A program made the position numbers and the translations under genes. A model generated the notes under the pieces. It saw nothing but the letters and a program-made list of their open reading frames with translations. It ran no database searches and was not told the origin of the DNA. From NCBI RefSeq assembly GCF_008017545.1, contig NZ_VRTZ01000001.1, forward strand, positions 62,001-126,000: a stretch of 64,000 bases of DNA, given 5' to 3'. Below, one piece after another: positions 1 to 64,000 of this stretch (within the stretch, counting starts at the first letter, position 1; each line of letters opens with the position of its first letter). This stretch comes from Homoserinibacter sp. GY 40078 (lineage in GTDB: Bacteria > Actinomycetota > Actinomycetes > Actinomycetales > Microbacteriaceae).

Positions 1-1429
1 TGAACAGGTCGAGGTCGGTGAGGAAGGTCCCCACCTCGGAGACGTCGTTCTGGTTCGCGCCGGTGAAGGCACGGCTGAACGGGTCCACGATCAGGAACTC
101 GACTTGCTGCTCGCGGAGGTACTCGGCGAGGGCTTGGCGGTCGGCGGTGTGAGCCAGCGGGTTCCGACGACCGCGGAGGTTCACCAAGATCATCCGGTCG
201 CCCGGCACGTCCGCCCGGGTCGCCCAGTGGGCGAACTGCCCGCCGGTCACCTCGTAGTTGAGGACGGCCACCCGGCCCCCAACCGGTTCCACCTTGAAGG
301 ACTCGAGGAAGGGTTCGCCTGTGAGCAGCGAGTGGGCGAGGTTCACCACGAAGGTTGTCTTGCCGGTCTTGCGCTTGGCCGAGACGATGGTCGATCCGCC
401 GAGGAGGATGAGCCCTTCTGCCCGGTAGCGGGTTGCGTCGGCCTCGCCGAGGTAGTTCGCGAGCGGTCCGGCGTCGAACGGTTCGGCGGGGTCCAGTTCA
501 CCTAGCCGGTGATTGAACGCGCGCCGAGCTTCGTACTGCACGAGCATCCGCTCGACGGCCTTGGCCACGTCCGCCTCGTGTGATGCCGCGACCAGCGCCT
601 CGGAGTGGTTCCTGAGGTCGGCCTTCCAGACCGAGCGGGTGGTCTTGCCGAAGTCCTCGTAGTCCACATCGACCAGCTCCATCGCCGACTTGCAGGCGCG
701 GATGTAGGCGTCGTAGTGGCCCCGGTGCAGGTAGGCGTAGTGCCCCGCCACGTCGCGCAGCCAGTCGTTGGTGCGCCCGTCGCCGCGTTCGGGTGGGTTG
801 CCGAGAAGGTCCCCGAGGGTGGTGCGGTTGCCGCCGGGTGTCACCGTCCCCTGTGGGGCTTCGCGCTCGCGGGCTCCTCGTGAAGTCGCGGCAGCGCGCA
901 GGGCCTCGGAGGCCACGGGCAGCTCCTCGATTCGCGGGAGGGACTCTCCCGTGGCCGTCCGGTACTGCTGGCCGCCGATGCTGGAGCCCGGCGCGACGAT
1001 GTAGCCACCCTCGGCCTTGATGTCGACCGACTCGGCGACCTGGCCGTTACTGCTGGCCACCCCGGTCCCACGCCAGATGAGGTGGGTGCCGCCAGTCGGG
1101 GTGACGCAGGCGAAGCCGGGTTCGTGCTCGACGTCGGCGACGAGGCCCGCCCAGTTGGCAGGTCCGGTGCCGCCGTTCTTCACGTCGAGGTCGGCGACGA
1201 TGATGCCCGATGGCCCGCACGAGATGCCGATGTTGGCGTCGGGCCGGGCCGTCCACCACCGGCGGATCTGTTCGGGGTCGCGGGTGGCGTCCTTGAAGCC
1301 GTGGCGAGTGAGTGGTTCTTTGCCATTGGGCTTGAGCGGGTGGACGGAGTAACCCGCCCCGACGTATGCGAGTGCCAGGTCGAGCATCGAGCTCGCGGGG
1401 GGCTCGTCCTGTGGTTGGTATCGGACCAT
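1..1429 (-). CDS. Prim-pol / AAA ATPase replication protein (partial, runs off left edge)
   Basis: The C-terminus lies outside the window; 476 residues are visible. Residues about 10-170 match a bifunctional primase-polymerase domain: the metal-binding pair in VADLDVKNG, a GGTH motif and the APGS loop. A second domain from about residue 340 is a RepA/DnaB-like AAA ATPase with a Walker A-like SAKRKTGKTT and a Walker B-like EFLIVDPFSR. Such fusions prime and unwind DNA for phages, satellites and integrative elements. The ATG shares its A with the stop of the 59-aa gene upstream, so the two are translationally coupled. The first glycine of Walker A is replaced by alanine. No integrase, terminase or capsid gene is nearby, which favours a satellite or degraded prophage over an intact phage. 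Confidence 0.85.
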   Translation of the reverse strand, partial: MVRYQPQDEPPASSMLDLALAYVGAGYSVHPLKPNGKEPLTRHGFKDATRDPEQIRRWWTARPDANIGISCGPSGIIVADLDVKNGGTGPANWAGLVADVEHEPGFACVTPTGGTHLIWRGTGVASSNGQVAESVDIKAEGGYIVAPGSSIGGQQYRTATGESLPRIEELPVASEALRAAATSRGAREREAPQGTVTPGGNRTTLGDLLGNPPERGDGRTNDWLRDVAGHYAYLHRGHYDAYIRACKSAMELVDVDYEDFGKTTRSVWKADLRNHSEALVAASHEADVAKAVERMLVQYEARRAFNHRLGELDPAEPFDAGPLANYLGEADATRYRAEGLILLGGSTIVSAKRKTGKTTFVVNLAHSLLTGEPFLESFKVEPVGGRVAVLNYEVTGGQFAHWATRADVPGDRMILVNLRGRRNPLAHTADRQALAEYLREQQVEFLIVDPFSRAFTGANQNDVSEVGTFLTDLDLF

Positions 1430-1608
1430 CAGGCGGCGGCCTCCTCGTCGGAGGGTTCGTCGTCCCCGAACAGCAACGCCAAGAGGCGTTCGAGGTCGTC
1501 CTCTGGGAGAGGTGCAGGGGTCAGTTCAAGATCGGCTCGCGAGAGCACGGGGGTTCCATTCCGCACCCACGCGACCTCGGCACCGCCCAGATTGGGTCTT
1601 ACGTGCAT
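1429..1608 (-). CDS. Small acidic hypothetical protein (59 aa)
   Basis: A 59-residue frame upstream of the prim-pol gene, preceded by a CTGGAG ribosome-binding site five bases before the ATG. The stop TGA overlaps the next ATG (TGATG). The N-terminal half (HVRPNLGGAEVAWVRNG) is mixed and the C-terminal half is strongly acidic (PEDDLERLLALLFGDDEPSDEE), with one probable amphipathic helix. No family was recognised. Its position fits a small accessory factor for replication or a control protein. Support is coupling, a ribosome-binding site and codon usage rather than homology. Confidence 0.6.
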   Translation of the reverse strand: MHVRPNLGGAEVAWVRNGTPVLSRADLELTPAPLPEDDLERLLALLFGDDEPSDEEAAA

Positions 1609-1891
1609 CTCCAGCCACTACGCGTGTAGTGCTTCCCGTGCCCTGATGTGAACCTGCCAATGGTTCATCTGCGTCGGTGTGTTGCTGTGGCTGGCGTACT
1701 TCGCCGCCCGCGATTTCCGTTTCAAATCGCTCAGGGTCGGACCCGGGCTAGCAACACGTCATCCCGACATGGCGAGGACGATTTTTAGTTGGACTACCCA
1801 GCTAGCGAACACCAGCCGTTCATCTACGCACAAGCTCCGGGAGGGCCCGGGCGTGTCGAGCTTGACTCGCAGTCAAGGCCGGCCATACGCA

Positions 1892-1926
1892 ACGACCCCC
1901 TCGATCTACTCCTTCGAGGGGGTCGT
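1892..1926. terminator. 12-bp perfect hairpin
   Basis: The arms ACGACCCCCTCG and CGAGGGGGTCGT pair perfectly around an 11-base loop. There is no T tract on either side, so intrinsic termination is uncertain. A cruciform or protein-bound origin element is an alternative. Confidence 0.4.
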
Positions 1927-2017
1927 GCGTGTAGTCCAACCGAAGTGGGGAACCGGGAACCAATCCAGCGCCACAACCATCGGATCACGCAGTTTGGGCC
2001 GAGCGGAAGTGGCTTTA

Positions 2018-2035
2018 TTGACATACGGCTGTCAA
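2018..2035. promoter_or_regulatory. Palindromic operator-like site TTGACA-N6-TGTCAA
   Basis: TTGACATACGGCTGTCAA has 6-bp arms that each equal a consensus -35 hexamer, one per strand. It lies upstream of the plus-strand HEPN operon and of the minus-strand replication genes. It could be a divergent promoter pair or a repressor site covering both -35 elements. No good -10 was found at 17 bp on either strand, so the promoter reading is weak. Confidence 0.35.
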
Positions 2036-2258
2036 CACGGCGATACATATTCGAACCACATGCGCCAGATGGACGCAGGCGCTCGCCGTGCTTCCCCCGC
2101 AAAATCCCTGGTCAAAACGGCATCAGTTCCCATTGTGCCAGGAGGGGGCCAGAAGCACGCACGTTGCCATCAAGAATAGGTTCATTTATCGCTTGACTTA
2201 TCGGCGGCGGAGTGTCACTGTTGTCGCAGTATGGTCTAACGACCCGGAAGGAGTGACC

Positions 2259-2792
2259 ATGGTTGACGAAGGGATCGACTCGGAAATCGCCGCGATGTCA
2301 GCAGTCGCGGGGGCGCTCAACCCGCTGGAACCGGAGCAGCAGGTTCGCGTGCTGCGCTGGGCCGCCGACCGGTACGGACTCGCTGACCTCAAGTTCGCAA
2401 ACACCGGGGCGCGCGGCGCTGCCGAAGAACTCGACGACTCACGCGGGAGCGGTGCGGGCGGTGACAAGCCGAGCTACAGCTCGATTGATGAGCTGTTCGA
2501 GAGCGGCATCGCCAAGACCAACACCCAGAAGGCACTGCTCGCGGCTTACTGGTTCCAGGTAGTCGAGGGCAAAACGGGCTGGCAGTCGTACACCCTCAAC
2601 ACCGCGCTGAAGAACCTCGGCATCGGCATCACGAACATCACGGACGCGCTCGCGACTGCCGAGAACCAGAAGCCCGTGCTGGTCATGCAGACCTCGAAGA
2701 CCGGCAAGAGTCGCCAGGCCCGTAAGACCTACAAGCTCACCGCCGCGGGTGTGAAGGCGGTCGAGGCGATGCTGAACGGCAATGCTGACTGA
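2259..2792 (+). CDS. Hypothetical protein A of the HEPN three-gene operon (177 aa)
   Basis: Start ATG is set by GGAAGGAG six bases upstream. Residues 1-45 are a short helical segment (LEPEQQVRVLRWAADRYG). Residues 46-75 are a Gly/Ser/Asp-rich linker. Residues 76-175 form a compact domain with an invariant-looking AYWFQ at 96-100 and a C-terminal YKLTAAGVKAVEAML resembling the end of a winged helix. The domain is visibly paralogous to the C-terminal domain of the third gene of the operon. The last 11 bases overlap gene B. No named family was recognised. I infer a DNA-binding, sensor or partner role beside the HEPN protein. Confidence 0.8.
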   Translation: MVDEGIDSEIAAMSAVAGALNPLEPEQQVRVLRWAADRYGLADLKFANTGARGAAEELDDSRGSGAGGDKPSYSSIDELFESGIAKTNTQKALLAAYWFQVVEGKTGWQSYTLNTALKNLGIGITNITDALATAENQKPVLVMQTSKTGKSRQARKTYKLTAAGVKAVEAMLNGNAD

Positions 2793-3543
2793 CCCGAAGA
2801 CCGCGTTCGCCGCGCTCCCGGCGACCCTCGCGAAGGATCTCCTCGACGCCTACGCCGAGATCGTGACCAACTTCGCCGAGGGCCGCTGGGAGCCGTCGGA
2901 GCTGAACGGAGGAAAGCTGTGCGAGGCCGTCTACACGATCGTCGATGGCTACATGAGCGGCACCTTTGCGGCGAGAGCCAGCAAGCCCCAGAACATGCCC
3001 GCGGCCTGCAAGGCGTTCGAGCAGACCTACCCGACTGCCAACCGATCGCCTCGCATTCAGATCCCCCGGATGATCGTCGCGCTGTATGAGATTCGGAACA
3101 ACCGCGGCGTCGGCCACGCCGGAGGCGACGTCGACCCGAACCAGATGGATGCCACCGCCGTCCTCTACATGAGCAAGTGGCTCATGGCGGAACTCGTTCG
3201 GCTCCTTCACGGGCTCACGACCGATGAGGCAGCCGAGATCGTCGAGGCGCTCGTCGAGCGGAATGTCGCGCTCGTCCACACGTGGGATGACAAGCGCCGC
3301 GTACTCAAGACCGGTCTCACCTGGAAGCAGCAGGTCCTTCTACTTCTCTCCAGCGTGACCGAGGCGACCGAGGCCGAACTCGTCGCGTGGCTGGAACACA
3401 AGGACGTCCGCACCCTCCGCAAGAACGTACTGCGACCGATGCACACGACCCGCCTGCTCGATTACGACGAGACCACCAAGGTCCTGCGGCTCCTGCCCCC
3501 GGGCATCAAAGAGGCCGAGACGCTTATCAATCTGCACAGCTAG
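2782..3543 (+). CDS. HEPN-like protein B, candidate abortive-infection effector (253 aa)
   Basis: The N-terminal half is helical and contains R105-N-N-R-G-V-G-H112. This matches the R-x4-6-H catalytic signature of HEPN ribonucleases and resembles the RN-x-x-G-x-G-H sequence of Abi_C-type abortive infection proteins. The C-terminal part (about 165-253) reads as a winged helix: TWKQQVLLLLSSVTEATEAELVAWL, then a wing and GIKEAETLI. It starts inside gene A (11-base overlap) and is followed 24 bases later by gene C. HEPN proteins of this kind often cleave RNA in phage defence or toxin-antitoxin systems. Function here is inferred from motif and context only. Confidence 0.75.
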   Translation: MLTDPKTAFAALPATLAKDLLDAYAEIVTNFAEGRWEPSELNGGKLCEAVYTIVDGYMSGTFAARASKPQNMPAACKAFEQTYPTANRSPRIQIPRMIVALYEIRNNRGVGHAGGDVDPNQMDATAVLYMSKWLMAELVRLLHGLTTDEAAEIVEALVERNVALVHTWDDKRRVLKTGLTWKQQVLLLLSSVTEATEAELVAWLEHKDVRTLRKNVLRPMHTTRLLDYDETTKVLRLLPPGIKEAETLINLHS

Positions 3544-3567
3544 TAACCCGACCGAAAGGAGCAACAC

Positions 3568-4122
3568 ATGAGCGAGTCCGACTTCGACCTCCGGGTCGAG
3601 CGAGTTCGAAAGGCAGCCGAGGTGATCGGCGGCCTGCCCTCGAAGGCCCTGCAGGCGGAGGCGTTCCGGTACCTGCTCGGAGACGTCCCGGCGACATCGC
3701 CCGCACCGGAGGTTCGGGTCCCCTCTGAAGGCGGCGAAGCTCCTCCCGCGTCCCAGAAGCGGGCTCGGAGTTCCTCGGCCACCAAGACGGCGATCACGCA
3801 GGACCGGGACCTCAACCTGTTCCCGGAGGGCAAGACCTCCTTCAAGGATTTCGCCGCCACCAAGAGCCCGAGCAACAACAACGAGCGGTACGCGGTCGCC
3901 GTCTACTGGCTGCGCGAAGTCGCGCAGGTTGGCGAGGCGACGGTGGCCCAGGTTGTCTCCTGCTACCGCAACGTCGGCTGGGCACTGCCCACCGACGTCG
4001 CGAATGCTGCATCGCAGGCCGTGAAGGCGACCTATCTCAGCTCGGGCAAGGCCGACGACCTCAAGCTCAGTTCCACCGGCATCAACCTGGTGGACACCAC
4101 GCTCCCGCGCGCGAAGAAGTAG
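3568..4122 (+). CDS. Hypothetical protein C, paralogue of protein A (184 aa)
   Basis: A strong AAAGGAG lies before the ATG. The N-terminus is helical (about 1-40). Residues 41-85 are a low-complexity Pro/Ser/Glu linker. Residues 90-182 repeat the architecture of protein A: N-N-N-E-R-Y-A-V-A-V-Y-W aligns with T-N-T-Q-K-A-L-L-A-A-Y-W, and LKLSSTGINLV aligns with YKLTAAGVKAV. Two diverged paralogues flanking one HEPN protein suggest a heteromeric sensor or antitoxin arrangement. The family itself was not recognised. It ends 39 bases before the convergent tail gene. Confidence 0.8.
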   Translation: MSESDFDLRVERVRKAAEVIGGLPSKALQAEAFRYLLGDVPATSPAPEVRVPSEGGEAPPASQKRARSSSATKTAITQDRDLNLFPEGKTSFKDFAATKSPSNNNERYAVAVYWLREVAQVGEATVAQVVSCYRNVGWALPTDVANAASQAVKATYLSSGKADDLKLSSTGINLVDTTLPRAKK

Positions 4123-4160
4123 TCCCGGCTTCCGAGGAGGCCCGACCTGCCCCGCGGAAA

Positions 4161-5894
4161 CTACGCCGCGAGTCGGGGACCGCCGAGTGCGGCGTAAAGC
4201 GCTTCCTCATCCATCTGAGCCCGGTTGTTCTCCAGGTTCACCACGTAGGTCGGGCCGACCGTGTGGTTCACTGTCGAGCTGGAGCTGGCAGGGCCGCGCA
4301 GCAGCGGATCCAACATCGAGCCGAACTGGTTGTCCACCGTAGACCGGCCATCTTCGAGACCGATCGCCAGACCATCCATGATGTTGACGCCGAACCCGCG
4401 AAACACCAGCGACGGCGAGTGGATGCCCAGTACGTCGGCGAAGGTATCGGCGATGGTCTGGCCGATGTCGCCAATCCAGCCGATCAGGCCGTTCCAGATG
4501 TCTTCGAGACCCCTCCACAGCCCGCCGATGATGTCCTGGCCGACCTCGAACAGCCACAGGGCCGCCCCCGCGAACACGTTCAGGAGCATCTGGGGGACGC
4601 CGCCGAGCCAGCCGATGACGTTGTCCCAAGCGTCCGTGATGAACCCGACGATCCCGTTCCACAGCTCCGAGAAGAACGATGCGATACCCCTCCACAGCCC
4701 GTTCCACCAGTTGATGAAGCCGAGGGTCGTCGAGATGACCCACTGGACGTAGCCCTTCCACAGATCCTCGAAGAACCCGGTGATGCCGGACCACACGTCC
4801 TCCCACCAGGAGGCGAGCCCCGCGAGACTGTCCGTCAGCCATCCGACGAACCCCTCCCAGGTGTCGCCGATCCACGCGATGACGGTGTCCCAATTTTGGA
4901 CCAACAGGATGATCGCGCCGATCAGGAGGCCGATGGCGACGATCACCACGCCAATGGGGTTGGCAGTCATGGCCGCGTTGAGAAGCCACTGCACGGCGGT
5001 CCACGCGCCGATGACACCAACGACGATGCCGATGCCCGCGGCGAGGGGCCCGAGCCAGGAGACGTTCTCGGAGATGAACCCGACCACCGCCTCGAGCCCG
5101 GGGATGACGTAGTCCAGCAGGATCCCCTGCAGGGCGTTGAGCGCCGGGAGCAGCAGCTCCCCGACCTTCCCGCCAACCTCCTCCATCTGGGCGGCGACGA
5201 TCTTCTGCTGGTTCGCGAAGCCATCCGAGGTCTTGGCGAAGTCGCCCATCGCGCGGGCCCCGTCCTGGTGGACGATTGCGAGCACGGCAGCGGCCCGCTC
5301 CTGTGCGGTGAGTTCGGCGGCCACCTTCTTACCGGTCATGGCGAGCGCTTCGGATTCGACCCGGGCGGCGTTGATGTTGGGGATGACGGCTTGGAGGGCG
5401 TCGTACTCGCCGCGGAAAGCGGCGGACAGTCGGTCGGCTACATCGGCGGTGTCGAGGTTGGAGAAGGAGCCGAGGTCGGCGGACGCCTGGACGACTTCCT
5501 TGGCCATGTTCGCGGCGGCGTCACCGGTGAAACCGATCTGGGTGAACATGTCGCCGAAGGAGGCGGCGGCGTTGAGCGCTGCGGCTTGGGAGAGGCCGAG
5601 GGAGGTGGCCGCGGTGGATGACCACTTCTCCATGGAACCCGCCTGGGTGCCGAAGATCGCGGACGACTTGTTCAGGGTCTCGTTGAGGTCGGAGGCGTAC
5701 CCGATACCGTCGGATACCCATTGGCCGATCTGGACGGAGGCGAACACGCCTGCGAGGACGCCGCCGAACTTGACGAACATGGAGCCTGCGCTGCTTGTGA
5801 AGCGTTGGGTCTTGTCGTCGGCTCGGTCGAGCTTGGGCGTGTATTCGTCTTCGAGGACGAGGCGACCGACGAGGTCGCCGAGGTCGAGGGCCAT
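4161..5894 (-). CDS. Phage tail tape-measure-like protein (577 aa)
   Basis: A GGAAGGA ribosome-binding site precedes the ATG. The N-terminus (LGDLVGRLVLEDEYTPKLDRADDKTQRF) and residues 60-250 match the core of siphophage tape-measure proteins. A hydrophobic segment around 290-340 is followed by a Trp-rich region (VQNWDTVIAWIGDTWEGFVGWL and similar repeats). The C-terminal HSPSLVFRGFGVNIMDGLAIGLEDG is typical of the family's end. At 577 residues it is short for a tape measure. The usual upstream tail chaperone and major tail protein genes are absent, so this is an isolated remnant or a satellite gene. Confidence 0.85.
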   Translation of the reverse strand: MALDLGDLVGRLVLEDEYTPKLDRADDKTQRFTSSAGSMFVKFGGVLAGVFASVQIGQWVSDGIGYASDLNETLNKSSAIFGTQAGSMEKWSSTAATSLGLSQAAALNAAASFGDMFTQIGFTGDAAANMAKEVVQASADLGSFSNLDTADVADRLSAAFRGEYDALQAVIPNINAARVESEALAMTGKKVAAELTAQERAAAVLAIVHQDGARAMGDFAKTSDGFANQQKIVAAQMEEVGGKVGELLLPALNALQGILLDYVIPGLEAVVGFISENVSWLGPLAAGIGIVVGVIGAWTAVQWLLNAAMTANPIGVVIVAIGLLIGAIILLVQNWDTVIAWIGDTWEGFVGWLTDSLAGLASWWEDVWSGITGFFEDLWKGYVQWVISTTLGFINWWNGLWRGIASFFSELWNGIVGFITDAWDNVIGWLGGVPQMLLNVFAGAALWLFEVGQDIIGGLWRGLEDIWNGLIGWIGDIGQTIADTFADVLGIHSPSLVFRGFGVNIMDGLAIGLEDGRSTVDNQFGSMLDPLLRGPASSSSTVNHTVGPTYVVNLENNRAQMDEEALYAALGGPRLAA

Positions 5895-5941
5895 GGTGTG
5901 TTCCTTCCGGGCTGGCTACCCGGCCACGGGAACACGAGGTT

Positions 5942-5982
5942 TATGGGGCCCATAAGTTCTCGAACGGCACTAAATTGCGCGT
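5942..5982 (+). promoter_or_regulatory. Candidate promoter for the Ntn-hydrolase-like gene
   Basis: A small dyad, TATGG-GGC-CCATA, occupies 5942-5954. A possible -10 (TAAATT, 5971-5976) lies seven bases before the ATG, and no ribosome-binding site is visible. If that -10 is used, the transcript would be leaderless, which is common in actinobacteria. No convincing -35 was seen. Confidence 0.3.
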
Positions 5983-6807
5983 ATGACCTTGGTGCAGATT
6001 GCGGCTGATCCTGCCCGTGGTGCATGGATTTGTGCGGACACTCGGATAACCAGTGCAGGAACGGTTGTCGATGCCGAGAGGTCTAAGATCATGCGACTTT
6101 CGACCGCGAATGGGGAAATTGTGTTCTCATTCTTCGGGCGCGCAGAGATCGACGGTATCTCAGTTCCGAAATGGATCGCCGCCACGTTCGACCGACAATG
6201 GCAGACGAACGAGGAAGCGCTCCGTCGACTTCTTGACAGGCTCAATCGTGAGGTGAGGATGAAGGAGCGCTTTCCCCTCTACATCGTCGGAGTGGTCATT
6301 GATCGCGATTTGAGCGGAACCGGAACGCAGATGGCGGTGTTTCAGACGGGGCCGTATCGGTACCCGAATGGCTCGGTCGAGTTCCCCTACCAGGTAAAGG
6401 TGATCCGAGAAATCACCCACTTCGCTGGCGGGAGCGGCGGTCTGAGGATCCGAGAGTCCGAGAAGCAGGAGGTTCTTCGCGTAGTCGGTGTCAACTCCAA
6501 ACCGAAGGACGTGGCCCGACTTCTTGCTCGGGTCAACCGAAGCACGGCGCTCCGCATGACGACTGGCGCGGGCGCAGGTACGGTCGGCCCGGCAGCCATG
6601 ACGGCTTACCTACCGTTCAGCGGTACTCACAGCGTCGGATTCGAGGTACACGTCGAGAAGTTCACCAAGCCGTTCCAGCCGGTGATGCCATGGGTCGTTC
6701 ACATTGATTGGCAAGGGCTCGGCTCATTCGACTTCACAAGTTTCATGGAGGAGGCGGAGGAGTACTTCAAGGCGGTCGAGAGAGGCGAAATCCCCGAGGA
6801 GGATTAG
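5983..6807 (+). CDS. Proteasome-like Ntn-hydrolase candidate (274 aa)
   Basis: The N-terminus reads M-T-L-V-Q-I-A-A-D-P-A-R-G-A-W-I-C-A-D-T-R. Removal of Met would expose Thr1, with Asp18 in CADTRIT and Lys34 in RSKIMRL. This spacing closely follows Thr1/Asp17/Lys33 of HslV and proteasome beta subunits. A Gly-rich stretch (TTGAGAGTVGPAAM) lies near residue 200. Length is greater than HslV (about 175 aa). No ATPase partner is next to it. The gene sits on the plus strand inside minus-strand phage genes and 36 bases before a membrane coiled-coil gene. Assignment to the Ntn fold is my inference from pattern only. Confidence 0.6.
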   Translation: MTLVQIAADPARGAWICADTRITSAGTVVDAERSKIMRLSTANGEIVFSFFGRAEIDGISVPKWIAATFDRQWQTNEEALRRLLDRLNREVRMKERFPLYIVGVVIDRDLSGTGTQMAVFQTGPYRYPNGSVEFPYQVKVIREITHFAGGSGGLRIRESEKQEVLRVVGVNSKPKDVARLLARVNRSTALRMTTGAGAGTVGPAAMTAYLPFSGTHSVGFEVHVEKFTKPFQPVMPWVVHIDWQGLGSFDFTSFMEEAEEYFKAVERGEIPEED

Positions 6808-6843
6808 CACTCTCGAAAGAAGCTCGCTGCTAGCTTTTCTGCC

Positions 6844-7964
6844 ATGACGACGCCCGACGGTCCGGTTGAGCCACCACCGACTCGAATCCGATGGGGCCTC
6901 CTTGTCCTCTTTGCGATGGCGGGCGTCGCGTCACTGTTCTTCGCGTGGCTCATCGTCGCTAGCGACAAGGACGGTGACCTCGGCGGGTTCTGGTCCGGAC
7001 TGCTCGTTAGCGTTGGAAGCACACACTGCTCCTCGCCGCCGTCGTGTTCTGGTTCGAGCGGTCCATCGTCCGAGAAGCTCGACGCGAACGCGCAGAGGTT
7101 GTGAACGTGGCACAGCAAGCCACCGATGCTGCTCGGCTGGCGACCGAAGCGGCCAACATCGCCACACAGGAAGCGCAGACGGCTCGCGCGGACTTGTCGA
7201 CTCGTATCACTGAGATCGACAAGCAGGTCGCCGAGCGTCGTAGTCAGAAGGCGACCGAACAGGCCGAGACTTTCGACTCAATCGGTGAGGAGGTCTCCCG
7301 CGAGAGCATCTTGAAAGCCCTCGCGGCGGCAGCCGAGATCGAGGCGATCCAACGGTTGGATCAAGGCATGGGCGGTGCCACGCACTCACTTATCGTGCGA
7401 GCGGGAGAGACTTTCGGGGCCCCCCTCGTGAGGGTTCTCTATACCTCAGGTTGGAACGTCTTCGGCAATAATCCCGGCAGCCTCGATCTCGCGTTTGTGC
7501 CAAAAGATATGGAGCTTCGGCGGAGTTACGCACGCGCCTACGCGATCACGTGGGACCACGAGACATCGCCGGTGGAGGCCGTACAACGCCTGCAGAAGGT
7601 GATGGTGCGAGCGGGTTACGGCTGGCTCTCGAAGCAGTTCTCAGCAGCGGCCCTCTTCCGTAATCTTCAAGTCGCACTGAGAGAAGCAGTGGCGGCAAGG
7701 GAAGGCGATAGCTTGACAATCCTCTCTGGCGACCCCGTCGGCGAAATGGTCAGCCCTGACTGCTTCGTTACTACTGGTGGGGTCGAGTTCGTGGAGGCTT
7801 GGGTGAAGGTGGGCGCGCAGAAGTTTGAGTACGTCGACCCGAGCGAGGGACGGATCCTCTCCGACCTCCCCGAGCCATCGGAGGACGTCGGCGCAGTGCT
7901 TTGGGACGTCGCGATTCAGCGGGGCCAGATGCATTTCAATGGCCAAACCGACACGACCTTCTAG
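6844..7964 (+). pseudogene. Two-TM coiled-coil protein split by a frameshift (372 aa if restored)
   Basis: The frame from ATG 6844 encodes TM1 (WGLLVLFAMAGVASLFFAWLIVA), a short loop, and the start of TM2 (GFWSGLLVSVGS), then leaves frame at 7021-7026 (ACACAC). The frame carrying on from 7023 gives TLLLAAVVFWFERSIV, which completes TM2. It continues through a coiled coil (about 75-125, rich in Q/A/E repeats) into a soluble domain of about 240 residues with no recognised family. Removing one AC dinucleotide restores one 372-residue protein. This may be a true disruption, phase-variation-like slippage or a sequencing error. It follows the Ntn-like gene closely and may act with it at the membrane. 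Confidence 0.65.
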
Positions 7965-7967
7965 GCG

Positions 7968-8087
7968 CTAGCTGACCTTCACGAGCCCGCACTCTGGGCA
8001 TTCCCATCGCCGCTCGCCGAGTTCCATCGGGATCAGGCAGCGCGAGCAGTTCGGCGCGCCCAGGTCGGCGAGGTAGTCGTCCTCCAT
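7968..8087 (-). CDS. Zinc-ribbon miniprotein (39 aa)
   Basis: The frame reads MEDDYLADLGAPNCSRC, then CPECGLVKVS at the end. Two CxxC knuckles (C14/C17 and C31/C34) form a rubredoxin-type zinc ribbon. Such 35-45-aa proteins are common in actinophages and are usually of unknown role. It converges with the plus-strand coiled-coil gene, the two stop codons being three bases apart. Confidence 0.6.
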   Translation of the reverse strand: MEDDYLADLGAPNCSRCLIPMELGERRWECPECGLVKVS

Positions 8088-8112
8088 GCGGTGAGGCTAC
8101 CCCGCGGCCCTC

Positions 8113-8171
8113 CCGTGACCTGAGAGCGCCTGGGCGGGCGGCGAGGACCGGGGGCCCTCTCGTGGTCACGG
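8113..8171. terminator. Imperfect long hairpin
   Basis: The arms CCGTGACCTGAGAG and CTCTCGTGGTCACGG pair with a one-base bulge, enclosing a G/C-rich loop. It sits between two small minus-strand phage genes with no T tract. Confidence 0.35.
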
Positions 8172-8207
8172 AGACCCCACGACGCATCGAGGAGAGACGC
8201 GCCCGGC

Positions 8208-8372
8208 TCAGTACCGGCGGCGACGACGCCTCGTAGCGGGTAGCAGCAGCAGCCCGAGCGCCAGGCCACCAATCGCGAGCCACGGCCAAGGGTTCATCTG
8301 GAACGCCTTGACGTAGGTGTCGACGGCAGCGCCGACCCCCTGCATGATCAACGACCACCAATCAATGTCCAT
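8208..8372 (-). CDS. Single-TM miniprotein (54 aa)
   Basis: The product begins MDIDWWSLIMQGVGAAVD, has one hydrophobic helix (WPWLAIGGLALGLLLLP) and ends in a run of six arginines plus tyrosine. An N-out, positive-inside single-pass topology is likely. The ribosome-binding site is weak. Position among phage genes suggests a holin-like or membrane-associated phage protein, but no family was recognised. Confidence 0.5.
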   Translation of the reverse strand: MDIDWWSLIMQGVGAAVDTYVKAFQMNPWPWLAIGGLALGLLLLPATRRRRRRY

Positions 8373-8456
8373 GGCAGGACTGTAGAGGCAGCCTCAGACA
8401 TGGCTGAGGGCCGGAGCATCCCGCCCCGGCCCCCTCGCACGACCTCCCGGTCGCGC

Positions 8457-8975
8457 TCAGCCCTGGCGACGCCTGGACTCCTCGGCCAGCCACAGCATCT
8501 GGAGAGCGACTCCAAACATCTGCGCCAACTCGCCCGAGAACTCCGGATCCGCGTCGAGTGTGCGAACCGTGCGCTCAAGGTGTTCGAAAGAGCCCCCAAT
8601 CTCGAACGCGTAATCCACCGCCGGGAGTACCATCGTGGCCGCCTCCGCGATCCGCTGCCCAAGCTCAAGAGCCGTGAACATCGGCCACCGTGGGCGCTCC
8701 TGTTGGGTCTCGTCGGGCAGCTCCCCCAACTGGTCCCGCCACTCACCATCGATCCGGGTGCCACCGTCCGGGTCGACTCCGAGCGCCGCCCCCTCGTCCG
8801 GCTGCCATCCACCGCCATCCGTAGTGACGAGCGCGAAGGTCCCGATCCAGCAGATGCAGAACTCCGAGCCGTCCTCCCGACGCTCCCGGGTGATCGACAT
8901 GCACTGCGTCCAGTCCAGCACTTCCTCCCTGCCGACCTTGTAGCCGCGGGGGAACTCGATCAGTTCCCCGGTCAT
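8457..8975 (-). CDS. Hypothetical phage protein (172 aa)
   Basis: Start ATG at 8975 is chosen because AAAGGAAAGG precedes it and its ATGA overlaps the upstream stop by four bases. The frame is open further upstream but without a better start. The first 70 residues are beta-rich with two cysteines (FCICWIGTF) and a Gly-rich loop. The C-terminal half is helical (FEHLERTVRTLDADPEFSGELAQMFGVALQMLWLAEES). It is the third gene of a coupled minus-strand trio with the 190-aa and 253-aa genes. No family recognised. Confidence 0.7.
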   Translation of the reverse strand: MTGELIEFPRGYKVGREEVLDWTQCMSITRERREDGSEFCICWIGTFALVTTDGGGWQPDEGAALGVDPDGGTRIDGEWRDQLGELPDETQQERPRWPMFTALELGQRIAEAATMVLPAVDYAFEIGGSFEHLERTVRTLDADPEFSGELAQMFGVALQMLWLAEESRRRQG

Positions 8976-9544
8976 CGTGCCTTTCCTTTCAGGGCGAGCG
9001 ACCGTATCTGCTCCTGGTGGAGATTCCACGCCTCCCCGTAAGTGTGCGCCACCTCGACCTTTCCGGTGGCGGGGTTGGCGTAGCCGACGGGGTTCAGCAG
9101 AGGGCTGTCACCCTCGTGGAGGATGGTTATCTCCAAAGCGAACAAGATCTTGCCGACAATCCCGCGAGCCTCTCCCGCACCGCCGTCGTCCGGGATGGTG
9201 CGCTTGAAGTTCGCGTAGGCCCGCACCGTCGCGTCGAGCCCCTGCCCGAACGCCTGGAAGTCCCGCATGGTCTGGACCTCCGACAGCTTGAGTCGCACCT
9301 GCTCGACGTCGCCCAGGAGGTCTTGCTCCAGGACCATCTGCCGAGCTTTCGCGTCGGCCACCGCGGCATGCGTAGCTGCCTCGGTCTTAGAGCGGTCGAA
9401 ACTCACCTCCAGGACCTTCGCCCGACGTGAGACGGCAGCGTTCGACCGCCCCAACGACTTCGCGATGGAATGCAGCGAGGCACCCTCGGAGTGGAGACGC
9501 CGGAGTGTCTCGTCCTCTTTGGATGTCCACGGTGGAGCGGTCAC
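8972..9544 (-). CDS. Myb/SANT-like HTH phage protein (190 aa)
   Basis: Residues 5-48 (PWTSKEDETLRRLHSEGASLHSIAKSLGRSNAAVSRRAKVL) form a Myb/SANT-type helix-turn-helix. A long helical middle and a C-terminal region of unknown fold follow. Phage proteins with this N-terminus are often small terminase subunits or regulators. No large terminase gene is present here, so the role stays open. The gene overlaps both neighbours by four bases, marking one operon. Confidence 0.7.
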   Translation of the reverse strand: MTAPPWTSKEDETLRRLHSEGASLHSIAKSLGRSNAAVSRRAKVLEVSFDRSKTEAATHAAVADAKARQMVLEQDLLGDVEQVRLKLSEVQTMRDFQAFGQGLDATVRAYANFKRTIPDDGGAGEARGIVGKILFALEITILHEGDSPLLNPVGYANPATGKVEVAHTYGEAWNLHQEQIRSLALKGKAR

Positions 9545-10302
9545 GACTGCGCCTCCACCGGCGGGAGCTTGTCGAGCTGCTCGACGGTCTGGGCGACCTC
9601 CGCGGCCTCCGGGTCGTCATCATCGAACGCCGCGCGGTACTCATCGATGTTCGCCCCGTACAGCGCGGTCCGGGCACCGACGGAAACCTGCTGCCCGCTC
9701 ACTGTCTGCTCGATCACCTGACGCCATGCGCTGTCATAGCGGACAGACTCCTGCGCCGCGACTGCCGCCTTCGCCTTCTCATCGCCGAGCCCGGCGAGGC
9801 GGACCAGCACGGCCTGCGACACCTCGGCGGTGACGCCGCTGGGGTCGTCCGTCTCGGCGACGAGGTCCGAATCGAGATGGTCGAGGATCGCGGAGAGGCG
9901 TCGACGGTCGGCGTTGTCGATGATGTGCGATAGGTTCCGCCCGGCGTCGAGCATGGCCCGAACCTTGCCCCACTCGTTGCGGGCGACGGCCACCGAATCG
10001 GCATCCGTGGCGGCGATCTGATCGAACGCCTCCCGTTGCGCAGATGCGGGATCGGCGAGGGTTTCAGCCTGGGTATCGAGCGCCTGCTTCAACTCAGCGC
10101 GGGCCGCCTGCACCCGCTTCTGCCGCTCCCGGTTGATGGCTTCCTCCGTCCAGTTCGCGTCGTTGAACTTCACTGCTTCGCGGATTGCGGAGCGGTACTT
10201 GGCATGTGCGGCGGCGTAGCCCGGGGGCGTCGCATGAGGCGAGGGATTTGCCTCGTGGGCCCGTCGAGCGGTGGCGAGAGCTTCCGCAAAACTGCTGGTC
10301 AT
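9541..10302 (-). CDS. Hypothetical phage protein, helical (253 aa)
   Basis: Start ATG follows GAAAGG. The protein is almost entirely predicted helical, rich in Ala, Glu and Arg (INRERQKRVQAARAELKQALDTQAETLADPASAQREAFDQI), with an acidic C-terminus (FDDDDPEAAEVAQTVEQL). It could be a scaffold or structural accessory protein. It is the first intact gene inside the right boundary of the island and heads the trio that continues to 8457. Confidence 0.7.
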   Translation of the reverse strand: MTSSFAEALATARRAHEANPSPHATPPGYAAAHAKYRSAIREAVKFNDANWTEEAINRERQKRVQAARAELKQALDTQAETLADPASAQREAFDQIAATDADSVAVARNEWGKVRAMLDAGRNLSHIIDNADRRRLSAILDHLDSDLVAETDDPSGVTAEVSQAVLVRLAGLGDEKAKAAVAAQESVRYDSAWRQVIEQTVSGQQVSVGARTALYGANIDEYRAAFDDDDPEAAEVAQTVEQLDKLPPVEAQS

Positions 10303-10314
10303 GATGGGTTCCTT

Positions 10315-10359
10315 TCAGTGGGTGACCTCGGCAGCGGGCGCTGACGAGGGGGCTTTCAT
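10315..10359 (-). CDS. Possible 14-residue leader peptide
   Basis: The frame MKAPSSAPAAEVTH starts at an ATG that shares its A with the stop of the truncated phage gene upstream (TGATG). It ends 12 bases before the 253-aa gene. It may be a coupling peptide or chance. Confidence 0.25.
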   Translation of the reverse strand: MKAPSSAPAAEVTH

Positions 10360-10421
10360 CAGGCCGCGTAAGGCGCGTCCAGTTGGAACTCGAATGCCGG
10401 GAAACTCGGGAGACGGGGACG
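10359..10421 (-). pseudogene. 3' remnant of a phage gene
   Basis: The frame ending at 10359 reads PSFPAFEFQLDAPYAA and then stops. It resembles the C-terminal tail of a phage structural protein, and its 5' part is missing. Upstream bases belong to the truncated DUF4244 gene, so this marks the phage side of the island junction. The exact breakpoint is uncertain by about 20 bases. Confidence 0.4.
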
Positions 10422-10531
10422 ATGATCGTGATCGCATATTCGGCTGTCGCGGCGCCGTCGTCGCGACGAAGACGCGTGCTGATAGGGGTACGCGCGCGGC
10501 GGGCGGCACCATTCGAGACGTGGGTCTGCAT
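10421..10531 (-). pseudogene. Truncated DUF4244 (tad-locus pilin-like) gene, 5' fragment
   Basis: A strong GGAGGAG precedes the ATG. The product begins MQTHVSNGAARRARTPIST and reaches RLRRDDGAATAEYAITII. This is the hallmark N-terminus of actinobacterial DUF4244 proteins, small pilin-like proteins encoded with TadA/TadB/TadE. The expected hydrophobic helix and C-terminus are missing; the frame instead runs into unrelated basic sequence. I infer that the element at 1-10,420 interrupted or deleted the rest of this gene and the TadE-like genes that usually follow. Confidence 0.65.
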
Positions 10532-10888
10532 GGAAGCTCCTCCATTTATCGGGGCACGGCGACTCCATGCTCCGACGTGGGCGCACCCTGCGGCGGCGCT
10601 CGGAGGAGCTCAGGGGAGGACGAGCCACTCCCGCAACCAGTGGAGGACTCGTGACCCTCCTCGGAGACCGCACATGAGCGCCTCGACGTTCCCCCGGTTT
10701 CCCCTAAATCTCAGCTGTGTAAACACCCTGTTTCGCTGAGGTCTTCGGTTGACAAGGTCTCAATGCTCCCTAGATGGCGCTGGATACGTTCAGCCCGAGA
10801 CCCAACGGCGGGGACGCCGCCGCAGGGTTGCGAATGGCGACGTCGACGCAGGGCTCACCACCTCATCCATTCCTCACTCAGGAGAAGT
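10532..10888. promoter_or_regulatory. Divergent intergenic region, DUF4244 remnant / cell-wall hydrolase
   Basis: No gene is supported in these 357 bases. A plausible plus-strand promoter is TTGACA at 10749-10754, a 16-base spacer, and TAGATG at 10771-10776, about 110 bases before the GTG of the anchored hydrolase. Minus-strand promoter signals for the DUF4244 remnant were not identifiable. Confidence 0.45.
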
Positions 10889-13800
10889 GTGTCCACATTT
10901 CGATTGAGGCGGTCGGCGTCTGCCGTCCTCCTCTGCGCCCTCGGCGCATCCGTATTCACCGCCATCCCCGCATCCGCGGCGGACGACGGGGTGGTCGCTC
11001 AGGGCGATGACTGGTCTGTGACCACCTCGCCCGGTGGTTACCTCGTCACCTACGACCTCGACGAGCCGCTGCCGATGGTCGATGACGCGCCGACGATCAT
11101 CGTCGACGGCGTCCCGCTCGGTCTCGCGACCGAGTCGAGCGACGGCCTGTCGCTGACCCTCACCACCAACGACCCGCGCGTCACCTCGGCCCGCGACGTC
11201 GAGACCGGCTGGTCGTCGGGCGCCGACGTGCAGGACCTCGAGGGCTCGGCCGACGACGCCGACTCCGCCCCCGACACCCGCACGCTCCTGCGTCAGCTCG
11301 CACCGCTCACGGCGCCCGCGGCGGCCGCAGCAGACCCGGCCGACACCGGTGAGTACGCGGTGACCGAAGCCGAGTACGACTTCGGCGACCGCGCCGTCGC
11401 CCTCGCCGCGATCGGCGACATCCGCGGCGAGATGACCGGAAAGCTCTACCTCACGAGCGCGTCCGGCGAGCGCCCGACGATCGTGCTCCTGCACGGACGC
11501 CACACCTCGTGCTCGGGATCCGGATCGAACCCGCTGCGCTGGCCCTGTGGCCCGACGCAGATGAACATCCGCTCCTACCTCGGATACGAGGGAACGGCAC
11601 GCGCGCTCGCGTCGCACGGCTTCAACGTCGTCTCGATCGCCGCCAACTCGATCAACTCGAACGACAACCAGCTCGCGCTCGACCGCGGAGCGCAGGCGCG
11701 CGGACAGCTCATCCTCGACACCCTCAGCTGGCTGAAGAACGCCAACGCCGGCAAGCCGGTCGCGTTCGACGACATCGCGTGGCCGGTGGGCGACGCGGAG
11801 CCGGTGACCGTGACGCGCACCCTCGATGAAGCTCTCACCCTCGCGACGACGCGCACGGACCAGCCGGCGGCTCCGTCGGGCGTGACCGCGGCGTCGCTCA
11901 AGGGACGCTTCGACCTCACCAACATCGGCATCATGGGTCACTCCCGTGGTGGCGAAGGTGTCGTCTCGGCGGCGACGCTCAACCAGGGCCTCGCGAAGCC
12001 GTTCGGCATCGTGTCGGTGCTGCCGCTCGCGCCGGTCGACTTCGGTCGCATGACGCTGCCCGACGTTCCCACGGCGGTCTTCCTGCCCTACTGCGACGGC
12101 GACGTGTCGAACCAGCAGGGTCAGCACATGATCGACGACTCGCGCCACGCGTTCGGAGACGACGTGCTCCGCTCCGCGGTGTGGGTGATGGGTGCCGACC
12201 ACAACTTCTTCAACACCGTGTGGACGCCTGGCCTCTACCCGGCGGCGACGAGCGACGACTGGCGCGACAGCAACGGCCTGCCGACTCCCTCCACCTGTCA
12301 CACGAGCAGCCCGACGCGTCTGACCGCCGCGCAGCAGTACCAGGTGGGTGTGTCGTACATGACGGCGTTCTTCCGCCTGACCGTGGGCGGCGAGACGGAG
12401 TTCCAGCCGCTGTTCGACGGATCGATCAAGCCCTCGACAAGCTCGACCGAATACGCGGACGTGCGCATCATGGCGTCCCAGCCGACGTCGGCCACGTCGC
12501 TCGTGACCAGCTTCGAGCAGAACAGCTCGCTCATCCGCACCTCCGGAGACGCGAGCGCCAAGATCTGCACGAACATGAACGGCCGCACGGTCGCTCAGTC
12601 GCTGCCCTACTGCACGGAGACCAAGGGATCGTCGCAGGTTCCGCACTGGACGCCGGCTACCCTCGCCACGAACGTGCCGGAGTACCCGGTCACGCGACTG
12701 CTGTGGACCTCGGCCGTGCCGACGAATGTCAGCACCGGCCAGCTGCTGATCGGTGTGCCGAGCACGATGCGGGACGTCTCCGGACGCAGCCAGCTGACGC
12801 TCAAGACGGCACCGGATGAGAGTGTGACGGCCGGCACTGACTTCACGATCGAGGTGGTCGACGGTCACAACCACACGTTCAGCGTGGCGGCGTCGGAGAT
12901 CAACCCGCTCGCGGTGAACCGGATGCCGGGTGGCGACTCGCGGCTCGACAAGATCGTGCTGCAGCAGCTCACGATCCCGACGGCCGACATGACCGGCATC
13001 GACCTGACCGATGTGCGTGAGATCCGTATCAAGGCGGCCATCGGGGCCGACGGGACGGGGAACGGCGGGGTCTACCTCTCCGACCTCGCCTTCGACACCC
13101 CGAGCCTCGGCACCGCCGTCGTGCAGACCCGCACCACGGTGAACGTCGCGCCGACCATCCTCGAGGAGGGCAACGCCCCCGGAACCGGCCAGGTCGCGGT
13201 GTACCTCAACCGCGCCGACAGCAAGCCGATCACCGGGTACGTGAGCGTGCTGGGTTCGACCTCCGGGTCCGTGGGCGTCGCGATGCAGCCTGTGACCTTC
13301 GCCCCCGGCGAGGTCTGCAAGGCAGTCGACGTGCCGACGCAGGGCAACAGCACGACGTCGACAGCGGCGTCCTCCGTCTACACCGTCAGCGTCACCAACA
13401 CTTCGAACGCGGTGATGGGTGCGGGCGCATTCGCCAACCTGACGATCCGCGAGGACGACGGGGTGACCGGCGGCGCCACGGCGCTACCGGAGGTCGGTGT
13501 GCAGGGCGACCCCTGTGAGGAAGCGCTCGGGAAGGACAAGAAGCTCACCGCGAGCACGTCCAAGCCGAAGCGTGGCGACACCGTGACGGTCACCGGTTCC
13601 GGGTTCCGTGCCGGTGAGTCGGTCTCGCTCGAGATGCACTCCGAACCCGTCGCTCTCGGATCGGTGGTGAGCACCGACGGTACGGTCTCGTTCACCGTGA
13701 CGATCCCGGCCGACGCGGAGTTCGGATCGCACACCTTCGTCGCGACCGGCTACGGCTCGGGCACCGTGGGCACGACCGCGTTCGCAGTGGTCGACCCGAG

Positions 13801-14020
13801 CGCTCCGACCGGCGGCGGCTCGGGCAGCGGATCCGGCGGCTCGGGTAGCGGCTCGGGCGGCGGGACCGCGGCTCCGGCTGGAGACGGATCCCTGGCGGGT
13901 ACCGGTGTCAACGCGGGCCAGGTCATCGGCTGGGTGGCGTTCAGCGTGATGCTGCTCGCCGGCGGTGGCCTCCTCCTCGTGCTGCGCGGCATGCGTCGCC
14001 GAGTGGACGCCGACCAGTAG
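10889..14020 (+). CDS. Cell-wall-anchored alpha/beta hydrolase with LAGTG sorting signal (1043 aa)
   Basis: The GTG start is chosen by AGGAG four bases upstream and because a signal peptide (RLRRSASAVLLCALGASVFTAIPASA) follows immediately. The N-terminal half is an alpha/beta hydrolase: VLLHGRH oxyanion region near residue 197, nucleophile elbow GHSRGG near 350 and a likely catalytic His in GADHNFF near 436. Later regions look like beta-sandwich and Ig-like domains (TASTSKPKRGDTVTVTGSGF). A Gly/Ser linker leads to LAGTG near 1002, a TM helix and RGMRRRVDADQ, i.e. a sortase substrate. It probably acts as a surface esterase or lipase. It lies antiparallel inside the tad locus, between tadB and the DUF4244 fragment. 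Confidence 0.85.
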   Translation: MSTFRLRRSASAVLLCALGASVFTAIPASAADDGVVAQGDDWSVTTSPGGYLVTYDLDEPLPMVDDAPTIIVDGVPLGLATESSDGLSLTLTTNDPRVTSARDVETGWSSGADVQDLEGSADDADSAPDTRTLLRQLAPLTAPAAAAADPADTGEYAVTEAEYDFGDRAVALAAIGDIRGEMTGKLYLTSASGERPTIVLLHGRHTSCSGSGSNPLRWPCGPTQMNIRSYLGYEGTARALASHGFNVVSIAANSINSNDNQLALDRGAQARGQLILDTLSWLKNANAGKPVAFDDIAWPVGDAEPVTVTRTLDEALTLATTRTDQPAAPSGVTAASLKGRFDLTNIGIMGHSRGGEGVVSAATLNQGLAKPFGIVSVLPLAPVDFGRMTLPDVPTAVFLPYCDGDVSNQQGQHMIDDSRHAFGDDVLRSAVWVMGADHNFFNTVWTPGLYPAATSDDWRDSNGLPTPSTCHTSSPTRLTAAQQYQVGVSYMTAFFRLTVGGETEFQPLFDGSIKPSTSSTEYADVRIMASQPTSATSLVTSFEQNSSLIRTSGDASAKICTNMNGRTVAQSLPYCTETKGSSQVPHWTPATLATNVPEYPVTRLLWTSAVPTNVSTGQLLIGVPSTMRDVSGRSQLTLKTAPDESVTAGTDFTIEVVDGHNHTFSVAASEINPLAVNRMPGGDSRLDKIVLQQLTIPTADMTGIDLTDVREIRIKAAIGADGTGNGGVYLSDLAFDTPSLGTAVVQTRTTVNVAPTILEEGNAPGTGQVAVYLNRADSKPITGYVSVLGSTSGSVGVAMQPVTFAPGEVCKAVDVPTQGNSTTSTAASSVYTVSVTNTSNAVMGAGAFANLTIREDDGVTGGATALPEVGVQGDPCEEALGKDKKLTASTSKPKRGDTVTVTGSGFRAGESVSLEMHSEPVALGSVVSTDGTVSFTVTIPADAEFGSHTFVATGYGSGTVGTTAFAVVDPSAPTGGGSGSGSGGSGSGSGGGTAAPAGDGSLAGTGVNAGQVIGWVAFSVMLLAGGGLLLVLRGMRRRVDADQ

Positions 14021-14033
14021 TTCCTCAGTACGG

Positions 14034-14072
14034 GCGGGCTCCGTCTCCGGCTTGGGCCGGGGCGGAGCCCGC
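14034..14072. terminator. Bidirectional hairpin between convergent genes
   Basis: Arms GCGGGCTCCG and CGGAGCCCGC pair perfectly. The loop contains a further CCGGC/GCCGG stem. It lies between the convergent hydrolase and tadB genes and probably serves both. Confidence 0.6.
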
Positions 14073-14096
14073 TCCGTGTGTCGGCGACGGCGCGCC

Positions 14097-15026
14097 TCAG
14101 AACGCGGACAGCGCATCGCGCAGAATGCCCACCACGAGCGGCACCACGCCCAGCAGCACGAACGCCGGCAGGAAGCACAGCCCGAGCGGCGCCAGCAGAC
14201 GCGATCCGAGGAGCGCAGCACGGCGGAGTGCATCCGCGAGCTCGGTGCGCCTCACCCGAACCGCCTCGGCGCGCAGCAGCTCCGCGGCCGGCACGCCGGT
14301 TCGGACGGCGAAGTCGAGGACCTCCCGCGCGGCTTCGAGCTGGGCGCTCAGCTCGAGTCCGCCGCGGTGCGCAGCCGCTTCCGCCAGCTCCACGGCGCGA
14401 GCAGGCGGGACGCCTCCGCCGAGTGCGGCCGCGAGCAGCTCCGCCCCCATCCCCGCGAGCGGCTCGACCTGGCGGGCCGCCTCGACCAGTCGGCGGTTCC
14501 AGCGGCGTCCGGCGGCCAGCAGGGCGGCGCCCGCAAGTCCTGCGAGCGCTCCTGGCACCGTCCCCAGCAGGACGCCGAACGGGTCGGCACCGATGGCGAG
14601 GCCGAGCATGACACCCGCGAGCGGCAGCAGGGCGACGATCCGCGCGGTGGCGAGCGGCCCGGCGAGTGCCGCATCCGCCTGACGGCCCGCGTCGGCGAGC
14701 GCCGACAACGCATCAGCGGTTCTGGCGAGGGCGTCAGCGACAGGCGCACCGGACACCATGGCGAGCTCCCACTGCACCGACAGCAGCCGCCACGCGGTGC
14801 GGAGGGCCCCAGGTTGCCCGTCGAGAGCGACGCGGATCGCATCCGGTACATCGTTCGGGCTCTCGCAGCCCGCTGCAACGGCGAGCGGATGCACGCTGGA
14901 GGCAAGCGCCTTCACCGCGGAGAGCGGATCGAGACCCGCCCCCAAGAGGACGGCGAGACGACGCGCTCCCTCGGCGGCCTGTTCGAGTTGCTCGGGCTCG
15001 GTCGCCGTCGTCGGCCGGCCCCTCAC
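14097..15026 (-). CDS. tadB: Tad pilus assembly protein TadB-like, type II secretion F family (309 aa)
   Basis: Integral membrane platform protein of a Flp/Tad type IV pilus. The GTG start overlaps the tadA stop as GTGA. Two cytoplasmic T2SSF-like helical regions are visible (LAVLLGAGLDPLSAVKAL and GAELLAAALGGGVPPARAVELAEAAAHRGGLE), separated by hydrophobic segments (LATARIVALLPLAGVMLGLAIG and VLLGTVPGALAGLAGAALL), with a C-terminal TM (LCFLPAFVLLGVVPLVVGIL). It seems to combine TadB and TadC roles in one chain. The pilin-like gene expected downstream is the truncated DUF4244 at 10.5 kb, beyond an inserted antisense gene, so the pilus may not be functional. Confidence 0.85.
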   Translation of the reverse strand: MRGRPTTATEPEQLEQAAEGARRLAVLLGAGLDPLSAVKALASSVHPLAVAAGCESPNDVPDAIRVALDGQPGALRTAWRLLSVQWELAMVSGAPVADALARTADALSALADAGRQADAALAGPLATARIVALLPLAGVMLGLAIGADPFGVLLGTVPGALAGLAGAALLAAGRRWNRRLVEAARQVEPLAGMGAELLAAALGGGVPPARAVELAEAAAHRGGLELSAQLEAAREVLDFAVRTGVPAAELLRAEAVRVRRTELADALRRAALLGSRLLAPLGLCFLPAFVLLGVVPLVVGILRDALSAF

Positions 15027-15958
15027 ATCGCCTCCGCCTCGAGCTCTCCGCGCGCCGACAGCCGCAGCCGACCGAGTTCGGCGACACGTCGCGTGCCGTC
15101 GGTGAGCCGCTCGAGATGCACGACCGCATCGAGCGCGCTGACCGCCTGCCGCGCGAGCACGGGCGCGGGCCACCCCGCGAGCGCCCCCAGCGCTTCGAGC
15201 CGCGCCGGCACATCGGCGAGCGAATTCGCGTGCAGGGTGCCTGCTCCCCCGTCATGGCCCGTATTGAGGGCGATGAGCAGCTCGCGGAGCTCCGCCCCGC
15301 GCACCTCGCCCACCACGAGCCTGTCGGGACGCATCCGCAGCGCTTCTCGCACCAAGCGGTCGAGGCCGATTCCACCCCGACCCTCGAGGTTGGGCTGACG
15401 CGCCTCGAGCCGGATCACGTGGGGGTGCGGCACCCGGAGCTCTCCCACGTCCTCGACGATCACGATCCGCTCGTGAGCGGGCGCCGCGCCGAGCAATGCG
15501 CTGAGCAACGTCGTCTTGCCGGAGCCACCGGCTCCCGTGACGAGAAGGTTCGCTCGGTCTGCGGCGAGTCGCTCGACCGACGCCCGCGGGATCCTGCCGA
15601 ACGCCCCCGCCGCCTCCAGCTGGTCGAGCCCCACGCGGCGGCGCCGGGGAATGCGGATGGAGAGCACCGTGGCGTCGGGTGACACGGGAGGCAGGACGCC
15701 ATGCACCCTGATGCCGTCGCCGATGCGCACGTCGGCGCACGGAGTCGCCTCGTCGAGGTGACGTCCCCCGAGAGCGACCAGACGCACCGCGAGCTCGCGC
15801 GCCTCACCCGGAGGGATGCGCACGGCGGGCTCGCTGCGAGCCCCGCCTCCACGGTCGACCCACACCCCGCCGTCGGGGTTGACGAAGACGTCCGTGACAT
15901 CGTCATCGACGAGGAATGCGGCGAGCGGACCGAAGGCCGCGGGAGGCGGGTGAACCAT
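15023..15958 (-). CDS. tadA: TadA/CpaF-family secretion ATPase (311 aa)
   Basis: Hexameric ATPase powering Tad pilus assembly. It has Walker A GAGGSGKTTLL, Walker B RIVIVEDVGEL, and the VVGEVRGAELRELLIALNTGHDGGAGTLHANS Asp/His-box region typical of CpaF/VirB11 ATPases. The N-terminal domain (AFLVDDDVTDVFVNPDGGVWVDRGG) is also characteristic. At 311 residues it is short, lacking the longer N-terminal extension of many CpaF proteins. An alternative ATG ten codons upstream (15988) has no better ribosome-binding site. It overlaps tadB by four bases. Confidence 0.9.
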   Translation of the reverse strand: MVHPPPAAFGPLAAFLVDDDVTDVFVNPDGGVWVDRGGGARSEPAVRIPPGEARELAVRLVALGGRHLDEATPCADVRIGDGIRVHGVLPPVSPDATVLSIRIPRRRRVGLDQLEAAGAFGRIPRASVERLAADRANLLVTGAGGSGKTTLLSALLGAAPAHERIVIVEDVGELRVPHPHVIRLEARQPNLEGRGGIGLDRLVREALRMRPDRLVVGEVRGAELRELLIALNTGHDGGAGTLHANSLADVPARLEALGALAGWPAPVLARQAVSALDAVVHLERLTDGTRRVAELGRLRLSARGELEAEAM

Positions 15959-16420
15959 CCCGCCAGCTTCGAACGCGCGCCACCTCATTTCGGGTGACAA
16001 GCGGCATTTCGGGGTACAAGCAGGCGGCGCCCGAAACTGTGGAGGAACGGACGGCGGCGCACCCCAGTGGTTCACCGGTTGAACGGTACGAATGCCCCAA
16101 AAACCCCTGTTAAACGGAGGGGCGGCGCCCATTTGGGGGGGATGGGCGCCGCCGCAAGCAACGCTTGATTGGGGGGAATCGACCGCGCTGCGTAGTCCGA
16201 GAGGTTTAATGCTCGGTGGGGTCAGTGTACTCCAAATGGAGGACACCGCAACGGGGTACCCCGAGGTTACGCAACGCGCGCGTCCGGAGTTGTCTTCTGG
16301 ACGCATCCGGCGCGGGCCGACACCGCGCCGCGCGCTGTGGATAGGATCGTGGGGTTCCCCGGAAAACCTCCGCGCGACTACCAGGCACGGTCGCGAATCG
16401 ACACAAGGATGATGACGTCC
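15959..16420. promoter_or_regulatory. Divergent intergenic region tadA / acsA
   Basis: No gene is supported. It holds the 12-bp hairpin at 16121-16153, several G-runs, and the untranslated leader of acsA ending in ACACAAGGATG. Promoters for both operons should be here, but no consensus -35/-10 pair stood out. Confidence 0.4.
16121..16153. repeat. 12-bp perfect inverted repeat with G-rich loop
   Basis: Arms GGCGGCGCCCAT and ATGGGCGCCGCC enclose TTGGGGGGG. Its place between divergent genes argues against a simple terminator. It could be an operator, an RNA leader element of acsA or a genome-wide palindromic repeat. Confidence 0.5.
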
Positions 16421-18391
16421 ATGACCTCGATCGACAGCCTGCTCACCGAGACCCGGCGCTTCGCCCCGTCCCCCGAGTTCACCGCGACCCGCGTCGCCGG
16501 ACCGGAGGTGTACGAACGCGCCGCGGCCGACCGCCTCGGGTACTGGGCGGAGCGCGCCCGCGAGCTGCACTGGCACACCCCCTTCCAGACGGTCCTCGAC
16601 TGGTCCAACCCGCCGTTCGCGAAGTGGTTCGCCGACGGGCGGATCAATGTGGCCTACAACTGCCTCGACCGCCACGTGTTCGCCGGCAACGGCGACCGCG
16701 TCGCCATCCACTGGGAGGGCGAGCCGGGCGACAGCCGGACGCTCACGTACGCCGAGCTCACCGCCGAGGTGAAGCGCGCCGCGAACGCGCTCGCCGCCCT
16801 CGGCATCCGGCAGGGCGACCGGGTGGCGATCTACCTCCCGGTTGTTCCGGAGGCGGTCATCGCGATGCTCGCCGTCGCGCGCCTCGGTGCGGTGCACTCC
16901 GTCGTGTTCGGCGGGTTCAGCGCCGAGTCGCTCCGGGCTCGCATCGACGACGCCAATGCGAAGCTCGTCATCACCGCAGACGGCGGTTATCGCAAGGGCA
17001 AGGTGTTCCCACTGAAGCCCACCGTCGACCAGGCAGTGGAGGGCGCATCGAGCGTCGAGCATGTGCTCGTCGTCAAGCGCGGGGGCAACGAGGTCGACTT
17101 CGTCGAGGGTCGTGACATCTGGTGGGACGACGCGATGACGAGCGCCGACTACGACCACGAGGCCCAGGCGTTCGAGGCCGAGAACCCCCTCTTCATCCTC
17201 TACACCTCCGGCACCACCGGGAAGCCCAAGGGCATCCTGCACACCTCGGGCGGCTACCTCACCCAGGCGGCGGCCACCCACCACGATGTCTTCGACCTGC
17301 ACCCCGAAACCGACGTCTACTGGTGCACCGCCGACGTCGGATGGATCACCGGACACAGCTACGTCGTCTACGGTCCGCTCGCGAACGGCGCCACCCAGCT
17401 GCTCTACGAGGGCACCCCCGACACTCCGCACCCGGGCCGCTGGTGGGAGCTGATCGAGAAGTACAAGGTGACGATCCTCTACACGGCGCCCACCGCGATC
17501 CGCTCCTTCATGAAGCTGGGGCGCCAGATCCCGCAGAAGTTCGACCTCACGAGCCTGCGGCTGCTCGGATCGGTCGGAGAGCCGATCAACCCGGAGGCGT
17601 GGGTCTGGTACCGCGACGTGATCGGCGGCGGCACGGCTCCGATCGTGGACACCTGGTGGCAGACCGAGACGGGGGCGATCATGATCTCCGCGCTGCCCGG
17701 GGTCACCACGCTGAAGCCCGGGAGCGCGCAGGTGCCGCAACCTGGCATCACGATCGACATCCTCGCCGACGACGGGTCCCGCGTGGACCCGCCGAACGGC
17801 GGTCTCCTCACGGTGCGCGAGCCGTGGCCGTCGATGCTGCGCGGCATCTGGGGTGACCCGGAGCGGTTCGTCGAGACGTACTGGGAGAAGTTCTCGCAGT
17901 CCGGATGGCGCTATTTCGCCGGAGACGGCGCCCACGTCGATGAGGACGGCGACATCTGGCTGCTCGGCCGCATCGACGATGTGATGAACGTCTCAGGTCA
18001 CCGGCTTTCGACGACCGAGATCGAGTCGGCTCTCGTCGGCAACCCGATGGTCGCCGAGGCGGCCGTGGTGGGCGCCTCCGATGAGACGACGGGGCAGGCG
18101 GTCGTCGCGTTCGTCATCGTGAAGCAGTCGCACCGCGAGGAGCACAGCGACGACGAGTTCTCCCAGCTGCTGCGCGCCCACGTGGCGCAGGCGATCGGCG
18201 CGATCGCCCGACCGCGTCAGGTGTTCATCGTGACCGAGCTGCCGAAGACGCGATCCGGCAAGATCATGCGCCGCCTGCTGCGCGACGTGGCCGAGGGCCG
18301 CGCCGTCGGCGACACGACGACGCTCGCCGACACCTCCGTGATGCAGATCATCAGCGACAAGCTGCGAACCGGCACAGCCCCCGAGGACTGA
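16421..18391 (+). CDS. acsA: Acetyl-CoA synthetase (656 aa)
   Basis: Activates acetate with ATP and CoA to acetyl-CoA in the cytoplasm. The adenylation P-loop is YTSGTTGKPKG. VDTWWQTETGAIMIS is typical of acetyl-CoA synthetases. The C-terminal PKTRSGKIMRRLLR carries the conserved catalytic lysine that is acetylated in homologues. The length is normal. In-frame ATGs occur at 16409, 16412 and 16421; the last matches the usual family N-terminus (MTSIDSLLTETRRFAPSPEF) and lies 12 bases after AAGGA, so the start is uncertain by four codons. It is monocistronic and ends before a striking 26-bp inverted repeat. Confidence 0.95.
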   Translation: MTSIDSLLTETRRFAPSPEFTATRVAGPEVYERAAADRLGYWAERARELHWHTPFQTVLDWSNPPFAKWFADGRINVAYNCLDRHVFAGNGDRVAIHWEGEPGDSRTLTYAELTAEVKRAANALAALGIRQGDRVAIYLPVVPEAVIAMLAVARLGAVHSVVFGGFSAESLRARIDDANAKLVITADGGYRKGKVFPLKPTVDQAVEGASSVEHVLVVKRGGNEVDFVEGRDIWWDDAMTSADYDHEAQAFEAENPLFILYTSGTTGKPKGILHTSGGYLTQAAATHHDVFDLHPETDVYWCTADVGWITGHSYVVYGPLANGATQLLYEGTPDTPHPGRWWELIEKYKVTILYTAPTAIRSFMKLGRQIPQKFDLTSLRLLGSVGEPINPEAWVWYRDVIGGGTAPIVDTWWQTETGAIMISALPGVTTLKPGSAQVPQPGITIDILADDGSRVDPPNGGLLTVREPWPSMLRGIWGDPERFVETYWEKFSQSGWRYFAGDGAHVDEDGDIWLLGRIDDVMNVSGHRLSTTEIESALVGNPMVAEAAVVGASDETTGQAVVAFVIVKQSHREEHSDDEFSQLLRAHVAQAIGAIARPRQVFIVTELPKTRSGKIMRRLLRDVAEGRAVGDTTTLADTSVMQIISDKLRTGTAPED

Positions 18392-18431
18392 CCCCTCGCC
18401 CCATCCCCCGAGTCCGCCTCCGCCGAGCGGT

Positions 18432-18528
18432 GCGGGGTGGGATCGCGAGAGCGTCGCAGGCACCGGGCCTGGCGGGCGCGCGCCGAAGGCACGCGCGGGT
18501 ACGCGACGCTCTCGCGATCCCACCCCGC
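18432..18528. repeat. 26-bp perfect inverted repeat (bidirectional terminator or mobile palindrome)
   Basis: The arms at 18432-18457 and 18503-18528 are perfect reverse complements, beginning GCGGGGTGGGATCGCG. The 45-base loop contains GCGCG/CGCGC. It lies between convergent acsA and ridA and would terminate both. The length and perfection exceed a usual terminator. Confidence 0.7.
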
Positions 18529-18543
18529 TCTGCGCCCCGTGCG

Positions 18544-19002
18544 TCAGGCGAACTGGAGCACCAGCTCCACTTCCACCGGCGCATCCAGCGGCAGCACTGC
18601 GACGCCGACGGCCGAGCGGGCGTGTACGCCTGCGTCGCCGAACACCTCGCCGAGGAGCTCGGATGCGCCGTTGATGACGCCGGGCTGGCCGGTGAAGTCG
18701 GGGGCGGATGCGACGAATCCGACGACCTTGACGACGCGGGTGACGCGGTCGAGTGAGCCGATGACGTTCTCGGCGGCCGCGAGGGCGTTGAGCGCACAGA
18801 CCTGGGCGAACTGCTTCGCCTCTTCGGCGGAGACTTCGCGGCCGACTTTGCCGACGGCGGGGAGTACTCCGCCGATCATCGGCAGCTGCCCCGAGGTGTA
18901 GACGAGGTTCCCGGTGACGACGGCGGGCACGTAGGCCGCGACGGGCGGGACGACGGGGGGCAGTGCGAGTCCGAGTTCGGCGATTCGGTCGGCAACGCTC
19001 AC
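18544..19002 (-). CDS. RidA family (YjgF/YER057c/UK114) protein (152 aa)
   Basis: Predicted enamine/imine deaminase-fold protein. Start GTG is set by AAGGAGAG six bases upstream and overlaps the preceding stop as GTGA. The fold signature is visible: GNLVYTSGQLPMIGG, FAQVCALNALAAAENVIGSLDRVTRVVKVVGFVAS, and RSAVGVAVLPLDAPVEVELVLQF. The canonical RidA catalytic arginine lies in a motif such as R-x-A-V; RSAVGVAVLPLD fits this. At 152 residues it is the longer atypical form (YjgF-like subgroup). Confidence 0.9.
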   Translation of the reverse strand: MSVADRIAELGLALPPVVPPVAAYVPAVVTGNLVYTSGQLPMIGGVLPAVGKVGREVSAEEAKQFAQVCALNALAAAENVIGSLDRVTRVVKVVGFVASAPDFTGQPGVINGASELLGEVFGDAGVHARSAVGVAVLPLDAPVEVELVLQFA

Positions 19003-19163
19003 GCGTTCTCTCCTTCGATGGGTCGCTTCATGTATGCCACGAGCCCACCTTCCGGTCCGGTGACGATTTGGACGAGCTCCCAGCCTTGGGATCCCCAATT
19101 ATTCAGGATGGCGGTGGTGTTGTGGATCAGGAGGGGTGTCGTCAGGTATTCCCAGGTGGGCAC
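18999..19163 (-). CDS. DUF4177 domain protein (54 aa)
   Basis: A short frame starting GTG and reading VPTWEYLTTPLLIH, then ending QGWELVQIVTGPEGGLVAYMKR plus a short tail. The W-E-Y start and the N-x-W-G-x-x-G-W-E-L core are the DUF4177 signature. It is coupled to RidA by a GTGA overlap, an arrangement I associate with actinobacteria. Biochemical role unknown. It diverges from the penicillin-binding protein gene. Confidence 0.8.
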   Translation of the reverse strand: MPTWEYLTTPLLIHNTTAILNNWGSQGWELVQIVTGPEGGLVAYMKRPIEGENA

Positions 19164-19216
19164 TTTTCGGGCTTCCGTTCAGCTATCGAGGAGGGGCGAT
19201 CCCGTACCCTGACCCT

Positions 19217-21808
19217 ATGCCCGCTCAACGAACCACGGCTAGAAGTCTGCTCGGCGCAGGCCTCGGCCTCTTCGGCTTCAGCGCGATCGCCGGTCTTCTG
19301 GTGGCTGTCATGGTCGCCCCTGCGATCGCTGTCACCGGCATCACCGCGACGAACTCGACGACCGTGTTCCAGGAGATGCCCGATTACATCGAGATCGCGC
19401 AGCAGCAGCAGCGGAACACGTTCGTGGCGCTCGGCGCCAAGGGCAACGAGATCAAGATCGCGGATGTCTTCAACCAGAACCGCGAGGAGGTGTCGCTCGA
19501 CAGCATCGACGAGGACCTCAAGTGGGCGGCGATCGATGGTGAGGATCGCCGTTTCTATGAGCACGGTGGCGTCGATCTGCCGTCGCTCGTGCGTGCGGCG
19601 ATCGGGCAGTTGAGCGGTGAGAGCGATTCGGGTGGCGCCTCGACTCTGTCGATGCAGCTGGTGCGCAACATCCTCGTGTTGCGTGCGGTGAACACGCCGA
19701 TCTCGGACGAGTTCACCCAGGACGACTACGACGCGGCGATCCGCGCGGCGACGTATCCGGACCTGAACCGCAAGCTCAAGGAGATGAAGCTCGCGATCGG
19801 TCTGGAGAAGAAGTACACGAAGGACGAGATCCTTCAGGGGTACCTCAACATCGTGCTGATGGGCGGCACGACTTATGGGGTCGAGGCGGGCGCGCAGCGC
19901 TACTTCGGTACCTCGGCGGCGGATGTGACTCCCGCGCAGGCGGCGAGCCTGATCGCGATCGTGCAGAACCCGAGCAGGAACGGGCTCAACAATCCGGAGA
20001 ACTTCGAGCGCAACAAGGAGCGCCGCGATCTCATCCTGTGGTGGATGCACGAGCAGGGCCACTTGACGGACGAGCAGTACACGGAGGCGAAGGAGACCCC
20101 CGTCGATGACACGACGGTGAGCCAGAACACCCCTCGCAGTGGCTGCACGTCGGCACCGGTGGAATACCGCTACCCGTGCGATTTCGCTCTGAAGACGATC
20201 CTCAACGGCGAGGTTCCTTCGCTCGGCGCGACGAAGGAGGAGCAGCTCGCTCGCTGGAAGGAGGGCGGGCTCACGGTCGTCCTGTCGATCGACCCGTGGC
20301 TGCAGAAGACGGCGACGGATGTGGCGAAGCAGTACGCTCCGGCGAACGTGACCAGCATGCAGCTGGGTGCGGCCGTGACGAGCGTGCAGGTCGGGACCGG
20401 ACGGATCCTGATCATGGCGCAGAACAAGACGTTCGACGACACCGGCGACGGTGACAAGCTGACGACGACGGCTGTGAATTTCTCGGCCGATGAGGCTCAT
20501 GGCGCCTCGAAGGGCTACCAGCCGGGTTCGACGTATAAGCCGTTCACGCTGCTGACCTTCCTTGCGGCGGGGCACGGTATCAACGAGACGTTCAACGCGA
20601 GCATCCTGAGCATGCCGATGTCGTCGTTCCAGGATTCCTGCAACGGGCCGTGGACTGGGCCTGACTACACCTACAAGAACGACTCGGGTGAGCGCGGCCT
20701 GTACACGGCTGCCCGAGGTACGGCGGCATCCGTGAACTCGGTGTTCACCCAGATGGCGGCCGAGCTCGACCAGTGCGACATCCGCGAGATGGCGCGCTCG
20801 TTCGGCATGCACCGCGCGGATGGCGCAGCGGATGGGTCGGACATCGCGACACGCCCCGCGTGTTCCCTCGGTGGGTGTGAGAACAACTTCGTCCCGATGA
20901 CGACCGCCGCGGCATATGCGGGCATCGCTAACCAGGGCACCTTCTGCAAGGCGATCATCATCGACCAGATCACCGCCGTCGACGGCACGGAGCTGGGTGG
21001 CCAGGAGCAGGAGTGCAACCCCACGCTCGCATCGCCCGCCGTGGCGAATACGGCCGCGTACGCGATGGGGATGGTGATGACCTCCGGTACGGGTAGCGCG
21101 TCCAACCCGAACGACGGAACCCCCTACATCGGCAAGACCGGTACCGCGAACAAGGCGCAGAACACCTGGATGTCGGGTTCGTCGACCGAAGTGTCGACCA
21201 CGGTGTGGGTCGGCAACATCGTCGGCGACCAGAGCCTCCGTGCGATCTCGATCAACGGCAACTACGGCGGTTCGCTGCGCCACTACATCTTCAAGCCGAT
21301 CGCGCTGGCGATCGACTCGAAGTATCCGGGGCACGCGTTCCCCGGCGCTGATTCCTCGCTGCTCTCGGGTACTCCGGTGATCGTCCCCGACAACCTCGTG
21401 GGCATGACGGCCGAGCAGGCGAAGGCCGCGATCGAGCTCGCCAAGCTCTCGTATGTCGACGCAGGGTCGGTGGATTCCGACGAGCCTGCAGGCACGGTCG
21501 TGAAGACGGAGCCGGGATCGGGCGCATCGGTGCCGAAGGGCAGCGGCGTGAAGGTGTATGTGAGCAACGGGCTCGCGGTTGCCCTCCCGGATGTATCGAA
21601 CATGGGCTACGACTACGAGGGTGCGAAGTCTGCTCTCCGCAGCCAAGGGTTCGCGAACTTCTCGCAGGCGTGTGAGGTCGCCGATCCGGATGCCGATCCG
21701 GGGTCGATCGGCACGGTCGTGGCGCAGGATCCGGCGGCCGGAACGATGATGAATCCGAAGAAGAAGGTCACGCTGACCGTCCGACAGCTCTCTTGCGACG
21801 GGCCGTGA
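19217..21808 (+). CDS. Class A penicillin-binding protein with two PASTA domains (863 aa)
   Basis: Bifunctional peptidoglycan glycosyltransferase/transpeptidase. A TM anchor spans about residues 11-37. The GT51 domain has EDRRFYEHGGVD near 108 and GGASTLSMQLVRN. The transpeptidase has the S-T-Y-K box (GSTYKPF, about 437), an SVNS box and KTGTA near 640. Two C-terminal PASTA repeats begin near 721 and 793 (VPDNLVGMTAEQAKAAI; PDVSNMGYDYEGAKSAL). The ATG is the first start after the divergent promoter region; a GAGGAGGGG lies too far upstream to be its ribosome-binding site. The stop overlaps the next gene by four bases. Confidence 0.95.
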   Translation: MPAQRTTARSLLGAGLGLFGFSAIAGLLVAVMVAPAIAVTGITATNSTTVFQEMPDYIEIAQQQQRNTFVALGAKGNEIKIADVFNQNREEVSLDSIDEDLKWAAIDGEDRRFYEHGGVDLPSLVRAAIGQLSGESDSGGASTLSMQLVRNILVLRAVNTPISDEFTQDDYDAAIRAATYPDLNRKLKEMKLAIGLEKKYTKDEILQGYLNIVLMGGTTYGVEAGAQRYFGTSAADVTPAQAASLIAIVQNPSRNGLNNPENFERNKERRDLILWWMHEQGHLTDEQYTEAKETPVDDTTVSQNTPRSGCTSAPVEYRYPCDFALKTILNGEVPSLGATKEEQLARWKEGGLTVVLSIDPWLQKTATDVAKQYAPANVTSMQLGAAVTSVQVGTGRILIMAQNKTFDDTGDGDKLTTTAVNFSADEAHGASKGYQPGSTYKPFTLLTFLAAGHGINETFNASILSMPMSSFQDSCNGPWTGPDYTYKNDSGERGLYTAARGTAASVNSVFTQMAAELDQCDIREMARSFGMHRADGAADGSDIATRPACSLGGCENNFVPMTTAAAYAGIANQGTFCKAIIIDQITAVDGTELGGQEQECNPTLASPAVANTAAYAMGMVMTSGTGSASNPNDGTPYIGKTGTANKAQNTWMSGSSTEVSTTVWVGNIVGDQSLRAISINGNYGGSLRHYIFKPIALAIDSKYPGHAFPGADSSLLSGTPVIVPDNLVGMTAEQAKAAIELAKLSYVDAGSVDSDEPAGTVVKTEPGSGASVPKGSGVKVYVSNGLAVALPDVSNMGYDYEGAKSALRSQGFANFSQACEVADPDADPGSIGTVVAQDPAAGTMMNPKKKVTLTVRQLSCDGP

Positions 21809-22764
21809 GCCGCTCCGCGGGCGCGATCGGCGGCACCCTCGGTGCCGTCGCCGCCGCGGGCGCCGCGACGCTCGCTTGGGGCGTCGCGGTGGAGCGCAAC
21901 CGCTTCACGGTGCGCCACGAGACGCTGCCGGTGCTCGAACCGGATGCGCGTCCGATCACGATCCTGCACTTGAGCGATCTGCACATGGCACCGTGGCAGC
22001 GGGCGAAGCAGGATTTCGTCCGCTCGCTCGCCGTGTATGAGCCGGACCTCGTGATCGACACGGGCGACAATCTGGGCCACGCGGACGGGATCGACGGCAT
22101 CCGTCGTGCGCTCGAGCCGTTCGCCGGCGCCGCAGGGTTGTTCGTGCACGGCTCGAACGACTACTTCGGCCCGGAGTTCAAGAACCCGTTCGGATACTTC
22201 GCTCCGCGCGACAAGGCTCGGCGCACGAAGCGCTCCCCGGATCTCGACACGGCTGCGCTCAACGCGTATCTGGTGGATGAGCTCGGATGGTTCGACCTGA
22301 ACAACGCGGTGCGTGCGGTGGAGGTGAAGGGCACTCGACTGGAGCTCTTCGGCACGGGTGACGCGCACAAGGGATGGGATCGCCTCGGCGAGCTGCCGGG
22401 CGCGGTCGAGGAGTTGCGCGAGAACGTCGAGTGGTCGACGGACGAGCGGCGCCAGGTGCTCACGATCGCCGCGACTCACGCGCCGTACCGTCGCGTGCTG
22501 GATGCGTTCGTCTCCCAGGGCGCCGACCTGATCTTCGCCGGTCACACCCACGGCGGCCAGGTGCGGATCCCGGGGCGCCCGGCTCTCGTCACGAACTGCG
22601 ACATCCCGCCGGCCCAGGCCCAGGGCCTGAGCGTCTGGCGCACGGGAGCGCAGAGCGCGTTCCTCGAGGTGTCGGCGGGGCTCGGCACGTCGATCTACGC
22701 ACCGGTGCGGTTCGCGTGCCCGCCGGAGGCGATCGTGATGACGCTGACTCCGGTCAGCCTCTAG
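21805..22764 (+). CDS. Metallophosphoesterase, YkuE/YaeI-like (319 aa)
   Basis: Calcineurin-like phosphoesterase with an N-terminal TM or signal anchor (AIGGTLGAVAAAGAATLAWGVAV). The metal-binding motifs occur in order: HLSDLHMAP near 55, DTGDNLGH, GSNDYFGP, THAPYRR and AGHTHGGQ near 245. GTG at 21805 overlaps the PBP stop (GTGA) and is preferred over TTG at 21793. Coupling to a PBP suggests a role at the membrane or cell wall, such as hydrolysis of a lipid-linked or nucleotide substrate. The substrate is unknown. Confidence 0.88.
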   Translation: MSRSAGAIGGTLGAVAAAGAATLAWGVAVERNRFTVRHETLPVLEPDARPITILHLSDLHMAPWQRAKQDFVRSLAVYEPDLVIDTGDNLGHADGIDGIRRALEPFAGAAGLFVHGSNDYFGPEFKNPFGYFAPRDKARRTKRSPDLDTAALNAYLVDELGWFDLNNAVRAVEVKGTRLELFGTGDAHKGWDRLGELPGAVEELRENVEWSTDERRQVLTIAATHAPYRRVLDAFVSQGADLIFAGHTHGGQVRIPGRPALVTNCDIPPAQAQGLSVWRTGAQSAFLEVSAGLGTSIYAPVRFACPPEAIVMTLTPVSL

Positions 22765-22772
22765 CCGCCCGC

Positions 22773-22800
22773 CGCCTCGTCAGCTGCGCCTCGTCAGCTG
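22773..22800. repeat. 14-bp tandem duplication at the murE 3' end
   Basis: CGCCTCGTCAGCTG occurs twice head to tail. The second copy contains the TGA stop of the MurE-type gene, so the duplication lies at the gene end between convergent genes. Confidence 0.7.
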
Positions 22801-24338
22801 CGGCGCGCGTCTTCCACGGTCGGCGCACCCGCGGGCGATGTGGGGAGCCCGCCCATGGCGACCCCGTGCAGCGCGTACCGCAGGGCGATGCGGTCGTCCC
22901 AGGGGTACTCGGTGCCGCCGATCGACATGCTCTGCTTGTGACCCTTGCCGCACGCGACGACGACGTCGCCCGGCTGGGCCGCCTGCACGGCCGTGAGGAT
23001 CGCGGTGCCGCGATCCGGGATCCGGAGCAGGTTCTCGCCGAGGCGGGCACCCGAACGGATCGCCGCCGCCTGCATGGTGTCGAGGATCTCGTCCACCGGC
23101 TCCGTGCGCGGGTCGCTCGCGGTCAGCACCATGAGGTCCGTGTACTTCGCCGCGATGGCGGGCATCGTCTCGCGCTTGTCGCGGTCGCGGAGTCCCGCGC
23201 AGCCGAAGACGGCGATGAGGCGCCCGCCGGGGGCCAGCATCCGGCGCAACGACGGGAACAGCTGCTCGTAGGCGTCGGGGGTATGGGCGAAGTCGACGAG
23301 CGCCGTGAAGGGCTGCCCCTCGTCGATCGTCTGCATCCGCCCGTCCACAGCCGTCGTCGCGTCGAGTCCGCGCTGCACGACCTCGGGCGACCAGCCTCGC
23401 GCGCGACCGTAGGCGATCGCGGCGAGGGCATTGGAGACGTTGAAGGTGCCGGTGAGCGCGGTGCGGTATTCGTCGCCGTCGACGGTCATGCGGATCCCGC
23501 CGGGGGTCACCTCGAGCTGCTCGGGTCGCACGTCGCCCGCGTTCACCCCGTACTCGATGACCGTCGCGCCGCGGGACGCGTCGCGGAACCACGAGCCCGA
23601 GGGGTCGTCGGCGTTGATCACCGTGATGCCGCCCATCGCCCCGACACGCTCGAAGAGGATGCCCTTGGCGGCACGGTAAGCCTCGAAGGTGCCGTGGTGG
23701 TCGAGGTGCTCGTGGGTGAGGTTCGTGAAGACTCCCGCGTCGATCCCGATGCCGTTCAGTCGGCCCTGTTCGAGCCCTTGGCTCGACATCTCGACGAGCG
23801 CTTCGGGGAAGCCCGCGTCGACCATGCTTCCGAGCATCTCCTGCACCTGCGGTGCGCCCGGCGTCGTGATGTGGACTCCCACGGGGATGAAGCCGGTGCC
23901 GTACTCGACGCCGATCGTGGAGATGAGCCCCACCGGTCCCCCGGTGGCGGCGTCGACCACGCCGCGCAGCAACATGGTCGTGGTGGTCTTGCCGTTCGTT
24001 CCCGTGATGCCGGTGATCTCGATCTTCTTGGTGGGGAGTCCCCACCAAGACGCGGCGAGGTATCCGATCGCCTGCTGCGCGTCGGTGACGCGCGCGTACG
24101 GCACGCCGACGTCGATGTGCTCGGCGTCGCCGACGACGGCGACGGCGCCTCGCGCGACGGCTTCGACAGCGAGCGTGCGCCCGTCGACGACCTTGCCCTG
24201 CCGAGCGATGAAGACTCCGCCGGGCTGCACCTCATCCGCCCGCTCGACGGGAGGAGCCGTGACCTCCACATCGCCACCGGCCGAGAGGAGCATCCCCTCC
24301 GGCAGGGCGTCGAGAAGACCGGAGAAGCGGGTGGGCAT
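22794..24338 (-). CDS. murE: UDP-MurNAc-tripeptide synthetase (MurE family, 514 aa)
   Basis: Mur ligase that adds the third amino acid to UDP-MurNAc-Ala-Glu in the cytoplasm. The ATP loop is GITGTNGKTTTT (113-120). STIGVEYGT, HEHLDHHGTFEAYRAAKGILF (with the carbamylated-lysine region) and VDFAHTPDAYEQL follow, then the C-terminal domain. The specificity motif that is DNPR in diaminopimelate-adding enzymes reads SDPR here (TASDPRTEP, near 408), so the amino acid added may differ. Members of Microbacteriaceae have B-type peptidoglycan with Lys, Orn or diaminobutyrate. This copy is outside any visible dcw cluster and may be a paralogue. Confidence 0.88.
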   Translation of the reverse strand: MPTRFSGLLDALPEGMLLSAGGDVEVTAPPVERADEVQPGGVFIARQGKVVDGRTLAVEAVARGAVAVVGDAEHIDVGVPYARVTDAQQAIGYLAASWWGLPTKKIEITGITGTNGKTTTTMLLRGVVDAATGGPVGLISTIGVEYGTGFIPVGVHITTPGAPQVQEMLGSMVDAGFPEALVEMSSQGLEQGRLNGIGIDAGVFTNLTHEHLDHHGTFEAYRAAKGILFERVGAMGGITVINADDPSGSWFRDASRGATVIEYGVNAGDVRPEQLEVTPGGIRMTVDGDEYRTALTGTFNVSNALAAIAYGRARGWSPEVVQRGLDATTAVDGRMQTIDEGQPFTALVDFAHTPDAYEQLFPSLRRMLAPGGRLIAVFGCAGLRDRDKRETMPAIAAKYTDLMVLTASDPRTEPVDEILDTMQAAAIRSGARLGENLLRIPDRGTAILTAVQAAQPGDVVVACGKGHKQSMSIGGTEYPWDDRIALRYALHGVAMGGLPTSPAGAPTVEDARRS

Positions 24339-24380
24339 GGTCCGAGTCTAGGCGGCGCGCTGTTCGCACCGGATGCACGA

Positions 24381-24402
24381 AGGGCCGCCCGAAGGCGACC
24401 CT
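24381..24402 (-). terminator. TTCG-loop hairpin after tRNA-Pro
   Basis: On the minus strand AGGGTCGCC-TTCG-GGCGGCCCT forms a nine-pair stem with one G-U pair, closed by a stable UUCG loop. It starts eight bases after the tRNA CCA. Confidence 0.65.
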
Positions 24403-24410
24403 CTGCGTGA

Positions 24411-24487
24411 TGGTCGGGGTAACAGGATTTGAACCTGCGGCCTCGTCGTCCCGAACGACGCGCGCTACCAAGCTGCGCCATACCCCG
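24411..24487 (-). tRNA. tRNA-Pro(CGG)
   Basis: The minus strand begins CGGGGTATGGCGCAGC and ends in ACCCCGACCA with CCA encoded. The acceptor stem pairs CGGGGTA/TACCCCG. The anticodon loop TTCGGGA between CGTCG/CGACG gives anticodon CGG. The T arm contains GGTTCAAATCC. Confidence 0.97.
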
Positions 24488-24538
24488 GTGTTGCTGGTGG
24501 CAACCTGTCAATCGTACCCGATGCCGACGGCATGCGGA

Positions 24539-25222
24539 TCACGTGAAGTCGGCGTCCGGTTCCTCGCCGTAGCTGAACTCGAGCTTGGGCCGCCATCCGC
24601 GATTCAGCACCCCGCCCGACTCCTCCAGGTAGCAGGCGCCGCAGAGCGACTCGTAGGCCACCTCGACCCCGCCGGATGCGAGCGACGCGTCGATCGCGAC
24701 CTGGTCGCCGTCGAAGACGAAGCGGTCGCCGACCCGCCGCCCGTTGAACACCGCCTTGCGTCCGCATCGGCAGATCGTCTTGAGTTCTTCGAGCGAGTGG
24801 GCGATCTCGAGCAGTCGGCGGCTGCCGGGGAACGCGACCGTTTGGAAGTCGGTGCGGATGCCGTACGCGAGCACCGGGATGTCGAGCTGGATGGCGATGC
24901 GCAGCAGGTCGTCGACCTGCCCCTCGCTCAGGAATTGAGCCTCGTCGAGCAGGAGGCAGCTGATGTCGCGTCCACGCTGCTGCACGGCACGCGCGCGTTC
25001 GCGCTGGAAGCGGTCGAGGAGGTCCTCGGCCGCACCGACCGTGAAGTCGACCTGACGCACGACGCCGAGACGCGACACGATCGCGTTGTCGCCCTTCGAG
25101 TCGATCTCGGGCTTGGCCAGCAGCACCTCGTGGCCGCGCTCTTCATAGTTGAAGGCAGCCTGCAGCAGGGCGGTGCTCTTGCCCGAGTTCATCGCCCCGT
25201 AGCGGAAGTAGAGCTTCGCCAC
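24539..25222 (-). CDS. tdk: Thymidine kinase, type II (227 aa)
   Basis: Salvage enzyme phosphorylating thymidine with ATP. The P-loop is RYGAMNSGKSTALL (8-20), Walker B-like CLLLDEAQFLS, then the lasso region GIRTDFQ. Structural zinc cysteines come from CRCG and CGAC. The GTG start shares one base with the stop of the response-regulator gene. Length is normal for bacterial TK. Confidence 0.95.
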   Translation of the reverse strand: MAKLYFRYGAMNSGKSTALLQAAFNYEERGHEVLLAKPEIDSKGDNAIVSRLGVVRQVDFTVGAAEDLLDRFQRERARAVQQRGRDISCLLLDEAQFLSEGQVDDLLRIAIQLDIPVLAYGIRTDFQTVAFPGSRRLLEIAHSLEELKTICRCGRKAVFNGRRVGDRFVFDGDQVAIDASLASGGVEVAYESLCGACYLEESGGVLNRGWRPKLEFSYGEEPDADFT

Positions 25223-25905
25223 TACTCGAGATATCCGTCCTCTGCAGCGCGGCGGATGAGTTCAGCCTTCTTGCCCGCGGGGCGCCCCACCTTGGCGTAC
25301 TTCTCGCGCACGCGACGCAGGTAGGTCTTGGCAGTCTCGTACTGCACGTTCATGCGCTGCGCGACGGCGATGGTGCTGTGGCCGGAGACGTAGAGCTTGA
25401 ACGCCTCCTCCTCGCCGGGGCTCAGCTTCGGACGCAGCTGCTCGAGCGGAGCGACAGTCTCGCGCGTCTCGGTGGACTCCTCGCCGAGTTGATCGATCCC
25501 CATGACGCGACGCGCGGCAGCCATGACCGCCGTCATCGGGAGCGACTTGGACAGGAAGTCGGCGGCACCGGCTGCAGAGGCACGCTCGCGCGCCTCACGG
25601 GTGTCGAGGCTCGACAGCACGATGACCTTGGCGCCGGCAGCGCGACAGGTGCGCACGCGCGCCTCGATCGAAATCGGCTCCTTGAGCTGGAGGTCGATGA
25701 ACACGAGGTCGGTGGGGAACGCGGGACTCTGGACGAGGTCGAGCCAGTTCGACGCAGCCAGCACGAGGTCGAAGTCGGGTGCGTTGCGCTCGATCCAGCT
25801 CGCGAGGGTGTCGAGGAGCACCTCGTGGTCGTCGAGAATCGCAAGCCGCACTACGGTGCTCCCCGTCTCGGTACGCGCGGGAGCCGCGCTGAGAGTGGAA
25901 GCCAT
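25222..25905 (-). CDS. NarL/LuxR-type response regulator (227 aa)
   Basis: Receiver domain with acidic pair DD at 25-26, phosphoacceptor Asp71 in LVFIDLQL, a conserved Ser/Thr region (VIVLSSL) and a switch Lys in LSKSLP. The C-terminal HTH (LSPGEEEAFKLYVSGHSTIAVAQRMNVQYETAKTYLRRVREKYAKVGRPAGKKAELIRRA) is LuxR-like. No histidine kinase is adjacent. ATG at 25905 is chosen as the last Met before the receiver. It is coupled to tdk by a one-base overlap. Confidence 0.9.
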   Translation of the reverse strand: MASTLSAAPARTETGSTVVRLAILDDHEVLLDTLASWIERNAPDFDLVLAASNWLDLVQSPAFPTDLVFIDLQLKEPISIEARVRTCRAAGAKVIVLSSLDTREARERASAAGAADFLSKSLPMTAVMAAARRVMGIDQLGEESTETRETVAPLEQLRPKLSPGEEEAFKLYVSGHSTIAVAQRMNVQYETAKTYLRRVREKYAKVGRPAGKKAELIRRAAEDGYLE

Positions 25906-25960
25906 GACTTCGAGCCTACCTCGCACATCCGCCCGGCTCGTCGGCCCCGCTCCGACACGC

Positions 25961-27034
25961 TCAGAAGAGCGTCGGCTGGAGGGCTGCGGCGGCACGGGGG
26001 CTGAGCTCGGAGGCGAGTTCGGCGACGCCTGAACTCCTCGGCAGAGCAGACGGTACGCCGGTACCGGGGTCGAGGCGAGGGCGCTCGCGCTGGTAGCGGC
26101 GCAGCAACGGGCGGATGCGGGCCCCGAGCTCGCGGCGATAGCCCTTCGCCGCGTAGGACCCCGACCCATACAGCTGCCGATAGCGGTCGACGAGGTCAGG
26201 ATGGGTGCGGCGCAGCCACGCCGCGAACCACTCGCGCGCGCCCGGCCGCAGGTGCAGCGCGCCGTAGACGACGCTCGTAGCCCCGGCCTCGGCGATCCGC
26301 GAGAGGGCGTCGTCGAGCTGCTCACGGGAATCCGTGAGGTGCGGGAGCACAGGCATGAGGAAGACGGAGCATGGGAGGCCGGCCTCACGCACGGCGCGTA
26401 CGGTGGCGAGCCGAGCCGCGGTGCTCGGGGCGCCGGGCTCGATCGAGCGCTGCAGCTCCTCGTCCGAGAAGACGGTGATCGACATGGCCGTCTCGACGGG
26501 CACCCGCTCGGCCGCAGCCCGCAGGAGCGGGATGTCGCGGCGCAGCAAGGTGCCTTTGGTCAGGATGCTGAACGGCGTGCCCGACGCGGCGAGCGCCGCG
26601 ATGATCCCGGGCATGAGCCGGTACCGCCCCTCGGCCCGCTGGTACGGGTCGGTATTGGTGCCGAGCGCGACGTTCGGATGCTGCCAGCTGGGTCGGGCGA
26701 GCTCGCGCTCGAGCACCTCGACCACATTCACCTTCACAATGATCTGACTGTCGAAGTCGGCACCCGCATCGAGGTCGAGGTAGGTGTGGGTGTTGCGGGC
26801 GAAGCAGAAGACGCACTGGTGGGAGCAGCCCCGGTACGGGTTGATCGTCCATCCGAACGGCAGCGCGGAGGCGGCGCCCGGGACGTGATTGAGCGCGGAC
26901 TTCGCGAGCACCTCGTGGAAGGTGAGCCCTGCGAACTCGGGTGTGCGCACGGTACGGACGAGATTGTCGAGCCGGGCCAGGCCGGGCAGCGCGTCGCCGC
27001 TCTCGACGCTCAGCTCCTGCCCGCTCCACCTCAT
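25961..27034 (-). CDS. Radical SAM protein, Rv2578c family (357 aa)
   Basis: C70-x3-C74-x2-C77 in GCSHQCVFCFARN binds a 4Fe-4S cluster with S-adenosylmethionine. The preceding WTINPYRGC and following GTNTDPYQ are typical of the SplB-like/Rv2578c group found across actinobacteria. The substrate is unknown. The ATG gives an N-terminus (MRWSGQELSVES) matching the family. Monocistronic. Confidence 0.9.
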   Translation of the reverse strand: MRWSGQELSVESGDALPGLARLDNLVRTVRTPEFAGLTFHEVLAKSALNHVPGAASALPFGWTINPYRGCSHQCVFCFARNTHTYLDLDAGADFDSQIIVKVNVVEVLERELARPSWQHPNVALGTNTDPYQRAEGRYRLMPGIIAALAASGTPFSILTKGTLLRRDIPLLRAAAERVPVETAMSITVFSDEELQRSIEPGAPSTAARLATVRAVREAGLPCSVFLMPVLPHLTDSREQLDDALSRIAEAGATSVVYGALHLRPGAREWFAAWLRRTHPDLVDRYRQLYGSGSYAAKGYRRELGARIRPLLRRYQRERPRLDPGTGVPSALPRSSGVAELASELSPRAAAALQPTLF

Positions 27035-27081
27035 CGAGTCATTCGAACATGTGTTCGAGTGACTGTCAAGCGGTCAGACGG

Positions 27082-27798
27082 TCACGCGCTCTCGGCGGCC
27101 CGGTACGCGGCGACGAGGGCACTGACCCCTCCCACCCAGGGCGCTCCATGCCCCGGGATCACCCAGTCGACGTCGAGCCCCACGAGGCGTTCGATCGACC
27201 GCGACGCGGCGCTCCAGTCATCCGTGAACGGCGCGGGTTGCGGTCCCTCGACCCCGGTGAGCACGCTGCGCGTGGTGAGCGCGTCGCCCACGAACACCGC
27301 GCGAACGGCGGGCACGTGGATCGCGACGCTGCCCGGCGAGTGCCCCGGCATCCCGATGATGACCGGATCACCCGGCAGCGGGAGCACATCCCCATCGCTG
27401 ACCGACTCCACCTGGGCCACCTTGGGCATCGACACGCCGCCCTTGCTGATCGCGTACGCGAAGAAGCGCAGCACGGGACCGAGGCGCCGGCGGTCCTTCG
27501 GCGGCGACGGCGGCTTCTCGCCCATCGCGCGACCGGCGTCGTCCGCGCCGACGTAGACGGGGATGCCGAGCTCGGCGCGCAGGCGCTCGGCGAATCCCGT
27601 GTGGTCGCTGTCGCCGTGGGTCAAGACCACGCCGCGGATATCCGAAAGCGACCTCCCGATCGCCTCGAGTTCACGGCGGAGATCGCGGTAATGCCCGGGC
27701 AACCCCGTGTCGATGACGGTGATCCCCTCGTCGGTCAGGATGAGATGGACAGCGACGAGGTCGTTGCCGATGCGGCGCAGCTGCGGGGCGAGTTCCAT
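27082..27798 (-). CDS. MBL-fold metallo-hydrolase (238 aa)
   Basis: Metallo-beta-lactamase fold. The metal site reads T-H61-G-D63-S-D65-H66, so the usual second histidine of HxHxDH is Asp. Downstream GMPGHSPGSVAIH, FVGDAL and IPGHGAPW supply the other ligands. It is divergent from a TetR regulator 46 bases away, which probably controls it. Substrate unknown; related enzymes hydrolyse thioesters, lactones or beta-lactams. Confidence 0.88.
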   Translation of the reverse strand: MELAPQLRRIGNDLVAVHLILTDEGITVIDTGLPGHYRDLRRELEAIGRSLSDIRGVVLTHGDSDHTGFAERLRAELGIPVYVGADDAGRAMGEKPPSPPKDRRRLGPVLRFFAYAISKGGVSMPKVAQVESVSDGDVLPLPGDPVIIGMPGHSPGSVAIHVPAVRAVFVGDALTTRSVLTGVEGPQPAPFTDDWSAASRSIERLVGLDVDWVIPGHGAPWVGGVSALVAAYRAAESA

Positions 27799-27801
27799 GA
27801 A

Positions 27802-27818
27802 GGCTACGATAATTAGCC
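27802..27818. promoter_or_regulatory. Putative TetR operator
   Basis: GGCTA-N7-TAGCC (GGCTACGATAATTAGCC) lies in the 45-base gap between the divergent MBL and TetR genes, the expected position for autoregulation. The A/T-rich centre also provides a possible -10 (GATAAT). Confidence 0.5.
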
Positions 27819-27843
27819 ATCGACGATGAGTCAAGGAGATCCG

Positions 27844-28401
27844 ATGCCGGCACCCGAGAAGACGACGCTCGACCAGATCGTGACCGCGGCGCGCGACCTG
27901 GTGGAGCAGCTCGGCATCGACGACCTCACCATGCAAGCGGTCGCCACACGAGTGGGCGTGCGCGCACCCTCGCTGTACAAGCGCGTGCGCGACCGCAACG
28001 AGCTCCTCGCCCTCGTCGTCGCATCGACGATCGACGCGCTCGCGTCGCAGTTGGACGCCACGCTCGACGACCCCGACCCTCGCACGCGCATCCGTACCCA
28101 GGCCGACGGCCTGCGTCGCTTCGCACACGAGCGACCGGTCGGCTACGCGCTCCTCTTCGGAGCGCACGGCGCACCCCGCGGCGAACCGGCGGCCCTCGCC
28201 CGCAGCGTGACGCCGCTGCTGGATGCGGTCCGCGAGCTGACCGGCGACGAGCATGCGCTCGACGGCGCCCGCCTCGTCACTGCGTGGGCCAACGGGTTCA
28301 TCACCATGGAGCTCGCGGGCTCGCTCCGGATGGGCGGCGATATCGACGAGGCATGGAACTGGGGCCTCACGCGAATCATCGCGACGCTCGAACCGCACTG
28401 A
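27844..28401 (+). CDS. TetR family transcriptional regulator (185 aa)
   Basis: Start ATG is set by AAGGAG six bases before it. The N-terminal HTH is LDQIVTAARDLVEQLGIDDLTMQAVATRVGVRAPSLYKRVRDRNELLALV. The C-terminal ligand domain is of the WHG/TetR_C type (RLVTAWANGFITMELAGSLRMGGDIDEAWNWGL). It diverges from the MBL hydrolase and likely represses it and itself. Confidence 0.9.
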   Translation: MPAPEKTTLDQIVTAARDLVEQLGIDDLTMQAVATRVGVRAPSLYKRVRDRNELLALVVASTIDALASQLDATLDDPDPRTRIRTQADGLRRFAHERPVGYALLFGAHGAPRGEPAALARSVTPLLDAVRELTGDEHALDGARLVTAWANGFITMELAGSLRMGGDIDEAWNWGLTRIIATLEPH

Positions 28402-28419
28402 TCGCCGGGCGCGCGGAGG

Positions 28420-29898
28420 TCAGACGGAGAGGCCGAGCACCTTCGCGGTCTCCGCGAGCTCCGTCGCCGCCGCCTGGGGCGAATCCGACAGCTTGGTTCC
28501 GTAGGACGGGATCATGCGGCCGAGCTCAGGCGTCCACGCCGCCATGCGGTCGGGGAAGCACGTGGCGAGAACGTCGAGCATGATCGGCACGGCGGTCGAC
28601 GCACCGGGCGACGCCCCGAGCAGCCCGGCGATCGTGCCATCCGCGCCCGAGACGACCTCGGTGCCGAACTGGATGACGGCCTTGCCGTCCGAGCCGCGCT
28701 TCATGATCTGCACACGCTGGCCGGCGGTGATCCGGTACCAGTCACCCTGCTCGGCGGTCGGCGCGAACTGCTGGAGCACCTCGTGCTGGGCTCGCCTGCT
28801 CGCGAGCAGCTCGGTCACGAGGTACCAGACGAGGTCGAGGTTCTTGACGCCCGCCGCGATCATCGTGCCGAGGTTGTGCCACCGGATCGACCCGAACAGG
28901 TCGAACCACGTGCCCGACTTCAGGAACTTGGGCGAGAACCCCGCATACGGTCCGAACAGCAGGCTCGCCTGCCCGTCGACCACGCGGGTGTCGAGGTGCG
29001 GCACCGACATCGGAGGCGAGCCGACGGCCGCCTTGCCGTACACCTTGCCCTGGTGCCTCGCGACGATCTCGGGGTCGTCGGTGCGGAGGAACTGCCCGCT
29101 GATCGGGAACCCGCCGTATCCGCGGATCTCGCGGATGCCCGACTTCTGCAGGAGACCGAGGGCCGCGCCGCCCGCGCCGACGAAGACGAATCGCGCATGC
29201 AGTTCGAACGGCGTGTTGCCCACGGTGTGCCGTCCGCGGACTCGCCAGGTGCCGTCCGCCAAGCGCTTGAGGCCCGTCACGCGGCGCTCGGTGCGCAGGG
29301 TGGCTCCGCGCTCGACGAGACCCTCGACGAGGTGGGTGGTGAGGGATCCGAAGTCGACGTCCGAGCCGCCCACGATGCGGGTCGCCGCGATCGGCTGCTT
29401 CTTCGACCGGCCGGGGATGAGCAACGGCGCCCACGAGCGGATGACGCGCGCATCCTCCGTGAACTCGATTCCCGGGAAGAGCGGGTGGTCCTTGAGCGCC
29501 TCGTAGCGCTTGCGGAGGTACTCGACGTTGTCGGCGCCCCACACGAAGCTCAGGTGCGGCACGGGGTTGATGAACTTGTCGGGCTCCGGCAGCAGCCCCT
29601 CCTGCACGAGGTGCGACCAGTACTGCCGCGACACCTGGAACTGCTCGTTGACCTTCACCGCGTTGGTGATGTCGATGACGCCGTTCTTCTCGGGCGAGTA
29701 GTTCAGCTCGCAGAGTGCGGAGTGCCCGGTGCCCGCGTTGTTCCACGGGTTGGAGCTCTCTTGGGCGATGCTCGGCAGGGCTTCGAGGATGGTGATCGAC
29801 CACTCCGGTTCGAGCTGCTGCAACAGCGAGCCGAGGGTCGCGCTCATCACCCCGCCGCCGATGAGGACGACGTCGACGGGTTCGGACACGGCCTCCAT
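28420..29898 (-). CDS. mqo: Malate:quinone oxidoreductase (492 aa)
   Basis: FAD-dependent peripheral membrane enzyme oxidising malate to oxaloacetate and reducing quinone. The FAD dinucleotide fold is VVLIGGGVMSATLGSLL. Hallmarks include SSNPWNNAGTGHSALCELNYSP and LFGPYAGFSPKFLKSG. Length is normal. ATG 29898 has only a weak ribosome-binding site; GTG 29889 (VSEPVDVV) is a possible alternative closer to the family consensus. Confidence 0.95.
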   Translation of the reverse strand: MEAVSEPVDVVLIGGGVMSATLGSLLQQLEPEWSITILEALPSIAQESSNPWNNAGTGHSALCELNYSPEKNGVIDITNAVKVNEQFQVSRQYWSHLVQEGLLPEPDKFINPVPHLSFVWGADNVEYLRKRYEALKDHPLFPGIEFTEDARVIRSWAPLLIPGRSKKQPIAATRIVGGSDVDFGSLTTHLVEGLVERGATLRTERRVTGLKRLADGTWRVRGRHTVGNTPFELHARFVFVGAGGAALGLLQKSGIREIRGYGGFPISGQFLRTDDPEIVARHQGKVYGKAAVGSPPMSVPHLDTRVVDGQASLLFGPYAGFSPKFLKSGTWFDLFGSIRWHNLGTMIAAGVKNLDLVWYLVTELLASRRAQHEVLQQFAPTAEQGDWYRITAGQRVQIMKRGSDGKAVIQFGTEVVSGADGTIAGLLGASPGASTAVPIMLDVLATCFPDRMAAWTPELGRMIPSYGTKLSDSPQAAATELAETAKVLGLSV

Positions 29899-29936
29899 CC
29901 TAACCGGGCGCCCCGCGGGTCAGCGGGCCGGAGGTC

Positions 29937-30362
29937 CTAGCCGAACTGCGAGACGCCCGCCCCGATGAGTCCGACGCCCGCGGCGGCCAGCCCGAGCGTG
30001 AGGCTCGCCGCGCCGATCCAGAGCACGGCGATCGCCCGGCCCGGTCGCTGCGGGTCGCGCCCCAGCACCGAGAGAAAGAACCCGGCGGGCATGAGCAGCG
30101 CCGCCGTCGGGATGCCGAACCGTGCGATCAGATCAATCGCGAGGGGCAGTTCCGCGGTGTCGAGCAGGGGGATCACGGCGAGGCTCAACAGCAGCAGGAC
30201 GGCCGCGTGGGCGTGGCCGGCGCGGAAGAAGCTCGTCTGCAGAGCGTTGGCCGGCACCGACCCGCGCACCACGCGAGTGAGGAACCAGCCGCCGGACTCG
30301 ACGGTGATGAGGGAGAGGAGCAGCGCCCCCAGGAGGACGGCGGTCCATGGTTGGATTGTCAT
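29937..30362 (-). CDS. Four-TM membrane protein (141 aa)
   Basis: Four hydrophobic helices (AVLLGALLLSLITVESGGWFL, AGHAHAAVLLLLSLAVIPLL, IPTAALLMPAGFFLSVL, AIAVLWIGAASLTLGLAAAGVGLI). His residues in FFRAGHAHA are notable. ATG at 30362 is preferred over 30371. It is divergent from a MerR regulator, which probably controls it. Function unknown. Confidence 0.75.
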   Translation of the reverse strand: MTIQPWTAVLLGALLLSLITVESGGWFLTRVVRGSVPANALQTSFFRAGHAHAAVLLLLSLAVIPLLDTAELPLAIDLIARFGIPTAALLMPAGFFLSVLGRDPQRPGRAIAVLWIGAASLTLGLAAAGVGLIGAGVSQFG

Positions 30363-30408
30363 GGTATCCAATGTTAGATAGTTGCACTACCCAATGCAAG
30401 GGGGCGCC
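30363..30408. promoter_or_regulatory. Divergent control region with direct repeats
   Basis: TATCCAATG (30365-30373) and TACCCAATG (30388-30396) are near-identical direct repeats 23 bases apart between the membrane protein and MerR genes. They are candidate MerR sites, though MerR sites are usually inverted repeats within a long spacer. Confidence 0.35.
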
Positions 30409-31002
30409 ATGCTGATGTCACAGCTCTCGGCCGCGACCGACACACCCGTCCCGACGCTCAAGTTCTACCTGCGCGAAGGCCTGCTCCCCGCGGGCACTCC
30501 CCTCTCTCAGACCCGAGCGGACTACGACGAGAGCCATGTGCGACGGGTGCGCGTCATTCGCGCCCTCACCGAGACCGTGGGCCTCAGCGTGCAGCAGACC
30601 CGCGGCGTGCTCGCCGTCGTCGACGACCCCGGCCCGTCTCTGTTCGACGCGTTCGGACGCGCCCTCTCTCATCTGCCGCCCGAGGTGCCCGAGCAAGACG
30701 ACTATCCGCGGGCGCGCGCGGCGCTCGGCGCGCTCGGCTGGATGTGCGACCCCGGCTACCCGGCCGTGCGTCAACTCGAGAACGCGATCGCCGCCGCCGA
30801 GGCCGTCGGGGTGCCGCTCGACGAGGCGCGCCTGCGGGCGTACGCCCCGCACATCCGCGGCATCGCGCAGTACGACATGGACGGCATCCCGGAGGATCCC
30901 GATGCGGCGATCGCCTACGCGGTGCTCGGCACCGCCGCGCACGAGCCCGTCATCGCAGCGCTCCGCCGCCTCGCCCACCAGGACATCGCGGCGACCCGCT
31001 GA
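30409..31002 (+). CDS. MerR family transcriptional regulator (197 aa)
   Basis: Start ATG follows AAGGGGG. The winged HTH reads MSQLSAATDTPVPTLKFYLREGLLPAGTPLSQTRADYDESHVRRVRVIRAL, followed by the dimerisation helix and a C-terminal effector domain without a Cys-rich metal site. Probably regulates the divergent membrane protein. Effector unknown. Confidence 0.9.
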   Translation: MLMSQLSAATDTPVPTLKFYLREGLLPAGTPLSQTRADYDESHVRRVRVIRALTETVGLSVQQTRGVLAVVDDPGPSLFDAFGRALSHLPPEVPEQDDYPRARAALGALGWMCDPGYPAVRQLENAIAAAEAVGVPLDEARLRAYAPHIRGIAQYDMDGIPEDPDAAIAYAVLGTAAHEPVIAALRRLAHQDIAATR

Positions 31003-31005
31003 ACG

Positions 31006-34549
<3,544 letters not shown>

Positions 34550-34553
<4 letters not shown>

Positions 34554-34813
34554 TCGCCGTGCACGTGCTCGCGTCCGCAGACTCCGACTGGGTCCTCGCG
34601 CTGCTCGCTCTCGGACCCGTCGGCGCGTCCGTCTTCTACTGGGCGGTGTGGATGTCGTACCGCAACACGAACAAGAGCCACAGCTTCGAGCGCGAGACGG
34701 CGATCGCGGTCGACGACATGCGCGGCGATGACGTGAAGATCGGGACCAACAACGGCACGACCGCACGCACCATCCGCGGCATGAACTCCGACGAGCCGCG
34801 CCGCCGCCTCTGA
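34550..34813 (+). CDS. Single-TM protein of the YdjI/YdjG operon (87 aa)
   Basis: GTG start overlaps the YdjG stop by four bases. One TM (WVLALLALGPVGASVFYWAVWMSY) is followed by a charged soluble tail (RNTNKSHSFERETAIAVDDMRGDDV). No family recognised. Coupling implies a subunit or accessory role in the same membrane complex. Confidence 0.7.
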
Positions 34814-34889
34814 GCCGGGCCCAGTCGGACGGGCGCGTTGTACGGGCGCGTCCACCGAGGCCCATACGGACGGGGGAACCGCGCAACAC

Positions 34890-35093
34890 CCACCGCGGCC
34901 GAGACGGCCACGGGAACCGGACGCGCGAAGGCCAGAAATGGCCTTCGCTCTTAGCGTCCACCGCGGCCGAGACGGCCACGGGAACCGGACGCGCGAAGGC
35001 CAGAAATGGCCTTCGCTCTTAGCGTCCACCGCGGCCGAGACGGCCGCGGGAACCGGACGCGCGAAGGCCAGAAATGGCCTTCGCTCTTAGCGT
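34890..35093. repeat. 68-bp tandem repeat, three copies, each with a hairpin
   Basis: Units start at 34890, 34958 and 35026. Each contains GCGAAGGCCA-GAAA-TGGCCTTCGC, a 10-bp stem with a GAAA loop, and ends in CTTAGCGT. The last unit overlaps the lysC stop and its hairpin is the natural lysC terminator, further framed by GGAACCGGACGC/GCGTCCGGTTCC arms. The third copy differs at one base. The array therefore looks like a triplication of the lysC 3' end with its terminator. Confidence 0.85.
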
Positions 35094-36352
35094 CCGGTTC
35101 CTGCGTAGACCACGGCGTCGGCGTCGCCGTCGAGACCGAACGCGGCATGCACCACGCGCATCGCCTGCGGGAGCGTGTCGGCACGAGTGACGACCGAGAT
35201 GCGGATCTCGGAGGTCGAGATCATCTCGATGTTGATGCCCGCCTCCGACAGCGAACGGAACAGAGCCGCCGAGACACCCGCGCTCGTGCGCATGCCTGCG
35301 CCGACGACGGCGAGCTTGCCGATCTGGTCGTCGTACTGAAGCGAGGCGAACCCGGCATCCGGTTGGGCGACCCGCAGGGCCGCCAGCACCTTCTCGCCAT
35401 CCGCCTTCGGGAGGGTGAACGAGATGTCGGTGAGGCCGGTGGCGGCCGCCGAGACGTTCTGCACGATCATGTCGATGTTGGCGCCCGTCTTCGCGACGAT
35501 CGTGAAGATCTCGGCCGCCTTGCCGGGAACGTCGGGCACACCCACGACGGTGATCTTCGCCTCGCTGAGATCTCCCGCGACCCCGGTGATGATGGGCTCT
35601 TCCACGGTCTCTCCCTCCACCGGGTTCACAACCCAGGTGCCTTCGTTGTTGTTGAACGACGATCGAACGTGCAGCGTCACCCCGTGACGGCGCGCGTATT
35701 CCACGGCGCGGATATAGAGCACCTTCGCCCCCGCAGCCGCGAGTTCGAGCATCTCTTCGCTCGTCACGCGATCGAGCTTGCGGGCCTTCGGCACGATCCG
35801 CGGATCGGCGGTGAAAACGCCGTCGACGTCGGTGTAGATCTCGCAGACATCGGCGCCGAGCGCGGCAGCGAGCGCCACCGCCGTCGTGTCCGAGCCGCCC
35901 CGACCGAGGGTCGTGATGTCGCGGCTGTCGCGGTTGAAGCCCTGGAATCCGGCGACGATCGCGATCGCTCCCGCGTCGAGCGCCTCGCGGACGCGGCCCG
36001 GGGTCACGTCGACGATGCGGGCGGAGCCGTGCCGCGCATCCGTGATCATGCCCGCCTGGCTGCCGGTGTAGGAACGGGCCTCGAAGCCCATGTCGCGGAT
36101 CGCCATCGCCAGCAGAGCCATGGAGATGCGCTCACCGGTGGTGAGCAGCATGTCGAGTTCGCGCGGGTCGGGGATCGGCGAGACCTGGTTGGCGAGGTCG
36201 ATGAGCTCGTCGGTCGTGTCGCCCATCGCGGACACCGCAACGACCACCTCGTTGCCCGCCTTGCGGGTCTCGACGATGCGCTTCGCGACCCGCTTGATGC
36301 TCTCGGCGTCGGCGACGCTCGATCCGCCGTACTTCTGGACGATGAGGGTCAC
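35087..36352 (-). CDS. lysC: Aspartate kinase (421 aa)
   Basis: First step of the aspartate family pathway. The kinase N-terminus is [19 protein letters not shown], with [16 protein letters not shown] and [30 protein letters not shown]. Two C-terminal ACT domains follow ([73 protein letters not shown]). It starts with GTG. Feedback control by Lys and Thr is expected from the family. The 3' end lies in the triplicated terminator. Confidence 0.96.
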
Positions 36353-36428
36353 GGGAAAGGCACTCCAGGGGAAGGGAACGACGTCATCCTACCGAGGCGT
36401 CCATTCCCGGTTACGCACGCACCGGGCG

Positions 36429-37025
36429 CTACTCGACGACCCGGCGCCCCTCGAAGGCCCGTCCGAGGGTGACCTCGTCGGCGTACTCGAGGTCACCTCC
36501 GACCGGCAAGCCGGACGCGAGGCGCGTGACCCGCAGCCCCGGCTGGATCAGCAGCCGAGTGAGGTAGGTCGCGGTCGCCTCGCCCTCGAGGTTCGGGTCG
36601 GTGGCGATGATGACCTCGGTGACCTCGGTGCTCGCGAGCCGCTGGAGCAGCTGCGCGATGCGCAGATCGTCGGGGCCGATGCCGTCGATGGGGCTGATGG
36701 CGCCGCCGAGCACGTGATACAGCCCGCGGAACTCGCGGGTGCGTTCGATGGCGACGACATCCTTCGCCTCCTCCACCACGCAGATGACGGCACCGTTGCG
36801 ACGCGGGTCGCGACAGATGGCACACGTCTCCTGCTCCGACACGTTGCCGCAGATCTGGCAGAACTTGACCTTGTCGCGCACGACGGTGAGGATCTCGGCG
36901 AGCCGGGTGGTGTCGAAGCTCTCGGTCTGCAGGATGTGGAACGCGATCCGCTGCGCGGACTTCGGCCCGATGCCGGGCAGCCTGCCGAGTTCGTCGATGA
37001 GGTCCTGGACGATTCCCTCGTACAT
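36429..37025 (-). CDS. recR: Recombination mediator protein RecR (198 aa)
   Basis: RecFOR-pathway DNA-binding protein. It has an N-terminal HhH ([20 protein letters not shown]), a C4 zinc finger ([18 protein letters not shown]), then a Toprim domain ([16 protein letters not shown]...[19 protein letters not shown]). The ATG shares its A with the dnaX stop, giving the classic dnaX-recR pair. Confidence 0.97.
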
Positions 37026-39256
37026 CAGCTCTCGTTCCTGGCGTCGGTCGGGGCCGGCTCCTCGACCAGGCGCACCGGACGGTCACGCGGGTTCAGCTGC
37101 TCCTCCTGCAGGAAGCTCGCCTTGAGCACCTCGCGCACCACCGCCTCGCCGTAGCGGCCGGGACGGTTCGGGTTGCGGCTCGCCGCAGCGGGCGCCGGGG
37201 GCGTAGCCGACGCCGCCGAAGGTCGACGCGATGTGGATGACTCGGCGGGGGCAGAAGTGGTCTCGTCGGCCGGTGGTTCAGGCTCGTCGTCTGCGGGCGG
37301 AGCGTCCGCGTCGTCGGGCGGGGGGACATCGTCGGAGGCGGGAGCAGCGCCGGGGATCGGGGTGACATTCCACCCGATCGACGCGGATGCGGGAGCCGCA
37401 CTCGCGGGCGGGTCGGCGGCACGACGAGACGCGGGTGCGGGCGTGGCGGCGGGGGCACCGGGAGCCTGCGCCGCGCCCTCGACGCGGGCGATGAACTTCA
37501 CGCGCACCCCGAGCACCGCGAGGATCGCGCGTCGCAGGTGCTCGCTGACGCTGTCACCGGAGCCCTGCGCCTGGCGGAAGTTCTGCACATCGCCATCGCT
37601 CTGGAACGAGAGGGTGAGCACATCGCCCTCGAACGCGCGCGGCGTGGAGGTGTAGACCACCATCCACGATCCGCGCTTGATCTCCTGCACACCCTCGAGG
37701 ATCTCGGGCCATGCGTCGCGCAGCTGCTGCAGAGTGACCGGAGCGCCAGGAGTCACGGCGGTGGGCCTCGGCTCCTCGGTCGCGGGCTCGGCTGGGGGCG
37801 CGGGCTCGGTTGCGGGCGCGGGCTCCTCGGCGGCAGCGGGTTCCTGCGGGGCGGGCGCCTGCTTCGCGGCGGGCGGATCCTCGGGCTCGGGTGCCTCAGC
37901 GGCCGCCGCCGCGGGCTCGGGCGACACCACGGGTTCGACAGGCTCCGACCCCTGCGCGGGCGCGGGCGCCTCGGGAGCAGCAGCGGATGCCGCAGCAGCG
38001 GATGCCGCAGGCGCGGCTGCAGCAGGCGGCCGAGCAGGCGCCGACTCACGGGCGGGCGGCGGGGCGACCGAACCGATGACCGAATCCGAACCCTCGATGC
38101 CGATGCGTCGCTCGAGCCGCTCGACGCGCGCAAGCGCACCCCGCTGGGTGTCGTCGGCGGAGGGCACGAGCAGGCGGGCGGCCATGAGTTCGAGGTGGAG
38201 TCGAGGCGAGGTCGCGCCGGTCATCTCGCTGAGAGCGTCGTTCACGACATCGGCGGCGCGCGAGAGTTCGGCGGCGCCGTATGAGGAGGCCTGGTGCTGC
38301 ATCCGCTCGATCTCGTCGGCGGGGACGCCGCGCAGCACGGCGGCCGCGTGATCCCGCGTCGCCGCGACCACGATGAGGTCGCGCATGCGCTCGAGCAGAT
38401 CCTCGACGAAGCGGCGCGGATCCTGACCCGTCTGGATCACGCGGTCGACCCCCGCGAACACGGCCTGCGCATCCCGCGACCCCAGCGCGTCGACGATCTC
38501 GTCGAGCAGGGCGCCGTGCGTGTAGCCGAGCAGGGCGACGGCCCGCTCGTAGGCGATCGTCGAACCCTCGGATCCGGCGATCAGCTGGTCGAGCAGCGAG
38601 AGCGTGTCGCGCACCGAGCCACCGCCCGCCCGGACGACGAGCGGCAGCACGCCACCCTCGACCTCGATGCCCTCCGACGCGCACAGCTGCTGCACGTAGT
38701 CGAGCATCTGCGCCGGCGGCACGAGCCGGAACGGATAGTGGTGGGTGCGCGAGCGGATCGTGCCGATGACCTTCTCGGGCTCGGTCGTCGCGAAGATGAA
38801 CTTCACGTGCTCCGGCGGCTCCTCGACGATCTTGAGCAGCGCGTTGAATCCTTGGGGCGTCACCATGTGCGCCTCGTCGAGGATGAAGATCTTGTAGCGG
38901 TCGCGCGCCGGCGCGAAGACGGCGCGCTCACGCAGGTCGCGGGCGTCGTCGACGCCGTTGTGGCTCGCGGCATCGATCTCGACGACGTCGAGCGATCCAC
39001 CGCCCTCGCGCGACAGCTCGACGCAGCTGGGGCACACGCCGCACGGGGTGTCGGTGGGCCCCTCGGCGCAGTTGAGGCACCGGGCGAGGATCCGCGCGCT
39101 CGTGGTCTTTCCGCATCCGCGGGGCCCCGAGAAGAGGTAGGCGTGATTGACGCGGTCGGTGCGCAGCGCGGTGCGCAGCGGATCGGTCACCTGGCTCTGC
39201 CCGATCAGCTCGGCGAAGGTCTCCGGGCGATATCGACGGTAGAGGGCGGTGACCAC
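37025..39256 (-). CDS. dnaX: DNA polymerase III subunits gamma/tau (743 aa)
   Basis: Clamp-loader ATPase. It has Walker [21 protein letters not shown], a zinc module ending CGVCPSC, Walker B FILDEAHM and the sensor regions. The core ends about residue 370 and is followed by a Pro/Ala/Glu-rich tau linker and a small C-terminal helical domain. GTG start. The SRP RNA lies upstream on the other strand. Confidence 0.96.
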
Positions 39257-39321
39257 GGGTCAAGAGTAGTCGCCACGACCGACGGGGGCCCGGGCCCTGC
39301 GGATACCGGTAGACTGTCCGC

Positions 39322-39410
39322 GGCTCCCCGCGTGGCGCCATCCAGGCCAACTCCCCCAGGGCGGAAACGCAGCAAGGGTAACCGGGCTCTGGCGGGTGCG
39401 CGGGGGGTCC
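39322..39410 (+). ncRNA. ffs: Signal recognition particle RNA, small bacterial type
   Basis: The conserved apical core is intact: GGCCAACTCCCCCAGGGC, then GGAAACGCAGCAAGGGTAA. The ends pair (GGCTCCCCGCG with CGCGGGGGGTCC). The position between dnaX and tRNA-Ser is typical. The ends are approximate. Confidence 0.93.
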
Positions 39411-39416
39411 TCGTCA

Positions 39417-39501
39417 GGAGGATTCGCCTAGTGGCCTATGGCGCACGCTTGGAAAGCGTGTTGGGTGAAAACCCTCGGGGGTTCGAATCCCCCATCCTCC
39501 G
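39417..39501 (+). tRNA. tRNA-Ser(GGA)
   Basis: Acceptor GGAGGAT pairs with ATCCTCC. The anticodon loop TTGGAAA between CACGC/GCGTG gives GGA. A long variable arm (TTGGGTGAAAACCCTC) and the T arm GGGGGTTCGAATCCCCC mark a serine tRNA. CCA is not encoded. Confidence 0.97.
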
Positions 39502-39581
39502 CCGATGTGATGTTGCTCGGGGCTCGACCCCGGCGCCTCGGGCGACCTCCGATCGCGGGGGTTCGCCTGTTCGGCGCCCGC

Positions 39582-40475
39582 CTACCGGCGCGCCTGCATC
39601 CACCGGGCGACCTCGTTGCGGTCCGGAACGGACTCTGCGGCACCCGGACGCGTCACCGAAAGAGCGGCGGCCTCGACGGCGAGGTCGACCGCGCGGATGA
39701 GATCGTCGCCGCGGGCGAGCCCCGCCGCGAGCCACCCGGTGAATGCGTCCCCCGCGCCCGTGGTGTCGATCGCCTCGACCCGAGGTGCCTGCACGTGCTG
39801 TTCGCGGGACGAGTCGACGACACGAGCCCCCTCGGCACCGAGCGTCACGATCACCGTGCCGACCAACTGAGCAAGCTTCCTGGTCGCCTCGACCGCATCC
39901 GTGAGTCCGGTCAGCGCCCGCGCCTCGATCGCGTTGAGCACGAGCACGTCAACATGCGCGAGCAGCTCCTCGTCGAGGGCACGCACGGGGGCGGGCGTCA
40001 GTACCGTCATGACTCCGACCCGCCGAGCCCACGCGAGGCATTCGGCCACAAGGCCGATCGGCCGCTCCAGCTGCAGCATGAGCACGCGTGCGGAGGAGAT
40101 CGCCTGCCGATCCGCCTCGTCGAGATGGTCGATCGCGGCATTGACACCGGGGACGACAACGATCGAGTTCTCACCATCGCTCGTGACGGTGATGTGGGCC
40201 GTCCCGGTGGCGCCCGCCGCAGTCACGAGCCGCGAGACGTTGACCGCGCGCGTTTGAAGCACCTCACGGAGCTCCGCGCCCGGCGGATCGTCGCCGACCA
40301 CTCCGATGAAGCCGACCGCTGCCCCGGCTCGGGCGACCGCCACCGCCTGGTTCAGCCCCTTGCCGCCGGGGCTCGTGTCGAACGAGGCGCCGAATACCGT
40401 CTCACCCGGCTCCGGTCGGCGCTCGACCCGGACGACGTGGTCCAGGTGCGCACTCCCGACCACGACGACGCTCAC
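39582..40475 (-). CDS. rbsK: Ribokinase-family (PfkB) sugar kinase (297 aa)
   Basis: Cytosolic sugar kinase. The N-terminal GSAHLDHVVRVERRPEPGETVFG and SPGGKGLNQAVAVARAG match ribokinase. The C-terminal signature DTTGAGDAFTGWLAAGLARG contains the catalytic Asp and anion hole. Its GTG overlaps the rhamnosidase stop (GTGA), so the two are cotranscribed from the LacI-type promoter at 43.1 kb. Ribose released by the nucleoside hydrolase in this cluster is a plausible substrate. Confidence 0.9.
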   Translation of the reverse strand: MSVVVVGSAHLDHVVRVERRPEPGETVFGASFDTSPGGKGLNQAVAVARAGAAVGFIGVVGDDPPGAELREVLQTRAVNVSRLVTAAGATGTAHITVTSDGENSIVVVPGVNAAIDHLDEADRQAISSARVLMLQLERPIGLVAECLAWARRVGVMTVLTPAPVRALDEELLAHVDVLVLNAIEARALTGLTDAVEATRKLAQLVGTVIVTLGAEGARVVDSSREQHVQAPRVEAIDTTGAGDAFTGWLAAGLARGDDLIRAVDLAVEAAALSVTRPGAAESVPDRNEVARWMQARR

Positions 40476-43093
40476 CGCAGTCCCCCGAGCACCGCCTGCA
40501 GGGGCACCCGGAACGAGTAGGCACCCGACCCCACGTCATGGCTGACGCCGGGAAGCTCGACCCGTCCGCGGACCCCCGGAGGCAGCTCCACGTCGACGGC
40601 ATAGCCCTCGCCGTCGAGACGCCACGACGAGCTGATCCGCCCTCGCGGCGCCTCGAACGAGGCGGCCGCGCGCTCCAGATCCGGCGCGATCAGCGGCCGC
40701 AGGATCACATCGTGGAATCCGGCATCACCCGGAGCCTGGTCGATGCCGGCCACGCCCCGGTACAGCCATTCGCCGACGGATCCGAGGGAGTAGTGGTTGA
40801 ACGAGTTCATCGCGATCGTCTGGAACCCGCGATCCTCGGTCCAGCCGTCCCAGCGCTCCCAGATGGTGGTCGCGCCATGACGGATCGAGTAGCCCCACGA
40901 CGGGTACTCCTCCTGCAGCAGGAGCGCGTACGCCAGGTCGAGTCGTCCGATGTCGGCGAGCACTGGGCACAGCAGGCTCACTCCGAGGAAGCCGGTCGTG
41001 AGCCGACGACCGCGCGCCTCGAGATCCGCCACGAGCTGTCGCTCGACCTGCGCCGCCGCGTCCGCTTCGGCGAGTCTCCACGCGAGAGTCATCAGGCACG
41101 CCGTCTGGGTCGGCTCGAGAAGCCCGTCCTCGCTCAGGAACGCCGCCCGGAACCCCCGGACGACCTTCTCGGTGCGATTGGTCATCTGCTCGGCCAACTC
41201 GGTGTGCCCGACGATGGCGGCGGTCTCGGCGACGATCCGCGTGGTGTGCGCGAGGTACGCGGTGGCGACGAGCGCCTTCGAGGTTTCGGCATCGACCGAG
41301 AGCCAGTCGCCGTAGTCGTTACCCCGCGCGCGATCCCACACTCCGTCGAGAGCTCGCTCGTGACAGTAGTCGTTCCAGCGGAGCATGCTGTCGAACGACC
41401 GTTCGAGCACTCGACGGTCACCGGTTGCGCGGTAGATCGCCCACGGAACGAGCACGGCGGCGTCACCCCAGGCGGGCGCGCCGCGCTCCAGGCCTGCCGA
41501 GCCGGGAGGCACCGGGACGACGTCGGGCACGGCTCCGTCGGCATCCTGAGCGGAGCGCAGATCGACGAGCCAGCGTTCGAGAAACGATCGGGCGTCGCTG
41601 TTGAACAAGGCCGTCGGGGCGAACACCTGGGTGTCGGCAGTCCAACCCAGGCGCTCGTCGCGCTGCGGGCAGTCGGTGGGGATGCCCACGAAATTGCCCC
41701 GCTGCCCCCACCGGATGTTCTCGTAGAGCTGGTTGAGGAGGGGCGACGAACAGGCGAAGGTCCCGGTGTCGGGCAGGTCGCTCCCGACCACGATCGCCGC
41801 GATGTCCTCTGGGTCGAGACGTCCCGTCAGCCCCTCGATGGCCACATACCGGAAACCGTGAATCGTGAGTTGCGGCTCGAACACGGCGGCGCCCCGGTCG
41901 TCGAGCGCGATCGCATCCGTCGCCTCCGCGCTGCGCAGGTTGGCGGTGTACACCGACTCGCCGTCAAGCATCTCGCCGTGGCGGATGCGCACCAGCGCCC
42001 CCGGACGCTGATCCTTCAGCGTCAGCCGCACACGCCCGACGAGGTTCTGGCCGAAGTCGACGACAGTGGTCTCCCCGACGGAGGTGACCGACGTGGCGGC
42101 GAGCCGATCGATCACCCGGATCGGTGGCCCCGAGGCGGGAACGACGGGGCCGAGCTCGGTGTCGGCGACGGCGACAGGGCGCCAGTCACGGCTGTCGAAT
42201 CCGGGCGCCGTCCAGCCGGGGGTCTCAAGGGCCACATCGTGGTACTCCCCCATCAACAGGTCGGCCATCGCGACATGGCCCGGTCGTTCGAACCACTCCT
42301 CGGAGCTCACGACGATCCGGCGCGAGCCGTCCGGCATCAGGAGCTCCAGCTGGGCGAGGTACTGAGGCGCGTCACCGTAGAGCTTCGCGTGACGGCGCGT
42401 GTCGAACCCTACGTATCCGGCCCACCACCCGTCGGCGACGAGCGCCGCGACGACGTTCTCACCGATCACGAGACGGTCGGTGACATCGAAGGAGTCGCTC
42501 TCGATCCGCGTGGCGTAGTCGGTCCAGCCGGGCGCGAGTTCCCGATCCCCGACACGTTCTCCGTTGAGATAGCTCAGATGGATGCCACGCGCGGTGCAGT
42601 GCAAGACCGCTCGAACGGGCAGCCGGTCGAGTTGGAACGAGTGCCGCAACTGGAGCGGGGCCGGCGAATACATGGTCTGCCAGCTGCGACCGAAGTCGCG
42701 CGGTGCCGCGACCGGTGCTGCTGCGCCGCCCGGCTCGGGGTCACGACCGATCCACTGGGCCCTCCACTGGGACGGGTCGAGATATCCGGTCACGAAGTCG
42801 GTCTCGTCACCTGTACCCAGGCGCCCGTCGACGCCGCGCACCTCGAGGCGCACCCGATACCTCGAACTCGATTCGAGCGGAAGGGTCTCGCGGAAGAGCA
42901 CCTCACGATCGTCGCGCCACCCCGTGTCGACGACGAGCGGCGTGCGATCACCATCCACGCGCTCGATCCGGATCCGCATCGCGCCCTGATCCTCTGCAGG
43001 CTCATCGGCGCGGAGCCGCCACGCGAAACGGGTGAGCGATCCGCGAGCGGACGTCTCCTCCACTTCGACGGACAGGGCGTAGGCGGTCAGCAT
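40472..43093 (-). CDS. Alpha-L-rhamnosidase, GH78 (873 aa)
   Basis: Hydrolyses terminal alpha-L-rhamnose. The family layout is visible: N-terminal beta-sandwiches (SQWRAQWIGRDPE, TARGIHLSYLNGERVGDRELAPGWTDYATRI), then FGQNLVGRVRLTL and RHGEML, then the (alpha/alpha)6 barrel (GNFVGIPTDCPQRDERLGWTADTQVFAPTALFNSD, and YPSWGYSIRHGATTIWERWDGW). The acid Glu and base residues lie in these two segments. No signal peptide, so it acts in the cytoplasm on imported oligosaccharide or glycoside. The operator is 34 bases upstream. Confidence 0.94.
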   Translation of the reverse strand: MLTAYALSVEVEETSARGSLTRFAWRLRADEPAEDQGAMRIRIERVDGDRTPLVVDTGWRDDREVLFRETLPLESSSRYRVRLEVRGVDGRLGTGDETDFVTGYLDPSQWRAQWIGRDPEPGGAAAPVAAPRDFGRSWQTMYSPAPLQLRHSFQLDRLPVRAVLHCTARGIHLSYLNGERVGDRELAPGWTDYATRIESDSFDVTDRLVIGENVVAALVADGWWAGYVGFDTRRHAKLYGDAPQYLAQLELLMPDGSRRIVVSSEEWFERPGHVAMADLLMGEYHDVALETPGWTAPGFDSRDWRPVAVADTELGPVVPASGPPIRVIDRLAATSVTSVGETTVVDFGQNLVGRVRLTLKDQRPGALVRIRHGEMLDGESVYTANLRSAEATDAIALDDRGAAVFEPQLTIHGFRYVAIEGLTGRLDPEDIAAIVVGSDLPDTGTFACSSPLLNQLYENIRWGQRGNFVGIPTDCPQRDERLGWTADTQVFAPTALFNSDARSFLERWLVDLRSAQDADGAVPDVVPVPPGSAGLERGAPAWGDAAVLVPWAIYRATGDRRVLERSFDSMLRWNDYCHERALDGVWDRARGNDYGDWLSVDAETSKALVATAYLAHTTRIVAETAAIVGHTELAEQMTNRTEKVVRGFRAAFLSEDGLLEPTQTACLMTLAWRLAEADAAAQVERQLVADLEARGRRLTTGFLGVSLLCPVLADIGRLDLAYALLLQEEYPSWGYSIRHGATTIWERWDGWTEDRGFQTIAMNSFNHYSLGSVGEWLYRGVAGIDQAPGDAGFHDVILRPLIAPDLERAAASFEAPRGRISSSWRLDGEGYAVDVELPPGVRGRVELPGVSHDVGSGAYSFRVPLQAVLGGLR

Positions 43094-43126
43094 GGAGTCT
43101 CCCTCGACAGAATCGGACCGGTTTGG

Positions 43127-43140
43127 TTAAATCGATTTAA
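43127..43140. promoter_or_regulatory. LacI-type operator, copy 1 (TTAAATCGATTTAA)
   Basis: A perfect 14-bp palindrome with central CG, as LacI-family operators have. It lies midway between the divergent rhamnosidase (start 43093) and secreted glycosidase (start 43172). An identical copy precedes the ABC transporter at 50113. The likely regulator is the LacI protein at 44823-45821. Confidence 0.85.
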
Positions 43141-43171
43141 AGCAGCATCCACATTACTGGAAGGAAATGGA

Positions 43172-44788
43172 ATGAGCCGACGACGCCTCACTCCCCCGCT
43201 TGCACGAGCCGCGGTCGCACTCGCCCTCGCCACGACCGCCACCGGCGCGGTGGGAACGGCCGCCAACGCGTGCATCGAGTCCGAACCGCTCGACATCACC
43301 GATCGCGATGATCTCGTATCGATCCTCTACTCCGTCTGGTTCGATCCGGTGATCCCAGAGACCGGAACGCCCGCGCCGCCCGACATCAGCGACATCTTCG
43401 CGACCGCCAATGCGACGCAGACCGCCCCAGCCTGGGGACCGCTCGGCGCGTTCCACTACTGGTCGGAACCAGATGGCGGCTACTACCGGTCCGACGATCG
43501 CGACGTCATCCGCAGACACATGACCCAGCTCGAGGCCGCCGGAGTCGACTTCATCATCATCGATAACTCCAACGCCAACAGCACCTGGCCGACGGCCTAC
43601 TACGAGGACATCTTCCTCGACCCGGTCGCCGTTCTGCTCGACGAGATGCTCACCATGAGGCACGAGGGTATCGACACTCCTCACGTCGTGTTCTGGAACC
43701 GCACGAGCCCGGCGGAAGCAGATCCGGGATTCGCCGGCAAGGGTATCCGCGACGAGTTCTACACACCGGGCACCTATGACGAGCTGTTCGTGGAGTGGGA
43801 CGGCAAGCCGCTCATGCTCGGCACCGATACGACACCGACCGCGCTCGACGCCGACTTCACCCAGCGACGGATGTGGGGCCTCCAGCCCAGCCTCGCGGCA
43901 GGCGAGTGGTCCTTCCTTCAGCCCTACCCGCAATCGGTGGCGATGAACGGCGCCGACCCCGAGCAGCTCAGCGTCGCGACGGCTTTCCAGGAGAGCTACA
44001 TGTCGCATCCGCTCACCGCGACCCCGAGACGCGGAGGCATCACCTTCGCGACAGAATGGCAGCGCGCGTTCGACGTACGGCCCAAGATCGTCACCCTCAC
44101 CTGGTGGAACGAGTGGATCGCACAGCGATTCGAGGACGAATACGGGAACACGAGGTTCGTCGACAACTTCACTGACGAATACAGCCGAGACATCGAGCCC
44201 TCGTCGGGGCCCCTCGGCGACCGCTACCTCGACTACATGGAGGGATACATCGCCGCCTACAAGGCGCACGATCCGTTCCCGACCGGACTGGTCGACGAGT
44301 CGGTGGCTCTCGGCGGGTTCGAAACCGGCGAAGAGGGATGGGTCGCCGGCACGGGCACTGCGTCCGCCGTATCGCGCTTCGGCGACGCGAGCGCATCGGT
44401 TCCGAACGCGGCCGATGGAGCACGCCTCCTCTCCGCCGAGTCATCCGCCGTGACCGGCGAGACCTGGCGCAGCGTGGTCCGCAGCTTCGAACGGGAGGTC
44501 GACTTCTCGCAGCACGAAGTGTTGCGGGTGGATCTCGACCACTGGGGCGGCGCGCCCGGAGCCACCGACTACGAGGCGCGAGTGATCGTGCACGCGGCCG
44601 ACGCGACGACACGCTCCACAACAGTGCTCTCGCCGGGAGGCTCGTGGCAGACGATCGAACTCGACCTCAGCGGCTGGACCAGCCGCAGCGAGGTGACCTC
44701 GATCGAGATCGGATTCCGCGCGGTGGGTTCGACAACCCCGTGGGTCTCGAAGTTCTTCGTCGACGACATCCGGCTCGACGCCTCGTGA
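43172..44788 (+). CDS. Secreted GH71/GH99-like glycosidase with C-terminal CBM-like domain (538 aa)
   Basis: GGAAGGAAATGG precedes the ATG. A signal peptide (RRRLTPPLARAAVALALATTATGAVGTAANA) directs export. The catalytic region resembles GH71/GH99-like TIM barrels: LYSVWFDPV, GAFHYWSEPDGGYYRSDDRDVIRRHMTQLEAAGVDFIIIDNSNAN, then WDGKPLML and LTWWNEWIAQRF. From about residue 370 a beta-sandwich (GGFETGEEGWVAGTGTAS...WVSKFFVDDIRLDA) looks like a carbohydrate-binding domain. It probably starts extracellular degradation of the polymer or glycoside whose products enter through the ABC importer. Exact specificity unknown. Confidence 0.75.
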   Translation: MSRRRLTPPLARAAVALALATTATGAVGTAANACIESEPLDITDRDDLVSILYSVWFDPVIPETGTPAPPDISDIFATANATQTAPAWGPLGAFHYWSEPDGGYYRSDDRDVIRRHMTQLEAAGVDFIIIDNSNANSTWPTAYYEDIFLDPVAVLLDEMLTMRHEGIDTPHVVFWNRTSPAEADPGFAGKGIRDEFYTPGTYDELFVEWDGKPLMLGTDTTPTALDADFTQRRMWGLQPSLAAGEWSFLQPYPQSVAMNGADPEQLSVATAFQESYMSHPLTATPRRGGITFATEWQRAFDVRPKIVTLTWWNEWIAQRFEDEYGNTRFVDNFTDEYSRDIEPSSGPLGDRYLDYMEGYIAAYKAHDPFPTGLVDESVALGGFETGEEGWVAGTGTASAVSRFGDASASVPNAADGARLLSAESSAVTGETWRSVVRSFEREVDFSQHEVLRVDLDHWGGAPGATDYEARVIVHAADATTRSTTVLSPGGSWQTIELDLSGWTSRSEVTSIEIGFRAVGSTTPWVSKFFVDDIRLDAS

Positions 44789-44822
44789 GACGCGTGTGGT
44801 GGGCGGCCGCGCACGCAGCCGC

Positions 44823-45821
44823 TCACCCCACGGTCGAGCTTCGGGCGACCAGCTTCGGTGTGAACACGACGCGCGTCTGCTCGGGTTCCCGGCCTTCGAT
44901 CTGGTCGAAAAGCATCTGAACGGCGACGCGCCCCATCTCGCCGGCGGGTTGGCGCATCGAGCTGAGCGGCACGATCGCCGCACGCGATATCTCGATGTCG
45001 TCGTACCCGAGCACAGCAACTCGATCGGGCACCTCGATCTCGGCCACACGCAGTGCGTGCAAGACACCCAGAGCCAGTATGTCGTTGCCCGCGAAGACGG
45101 CATCGAATCCCCCGTCGGCGATGATCGACTCGCCAGCCGCCCGGCCGGCCTGGATGGTCGCGTCCGACGGCATAGGCAGGACCTCCACGCCGGCGCGCTC
45201 AAACTCCTCGCGCGCGCCCTCCCAGCGCTCCGCGAACGCGCGCTCCTCGAGCGGGCCGGACACCATCGCCACCCGGCGGCGCCCGCACTCTATGAGATGC
45301 CGGGCAGCCATCCTGCCGCCTTCGAGGTCGTCACCGGATACGGAGGTGACGTCAGATCCATCGGGCGCGGGGTCGAGGAGGACGACGGGGATGCCGCGGG
45401 ACCTCAACTGATCGAGCGCCGCGGCGGGGAAGTCGTTCGGCTGCAGCAGCACCCCGTGCACACGCTGCTCTTCGAAGAGAGCCAGATAGTCGCGCTGCTT
45501 CTCGCCCGATCCGTTGCTGGTGGCGATGAGGGTCGAGAAGCCGTGCTCGGCGGCCCGCATCTCGGCACCCTCGCCGAGATCGGCAAAGAAGGGGTTCTTC
45601 AGATCGTGAAGCAGGATGCCGATCGTGCTGTTGGTTCCCACGCGAAGCTGACGCGCGGCCCCGTTCGGGACGTAGTTGAGCGCCGCCACGGCGGCCATCA
45701 CGCGCTCGAGGGTCTCGGGCGCGACGACGCTCGGCCGGTTGAATGCGTTCGAGACGGTACCGGGCGACACTCCGGCGAGGCGAGCCACCTCGCTCAGCTT
45801 GACGTCCTTCACGAATCGCAA
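44823..45821 (-). CDS. LacI family transcriptional repressor (332 aa)
   Basis: HTH KLSEVARLAGVSPGTVSNAFNRPSVVAPETLERVMAAVAALNYVPNGAARQL followed by a periplasmic-binding-protein-like effector domain (IGILLHDLKNPFFADLGEGAEMRAAEHGFSTLIATSN). TTG at 45821 is chosen because GGTGGAG lies five bases before it; GTG 45812 is an alternative. It overlaps the 3' end of the nucleoside hydrolase. It is the only LacI gene in the cluster and so the best candidate to bind TTAAATCGATTTAA. Confidence 0.93.
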   Translation of the reverse strand: MRFVKDVKLSEVARLAGVSPGTVSNAFNRPSVVAPETLERVMAAVAALNYVPNGAARQLRVGTNSTIGILLHDLKNPFFADLGEGAEMRAAEHGFSTLIATSNGSGEKQRDYLALFEEQRVHGVLLQPNDFPAAALDQLRSRGIPVVLLDPAPDGSDVTSVSGDDLEGGRMAARHLIECGRRRVAMVSGPLEERAFAERWEGAREEFERAGVEVLPMPSDATIQAGRAAGESIIADGGFDAVFAGNDILALGVLHALRVAEIEVPDRVAVLGYDDIEISRAAIVPLSSMRQPAGEMGRVAVQMLFDQIEGREPEQTRVVFTPKLVARSSTVG

Positions 45822-46717
45822 CGGTACTCCACCGCTTTCGGCTCGGTCCGGAGGTATCCGTCGATCTCTGCCGCGATGTCATCGGGAGAAGCCAGCGGCA
45901 GAAGGATCCGGTGCGGTCCGCCCGGCACCTCGTCGAATCGGTCGACCCCCTCCGCATCGATCTGCACGACTCCGGTGTCACTCCAGGCGAACCTCGACGG
46001 ATCCGCCGCGACGAGCACGGTGAGCGGATCCCAGCTGTCTCGCCCCCTTTCGCCGCCGTTGTAGGCGGAATAGGCCACGGCGACCGGGTCATCCACTCCG
46101 CGCGAACTCGACAACTCGGCCCCCGTGATGACGCCGTGAGCGGTTTCGAATCCGACGAATCGGATCGGAAGGGGCCACTCGGACAGGAATCGACGGGTGA
46201 GCTCGATGTCGCCGAGGAAGTTGAACTCGCGCCCCTCCGGGTAGATGCCTCCCATGACGATCGTCTCGGCGACCGCCCGCTCGATGAGCGCGCGACCGTA
46301 GAGATCCGAGTGGCCGTCAGGGGGACTGTCGATCAGCTCGACGAGGTTGCCGTAGAAGCCGATCGAGACGATCGTCACCGAGCCGGGCACGGCGGATGCG
46401 AGCATGCGCCGATACAGTCCGAGCGCCGACTCGAGCGGCGCGTCCTTCGCAGCCCCGAAGCGCTGTACCAGGCCATGAGCATATTCGGGGGACGGGATCG
46501 GCTCGTCGACAGCGGGGCGCACTCCGATCACGAGGCGATGCCCGCAAGCCCGGTTCACGATGTCGACGGCGAGCGGCCCCAACGGGCTCGACGTGTCGAC
46601 CGCGACCGCAAGGAGGTCGAGCATCCCCGCGTCATGCAGCGCATGGGCGAGGGCGAGGGCGCCGACGTCGTCGACGTCCATCTGGAAGTCGGTGTCGATC
46701 AGGATGGCGGGTCGCAT
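45809..46717 (-). CDS. Inosine-uridine-type nucleoside hydrolase (302 aa)
   Basis: Cleaves N-glycosidic bonds of (deoxy)nucleosides. The calcium-binding signature DTDFQMDVDD (residues 8-17) is intact, and later SIGFYGNLVELI, IVMGGIYPEGREFNF and SWDPLTVLVA match the family. It is encoded inside a rhamnosidase/ABC-importer cluster with a ribokinase, so it may act on an imported nucleoside-like glycoside rather than only on salvage nucleosides. Confidence 0.88.
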   Translation of the reverse strand: MRPAILIDTDFQMDVDDVGALALAHALHDAGMLDLLAVAVDTSSPLGPLAVDIVNRACGHRLVIGVRPAVDEPIPSPEYAHGLVQRFGAAKDAPLESALGLYRRMLASAVPGSVTIVSIGFYGNLVELIDSPPDGHSDLYGRALIERAVAETIVMGGIYPEGREFNFLGDIELTRRFLSEWPLPIRFVGFETAHGVITGAELSSSRGVDDPVAVAYSAYNGGERGRDSWDPLTVLVAADPSRFAWSDTGVVQIDAEGVDRFDEVPGGPHRILLPLASPDDIAAEIDGYLRTEPKAVEYRCDS

Positions 46718-46759
46718 ACTCTCTCATCTCGCATTGAGGGTCGTCGTCAGACGCCGGAA

Positions 46760-46786
46760 GGGGCGGGAGCCGAATGGCCCCGCCCC
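46760..46786. terminator. G/C hairpin between transporter and hydrolase genes
   Basis: GGGGCGGG pairs with CCCGCCCC around an 11-base loop, after the substrate-binding protein gene on the minus strand. It may reduce read-through and set the higher level of the binding protein. Confidence 0.5.
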
Positions 46787-46802
46787 CGCCTGCGCTCCTG
46801 TG

Positions 46803-48233
46803 TCAGCTGCTGGCCCAGCCCTCGGTCCAGCCGCCGTCGGCCGCGAGCTCCTGCGCCCAGAGGATGAAGTCGGCCTTCAGCTCCTCCAACTCCTCGTCGA
46901 TGCGCTTGGTGCCCAGCAGGTAGCCACTGAAGTCGGGAAGGCCGCCCTTCGCCTTGGAGCTGATCCCGAGGTCCTTCACGACCGGAGTCGCGGCCCAGTC
47001 GCCCGAGGTGAGCCCCTCGAGGCCCGGCGCGGCGACCGTGTCGTTGGTCGAGGGGATGCCGCCCGAGGAGTCGAGCCATCCCTGAGCGTTCGGCGAGGTG
47101 ATGAACTGCATGAAGCGGACCGCGGCCTCGAGCTTCGCCCCCGTCGTGGTCGATGGGATCATGTAGCTCGTACCGCCGGGCGCCGCCCCGAATCGAGACG
47201 GGGTGCCGTCGGCGTACGACGAGTCCTCTACGGAGACGTTCGGGAACCCGAAGGTGCCCCACTCCCAGTCCACCTCGTCCAGTGCGGGCGCCGAGAAGTT
47301 CGACCCCCAGGCGATCGCCGCCCGACCGCTGAGGAAGTCCTCAGCGCCGTGGAAGGCACCACCGGTGTTGATGCCTGACCAGTTCGGAGTCATGCAGGCG
47401 TCGTACACCTCCTTCATGAGCCGCAGGCTCTCGCCGAACTCGGGGGTGGTCGTCGGGTCGAGCTCGCCCGTGAGGTACGCCTTTGCGAGGCTCTTCTGCG
47501 TCACCTCAGCCGCCGTGCCGGGGTTGCCCTCCGCATCGAACTGGTTGAGCTCATCCTTGTACTTGTCCATCAGCGCAGAGCTGATCGCGTTGAAGATCCA
47601 GGTCGACGTGAGCGGACCACGGTCCGCGGCGATGCCGTCGTATCCTGCGGCCTCGAGCTTCCCGCAGGCCTCGATCAGATCGCCGACACTGTCGAATGAC
47701 GGGTCGACGCCCGCGTCCTCGAAGGCATCCGCGTTGTAGTACATGCCGGCGATCACGAGATTGAACGGGATCCACTCGAAGTTCCCTGCCGCGTTCCTCG
47801 CTCGCGTCGCGCTCTCGCCGAAGTAGTCCTGATTGAACGTGTCGATCCACCGGTCCACGCCGTCAACGTAGGGATTCGGCTCGTCGAGGTACTCGTCGAG
47901 AGGGACGATCTGGTCGGGGCTGTGCGGCGCCTGGTTGAAGATCAGTTCGGGGGCGGTCCCGGCCGAGAGCTGAGTCGAGAGGGTCTGGGACCAGTCCGCC
48001 CCGGGGAGCACGTTGGTCTTCACCCGGATGTCAGGGTTTGCCTCTTCGAAGTCCGCGATCAGTTGATCCCAGCCTGCCCCGAACGTCGTCGTCTCGGAGT
48101 TCCACTGGTTGGGGCCGGCGATCGTGATCTCGACGACGCCGTCGGATCCGTCTCCGGTCGAGCACGCCGACAGCACCAGAACGGATGCTGCCGCGAGCGC
48201 GATGCTCGTCGTCGCTGTGCGTGTGCGATTCAT
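46803..48233 (-). CDS. ABC sugar transporter substrate-binding lipoprotein (476 aa)
   Basis: The lipobox LVLSAC follows a typical signal (RTRTATTSIALAAASVLVLSAC). The mature part is a family 1 solute-binding protein (ITIAGPNQWNSETTTFGAGWDQLIADFEEANPDIRVKTNVLPG; SGRAAIAWGSNF). It is the third gene of the importer operon, after two permeases, and no ATPase is included, as is usual where a shared MsiK-type ATPase serves several importers. Confidence 0.93.
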   Translation of the reverse strand: MNRTRTATTSIALAAASVLVLSACSTGDGSDGVVEITIAGPNQWNSETTTFGAGWDQLIADFEEANPDIRVKTNVLPGADWSQTLSTQLSAGTAPELIFNQAPHSPDQIVPLDEYLDEPNPYVDGVDRWIDTFNQDYFGESATRARNAAGNFEWIPFNLVIAGMYYNADAFEDAGVDPSFDSVGDLIEACGKLEAAGYDGIAADRGPLTSTWIFNAISSALMDKYKDELNQFDAEGNPGTAAEVTQKSLAKAYLTGELDPTTTPEFGESLRLMKEVYDACMTPNWSGINTGGAFHGAEDFLSGRAAIAWGSNFSAPALDEVDWEWGTFGFPNVSVEDSSYADGTPSRFGAAPGGTSYMIPSTTTGAKLEAAVRFMQFITSPNAQGWLDSSGGIPSTNDTVAAPGLEGLTSGDWAATPVVKDLGISSKAKGGLPDFSGYLLGTKRIDEELEELKADFILWAQELAADGGWTEGWASS

Positions 48234-48271
48234 GGAATGGTGATTCCTCTCTGTGGTTTCGAAGGTGGTTC

Positions 48272-49168
48272 TCAGTGCGACCCGGGGAGCCCTCCTTGGA
48301 CTCCGGCCAGGAAGTATTTGGACAAGAAGGTGAAGAGCAGCACGAGCGGGATGCTGGCCAGCAGGTAGCCGGCGAACATCGGCCCGTAGTTCGTGCCGGA
48401 TTGACTCTGGAAGAAAAGGAGCCCGACCGACGCCGTCCGAAGTTCGTTCTGGGTGATCGTCAACAGCGGCCAGAAGAAGTCATTCCAGACACCGTTCACG
48501 GTGATGAGCCCGACCGTCCCGACGACGGGCAGCGACAACGGGAGCATGATCGAGGCGAAGATCCGCACGCCTCCGGCGCCGTCGAGTTGCGCAGCGTCGA
48601 ACAGCGTCTGGGGAATCCCTTCGATGAACGTCTTCATGAGGATGGTCCCCAGGACGATGCCCCCGGAGATGTGCGGGATCATCAGCACCAGGTAGGTATT
48701 GATGAGACCCATGTCCTTCACCATGACGAACAGCGGGATGAGACTGGCGATCCCGGGGATCATCATCAGTGCGGCAACCATCGTGAAGAAGAACGTGCGA
48801 CCGACGAAGCGATATCTCGCGAGCACGAAGCCTGTCACCAGCGAGATCGCGACGATCGCCACGATCGACCCGGCCGCGACGATCACGGAGGCCAGGAGAT
48901 ACGGGCTGATCTGAGTCCATGCCGTGGCGAAGTTCTCGAACCGCAACGGGAACGCCGGAAGCCAGTAGCTCTCCGCGAATTGCTGATTGTCCTTGAAGGA
49001 GGTCGTCAGCATGAAGATGTACGGACCGAGGCCAACGAGCACAAGCACGACGGCGGCGATATGAAGGCCCCACTGCGGCCGGGATCCGCGCAGCCGCGGA
49101 GGACGGGCCTGCCCGCGGGCGCGCGTTCCAGACGGGCTCTTCACCGCCGTCGCCTCGAGAACCGCCAT
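48272..49168 (-). CDS. ABC sugar transporter permease, MalG-like (298 aa)
   Basis: Six TM helices and the EAA loop (FIEGIPQTLFDAAQLDGAGGVRIFASIMLPLSLP). ATG 49168 is preferred because AGGGGA lies five bases upstream and it forms TGATG with the upstream permease; GTG one codon earlier is possible. It partners with the MalF-like permease and the binding protein. Confidence 0.93.
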   Translation of the reverse strand: MAVLEATAVKSPSGTRARGQARPPRLRGSRPQWGLHIAAVVLVLVGLGPYIFMLTTSFKDNQQFAESYWLPAFPLRFENFATAWTQISPYLLASVIVAAGSIVAIVAISLVTGFVLARYRFVGRTFFFTMVAALMMIPGIASLIPLFVMVKDMGLINTYLVLMIPHISGGIVLGTILMKTFIEGIPQTLFDAAQLDGAGGVRIFASIMLPLSLPVVGTVGLITVNGVWNDFFWPLLTITQNELRTASVGLLFFQSQSGTNYGPMFAGYLLASIPLVLLFTFLSKYFLAGVQGGLPGSH

Positions 49169-50094
49169 CACATTCCCCTCACATCAACGGAACCGGGCGA
49201 ACCCCGGCGGACGAACACGATCACGCAACTGAGCACGAGCGTGACCGCAAAGAGCATGGTCGACAGGGCCGCCGCATAGCCCCAGTCCTGCGCCTGGAAC
49301 GCCACGCTGAACATGCGCAGGAGCGGCACGAGCGTCGCGTTGTCGGGCCCGCCGCCGGTGACCACGTAGGCCACGAAGCCGTACTGCACAGTCCCCACCA
49401 CCGCGAGGAACACCAGGAGCTTCAGCTGGGTGAGCATGAGGGGCAGGTCGATCGAGACCACGCGGCGAAGTCGCCCCACTCCGTCCAGTTGCGCAGCTTC
49501 GTATACCTCTCGCGGCACATTTCGCAGCGAGGTGTAGAAGATCAGGAACGGCAGTCCCGCGATGAAGGGGAATCCGATCAGCAGCAGTGACAGCATCGCG
49601 AGGTCGGGGTCCCCTACCCAGTTCTGAGCAAGATCCCCGAGTCCGAGAGCTCGAAGAGCCTCGTTGATGACACCCCGGTTGGGCTGATACATGAACGCCC
49701 AGATGAGCGCGGTGACGATGCCGGGGAAGGCCATCGGCAGGATCAACAGCGTGCGATACGCGAACTGGGCGCGGTCGGAGCGGAACGAGGTGACGACCTC
49801 TGCTGCGAAGAGCGGGATCACCCAGGCCACGATGCTGAAGGCGAAGATGATGCCGAGGTTGCGGAACGACCTCCACCAGAGGTCGTCGTCGAGCATCCGG
49901 AGATAGTTGTCGAAACCGACGAAGTCGGATTGCCCCGCGGGGTTCCAGTCGAAGAACGAGAAGTACATCCCGCTCAGCGCGGGGTAGTACTGGAAGACGC
50001 CGAGCACCACTCCCGCAGGGAGCAGTGCGAGGTAGGCGTACCAGGGGAATCGCCGCCGCCGGGGCGCCCGCGTCGGGTGAGGTGTTGGATCCAC
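49168..50094 (-). CDS. ABC sugar transporter permease, MalF-like (308 aa)
   Basis: Six TM helices with EAA loop (VPREVYEAAQLDGVGRLRRVVSIDLPLML). First gene of the importer operon, GTG start preceded by GGAGAG. The operator TTAAATCGATTTAA lies 18 bases upstream, placing the whole transporter under the same repressor as the glycosidases. Confidence 0.93.
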   Translation of the reverse strand: MDPTPHPTRAPRRRRFPWYAYLALLPAGVVLGVFQYYPALSGMYFSFFDWNPAGQSDFVGFDNYLRMLDDDLWWRSFRNLGIIFAFSIVAWVIPLFAAEVVTSFRSDRAQFAYRTLLILPMAFPGIVTALIWAFMYQPNRGVINEALRALGLGDLAQNWVGDPDLAMLSLLLIGFPFIAGLPFLIFYTSLRNVPREVYEAAQLDGVGRLRRVVSIDLPLMLTQLKLLVFLAVVGTVQYGFVAYVVTGGGPDNATLVPLLRMFSVAFQAQDWGYAAALSTMLFAVTLVLSCVIVFVRRGSPGSVDVRGM

Positions 50095-50112
50095 AAGCTC
50101 TCCATTGAGGTC

Positions 50113-50126
50113 TTAAATCGATTTAA
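50113..50126. promoter_or_regulatory. LacI-type operator, copy 2 (TTAAATCGATTTAA)
   Basis: Identical to the palindrome at 43127-43140 and just upstream of the ABC importer operon. Two exact 14-bp copies flanking one regulon is strong evidence of a common repressor. Confidence 0.85.
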
Positions 50127-50218
50127 TACTACGGCCGATCGGGGAACCCCACAAGTCGACGCATTCGGCCCCACACCGGGGGGCGCGGGGCGGTCTCGCG
50201 CGGCAATAGCATGTTCGC

Positions 50219-50860
50219 GTGAGGGGGCCCACGGTTGCGGACGCGCGCGCCCGAGTCCGGGTGCGTCCCAAGTTCTCGGTGCTCAGCAACTCGCTCGCGG
50301 CGATCCTGCTGCTCACGAGCCCCATCTTCGGAGTCATGTACTGGTTCGCGATCCCTCGCCGGGGGGTCGAGTTGGTCGTCATCGCCCACGCGATCGTGGT
50401 CACGATCGGCCTCGCCCTCCTGTGGCGCCAGCTGCGTGTGCACTCGGAGGCGACCGGCACCGAGCTCATCGGCAACGGCATCTTCAGCCCGGTCGTGCGT
50501 GTGCCCTACGAGCGCATCGCCCGCGTGCTCTTCGTCCCCACCTACGTCGGCGCCGCGCCGGATCCCGTGACCCAGCTGCTCGTCGTCGACGCCGAAGGCA
50601 AGCGCCTGTTCCGGATGCGCGGCAGTTTCTGGCACGCCGAGGATCTCGTGCGCCTCGCCGCGGCGGTGCCCGCTCCGCTCGAGGTGGTACCGGATCCGAT
50701 CCCGATCTCGGACTTCTACCGCACCTACCCGAGGTCCGCGTACTGGTTCGAGGACCGCCGTTGGCTGCAGATCACCCTCGTGACCGCCGCGGTCCTCGCC
50801 GGATTCGCGCTCACGACGTTCGTGATGGTCGAGCTCGGTCTGCCCGTGCGGTTCCTCTGA
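50219..50860 (+). CDS. Membrane protein with PH-like domain (213 aa)
   Basis: Two N-terminal TM helices (LAAILLLTSPIFGVMYWFAI, LVVIAHAIVVTIGLALLW), a beta-rich region resembling bacterial PH domains (GTELIGNGIFSPVVRVPYERIARVLFVPTY...LLVVDAEGKRLFRMRGSFW), then one C-terminal TM (ITLVTAAVLAGFALTTFVMVELG). GTG start without a strong ribosome-binding site. Function unknown. It diverges from the transporter operon. Confidence 0.75.
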   Translation: MRGPTVADARARVRVRPKFSVLSNSLAAILLLTSPIFGVMYWFAIPRRGVELVVIAHAIVVTIGLALLWRQLRVHSEATGTELIGNGIFSPVVRVPYERIARVLFVPTYVGAAPDPVTQLLVVDAEGKRLFRMRGSFWHAEDLVRLAAAVPAPLEVVPDPIPISDFYRTYPRSAYWFEDRRWLQITLVTAAVLAGFALTTFVMVELGLPVRFL

Positions 50861-50879
50861 CGCCGATGTCGACGCGGGG

Positions 50880-51476
50880 TCAGCGGCGAGCGATCCACCG
50901 GCCGAGTGCGCCCGACGGTAGCTCGTCGAATCCGACTGCCTCGTAGAACGAGCGCGCCGCGAGGTTCGTCGGGTCCATCGTGAGGTGCACGCCGGGAACG
51001 CCCGCCTTGGCGAGAGAGGTGATCAGCAGATTCTCGATGAGGGCGCGCCCCAGGCCGCGTCCCTGCGCCGACGGCAGCAGGTCGATGTGGAGGTGCGCCG
51101 GATAGTCGTCCACTTCGGGTACGAGCAGAACCTCCGGCTCGTAGCCGCGGAGCACGAGGCGCTCCTCCTCCGAGAAGGGCTCGCTCGGCACCGGATAGCG
51201 TTCGGCGAACCAGGGCGTCCAGCGCCTGCGCCACCAGTCGACGAACCGCCGCGTGCCCGGCACCGCGACGACGTATCCGACCGGACCATCGCCCTCATCG
51301 ACCACCCACGCCCACTCGGGGGCGTACGTGACGTACGGCTCAAGGAACAGATCCGGCAGCAGGTCATCGGTCGACCAGCGTCCCGTGGCGTCGCCGCCTG
51401 ACGCGCCGGTGAGCACGCAGATCTCGCGCAGGCGCCCCAGATCACCTGGCTGATACGGACGCAATCCGGTGTTCAC
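50880..51476 (-). CDS. GNAT family N-acetyltransferase (198 aa)
   Basis: GNAT fold with the acetyl-CoA loop QGRGLGRALIENLL, preceded by HLHIDLLPSA and followed by VHLTMDPTNLAARSFYEAVGF. The N-terminal part (LRPYQPGDLGRLREICVLTGASGGDATG) resembles acetyltransferase domains fused to bacterial O-GlcNAcases. Substrate unknown. GTG start. Confidence 0.88.
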   Translation of the reverse strand: MNTGLRPYQPGDLGRLREICVLTGASGGDATGRWSTDDLLPDLFLEPYVTYAPEWAWVVDEGDGPVGYVVAVPGTRRFVDWWRRRWTPWFAERYPVPSEPFSEEERLVLRGYEPEVLLVPEVDDYPAHLHIDLLPSAQGRGLGRALIENLLITSLAKAGVPGVHLTMDPTNLAARSFYEAVGFDELPSGALGRWIARR

Positions 51477-51483
51477 GTGGCGC

Positions 51484-52758
51484 TCAGACCGGCGTGCGGT
51501 CGTCGAGCCCCCACGGCTGCCCGTACCCGCCCTCGGATTCGGGCGCGGCCATCAGCTCGAGGAACGGCTCCGCGGGGAACGCCTCGGGTCCGTGCACCCC
51601 GACCCCCGACCAGTCGCCGCGCGCGAGCAGCTCCATCGCGATGACCGGGTTGAGCGCCGTCTGCCAGACGACGCACTGGCTCTCGTACTCGGCCATCGTC
51701 CACTCGTTGTCGCTCACGTGGTACAGGTACACCTCGCGGTGCGCGCCGTCGGGGCCAGTGCCGGTGACCCACACGCCGGCGCAGGTCTTGCCCGTCATCC
51801 GCGGTCCGATCGTCGCGGGATCGGGCAGCGCGGCCGCGACCACGTCACGTGGGGCGACTTCGACGGGGCCTGCGGCGCTGCGCACGCGGAGGGGTGTCGT
51901 CTTGTCGAGCCCGAGCAGGTTGAGCGTCTTCAGAACACCGATGAACTCGTCTCCGAGACCGTACTTGAAGGTCACCCGCTTGGCGTCGAGCACGCGGGGC
52001 ATGAGCAGCACCTCTTCGTGCTCGACGTTCACGCACTCGACGGGGCCGATGCCCTCGGGGAAGTCGAACACCTCCGGCTCCGAGAACGGCTCGGTCGTGT
52101 ACCAGCCGCGGTCGCGCTCCCACACGACCGGCGGGTTGAGGCATTCCTCGATCGTCGTCCAGATCGAGAAGGACGGCGCGAAGATCTCGGCCCCGGTCTC
52201 GTCACGCACGACCAGGTTCGCGCCGTCTCGCGTGCCGAGCTCGTCGATCTCCGAGAAGAGGACGTCGGATGCGTAGCGGGCGAACACGTCGGAGAGCCCC
52301 GGCTCGACGCCCATGCCGACGAGCGCGAGTCGGCCCGCGCGCTCCCAGTCGGGCGACTGCGCGAACTGGTCGTCGCCGAGCTTGACGCCGGTTTCGCTGT
52401 AGGGGTTCTCGGGGTGGGGCTCCGAGAGGCTCATCGCCATGTCGAGGTAGTCGGCGCCCGCCGCGAGCGCGCCCGCGAAGATCGTCGGCACGAACTTCGG
52501 CTCGACCGCGTTCATGACGTGGGTGGCGCCGTGTTCGCGCGCGACGGCGGCGACCGACTCCGGGTCGGATGCGTCGATCCGGCTCGCAACGAAGCGTGCG
52601 CCCTGGCGTCCGTGCTTCGCCTCGATCCAGGCGATGGTGCGCTCCGCGCGGGCGATGTCGTAGTCGCTCACCACGAGGGTCTCGAAGAAGTCGCGACGGG
52701 CGGCGATCTTGGCGATCGCGTCGCCGACACCGCCCGCTCCCACGAGGAGGATTCTCAT
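51484..52758 (-). CDS. Saccharopine dehydrogenase-like reductase (424 aa)
   Basis: Rossmann motif LLVGAGGVGDAIAKIAARR, then RIDASDPESVAAVAREHGATHVMNAVEPKFVPTIFAGALAAGADYLDMAM, typical of the saccharopine dehydrogenase N-terminal fold. The C-terminal half (VTFKYGLGDEFIGVLKTLNLLGL) matches the family's catalytic half. The pathway is uncertain; related proteins include carboxynorspermidine synthases. It ends seven bases before the GNAT start. Confidence 0.88.
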   Translation of the reverse strand: MRILLVGAGGVGDAIAKIAARRDFFETLVVSDYDIARAERTIAWIEAKHGRQGARFVASRIDASDPESVAAVAREHGATHVMNAVEPKFVPTIFAGALAAGADYLDMAMSLSEPHPENPYSETGVKLGDDQFAQSPDWERAGRLALVGMGVEPGLSDVFARYASDVLFSEIDELGTRDGANLVVRDETGAEIFAPSFSIWTTIEECLNPPVVWERDRGWYTTEPFSEPEVFDFPEGIGPVECVNVEHEEVLLMPRVLDAKRVTFKYGLGDEFIGVLKTLNLLGLDKTTPLRVRSAAGPVEVAPRDVVAAALPDPATIGPRMTGKTCAGVWVTGTGPDGAHREVYLYHVSDNEWTMAEYESQCVVWQTALNPVIAMELLARGDWSGVGVHGPEAFPAEPFLELMAAPESEGGYGQPWGLDDRTPV

Positions 52759-52792
52759 GCCCCGAGGCTAGCTCGTCTCGCTACCCCGCCGT

Positions 52793-52802
52793 AGACATGT
52801 CT
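52793..52802. promoter_or_regulatory. Palindrome AGACATGTCT, copy 1
   Basis: AGACATGTCT upstream of the saccharopine-dehydrogenase-like gene, 50 bases from a second copy at 52845-52854. Possible paired sites for a dimeric regulator. Confidence 0.45.
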
Positions 52803-52842
52803 GGCACGCGAAAGACACCCGCGCGGCGGTGTCCGACGCGTC

Positions 52843-52856
52843 ATAGACATGTCTAT
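52843..52856. promoter_or_regulatory. Palindrome ATAGACATGTCTAT, copy 2
   Basis: A perfect 14-bp palindrome containing the same AGACATGTCT core. It overlaps the stop codon of the PAP2 gene, so it lies upstream of the next gene rather than of PAP2. Confidence 0.5.
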
Positions 52857-53476
52857 GGGTCGGAACGAGAGAGGGGAGTGAGGAGGGTCCAGGTGATCAG
52901 GGCTACTCCCGCTCCGAGGAGCGCGCCGCCGATCGTGTCGGTGAGCCAGTGGGCGCCGAGGTAGGTGCGGCTGACGGCCATCGCGACGACGTAGACCGAA
53001 CCGAGCACCCACACCCAGGTGCGCCACAGCAGCAGCCCGAGACAGGTCGCGATGACGGCGGCGTTCGTCACGTGACCGGATGGGAACGCCCCGTTGTCGA
53101 GGGGCACGAGGATCTCCTGCGGCCGGGCCCGACCGAACACCACCTTCATGAGCTGCGCAAGCGCCGCCGCCGACGCGGAGGCGACGAGGAACACGAGCGC
53201 CGACCTCGGACGACGGGCGAACACGAACGCGACCGAGACGCCGATCGGCACCACGATCACTGCGAACCAGCCACCGCCCAGCACATCGAAGATGCGCGAG
53301 ATCAGCTCAGCCAGATACCCGCGATTCTCGAGCACCTCCTCCATCCACTCCTCGTCGATGAGGGACGGCGTGCTCGACCGCAGCGCGACGAGGAGGCCGA
53401 GCCCGATCGTGAGCAGGATCGCGATGCCCCCGGCCAGCAGGAGCGGTCGACGCGTGCGGGGTGCGGCGTGCTCCAT
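52853..53476 (-). CDS. PAP2-type membrane phosphatase (207 aa)
   Basis: The three phosphatase motifs are present: KVVFGRARP (111-119), PSGH (132-135) and SRTYLGAHWLTD (169-180). Five or six TM helices. Probably dephosphorylates undecaprenyl pyrophosphate or another lipid phosphate at the membrane. Genes of this family can recycle the carrier lipid of cell-wall synthesis. Confidence 0.92.
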   Translation of the reverse strand: MEHAAPRTRRPLLLAGGIAILLTIGLGLLVALRSSTPSLIDEEWMEEVLENRGYLAELISRIFDVLGGGWFAVIVVPIGVSVAFVFARRPRSALVFLVASASAAALAQLMKVVFGRARPQEILVPLDNGAFPSGHVTNAAVIATCLGLLLWRTWVWVLGSVYVVAMAVSRTYLGAHWLTDTIGGALLGAGVALITWTLLTPLSRSDP

Positions 53477-53527
53477 CCGTCCACGCTATCCGCTGGACGC
53501 GCAGGCACGCGCGAGGTCCGCCCCCGT

Positions 53528-54757
53528 TCAGGCCTCGAGCGCGGGCACTCGCCGAGGACGCACGACGAGCCACAGCACTGCGATCGCGATCGAGACCGAG
53601 ATGGCCATGACGCTCGCCATCGGCACGGCGTTCGCGATGGAGAAGAGCCCGACGATCGGCGAGACGATGCCGGCGACGCCGAAGTTGGCGGCCCCGAGCA
53701 GCGACGCCGCCGTACCCGCCTCGTGACCGTGCCGCACGAGCGCAAGCGCGGTGATCGCGGGGAAGTTGAACCCGCAGCCGAGGATGAAGAACCACAACGG
53801 CACGACGATGCCGAAGAACCCCGCCCCCGAGAGGTCGAGGGTGATGATCGCGACGGCTGACACGAGCTGCAGCACCGTAGCGCCCGCGACGATCCACTGC
53901 GGTCCGACGATCTTCTGCAGGCGGCTCGAGATCTGCACTCCGGCGACGACGCCGATCGAGTTGATGCCGAAGAGGAAGCCGTATTCCTGCGGGCTCAGCG
54001 CGTAGACCTCCTGGAACAGGAACGACGAGCTCGAGAGGTACGCGAAGAGTGCCGAGAAGTTCGCTCCCGCGATGATCACGGCGCCGACATAGATGCGGTC
54101 GCGCACGAGCGCTCCGTAGCGCTGCCCCACCGTCGAATGCCCGCGCGCCGATCGCGCCTCGGGCGGGAGCGTCTCTCGCACCCAGAGCGTCGTCGCCACG
54201 ATCACGAGCAGCCCGTACACCGCGAGGAAGGCGAAGAGCCCGCGCCAGTCGACGAACAGGAGCAGCTGGGAGCCGATGACGGGCGCGAGAACCGGTGCAA
54301 GACCGCTGACGAGCGCGAGTCGGCTCAGCATCCGTACGAGCGGATATCCGCCGAAAAGATCGCGCACCATCGCCATCGCGACGACACCGCCGGCCGCCGC
54401 ACCGACGCCCTGCAGGATGCGCGCGACGGCGAGCCAGAAGAGGTCCGGCGCGACCACGGCGCCGAGGCACGCGACGACGTGGAGGATCGTCGAGGCGATC
54501 AGCGGCATCCGGCGCCCGATCTGATCCGACAGGGGGCCGACCAGCAGCTGACCCACCGCGAAACCGACCATCGTCGCCGTGAGGGTCAGCTGCACCGCCG
54601 ACGTCGACACGTCGAGCTCCTGCTCGAGCATCGGCAGGGCAGGGAGGTAGAGGTCGATCGTGAAGGGCCCGAGCGCTGTGAGCGCACCCAGTACGAGCAC
54701 GTAGCTGAGGCGCTGTGAGCGCGTGAGCGCGTCGCCCGGATGCACGACGACAGACAC
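53528..54757 (-). CDS. MFS drug exporter, Bcr/CflA family (409 aa)
   Basis: Twelve TM helices. The N-terminal TIDLYLPALPMLEQELDVSTSAVQLTLTATMVGFAVGQLLVGPLSDQIGRRMPL is the Bcr/CflA signature, with the MFS motif A (GPLSDQIGRR). AGGAG lies five bases before the GTG. Substrates unknown; homologues export bicyclomycin, chloramphenicol or sulphonamides. Confidence 0.92.
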   Translation of the reverse strand: MSVVVHPGDALTRSQRLSYVLVLGALTALGPFTIDLYLPALPMLEQELDVSTSAVQLTLTATMVGFAVGQLLVGPLSDQIGRRMPLIASTILHVVACLGAVVAPDLFWLAVARILQGVGAAAGGVVAMAMVRDLFGGYPLVRMLSRLALVSGLAPVLAPVIGSQLLLFVDWRGLFAFLAVYGLLVIVATTLWVRETLPPEARSARGHSTVGQRYGALVRDRIYVGAVIIAGANFSALFAYLSSSSFLFQEVYALSPQEYGFLFGINSIGVVAGVQISSRLQKIVGPQWIVAGATVLQLVSAVAIITLDLSGAGFFGIVVPLWFFILGCGFNFPAITALALVRHGHEAGTAASLLGAANFGVAGIVSPIVGLFSIANAVPMASVMAISVSIAIAVLWLVVRPRRVPALEA

Positions 54758-54850
54758 AGTGCTCCTGAGGAAAGAAGGTGGGGAAGGAGGCTCAGTCTAT
54801 GTGACGTTTCACCGACCGCGCCGGGAGGCGATGGCGCGAGACGGCGGTGG

Positions 54851-56290
54851 TCAGAGCTCCGGTGTGCGACGCGTCGCGATGAGTTCCTGAAGCCAGTAGG
54901 CCGAGTCCTTCAGGATGCGCTCCTGGGTTTCGTAGTCGACCCGGATGATGCCGAACCGCTTCGAGTACCCGTAGCCCCACTCGAAGTTGTCCATGAGCGA
55001 CCACACCTGATAGCCGCGCAGGTTGACACCCTGCGCGAGAGCCCGGTGGGCGGCCGTGAAGTGACGGTTCAGGTAGTCGATGCGATCCGCGTCGTGGACG
55101 CGCGGACCCGACTCGGTCATCCGGACCTTGTCGGGGAACGCGGCGCCGTTCTCGGTGATCATGAGCGGCTGGTCAGGGAACTGGTCGCGCAGCGACAGGA
55201 GGAGCTCCTCCAGGCCGTCGGGCGCGATGTTCCAGCCCATCTCGGTGTACGGACCCGCCTGCGGCAGGAACTCCACATCGGTGCTGCCGGGCCACGGAGA
55301 CCCGCCGACGTCCTTGTGCCCGTCGTTGTTCTCACGCGGGCTCGCGCCGTCCCACATCCGCACGGTGACGGTCGAGTAGTAGTTGACGCCGAGCACGTCG
55401 AGCGGCTGGTTGATCTCGGCGAGGTCGCCGTCGCGCACGAACGACCAGTCGGTGACTCCGGCCGTGTCCTCCAGGAGGTCGGCGGGGTATTCGCCCCGGA
55501 GCATCGGATGGATGAAGGCCCGGTTGGCGAGCGCATCGATGCGACGCTTCGCCTCGGGTGAGGTGTCGTCGTCACCGCGGATGACATGGAAGTTGTGCGT
55601 GACCGAGAGGTCGGGGTCGTTGCTCGCGGCCCGCCGCACCTCTTGCACGGCGAGGCCGTGCGCGAGGTTCAGGTGGTGCACCGCCGTGAGCGCCGCTGCG
55701 CCGTCGGTGCGGCCGGGGGCGTGGGCACCGGATCCGTAGCCGAGGTAGGCCGAGCACCACGGCTCGTTGAGCGTGGTCCAGGTGTGCACGCGATCGCCGA
55801 GAGCCTCGGTCACGCGTGACGCGTACTCGGCGAAACGGTAGGCGGTGTCACGGTCGGTCCAGCCGCCGCGGTCTTCGAGAGCCTGCGGCAGATCCCAGTG
55901 GTAGAGCGTCGCGATGGGCCGGATGCCACGGGCGAGGAGGCCGTCGACGAGTCGGCTGTAGAACTCGATCCCGCGCGGGTTGGCCGCTCCGGATCCGGTG
56001 GCCTGGATGCGCGGCCATGCGATCGAGAAGCGGTAGCTCTGCAGGCCGAGGTCGGCCATCAGGTCGAGGTCGGACTCCCACCGGTGGTAGTGATCATCGG
56101 CGACGTCGCCCGTGTCGCCGTTCCACACACGGCCCGGGGTGTGGCTGAAGGTGTCCCAGATCGACGGTCCGCGGCCGTCTTCACGTGCCGCGCCTTCGAT
56201 CTGGTAGGACGCGGTCGCCGAGCCGATCACGAAATCGGGACCGAACTCCAGCCCGCCGTCGCGGTAGTCGGGGGAACCCGTGGTCACCAT
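54851..56290 (-). CDS. bglA: Beta-glucosidase, GH1 (479 aa)
   Basis: Retaining beta-glycosidase. Acid/base Glu in TLNEPW (about 175), nucleophile in ITENGAA (about 380), and [34 protein letters not shown] at the N-terminus. GGTGGAG precedes ATG 56290. No signal peptide, so it cleaves imported beta-linked disaccharides. It faces the esterase gene and lies beside the second sugar importer. Confidence 0.95.
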
Positions 56291-56389
56291 GCGATCTCCA
56301 CCTTCTTCTCGTGCACATCCCATCCTGCACCGGCCCGTCGTCGACGGTGAGGGACATCGCTACCCCGTCGTAGCCGCGCGCGCGGACAT

Positions 56390-56403
56390 CGCTCATGTGA
56401 GCG
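56390..56403. promoter_or_regulatory. Operator-like palindrome CGCTCA-TG-TGAGCG
   Basis: 6-bp arms around TG in the 267-base gap between the divergent beta-glucosidase and esterase genes. Possible regulator site. Nothing else in the gap was convincing. Confidence 0.4.
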
Positions 56404-56557
56404 AGATCAGGATCGCCAGTCGCAACCATTTTGTCAAATCATGAAACTAATCCTCGCATCCGTCCCCCTCGTTGCCACGCCCCGATCCCGGCGTCCTTCT
56501 CCCGAACTCTCCGCCCGCTATGTTTTTCAATGCGTCAGCCCCGAACGGAGACCCTGC

Positions 56558-57541
56558 ATGGCCGTGACCTTCACCGACCTCGACCTCGATGAGCTCCACG
56601 CATACCGACCGCAGCTTGCCGAACCCGCCGACCTCGACGGATTCTGGGAGCGCACCCTCAGCGAGGCGCGAGCGGCTGGCGCAGCCCCGCGGCTGGTTCC
56701 GGTGGAACGGCCCGTGCGAGCGCTCGAGCTCGTCGACCTCACCTTCAGCGGCTTCGGTGGAGAGCCGGTCCGTGCGTGGCTCACGCGCCCGCGCGATGCA
56801 GGTCCGCATCCGGTGGTCGTGGAGTTCGTCGGATACGGCGGCGGGCGCGGCCTCCCGGGCGAGAAGCTCGCGTGGGCGTCCGCCGGCTACGCACACATCC
56901 TGATGGACACGCGTGGTCAGGGCGGCGGGTGGAGCATCGGCGAGACCCCCGACCCGCACGGCTCGGACCCTTCCGCCCCCGGGTTCATGACCCGCGGCAT
57001 CCTCAACCCCGAGACCTACTACTACCGGCGGCTCTTCACGGATGCGGTGCGACTCATCGATACCGTCTCCGAGATCCCCGGATTGGATGCCGAGCGCATC
57101 GCGGTGACCGGCACGAGCCAGGGCGGCGGCGTCGCGATCGCGGCGGCGGCCCTCGCGACGGGAGTGCGCGCGGTGATGCCCGACGTCCCCTTCCTCTGCG
57201 ATTTCCCGCGCGCGATCGTGCGCACACCGTCGGCCCCGTTCACCGAGATAACGCGGTTCCTCTCGGTGCATCGCGACGCTTACGACGCGGTGCTGCACAC
57301 CCTCTCGCACATCGACGGAGCGATCCTCGCGCGGCGGATCACCGCGCCCGCGCTCTTCTCGGTGGGACTCATGGACGAGGTCGTGCTGCCGTCGGGCGTG
57401 TTCGCGGCGTACCACGCGCTCGCCTCCGAGGATCGCGAGCTCACCGTCTACACCTACAACGGACACGAGGGCGGCGCGATGCACCACTGGCAGCGCCAGG
57501 TGGAGTGGCTCGACGAGCGATTCGGGATGCCGGGCGCCTGA
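56558..57541 (+). CDS. Acetyl xylan esterase / cephalosporin-C deacetylase family (327 aa)
   Basis: AXE1-type alpha/beta hydrolase removing acetyl groups from sugars. The nucleophile Ser about 187 is in TGTSQGGGVA, the oxyanion region is in VVEFVGYGGGRG, MDTRGQGGGW follows, and the catalytic His is in NGHEGGAM (about 303). ATG 56558 follows a GGAG. No signal peptide, so it probably deacetylates imported xylo- or cello-oligosaccharides. Confidence 0.93.
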   Translation: MAVTFTDLDLDELHAYRPQLAEPADLDGFWERTLSEARAAGAAPRLVPVERPVRALELVDLTFSGFGGEPVRAWLTRPRDAGPHPVVVEFVGYGGGRGLPGEKLAWASAGYAHILMDTRGQGGGWSIGETPDPHGSDPSAPGFMTRGILNPETYYYRRLFTDAVRLIDTVSEIPGLDAERIAVTGTSQGGGVAIAAAALATGVRAVMPDVPFLCDFPRAIVRTPSAPFTEITRFLSVHRDAYDAVLHTLSHIDGAILARRITAPALFSVGLMDEVVLPSGVFAAYHALASEDRELTVYTYNGHEGGAMHHWQRQVEWLDERFGMPGA

Positions 57542-57566
57542 GCGGCACGTCGGGTTCGCCGGGTCG

Positions 57567-58751
57567 CTAGCGCCCTGCGACGCTCGCCGGATCGCGAAGT
57601 ACGGGGCCGAAGGCGAGTTCGGCGGCGCCGATCAGCAGCCGGTCGCGGGCGAGTCCCGCGGCCTGAATCCGGGTGCCCTCCCAGGCGATCGGCAGGGTGC
57701 GCGCGGCGACGGCGGCATCGAGCGCTTCCGCATCCCAGGCATGGAGCGTCGCGAGGAAGCCGCCGAGCACGACGAGTTCGGGGCCGAGGACGTTGATCGC
57801 GTTGCCGAGCGCGCCGCCGAGCACGATCTGCTGACGAGCCAGCTCCGCATGGAGCGCCGGGTCGTCGGAGGCGAGCACGGCGGCCTGGAACTCCGGCTCG
57901 TCGAGCGTGCGCCTGCCGAGGAGCTCGAGCAGTCGCGCACGGCTCACCTCCTCTTCGAGCGTGCCGCCGACGGTCGCCCGGTGCGCCGGATCGTCGAGGC
58001 GCGGGCGGTTGTGCCCGAACTCACCCGCGTATCCCCACGCACCGCGATAGGGCCTGCCGTCGATGACGACGCCACCGCCGATGCCGCTCGCGCCGCCGTT
58101 GAGGTACACGAGGTGGTCGACCCCGCGTCCGACCCCGAACAGCCGCTCGGCGAGCGCACCGAGCGTCGCGTCGTTGTCGGCGACGGTGGGAAGCCCGACG
58201 ATGTTCTCCACGAGCCGGGCGAACGGGCTGTCACGCCATCCGAGGTGCGGCGCCCAGCGCACCACACCGTCCGCCGCGCGCACGAGTCCCGGCACAGCGA
58301 GCCCCACGCCCAGGATGCGGCGATCGGCCGCGGGACCTGCACGGAGCCGGTCGACGAGGTCGCCGACGATGCGCGCCGCCTCCTCGGGCGACGCCACGTG
58401 GTCGAGCTCGTGACGGATGCGGTGGGTCACGTCGGCGCCCAGCCCGACGACGCCGACGGTCACGGCGTCGATCTCGGGGTTCACCGCGATCACGGCCGGC
58501 CGCGGGTCGGCGAGCACCCGCCGCGACGGGCGTCCGACTCGATTCGTGGCGGAGGGGTCGGTCTCGACCACGAGCCCGAGTTCCACGAGTTCGGCGACGA
58601 GCGCCCCGATCGTGGAGCGGTTGAGCCCGGTGCGCGCCGTGAGATCGGCCCGCGACGGGTCTCCGCCGCGATGCACGAGTTCGAGGACGGTCGAGAGATT
58701 GCGCCGCCGGACGGAGTCGACGGTGTCCCCCAGTGCATCCACCTCGCACAC
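57567..58751 (-). CDS. ROK family transcriptional repressor (394 aa)
   Basis: N-terminal winged HTH (PSRADLTARTGLNRSTIGALVAELVELGLVVE) and a C-terminal ROK sugar-binding fold (GVGLAVPGLVR, VADNDATLGALAE, LNGGASGIGGGVVIDG). The usual zinc motif CxCGxxGCxE after GE-x-GH is missing: the sequence reads GEFGHNRPRLDDPAHRATVGGTLEEE without any cysteine. GTG start. It diverges from the importer operon and probably represses it. Confidence 0.9.
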   Translation of the reverse strand: MCEVDALGDTVDSVRRRNLSTVLELVHRGGDPSRADLTARTGLNRSTIGALVAELVELGLVVETDPSATNRVGRPSRRVLADPRPAVIAVNPEIDAVTVGVVGLGADVTHRIRHELDHVASPEEAARIVGDLVDRLRAGPAADRRILGVGLAVPGLVRAADGVVRWAPHLGWRDSPFARLVENIVGLPTVADNDATLGALAERLFGVGRGVDHLVYLNGGASGIGGGVVIDGRPYRGAWGYAGEFGHNRPRLDDPAHRATVGGTLEEEVSRARLLELLGRRTLDEPEFQAAVLASDDPALHAELARQQIVLGGALGNAINVLGPELVVLGGFLATLHAWDAEALDAAVAARTLPIAWEGTRIQAAGLARDRLLIGAAELAFGPVLRDPASVAGR

Positions 58752-58803
58752 GATAGCGCTAGTCCGATCCGCGGAACCGCCGCCTGACCGTTATTTGTTG
58801 CGC

Positions 58804-58870
58804 TTGACCCCATTTCTGCGCCCTGCGTATGATCGGGCCATCCCAATCACTTTCGACGCAGAAGTCGAAA
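58804..58870 (+). promoter_or_regulatory. Promoter and ROK-type operator of the second importer
   Basis: TTGACC (58804-58809) and TATGAT (58828-58833) are 18 bases apart. Downstream, TTTCGAC-GCAGAA-GTCGAAA (58851-58870) is a perfect 7-bp inverted repeat between the -10 and the ribosome-binding site, where a repressor would block transcription. Confidence 0.7.
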
Positions 58871-58887
58871 CTTTTGAGAGGTGTTCG

Positions 58888-60201
58888 ATGATGAACAGAG
58901 CCCGGATCACACGGGTCGGAGCCCTCGCCGCCGCGAGCGCCCTGGCCATCGGCGGTCTCACCGCCTGTCAGAGCGGCGGAGGCGAGAGCTCCGGCGGAGA
59001 CGTCACCATCACGTGGTGGCACAACTCCACCTCCGACCCGCTGAAGAGCCTCTGGGCGGATGTCGCGTCAGAGTTCGAGGCCGACCACCCCGGCGTCACC
59101 GTGAAGGTCGAGGGGTACCAGAACGAAGAACTGCAGCGCACGCTCATCCCCAACGCCCTCCGCTCCGGCGGCGGCGTCGACCTCTTCCAGGCGTGGGGTG
59201 GCGGTGAGATCAAGGACCAGGTCGCCGCCGGCTACGTGAAGGACATCTCCGACGCCGCCGCGGACACGATCGAAGCGGTCGGTCCCGTCGTGTCCGGCTG
59301 GCAGGTGGACGGAAAGACCTACGGCCTCCCGTTCCAATACGGCATCGAAGGCTTCTGGTACAACACCGACCTGTTCGCCGAGGCGGGCATCGACGCCCCT
59401 CCCACCACTCTCGACGAGCTCTACACCGCCATCGACAAGCTGAAGGCCGCGGGGATCACCCCCATCGCGGTCGGCGCGGGCGACAAGTGGCCGGCAGCGC
59501 ACTACTGGTACAACTTCGCCCTGAAGTCGTGCTCGCCCGACACCCTCAAGGAGGCGCAGTCGCAGCTCGTCTTCGACGACCCGTGCTTCGTCGAGGCAGG
59601 TGAGCTCCTCCAGGAGTTCATCGACTCCGAGCCGTTCCAGGACGGCTTCCTCGCCACCTCCGCCCAGCAGGGTGCGGGCTCCTCGGCGGGCATGCTCGCC
59701 ACCGGCAAGGCGGCGATGGAGCTCATGGGTCACTGGAACCCCGGTGTCATGGGCGGCATCCTGAAGGACGACGCCGGCCAGGACGACGCAACCCCGCCGG
59801 AGTTCCTCGGCTGGTTCAACTTCCCGGGCATCGACGGCACCGCGGGTGACCCGACGGCCGCCCTCGGCGGCGGCGACGGCTTCGCATGCGCGCAGTGGGC
59901 ACCTGACGAATGCGTCGAACTGCTCGAGTACATCGAGTCGGAGGACGTGCAGAGCCGCTTCGGCGAGATCGGCGCCGGCATCCCGGTGCTGCCCGCCGCG
60001 GCATCCAGCATCACCGACCCGAACCTTCAGCAGGTCCTCGAGGGACTCCAGTCGGCCAGCTACGTGCAGCTGTGGCTCGACACGGCCTACGGTCCGACGG
60101 TCGGCGGTGCCATGAACGACGGCATCGTCGCTCTCTTCGGCGGCCAGGGCACGCCCGAAGACATCGTGAAGGCCATGCAGGACGCGGCGGCGACCCTGTA
60201 G
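58888..60201 (+). CDS. ABC sugar transporter substrate-binding lipoprotein (437 aa)
   Basis: Lipobox GLTAC after a signal peptide (RITRVGALAAASALAIGGLTAC). Family 1 solute-binding fold (VTITWWHNSTSDPLKSLWADVASEFEADHPGVTVKVEGYQ; GLPFQYGIEGFWYNTDLFAEAGI). GAGAGG precedes two tandem ATGs (58888 or 58891). First gene of the operon ending with the GH3 enzyme. Confidence 0.94.
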   Translation: MMNRARITRVGALAAASALAIGGLTACQSGGGESSGGDVTITWWHNSTSDPLKSLWADVASEFEADHPGVTVKVEGYQNEELQRTLIPNALRSGGGVDLFQAWGGGEIKDQVAAGYVKDISDAAADTIEAVGPVVSGWQVDGKTYGLPFQYGIEGFWYNTDLFAEAGIDAPPTTLDELYTAIDKLKAAGITPIAVGAGDKWPAAHYWYNFALKSCSPDTLKEAQSQLVFDDPCFVEAGELLQEFIDSEPFQDGFLATSAQQGAGSSAGMLATGKAAMELMGHWNPGVMGGILKDDAGQDDATPPEFLGWFNFPGIDGTAGDPTAALGGGDGFACAQWAPDECVELLEYIESEDVQSRFGEIGAGIPVLPAAASSITDPNLQQVLEGLQSASYVQLWLDTAYGPTVGGAMNDGIVALFGGQGTPEDIVKAMQDAAATL

Positions 60202-60203
60202 CG

Positions 60204-61178
60204 ATGTCGTTCAGCACCACCATGACGGCCGGGTCCGCGACCACCCTCGCGGACCCGGCCCGCCCCCGCCCGCGACAGAGGCGCGTCAACTGGAAGTCCG
60301 TCGCCATGATCTGGGGCTTCGCGGCCCCGGCGCTCATCGTCTACGTGACCTTCGTGATCGTGCCCGTCGGTCTCGCGGCGGTCTACTCCTTCTTCAACTG
60401 GAACGGTCTTGGTCCGCTCGATCGCTTCATCGGCATCGACAACTACGTCCGTGCGCTCAGCGACCCCACGTTCCTCAAGGCCATCGGCAACAACCTGGCG
60501 ATCGTCGCACTGTCGCTGCTCATCCAGGGGCCCGTCGCGATCGGTATCGCGCTGCTGCTCAACCGCCCCCTCAAGGGGCGCGCGCTCGTACGCACGCTGA
60601 TCTTCGTGCCCTACGTGCTGAGCGAAGTCGTCGCCGCGCTCGCGTTCAAGCTCATCCTGCAGCCGAGCGGTCCGCTCGACGCCCTGCTCGAATCGGTCGG
60701 ACTCGGTGGAGTCACCCAGCTCTGGCTCGCCGACCAGAACGTCGTGTTCTGGACCCTCTTCTTCGTGCTCAGCTGGAAGTATCTCGGCTTCGCGATCCTC
60801 CTCATGCTCGCGGGCCTCCAGGGTGTGCCAGACGAGTTGTTCGAAGCGGCCGCGATCGACGGCGCGAGCTGGTGGAGCATCCAGCGCTACATCACCCTTC
60901 CGCTGCTCGGCCCCACCATCCGCATCTGGGCGTTCCTGTCGATGATCGGATCGCTCCAGCTGTTCGACATGGTGTGGGTGCTCACCGGCGGCGGCCCCGT
61001 CAACGCGACCGTCACCATGGCGACCTACATGATGCAGTACGGCTTCCAGCGCTCACAGCTCGGGTTCGGATCGGCCGTCGCGGTGATCCTCTTCCTCATC
61101 TCGCTCGTCTTCGCACTCGTCTACCAGCGATTCGTGCTGCGGCGCGACTTCGCCGGATCCGTCACCCGGGGGGCCTGA
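60204..61178 (+). CDS. ABC sugar transporter permease, MalF-like (324 aa)
   Basis: Six TM helices and EAA loop (VPDELFEAAAIDGASWWSIQRYITLPLLGP). It starts two bases after the binding-protein stop. Its partner permease follows with one base between. No ATPase is encoded, as in the first importer. Confidence 0.94.
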   Translation: MSFSTTMTAGSATTLADPARPRPRQRRVNWKSVAMIWGFAAPALIVYVTFVIVPVGLAAVYSFFNWNGLGPLDRFIGIDNYVRALSDPTFLKAIGNNLAIVALSLLIQGPVAIGIALLLNRPLKGRALVRTLIFVPYVLSEVVAALAFKLILQPSGPLDALLESVGLGGVTQLWLADQNVVFWTLFFVLSWKYLGFAILLMLAGLQGVPDELFEAAAIDGASWWSIQRYITLPLLGPTIRIWAFLSMIGSLQLFDMVWVLTGGGPVNATVTMATYMMQYGFQRSQLGFGSAVAVILFLISLVFALVYQRFVLRRDFAGSVTRGA

Positions 61179-61179
61179 C

Positions 61180-62031
61180 ATGACCACCATCAGCCGAACT
61201 CCGGCGCCACGACGGATCGACTGGGGCTCGCCGTTCGTCTACTTCGTGGCGCTCGTCTGCGTCGCTGTGACGATCGCGCCGGTCGTCTACCTGATCCTCG
61301 GCGGATTCCGCACCACCGGCCAGATCAACGCCGACCCGAGCGCCTGGCCCGACCCGTGGGTCATCGACAACTACGTGTCGGTGCTCGTGTCGTCGAACTT
61401 CTGGGTGCAGTTGACGAACTCGACCATCACCGCGTTCGTCACCACCGCGGGTGTGATCCTCCTGGGCGTCATGGCGGCCTTCGTGATCGCCCGGTACAGC
61501 TTCCGGGGACGCGACGCGCTGTTCACGCTCTTCACCGCGGGGCTGCTCTTCCCGCTCACGGTCGCGGTGGTGCCCCTGTTCACGATGATCAAGGGGCTCG
61601 GACTGCTCGGCGAGCTGGGCGGCATCATCATCCCGCAGGTGGCCTTCGCGCTGCCGACGACGATCATCATCCTCGTGCCGTTCCTTCGGGCGATCCCGGT
61701 GGAGCTCGAGGATGCCGCAACGATCGATGGAGCGGGTCGCTTCGGCTTCTTCTGGCGGATCGTGCTGCCGCTCGCGGGCCCCGGGCTCGTGACGGTCGGT
61801 GTCCTCGCGTTCGTCGCCAGCTGGAACGCGTACCTGCTGCCGCTGCTGATCCTCGGCGACCCGTCGAGCGCCACTCTGCCGCTCGGCACCCAGGCGTTCG
61901 CGACGCAGTACTCGTCCGACACCGCCAAGGTCATGGCGTTCACGACGATCTCGATGATCCCGGCGCTCGTGTTCTTCACCCTCGCGCAGCGCCGCATCGT
62001 GAGCGGCCTGACCGGGGCGGTGAAGGGCTGA
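61180..62031 (+). CDS. ABC sugar transporter permease, MalG-like (283 aa)
   Basis: Six TM helices and EAA loop (IPVELEDAATIDGAGRFGFFWRIVLPLAGP). The ATG is one base after the preceding stop. It completes the membrane channel with the MalF-like subunit. Confidence 0.94.
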   Translation: MTTISRTPAPRRIDWGSPFVYFVALVCVAVTIAPVVYLILGGFRTTGQINADPSAWPDPWVIDNYVSVLVSSNFWVQLTNSTITAFVTTAGVILLGVMAAFVIARYSFRGRDALFTLFTAGLLFPLTVAVVPLFTMIKGLGLLGELGGIIIPQVAFALPTTIIILVPFLRAIPVELEDAATIDGAGRFGFFWRIVLPLAGPGLVTVGVLAFVASWNAYLLPLLILGDPSSATLPLGTQAFATQYSSDTAKVMAFTTISMIPALVFFTLAQRRIVSGLTGAVKG

Positions 62032-62033
62032 CG

Positions 62034-64000
62034 ATGTCGATCCGCGTTCCCGTCTCTCCTGAGTCCTCCGCGTCGTTGCCCTGGAACGACGCGGGCCGCA
62101 GCCCTCACGAACGGGTGGAGGCGCTCGTCGCCGCGATGACCCTCGACGAGAAGCTCGCCCAGCTCTACGGGGTCTGGGTCGGTGCCGACGCCTCCGGGGG
62201 CGAGGTCGCGCCGAACCAGAACGAGATGAGCCAGGAGATCGACCTCGACGAGCTGCTCCCCGCGGGGCTCGGACAGCTCACCCGACCGTTCGGTACTGCC
62301 CCGGTCGATCCGGCGCTCGGCGCTCTCTCGCTGCAGCGCACGCAGGAGCGGATCGTGGCCTCCAGCCGGTTCGGCATCCCCGCGATCGCGCACGAGGAGT
62401 GCCTCGCCGGGTTCGCGACGTGGGGTGCGACCGCGTACCCCGTGCCGCTCGCCTGGGGTGCGAGCTTCGACCCGGACCTCGTGCGCGAGATGGCCGGCCG
62501 GATCGGACGCGACATGCGCTCCGTCGGGGTTCACCAGGGACTCGCGCCCGTGCTCGACGTGGTGCGCGACGCCCGCTGGGGACGCGTGGAGGAGACGATC
62601 GGCGAAGACCCGTACCTCGTCGGCACCATCGCCACCGCCTACGTGCAGGGCCTCGAACAGGCGGGCGTCGTCGCGACGCTCAAGCACTTCGTCGGCTACT
62701 CGGCATCGAAGGCGGGCCGCAACCTGGCGCCCGTCTCGGTCGGCCCGCGGGAGCTCGCGGACGTGCTCCTGCCACCCTTCGAGATGGCGCTGCGCGAGAG
62801 CGGCGTGCGCTCGGTCATGAACGCCTACACCGACATCGACGGCATCCCGACGGCGGCGGACGCGAGCCTCCTCACCGACCTCCTGCGCGAGACCTGGGGA
62901 TTCGACGGCACCGTGGTGGCGGACTACTTCGCGGTCGGGTTCCTCGCGGCGCTGCACGGCGTCGCCGCCCAGGACGACTGGGGCGCGGCGGCACGCGTGG
63001 CGCTCACCGCGGGCATCGACGTCGAACTGCCGACGCTCCGCGGATACGGCGAGCCGCTCGCGCGGGAGGTGCGCGAAGGGCGCCTCGACGAGGCGTTCAT
63101 CGACCGTGCGCTACGCCGCGTGCTGCATCAGAAGCTCCAGCTGGGACTGCTGGATGCCGACTGGTCGGCCGTCCCGTCCGCCCTCAAGGGCCTGCGGGGT
63201 GACGCGGGCGAGCTCCGCGGTCGCATCGACCTCGACACCGCGGAGAGCCGCGCCCTCGCGGCCCGCGTCGCGGAGCGCGCCCTCGTGCTGCTCCGCAACG
63301 ACGGCATCCTGCCGCTCGATGCGCCGCGGCGGATCGCCGTGGTCGGGCCGACCGCCGACGACCCGTACGCGGTGCTCGGGTGCTACTCGTTCCCCGCGCA
63401 CGTGGGCGTCAAGCATCCGGAGATCCCGATCGGGATCGACCTGCCCACCCTGCTCGCCTCGCTGCGGGCCGAGTTCCCGGACGCCGAGATCGACTACGTG
63501 CGCGGGACGACGATCGACGGCGGCGAGACCGACGAGATCCCCTCGGCAGTCGCGATCGCCCGCGACGCGGATGTCGTGATCGTCGCCCTGGGCGACCGCG
63601 CCGGCCTCTTCGGCCGCGGCACCTCGGGCGAGGGATGCGATGTGGAGTCGCTCGCGCTCCCCGGCGCCCAGCAGGATCTGCTCGATGCGGTGCTCGCATC
63701 CGGAACGCCCGCCGTCGTGACGCTGCTCGCCGGCCGACCGTACGCGCTCGGCGACGCACCGACCACGGCGGGGGCGATCCTCGAAGCCTTCTTCCTCGGC
63801 GAGGAGGGGACCCGGGTGGTCGCGGGTGCGTTGAGCGGGCGGGTGAACCCCGGAGGCCGCCTGCCCGTGAGCGTGCCCGCGACCGTCGGAGCCCAGCCGT
63901 CGACCTACCTCGCGGCACCGCTCGCCCGGAGGAGCACGGTGTCGAACATCGACCCGAGCCCCGCGTATCCGTTCGGCCACGGCCTGTCGTACACGAGCTT
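62034..64000 (+). CDS. GH3 beta-glycosidase (partial, runs off right edge)
   Basis: 655 residues visible. N-terminal TIM barrel (AAMTLDEKLAQLYGVWVG, SRFGIPAIAHEECLAGF, VLDVVRDARWGRVEETIGEDPYLV, VATLKHFVGYSASKAGRN) with a likely nucleophile Asp about 297 in GTVVADYFAV. The second alpha/beta domain follows (LLRNDGILPLDAPRRIAVVGPTADD) and the third begins near YPFGHGLSYTS. No signal peptide. It resembles beta-xylosidase/beta-glucosidase types and would split oligosaccharides brought in by the adjacent importer. Confidence 0.94.
   Translation, partial: MSIRVPVSPESSASLPWNDAGRSPHERVEALVAAMTLDEKLAQLYGVWVGADASGGEVAPNQNEMSQEIDLDELLPAGLGQLTRPFGTAPVDPALGALSLQRTQERIVASSRFGIPAIAHEECLAGFATWGATAYPVPLAWGASFDPDLVREMAGRIGRDMRSVGVHQGLAPVLDVVRDARWGRVEETIGEDPYLVGTIATAYVQGLEQAGVVATLKHFVGYSASKAGRNLAPVSVGPRELADVLLPPFEMALRESGVRSVMNAYTDIDGIPTAADASLLTDLLRETWGFDGTVVADYFAVGFLAALHGVAAQDDWGAAARVALTAGIDVELPTLRGYGEPLAREVREGRLDEAFIDRALRRVLHQKLQLGLLDADWSAVPSALKGLRGDAGELRGRIDLDTAESRALAARVAERALVLLRNDGILPLDAPRRIAVVGPTADDPYAVLGCYSFPAHVGVKHPEIPIGIDLPTLLASLRAEFPDAEIDYVRGTTIDGGETDEIPSAVAIARDADVVIVALGDRAGLFGRGTSGEGCDVESLALPGAQQDLLDAVLASGTPAVVTLLAGRPYALGDAPTTAGAILEAFFLGEEGTRVVAGALSGRVNPGGRLPVSVPATVGAQPSTYLAAPLARRSTVSNIDPSPAYPFGHGLSYTS

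Follow-up and report, generated by a model that had tools for sequence, protein, structure and literature searches.

What do three short genes carried by mobile DNA of Homoserinibacter sp. GY 40078 do, and do they serve the host or the element on which they lie? HEPN effectors are central in prokaryotic immunity, and, to our knowledge, the silencing and activation of small HEPN proteins are understood in few cases. The genes (A, B, and C) are located in the window, i.e., the whole stretch of 64,000 nucleotides that was analyzed, in which a first-pass annotation had described them as an operon specifying an HEPN-like protein (B) flanked by two paralogous partners. We assign a probability of about 0.6 to A-B-C being a mobile module of the immunity or toxin-antitoxin type, in which the HEPN RNase B would be switched by its winged-helix partners A and C.

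Results

The gene set A-B-C

The three genes were found at the coordinates, on the strand, and in the frames reported for them (Table 1), as was the 11-base overlap between A and B. B and C are separated by a gap of 24 bases, and the sequence contains AAGGAG 5' of A and AAAGGAG 5' of C. Comparison with the nearest relative of the window locus (L012) yielded dN/dS pairs of 0.28/0.97 for A, 0.17/1.10 for B, and 0.47/1.30 for C, the start of C in L012 having been placed by us at the end of B. Silent changes thus exceed amino-acid-changing ones in all three genes, which indicates purifying selection and, therefore, maintained genes.

Table 1. Position of the A-B-C genes, their predicted domains and motifs, and nearby genes (window coordinates; negative values lie before position 1)
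Feature	Coordinates	Strand	Basis or remark
Gene A, 177 aa	2259..2792	+	Start ATG at 2259; translation
Winged helix of A, residues 76-172	2484..2774	+	Model; profile kinship to the C-terminal domain of B
Gene B, 253 aa	2782..3543	+	Translation; HEPN-like helical domain, then winged helix
HEPN-like domain of B, residues 14-143	2821..3210	+	Model set against the HEPN description in excerpts of PMC3710099
E48 codon, invariant acidic residue, helix 2 (43-59)	2923..2925	+	86/86 aligned relatives
R105-x6-H112 motif, RNNRGVGH	3094..3117	+	R105, N106, R108, and H112 kept in 86/86
Winged helix of B, residues 181-252	3322..3537	+	Model; Foldseek matches
Gene C, 184 aa	3568..4122	+	Translation; profile matches (linker and domain of the A winged-helix family)
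Prim-Pol gene	-508..1429	Opposite to A-B-C	Flanks A-B-C on one side
Tape-measure gene, 577 aa	4161-5894	Opposite to A-B-C	PHROG 58, 2.5e-49
ORF beyond the tape-measure gene	5983-6807	Same as A-B-C	
Further ORF beyond the tape-measure gene	7044-7964	Same as A-B-C	

The operon had also been said to run against the surrounding phage genes. This holds for both flanking genes, which are on the opposite strand, but not for the next two genes, which share the strand of A-B-C. One of the latter (5983-6807) has a weak match to a phage HslV-type peptidase family (PHROG 1040, E 0.052). A scan for sigma-70 promoters found no site, and one for terminator-like sites found two, versus 2.4 in shuffles. Approximately 330 bases upstream of A, at window positions 1892-1926, the DNA carries a perfect 13-base inverted repeat (ACGACCCCCTCGA / TCGAGGGGGTCGT) with a 9-base loop and no T run, which may be a terminator or regulator site.

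Protein B

The AlphaFold2 model of B, built from 62 family members (57 of the 80 kept loci included, L005 excluded), reached a mean pLDDT of 90.9. It predicts helices at residues 14-32, 43-59, 88-106, and 119-143, and an insert at 72-82. This HEPN layout of two helical hairpins plus insert was read from secondary structure, coordinates not being compared. Structure prediction, which the first-pass annotation had named as a possible refuter, thus returned an HEPN-like arrangement of helices. The proposed R105-x6-H112 motif is present (residues 101-116, LYEIRNNRGVGHAGGD) and falls at an HEPN-appropriate place of the helical N-terminus in the predicted model, with R105 at the end of helix 3 (88-106) and H112 in the loop (107-118) preceding helix 4.

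Excerpts of PMC3710099 describe the HEPN superfamily as having two helical hairpins, an insert between helices 2 and 3, a polar residue after the R, and an acidic residue in helix 2, typically within Ex3[KR]. B resembles this description in its hairpins and insert, in N106 as the polar residue following R105, and in E48 within helix 2, whereas no HEPN family was matched by profile. Ex3[KR] lacks its basic residue in the B protein of the window (T52) and has it in those of L006, L007, and L008. Six residues, R105, N106, R108, H112, E48, and D123, are invariant across 86 aligned proteins; the invariance of R105, N106, and R108 is partly by design because one of the two patterns used to fetch the loci contained them, whereas H112, E48, and D123 were part of neither pattern.

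The C-terminal winged-helix-like region noted earlier was seen in the model as well (Table 1). Its Foldseek matches were MarR-type proteins and AspA, over 70-83 columns, with probabilities of 0.99-1.00 and E values of at least 0.12. Among the best 50 of the 489 Foldseek matches to B, which were winged-helix proteins and long helical chains, there was no HEPN entry and no match of any kind at E <=0.001. Foldseek against viral models gave no match at E 0.001, and the best hit among solved-structure sequences (E 0.75) was not meaningful. In hhalign, the helical domain of B did not match significantly either Ymh (probability 1.08, below the reversed control at 1.54) or a three-member Abi_C profile (1.40; reversed control 0.11). 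As neither Foldseek nor hhalign matched it to HEPN, the assignment is based on the predicted layout and the invariant residues and not on a measured match; so judged, B is a probable HEPN endoribonuclease. The genome of the window also encodes a Ymh-family (HEPN-type) domain elsewhere, at G000:C1:1092312-1092650 (L117), within an ORF of 417 aa.

Proteins A and C

A was modeled by AlphaFold2 with a mean pLDDT of 85.7 as a helical hairpin (residues 4-38), a poorly ordered flexible linker (approximately 45-70), and a winged helix (76-172). MepR/PadR-type regulators were its best Foldseek matches (probability up to 1.00, E at least 0.01), and MepR/MarR its matches among solved-structure sequences (E at least 0.13). 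A and C had been regarded as diverged copies with a common A-x-YW, which reads AAYW at residue 95 of A and AVYW at residue 111 of C. Direct BLAST between the two proteins is not significant (E 0.38-0.40), and profile matches bore the kinship out: C matches the A protein of L011 at 4.6e-4, the iterated A profile retrieves C at 3.3e-16, and the iterated C profile retrieves the A frame at 5.9e-24. As far as sequence tells, C is built like A. Alignment of the A winged helix with the B C-terminal profile by hhalign gave a probability of 91.5, against 0.09 for the reversed profile. Because of this match and the profile link between A and C, the same kind of winged helix is probably common to all three proteins.

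Partners of B

The partner census comprised 85 loci: the window, the 80 kept loci, and L006, L007, L008, and L011. Window sequences alone served as seeds for the A and C profiles, and upstream ORFs for the profile of a third type (T). In 82/85 loci, B is accompanied by a partner of A, C, or T type on its own strand, at a distance of up to 2.2 kb on the upstream side or 0.9 kb on the downstream side. This count is biased towards partners, since iteration of the A and C profiles drew on these loci themselves and T came from upstream ORFs. The sole check outside the partner-profile set was L093, which belongs to neither the census nor the tree; it has an A-type gene (6.9e-52) that overlaps a distant B by 14 bases. 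Partner-less loci are L036, in which the contig ends approximately 207 bases upstream of B, and L046 and L063, both with an upstream ORF of similar size that the partner profiles did not recognize. The 4,879 ORFs of the loci contained 97 partner-profile matches, 96 of which are in the partner zone by B; the remaining one is a T in L022, on the opposite strand.

One partner, then B, is the commonest form, as C-B (33 loci), A-B (20), or T-B (15). The other arrangements are T-A-B (4), T-T-B (3), A-B-C (2), C-A-B (2), T-C-B (1), C-B-A (1), and T-B-C (1). Weak entries in this list are L040, where the A match is to a fragment of 72 residues a good distance upstream of B, and L031, with another ORF between T and B. 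A C-type partner is present in 40/85 loci. Two partners occur in 14/85 loci, or 13 if the two T matches of L039 are, as is probable, one broken gene. A and C are found together with B in four loci, perhaps five: the window and L012 (A-B-C), L030 and L045 (C-A-B), and possibly L050 (C-B-A), in which the second partner lies 641 bases downstream and both partners score nearly equal with the A and C profiles. Co-occurrence of A, B, and C, the absence of which had been put forward as a possible refuter, is thus recurrent in the neighborhood search. Conserved A-B-C synteny stood with respect to a partner next to B, but not with respect to the strict A-B-C order, which is rare (2/85).

Over 80 rows of the B tree, at least 11 changes in the type of upstream partner are required, as compared with a mean of 35.9 and a lowest value of 30 in shuffles. 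Partners track the B lineage, yet they get exchanged. Their N-termini and linkers are variable, and a single conserved B is combined with one or another of three partner families.

Distribution and transfer

B was found in 4/199, 2/394, and 2/396 genomes of three samples, in each of which the genome of the window was counted. A scan in which each species was represented by a single genome returned 148 loci encoding a B relative, and the best 80 were kept. Searches of IMG/VR viral contigs produced pattern matches and no confirmed relative of B, and those of phage records no relative of B or A; a plasmid search with three different queries gave one haloarchaeal record and no other. A plasmid gene of the haloarchaeon Natronomonas pharaonis (L005:4935-5807) carries the B motif, and a same-strand gene directly upstream of this B-like gene is absent.

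A phylum name was attached to 77 of the 85 rows of the B tree, with 20 names overall. On this quick tree, which excludes L005 and has 37/82 weakly supported inner branches, the labels require 35 changes (minimum possible, 19; shuffle mean, 48.4), with the caveat that bins may contain foreign contigs. The labels are clustered yet much mixed. Horizontal transfer of B appears likely from these sequences.

The mobile element

A-B-C is cargo of an integrated element of approximately 14.7 kb, extending from window -4303 to 10421 (L009 from 5697) and encoding a serine recombinase (Resolvase, E 2.7e-38), a Prim-Pol/AAA protein, A-B-C, a tape-measure protein, and others. Homology to four congeneric genomes (L152-L155), which are without the element at this site, stops at window -4304 and resumes near 14,076-14,093. 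The insertion splits a gene that we take to be a Flp-type pilin gene; its left half ends at -4304, its right half occupies 10,422-10,465 (versus L152), and the halves overlap by 2 bases. Approximately 17 codons at the end of the recombinase frame are within pilin DNA. Between the right pilin half and the resumed homology there is a 1085-aa ORF (window 10763-14020), missing here in the four relatives, with a signal-peptide-like start and a weak PETase-like match (E 0.00015, below cut-off).

In the 9.1-kb stretch of L012, A, B, and C were the only genes of the element to be found, as were A and B in the stretches of L013 and L011. With the other element genes not found in these stretches, the module moves independently of the element. 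In G040, the B relative sits between lspA/rluD-like and dnaE-like host genes, named by eye.

Partners beyond B and neighboring genes

The partner-family profile matched in 6/199 relatives, the genome of the window included. At L131:4882-6326, a gene judged by eye to be C-like shares 4 bases with a different HEPN-like gene, whose product has a winged-helix-like N-terminal part and LRNRCGH at the C-terminus. By eye, this pair looks as if the partner had been exchanged between HEPN-like effectors. Proteins related to the L131 effector, with R-x4-H motifs, are encoded at L157:522-1911 (LRNRCGH) and L159:626-1941 (RRNECAH). They follow other upstream genes, with overlaps of 20 and 1 bases, respectively, and may represent a second branch of the same design; the upstream partner in L159 may resemble DUF5343. 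Four further A-like genes (L132-L135) have no recognized HEPN gene adjoining them, so the partner family is wider than the A-B-C module.

Near neighbors of B loci include defence genes as well as many housekeeping genes. DarT, DarG, restriction-modification, and AbiEii were among the PADLOC matches listed (25 of 274 families), in a scan that covered 148 of 356 genes (the first batch of 150 minus two at locus ends) and had no control set, so no enrichment is claimed. Just 3' of the B locus of L076, at 6923-7825, lies a fused nucleotidyltransferase/HepT-like gene, i.e., an HEPN-type toxin-antitoxin.

Discussion

Our proposal builds on genes, synteny, an invariant candidate active site, winged-helix kinship, and a mobile location, all of which are observed, together with predicted folds of A and B. 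To these we add, by inference, complex formation, inhibition, a trigger, RNase activity, and a benefit to the host. B would be an HEPN endoribonuclease effector, whose winged helix docks onto the related domains of its partners, and A and C would act as a sensor/antitoxin pair, in which the small helical hairpin of A may oligomerize. In resting cells, the partner or partners, produced beside B by coupled translation, would keep B inactive. A trigger sensed by the partner, most likely a phage component or a change in nucleic acid or metabolite, would then cause B to be released or dimerized, and the ensuing RNA cleavage would stop growth.

The same effector could also be wired differently. A and C may be activators, B being inactive alone and cutting RNA when an A/C sensor complex binds phage nucleic acid or protein. 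Such trigger-tracking sensors would be expected to have variable N-termini and linkers and to come as three families on one B, as the partners do. Antitoxin-toxin pairs, on the other hand, typically have overlapping genes with the partner before the effector, which is the order seen here and speaks against activation, and sequence does not separate inhibition from activation. According to excerpts of PMC11087260, a prophage HEPN effector, Tha, is switched on by tail proteins, a precedent that favors activators; on balance, we hold this reading to be possible but somewhat unlikely. Alternatively, A-B-C would serve the mobile element instead of host defence, through addiction/stabilization or transfer control, with winged helices on its promoter. 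Its place as cargo beside a serine recombinase and a Prim-Pol gene, the likeness of the A winged helix to MarR/PadR regulators, and the perfect inverted repeat upstream of A would fit this function. Relatives that reside at other sites, such as that among host genes in G040, and the stretches of L012, L013, and L011, where other genes of the element were not found, argue against it, and we consider element service unlikely. Confidences in these readings overlap because the activator and element-stability explanations share the same effector.

Doubts can also be directed at B itself. HEPN domains devoid of the conserved residues are regarded as binding nucleic acids without being active (excerpts of PMC3710099), and B could accordingly be a catalytically dead, HEPN-like RNA binder within a regulatory complex of the three proteins. 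H112 and E48, which were in neither search pattern, are nonetheless invariant in 86/86 proteins, which is unexpected for a dead enzyme and leaves this reading improbable. We give equally little credence to B being an unrelated helical fold with R-x6-H acquired by chance. It would account for the lack of a significant match to any known HEPN family or solved structure, but the hairpins plus insert, the place of the motif, the polar residue after R, and the helix-2 acid agree with the HEPN description, and a second HEPN-like gene (L131) has a partner of the same kind.

With B taken as an HEPN RNase switched by winged-helix partners, a broader design can be put forward tentatively, at somewhat less than even odds. 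A-B-C would exemplify unnamed, widely transferred RNA-cutting immune modules, in which an HEPN/winged-helix effector is combined with interchangeable winged-helix sensors of at least three families, used singly or as unlike pairs. The same sensors would operate on other HEPN effectors, sensors and effectors would evolve separately, and docking would obey a shared winged-helix code. What lends this interest is one conserved effector family with exchangeable partners under 20 phylum names, in which effector and partner share a related domain. If true, nature has performed a swap experiment, the same effector with different sensors, and a large set of uncharacterized modules awaits study, unnamed in the family libraries searched.

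The first-pass annotation did not recognize A-B-C as a named defence system, and our searches agree. None of the three proteins exceeded a family cut-off in Pfam or NCBIfam or matched PHROGs; in PADLOC-DB 2.0.0, B and C had no match and A weakly matched LmuC (E 0.017). DUF3197 was discarded as a name for B (E 0.00076, below cut-off), as were PadR and LmuC for A, given their weak matches. Searches of the literature (open PubMed Central, with excerpts of PMC3710099, PMC11087260, and PMC12839542) turned up no name for the arrangement. The B motif RNNRGVGH resembles the RN-x2-G-x-G-H of Abi_C (PF14355), e.g., RNSIGDGH in L094 and RNLQGTGH in L095, in spacing and glycines. Membership of B in Abi_C was rejected, as matches stay under the family cut-off, with 1/63 B members at E 0.046 and the hhalign probability at 1.40.

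HepT/MntA consists of a small HEPN effector and a partner encoded next to it. A-B resembles it in this respect, but the partner in A-B-C is a winged-helix protein from one of several families, whereas that in HepT/MntA is a nucleotidyltransferase. Assignment of A-B-C to HEPN-MNT, pairs of which are mentioned in excerpts of PMC3710099, was dismissed, A being predicted as hairpin plus winged helix and no Pfam nucleotidyltransferase appearing at E 0.1 in 62 partner proteins. The same excerpts describe EC042_2821, an HEPN family with wHTH fusion and also REase, and note none of their HEPN families with the partner arrangement of A-B-C. Tha of Staphylococcus aureus prophages is, as excerpted in PMC11087260, a tail-activated protein with HEPN at its C-terminus and a RNSIMH motif of x4 spacing. 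B is like Tha in its arginine-histidine motif and as an HEPN effector on mobile DNA, a prophage in the case of Tha. It differs in its x6 spacing, its winged helix, and its one or two partners, the term "helix-turn-helix" being absent from the Tha text in those excerpts. HEPN effectors with partner genes are an already known kind; within it, the sequences suggest that A-B-C is probably a phage defence or toxin-antitoxin system with exchangeable winged-helix partners.
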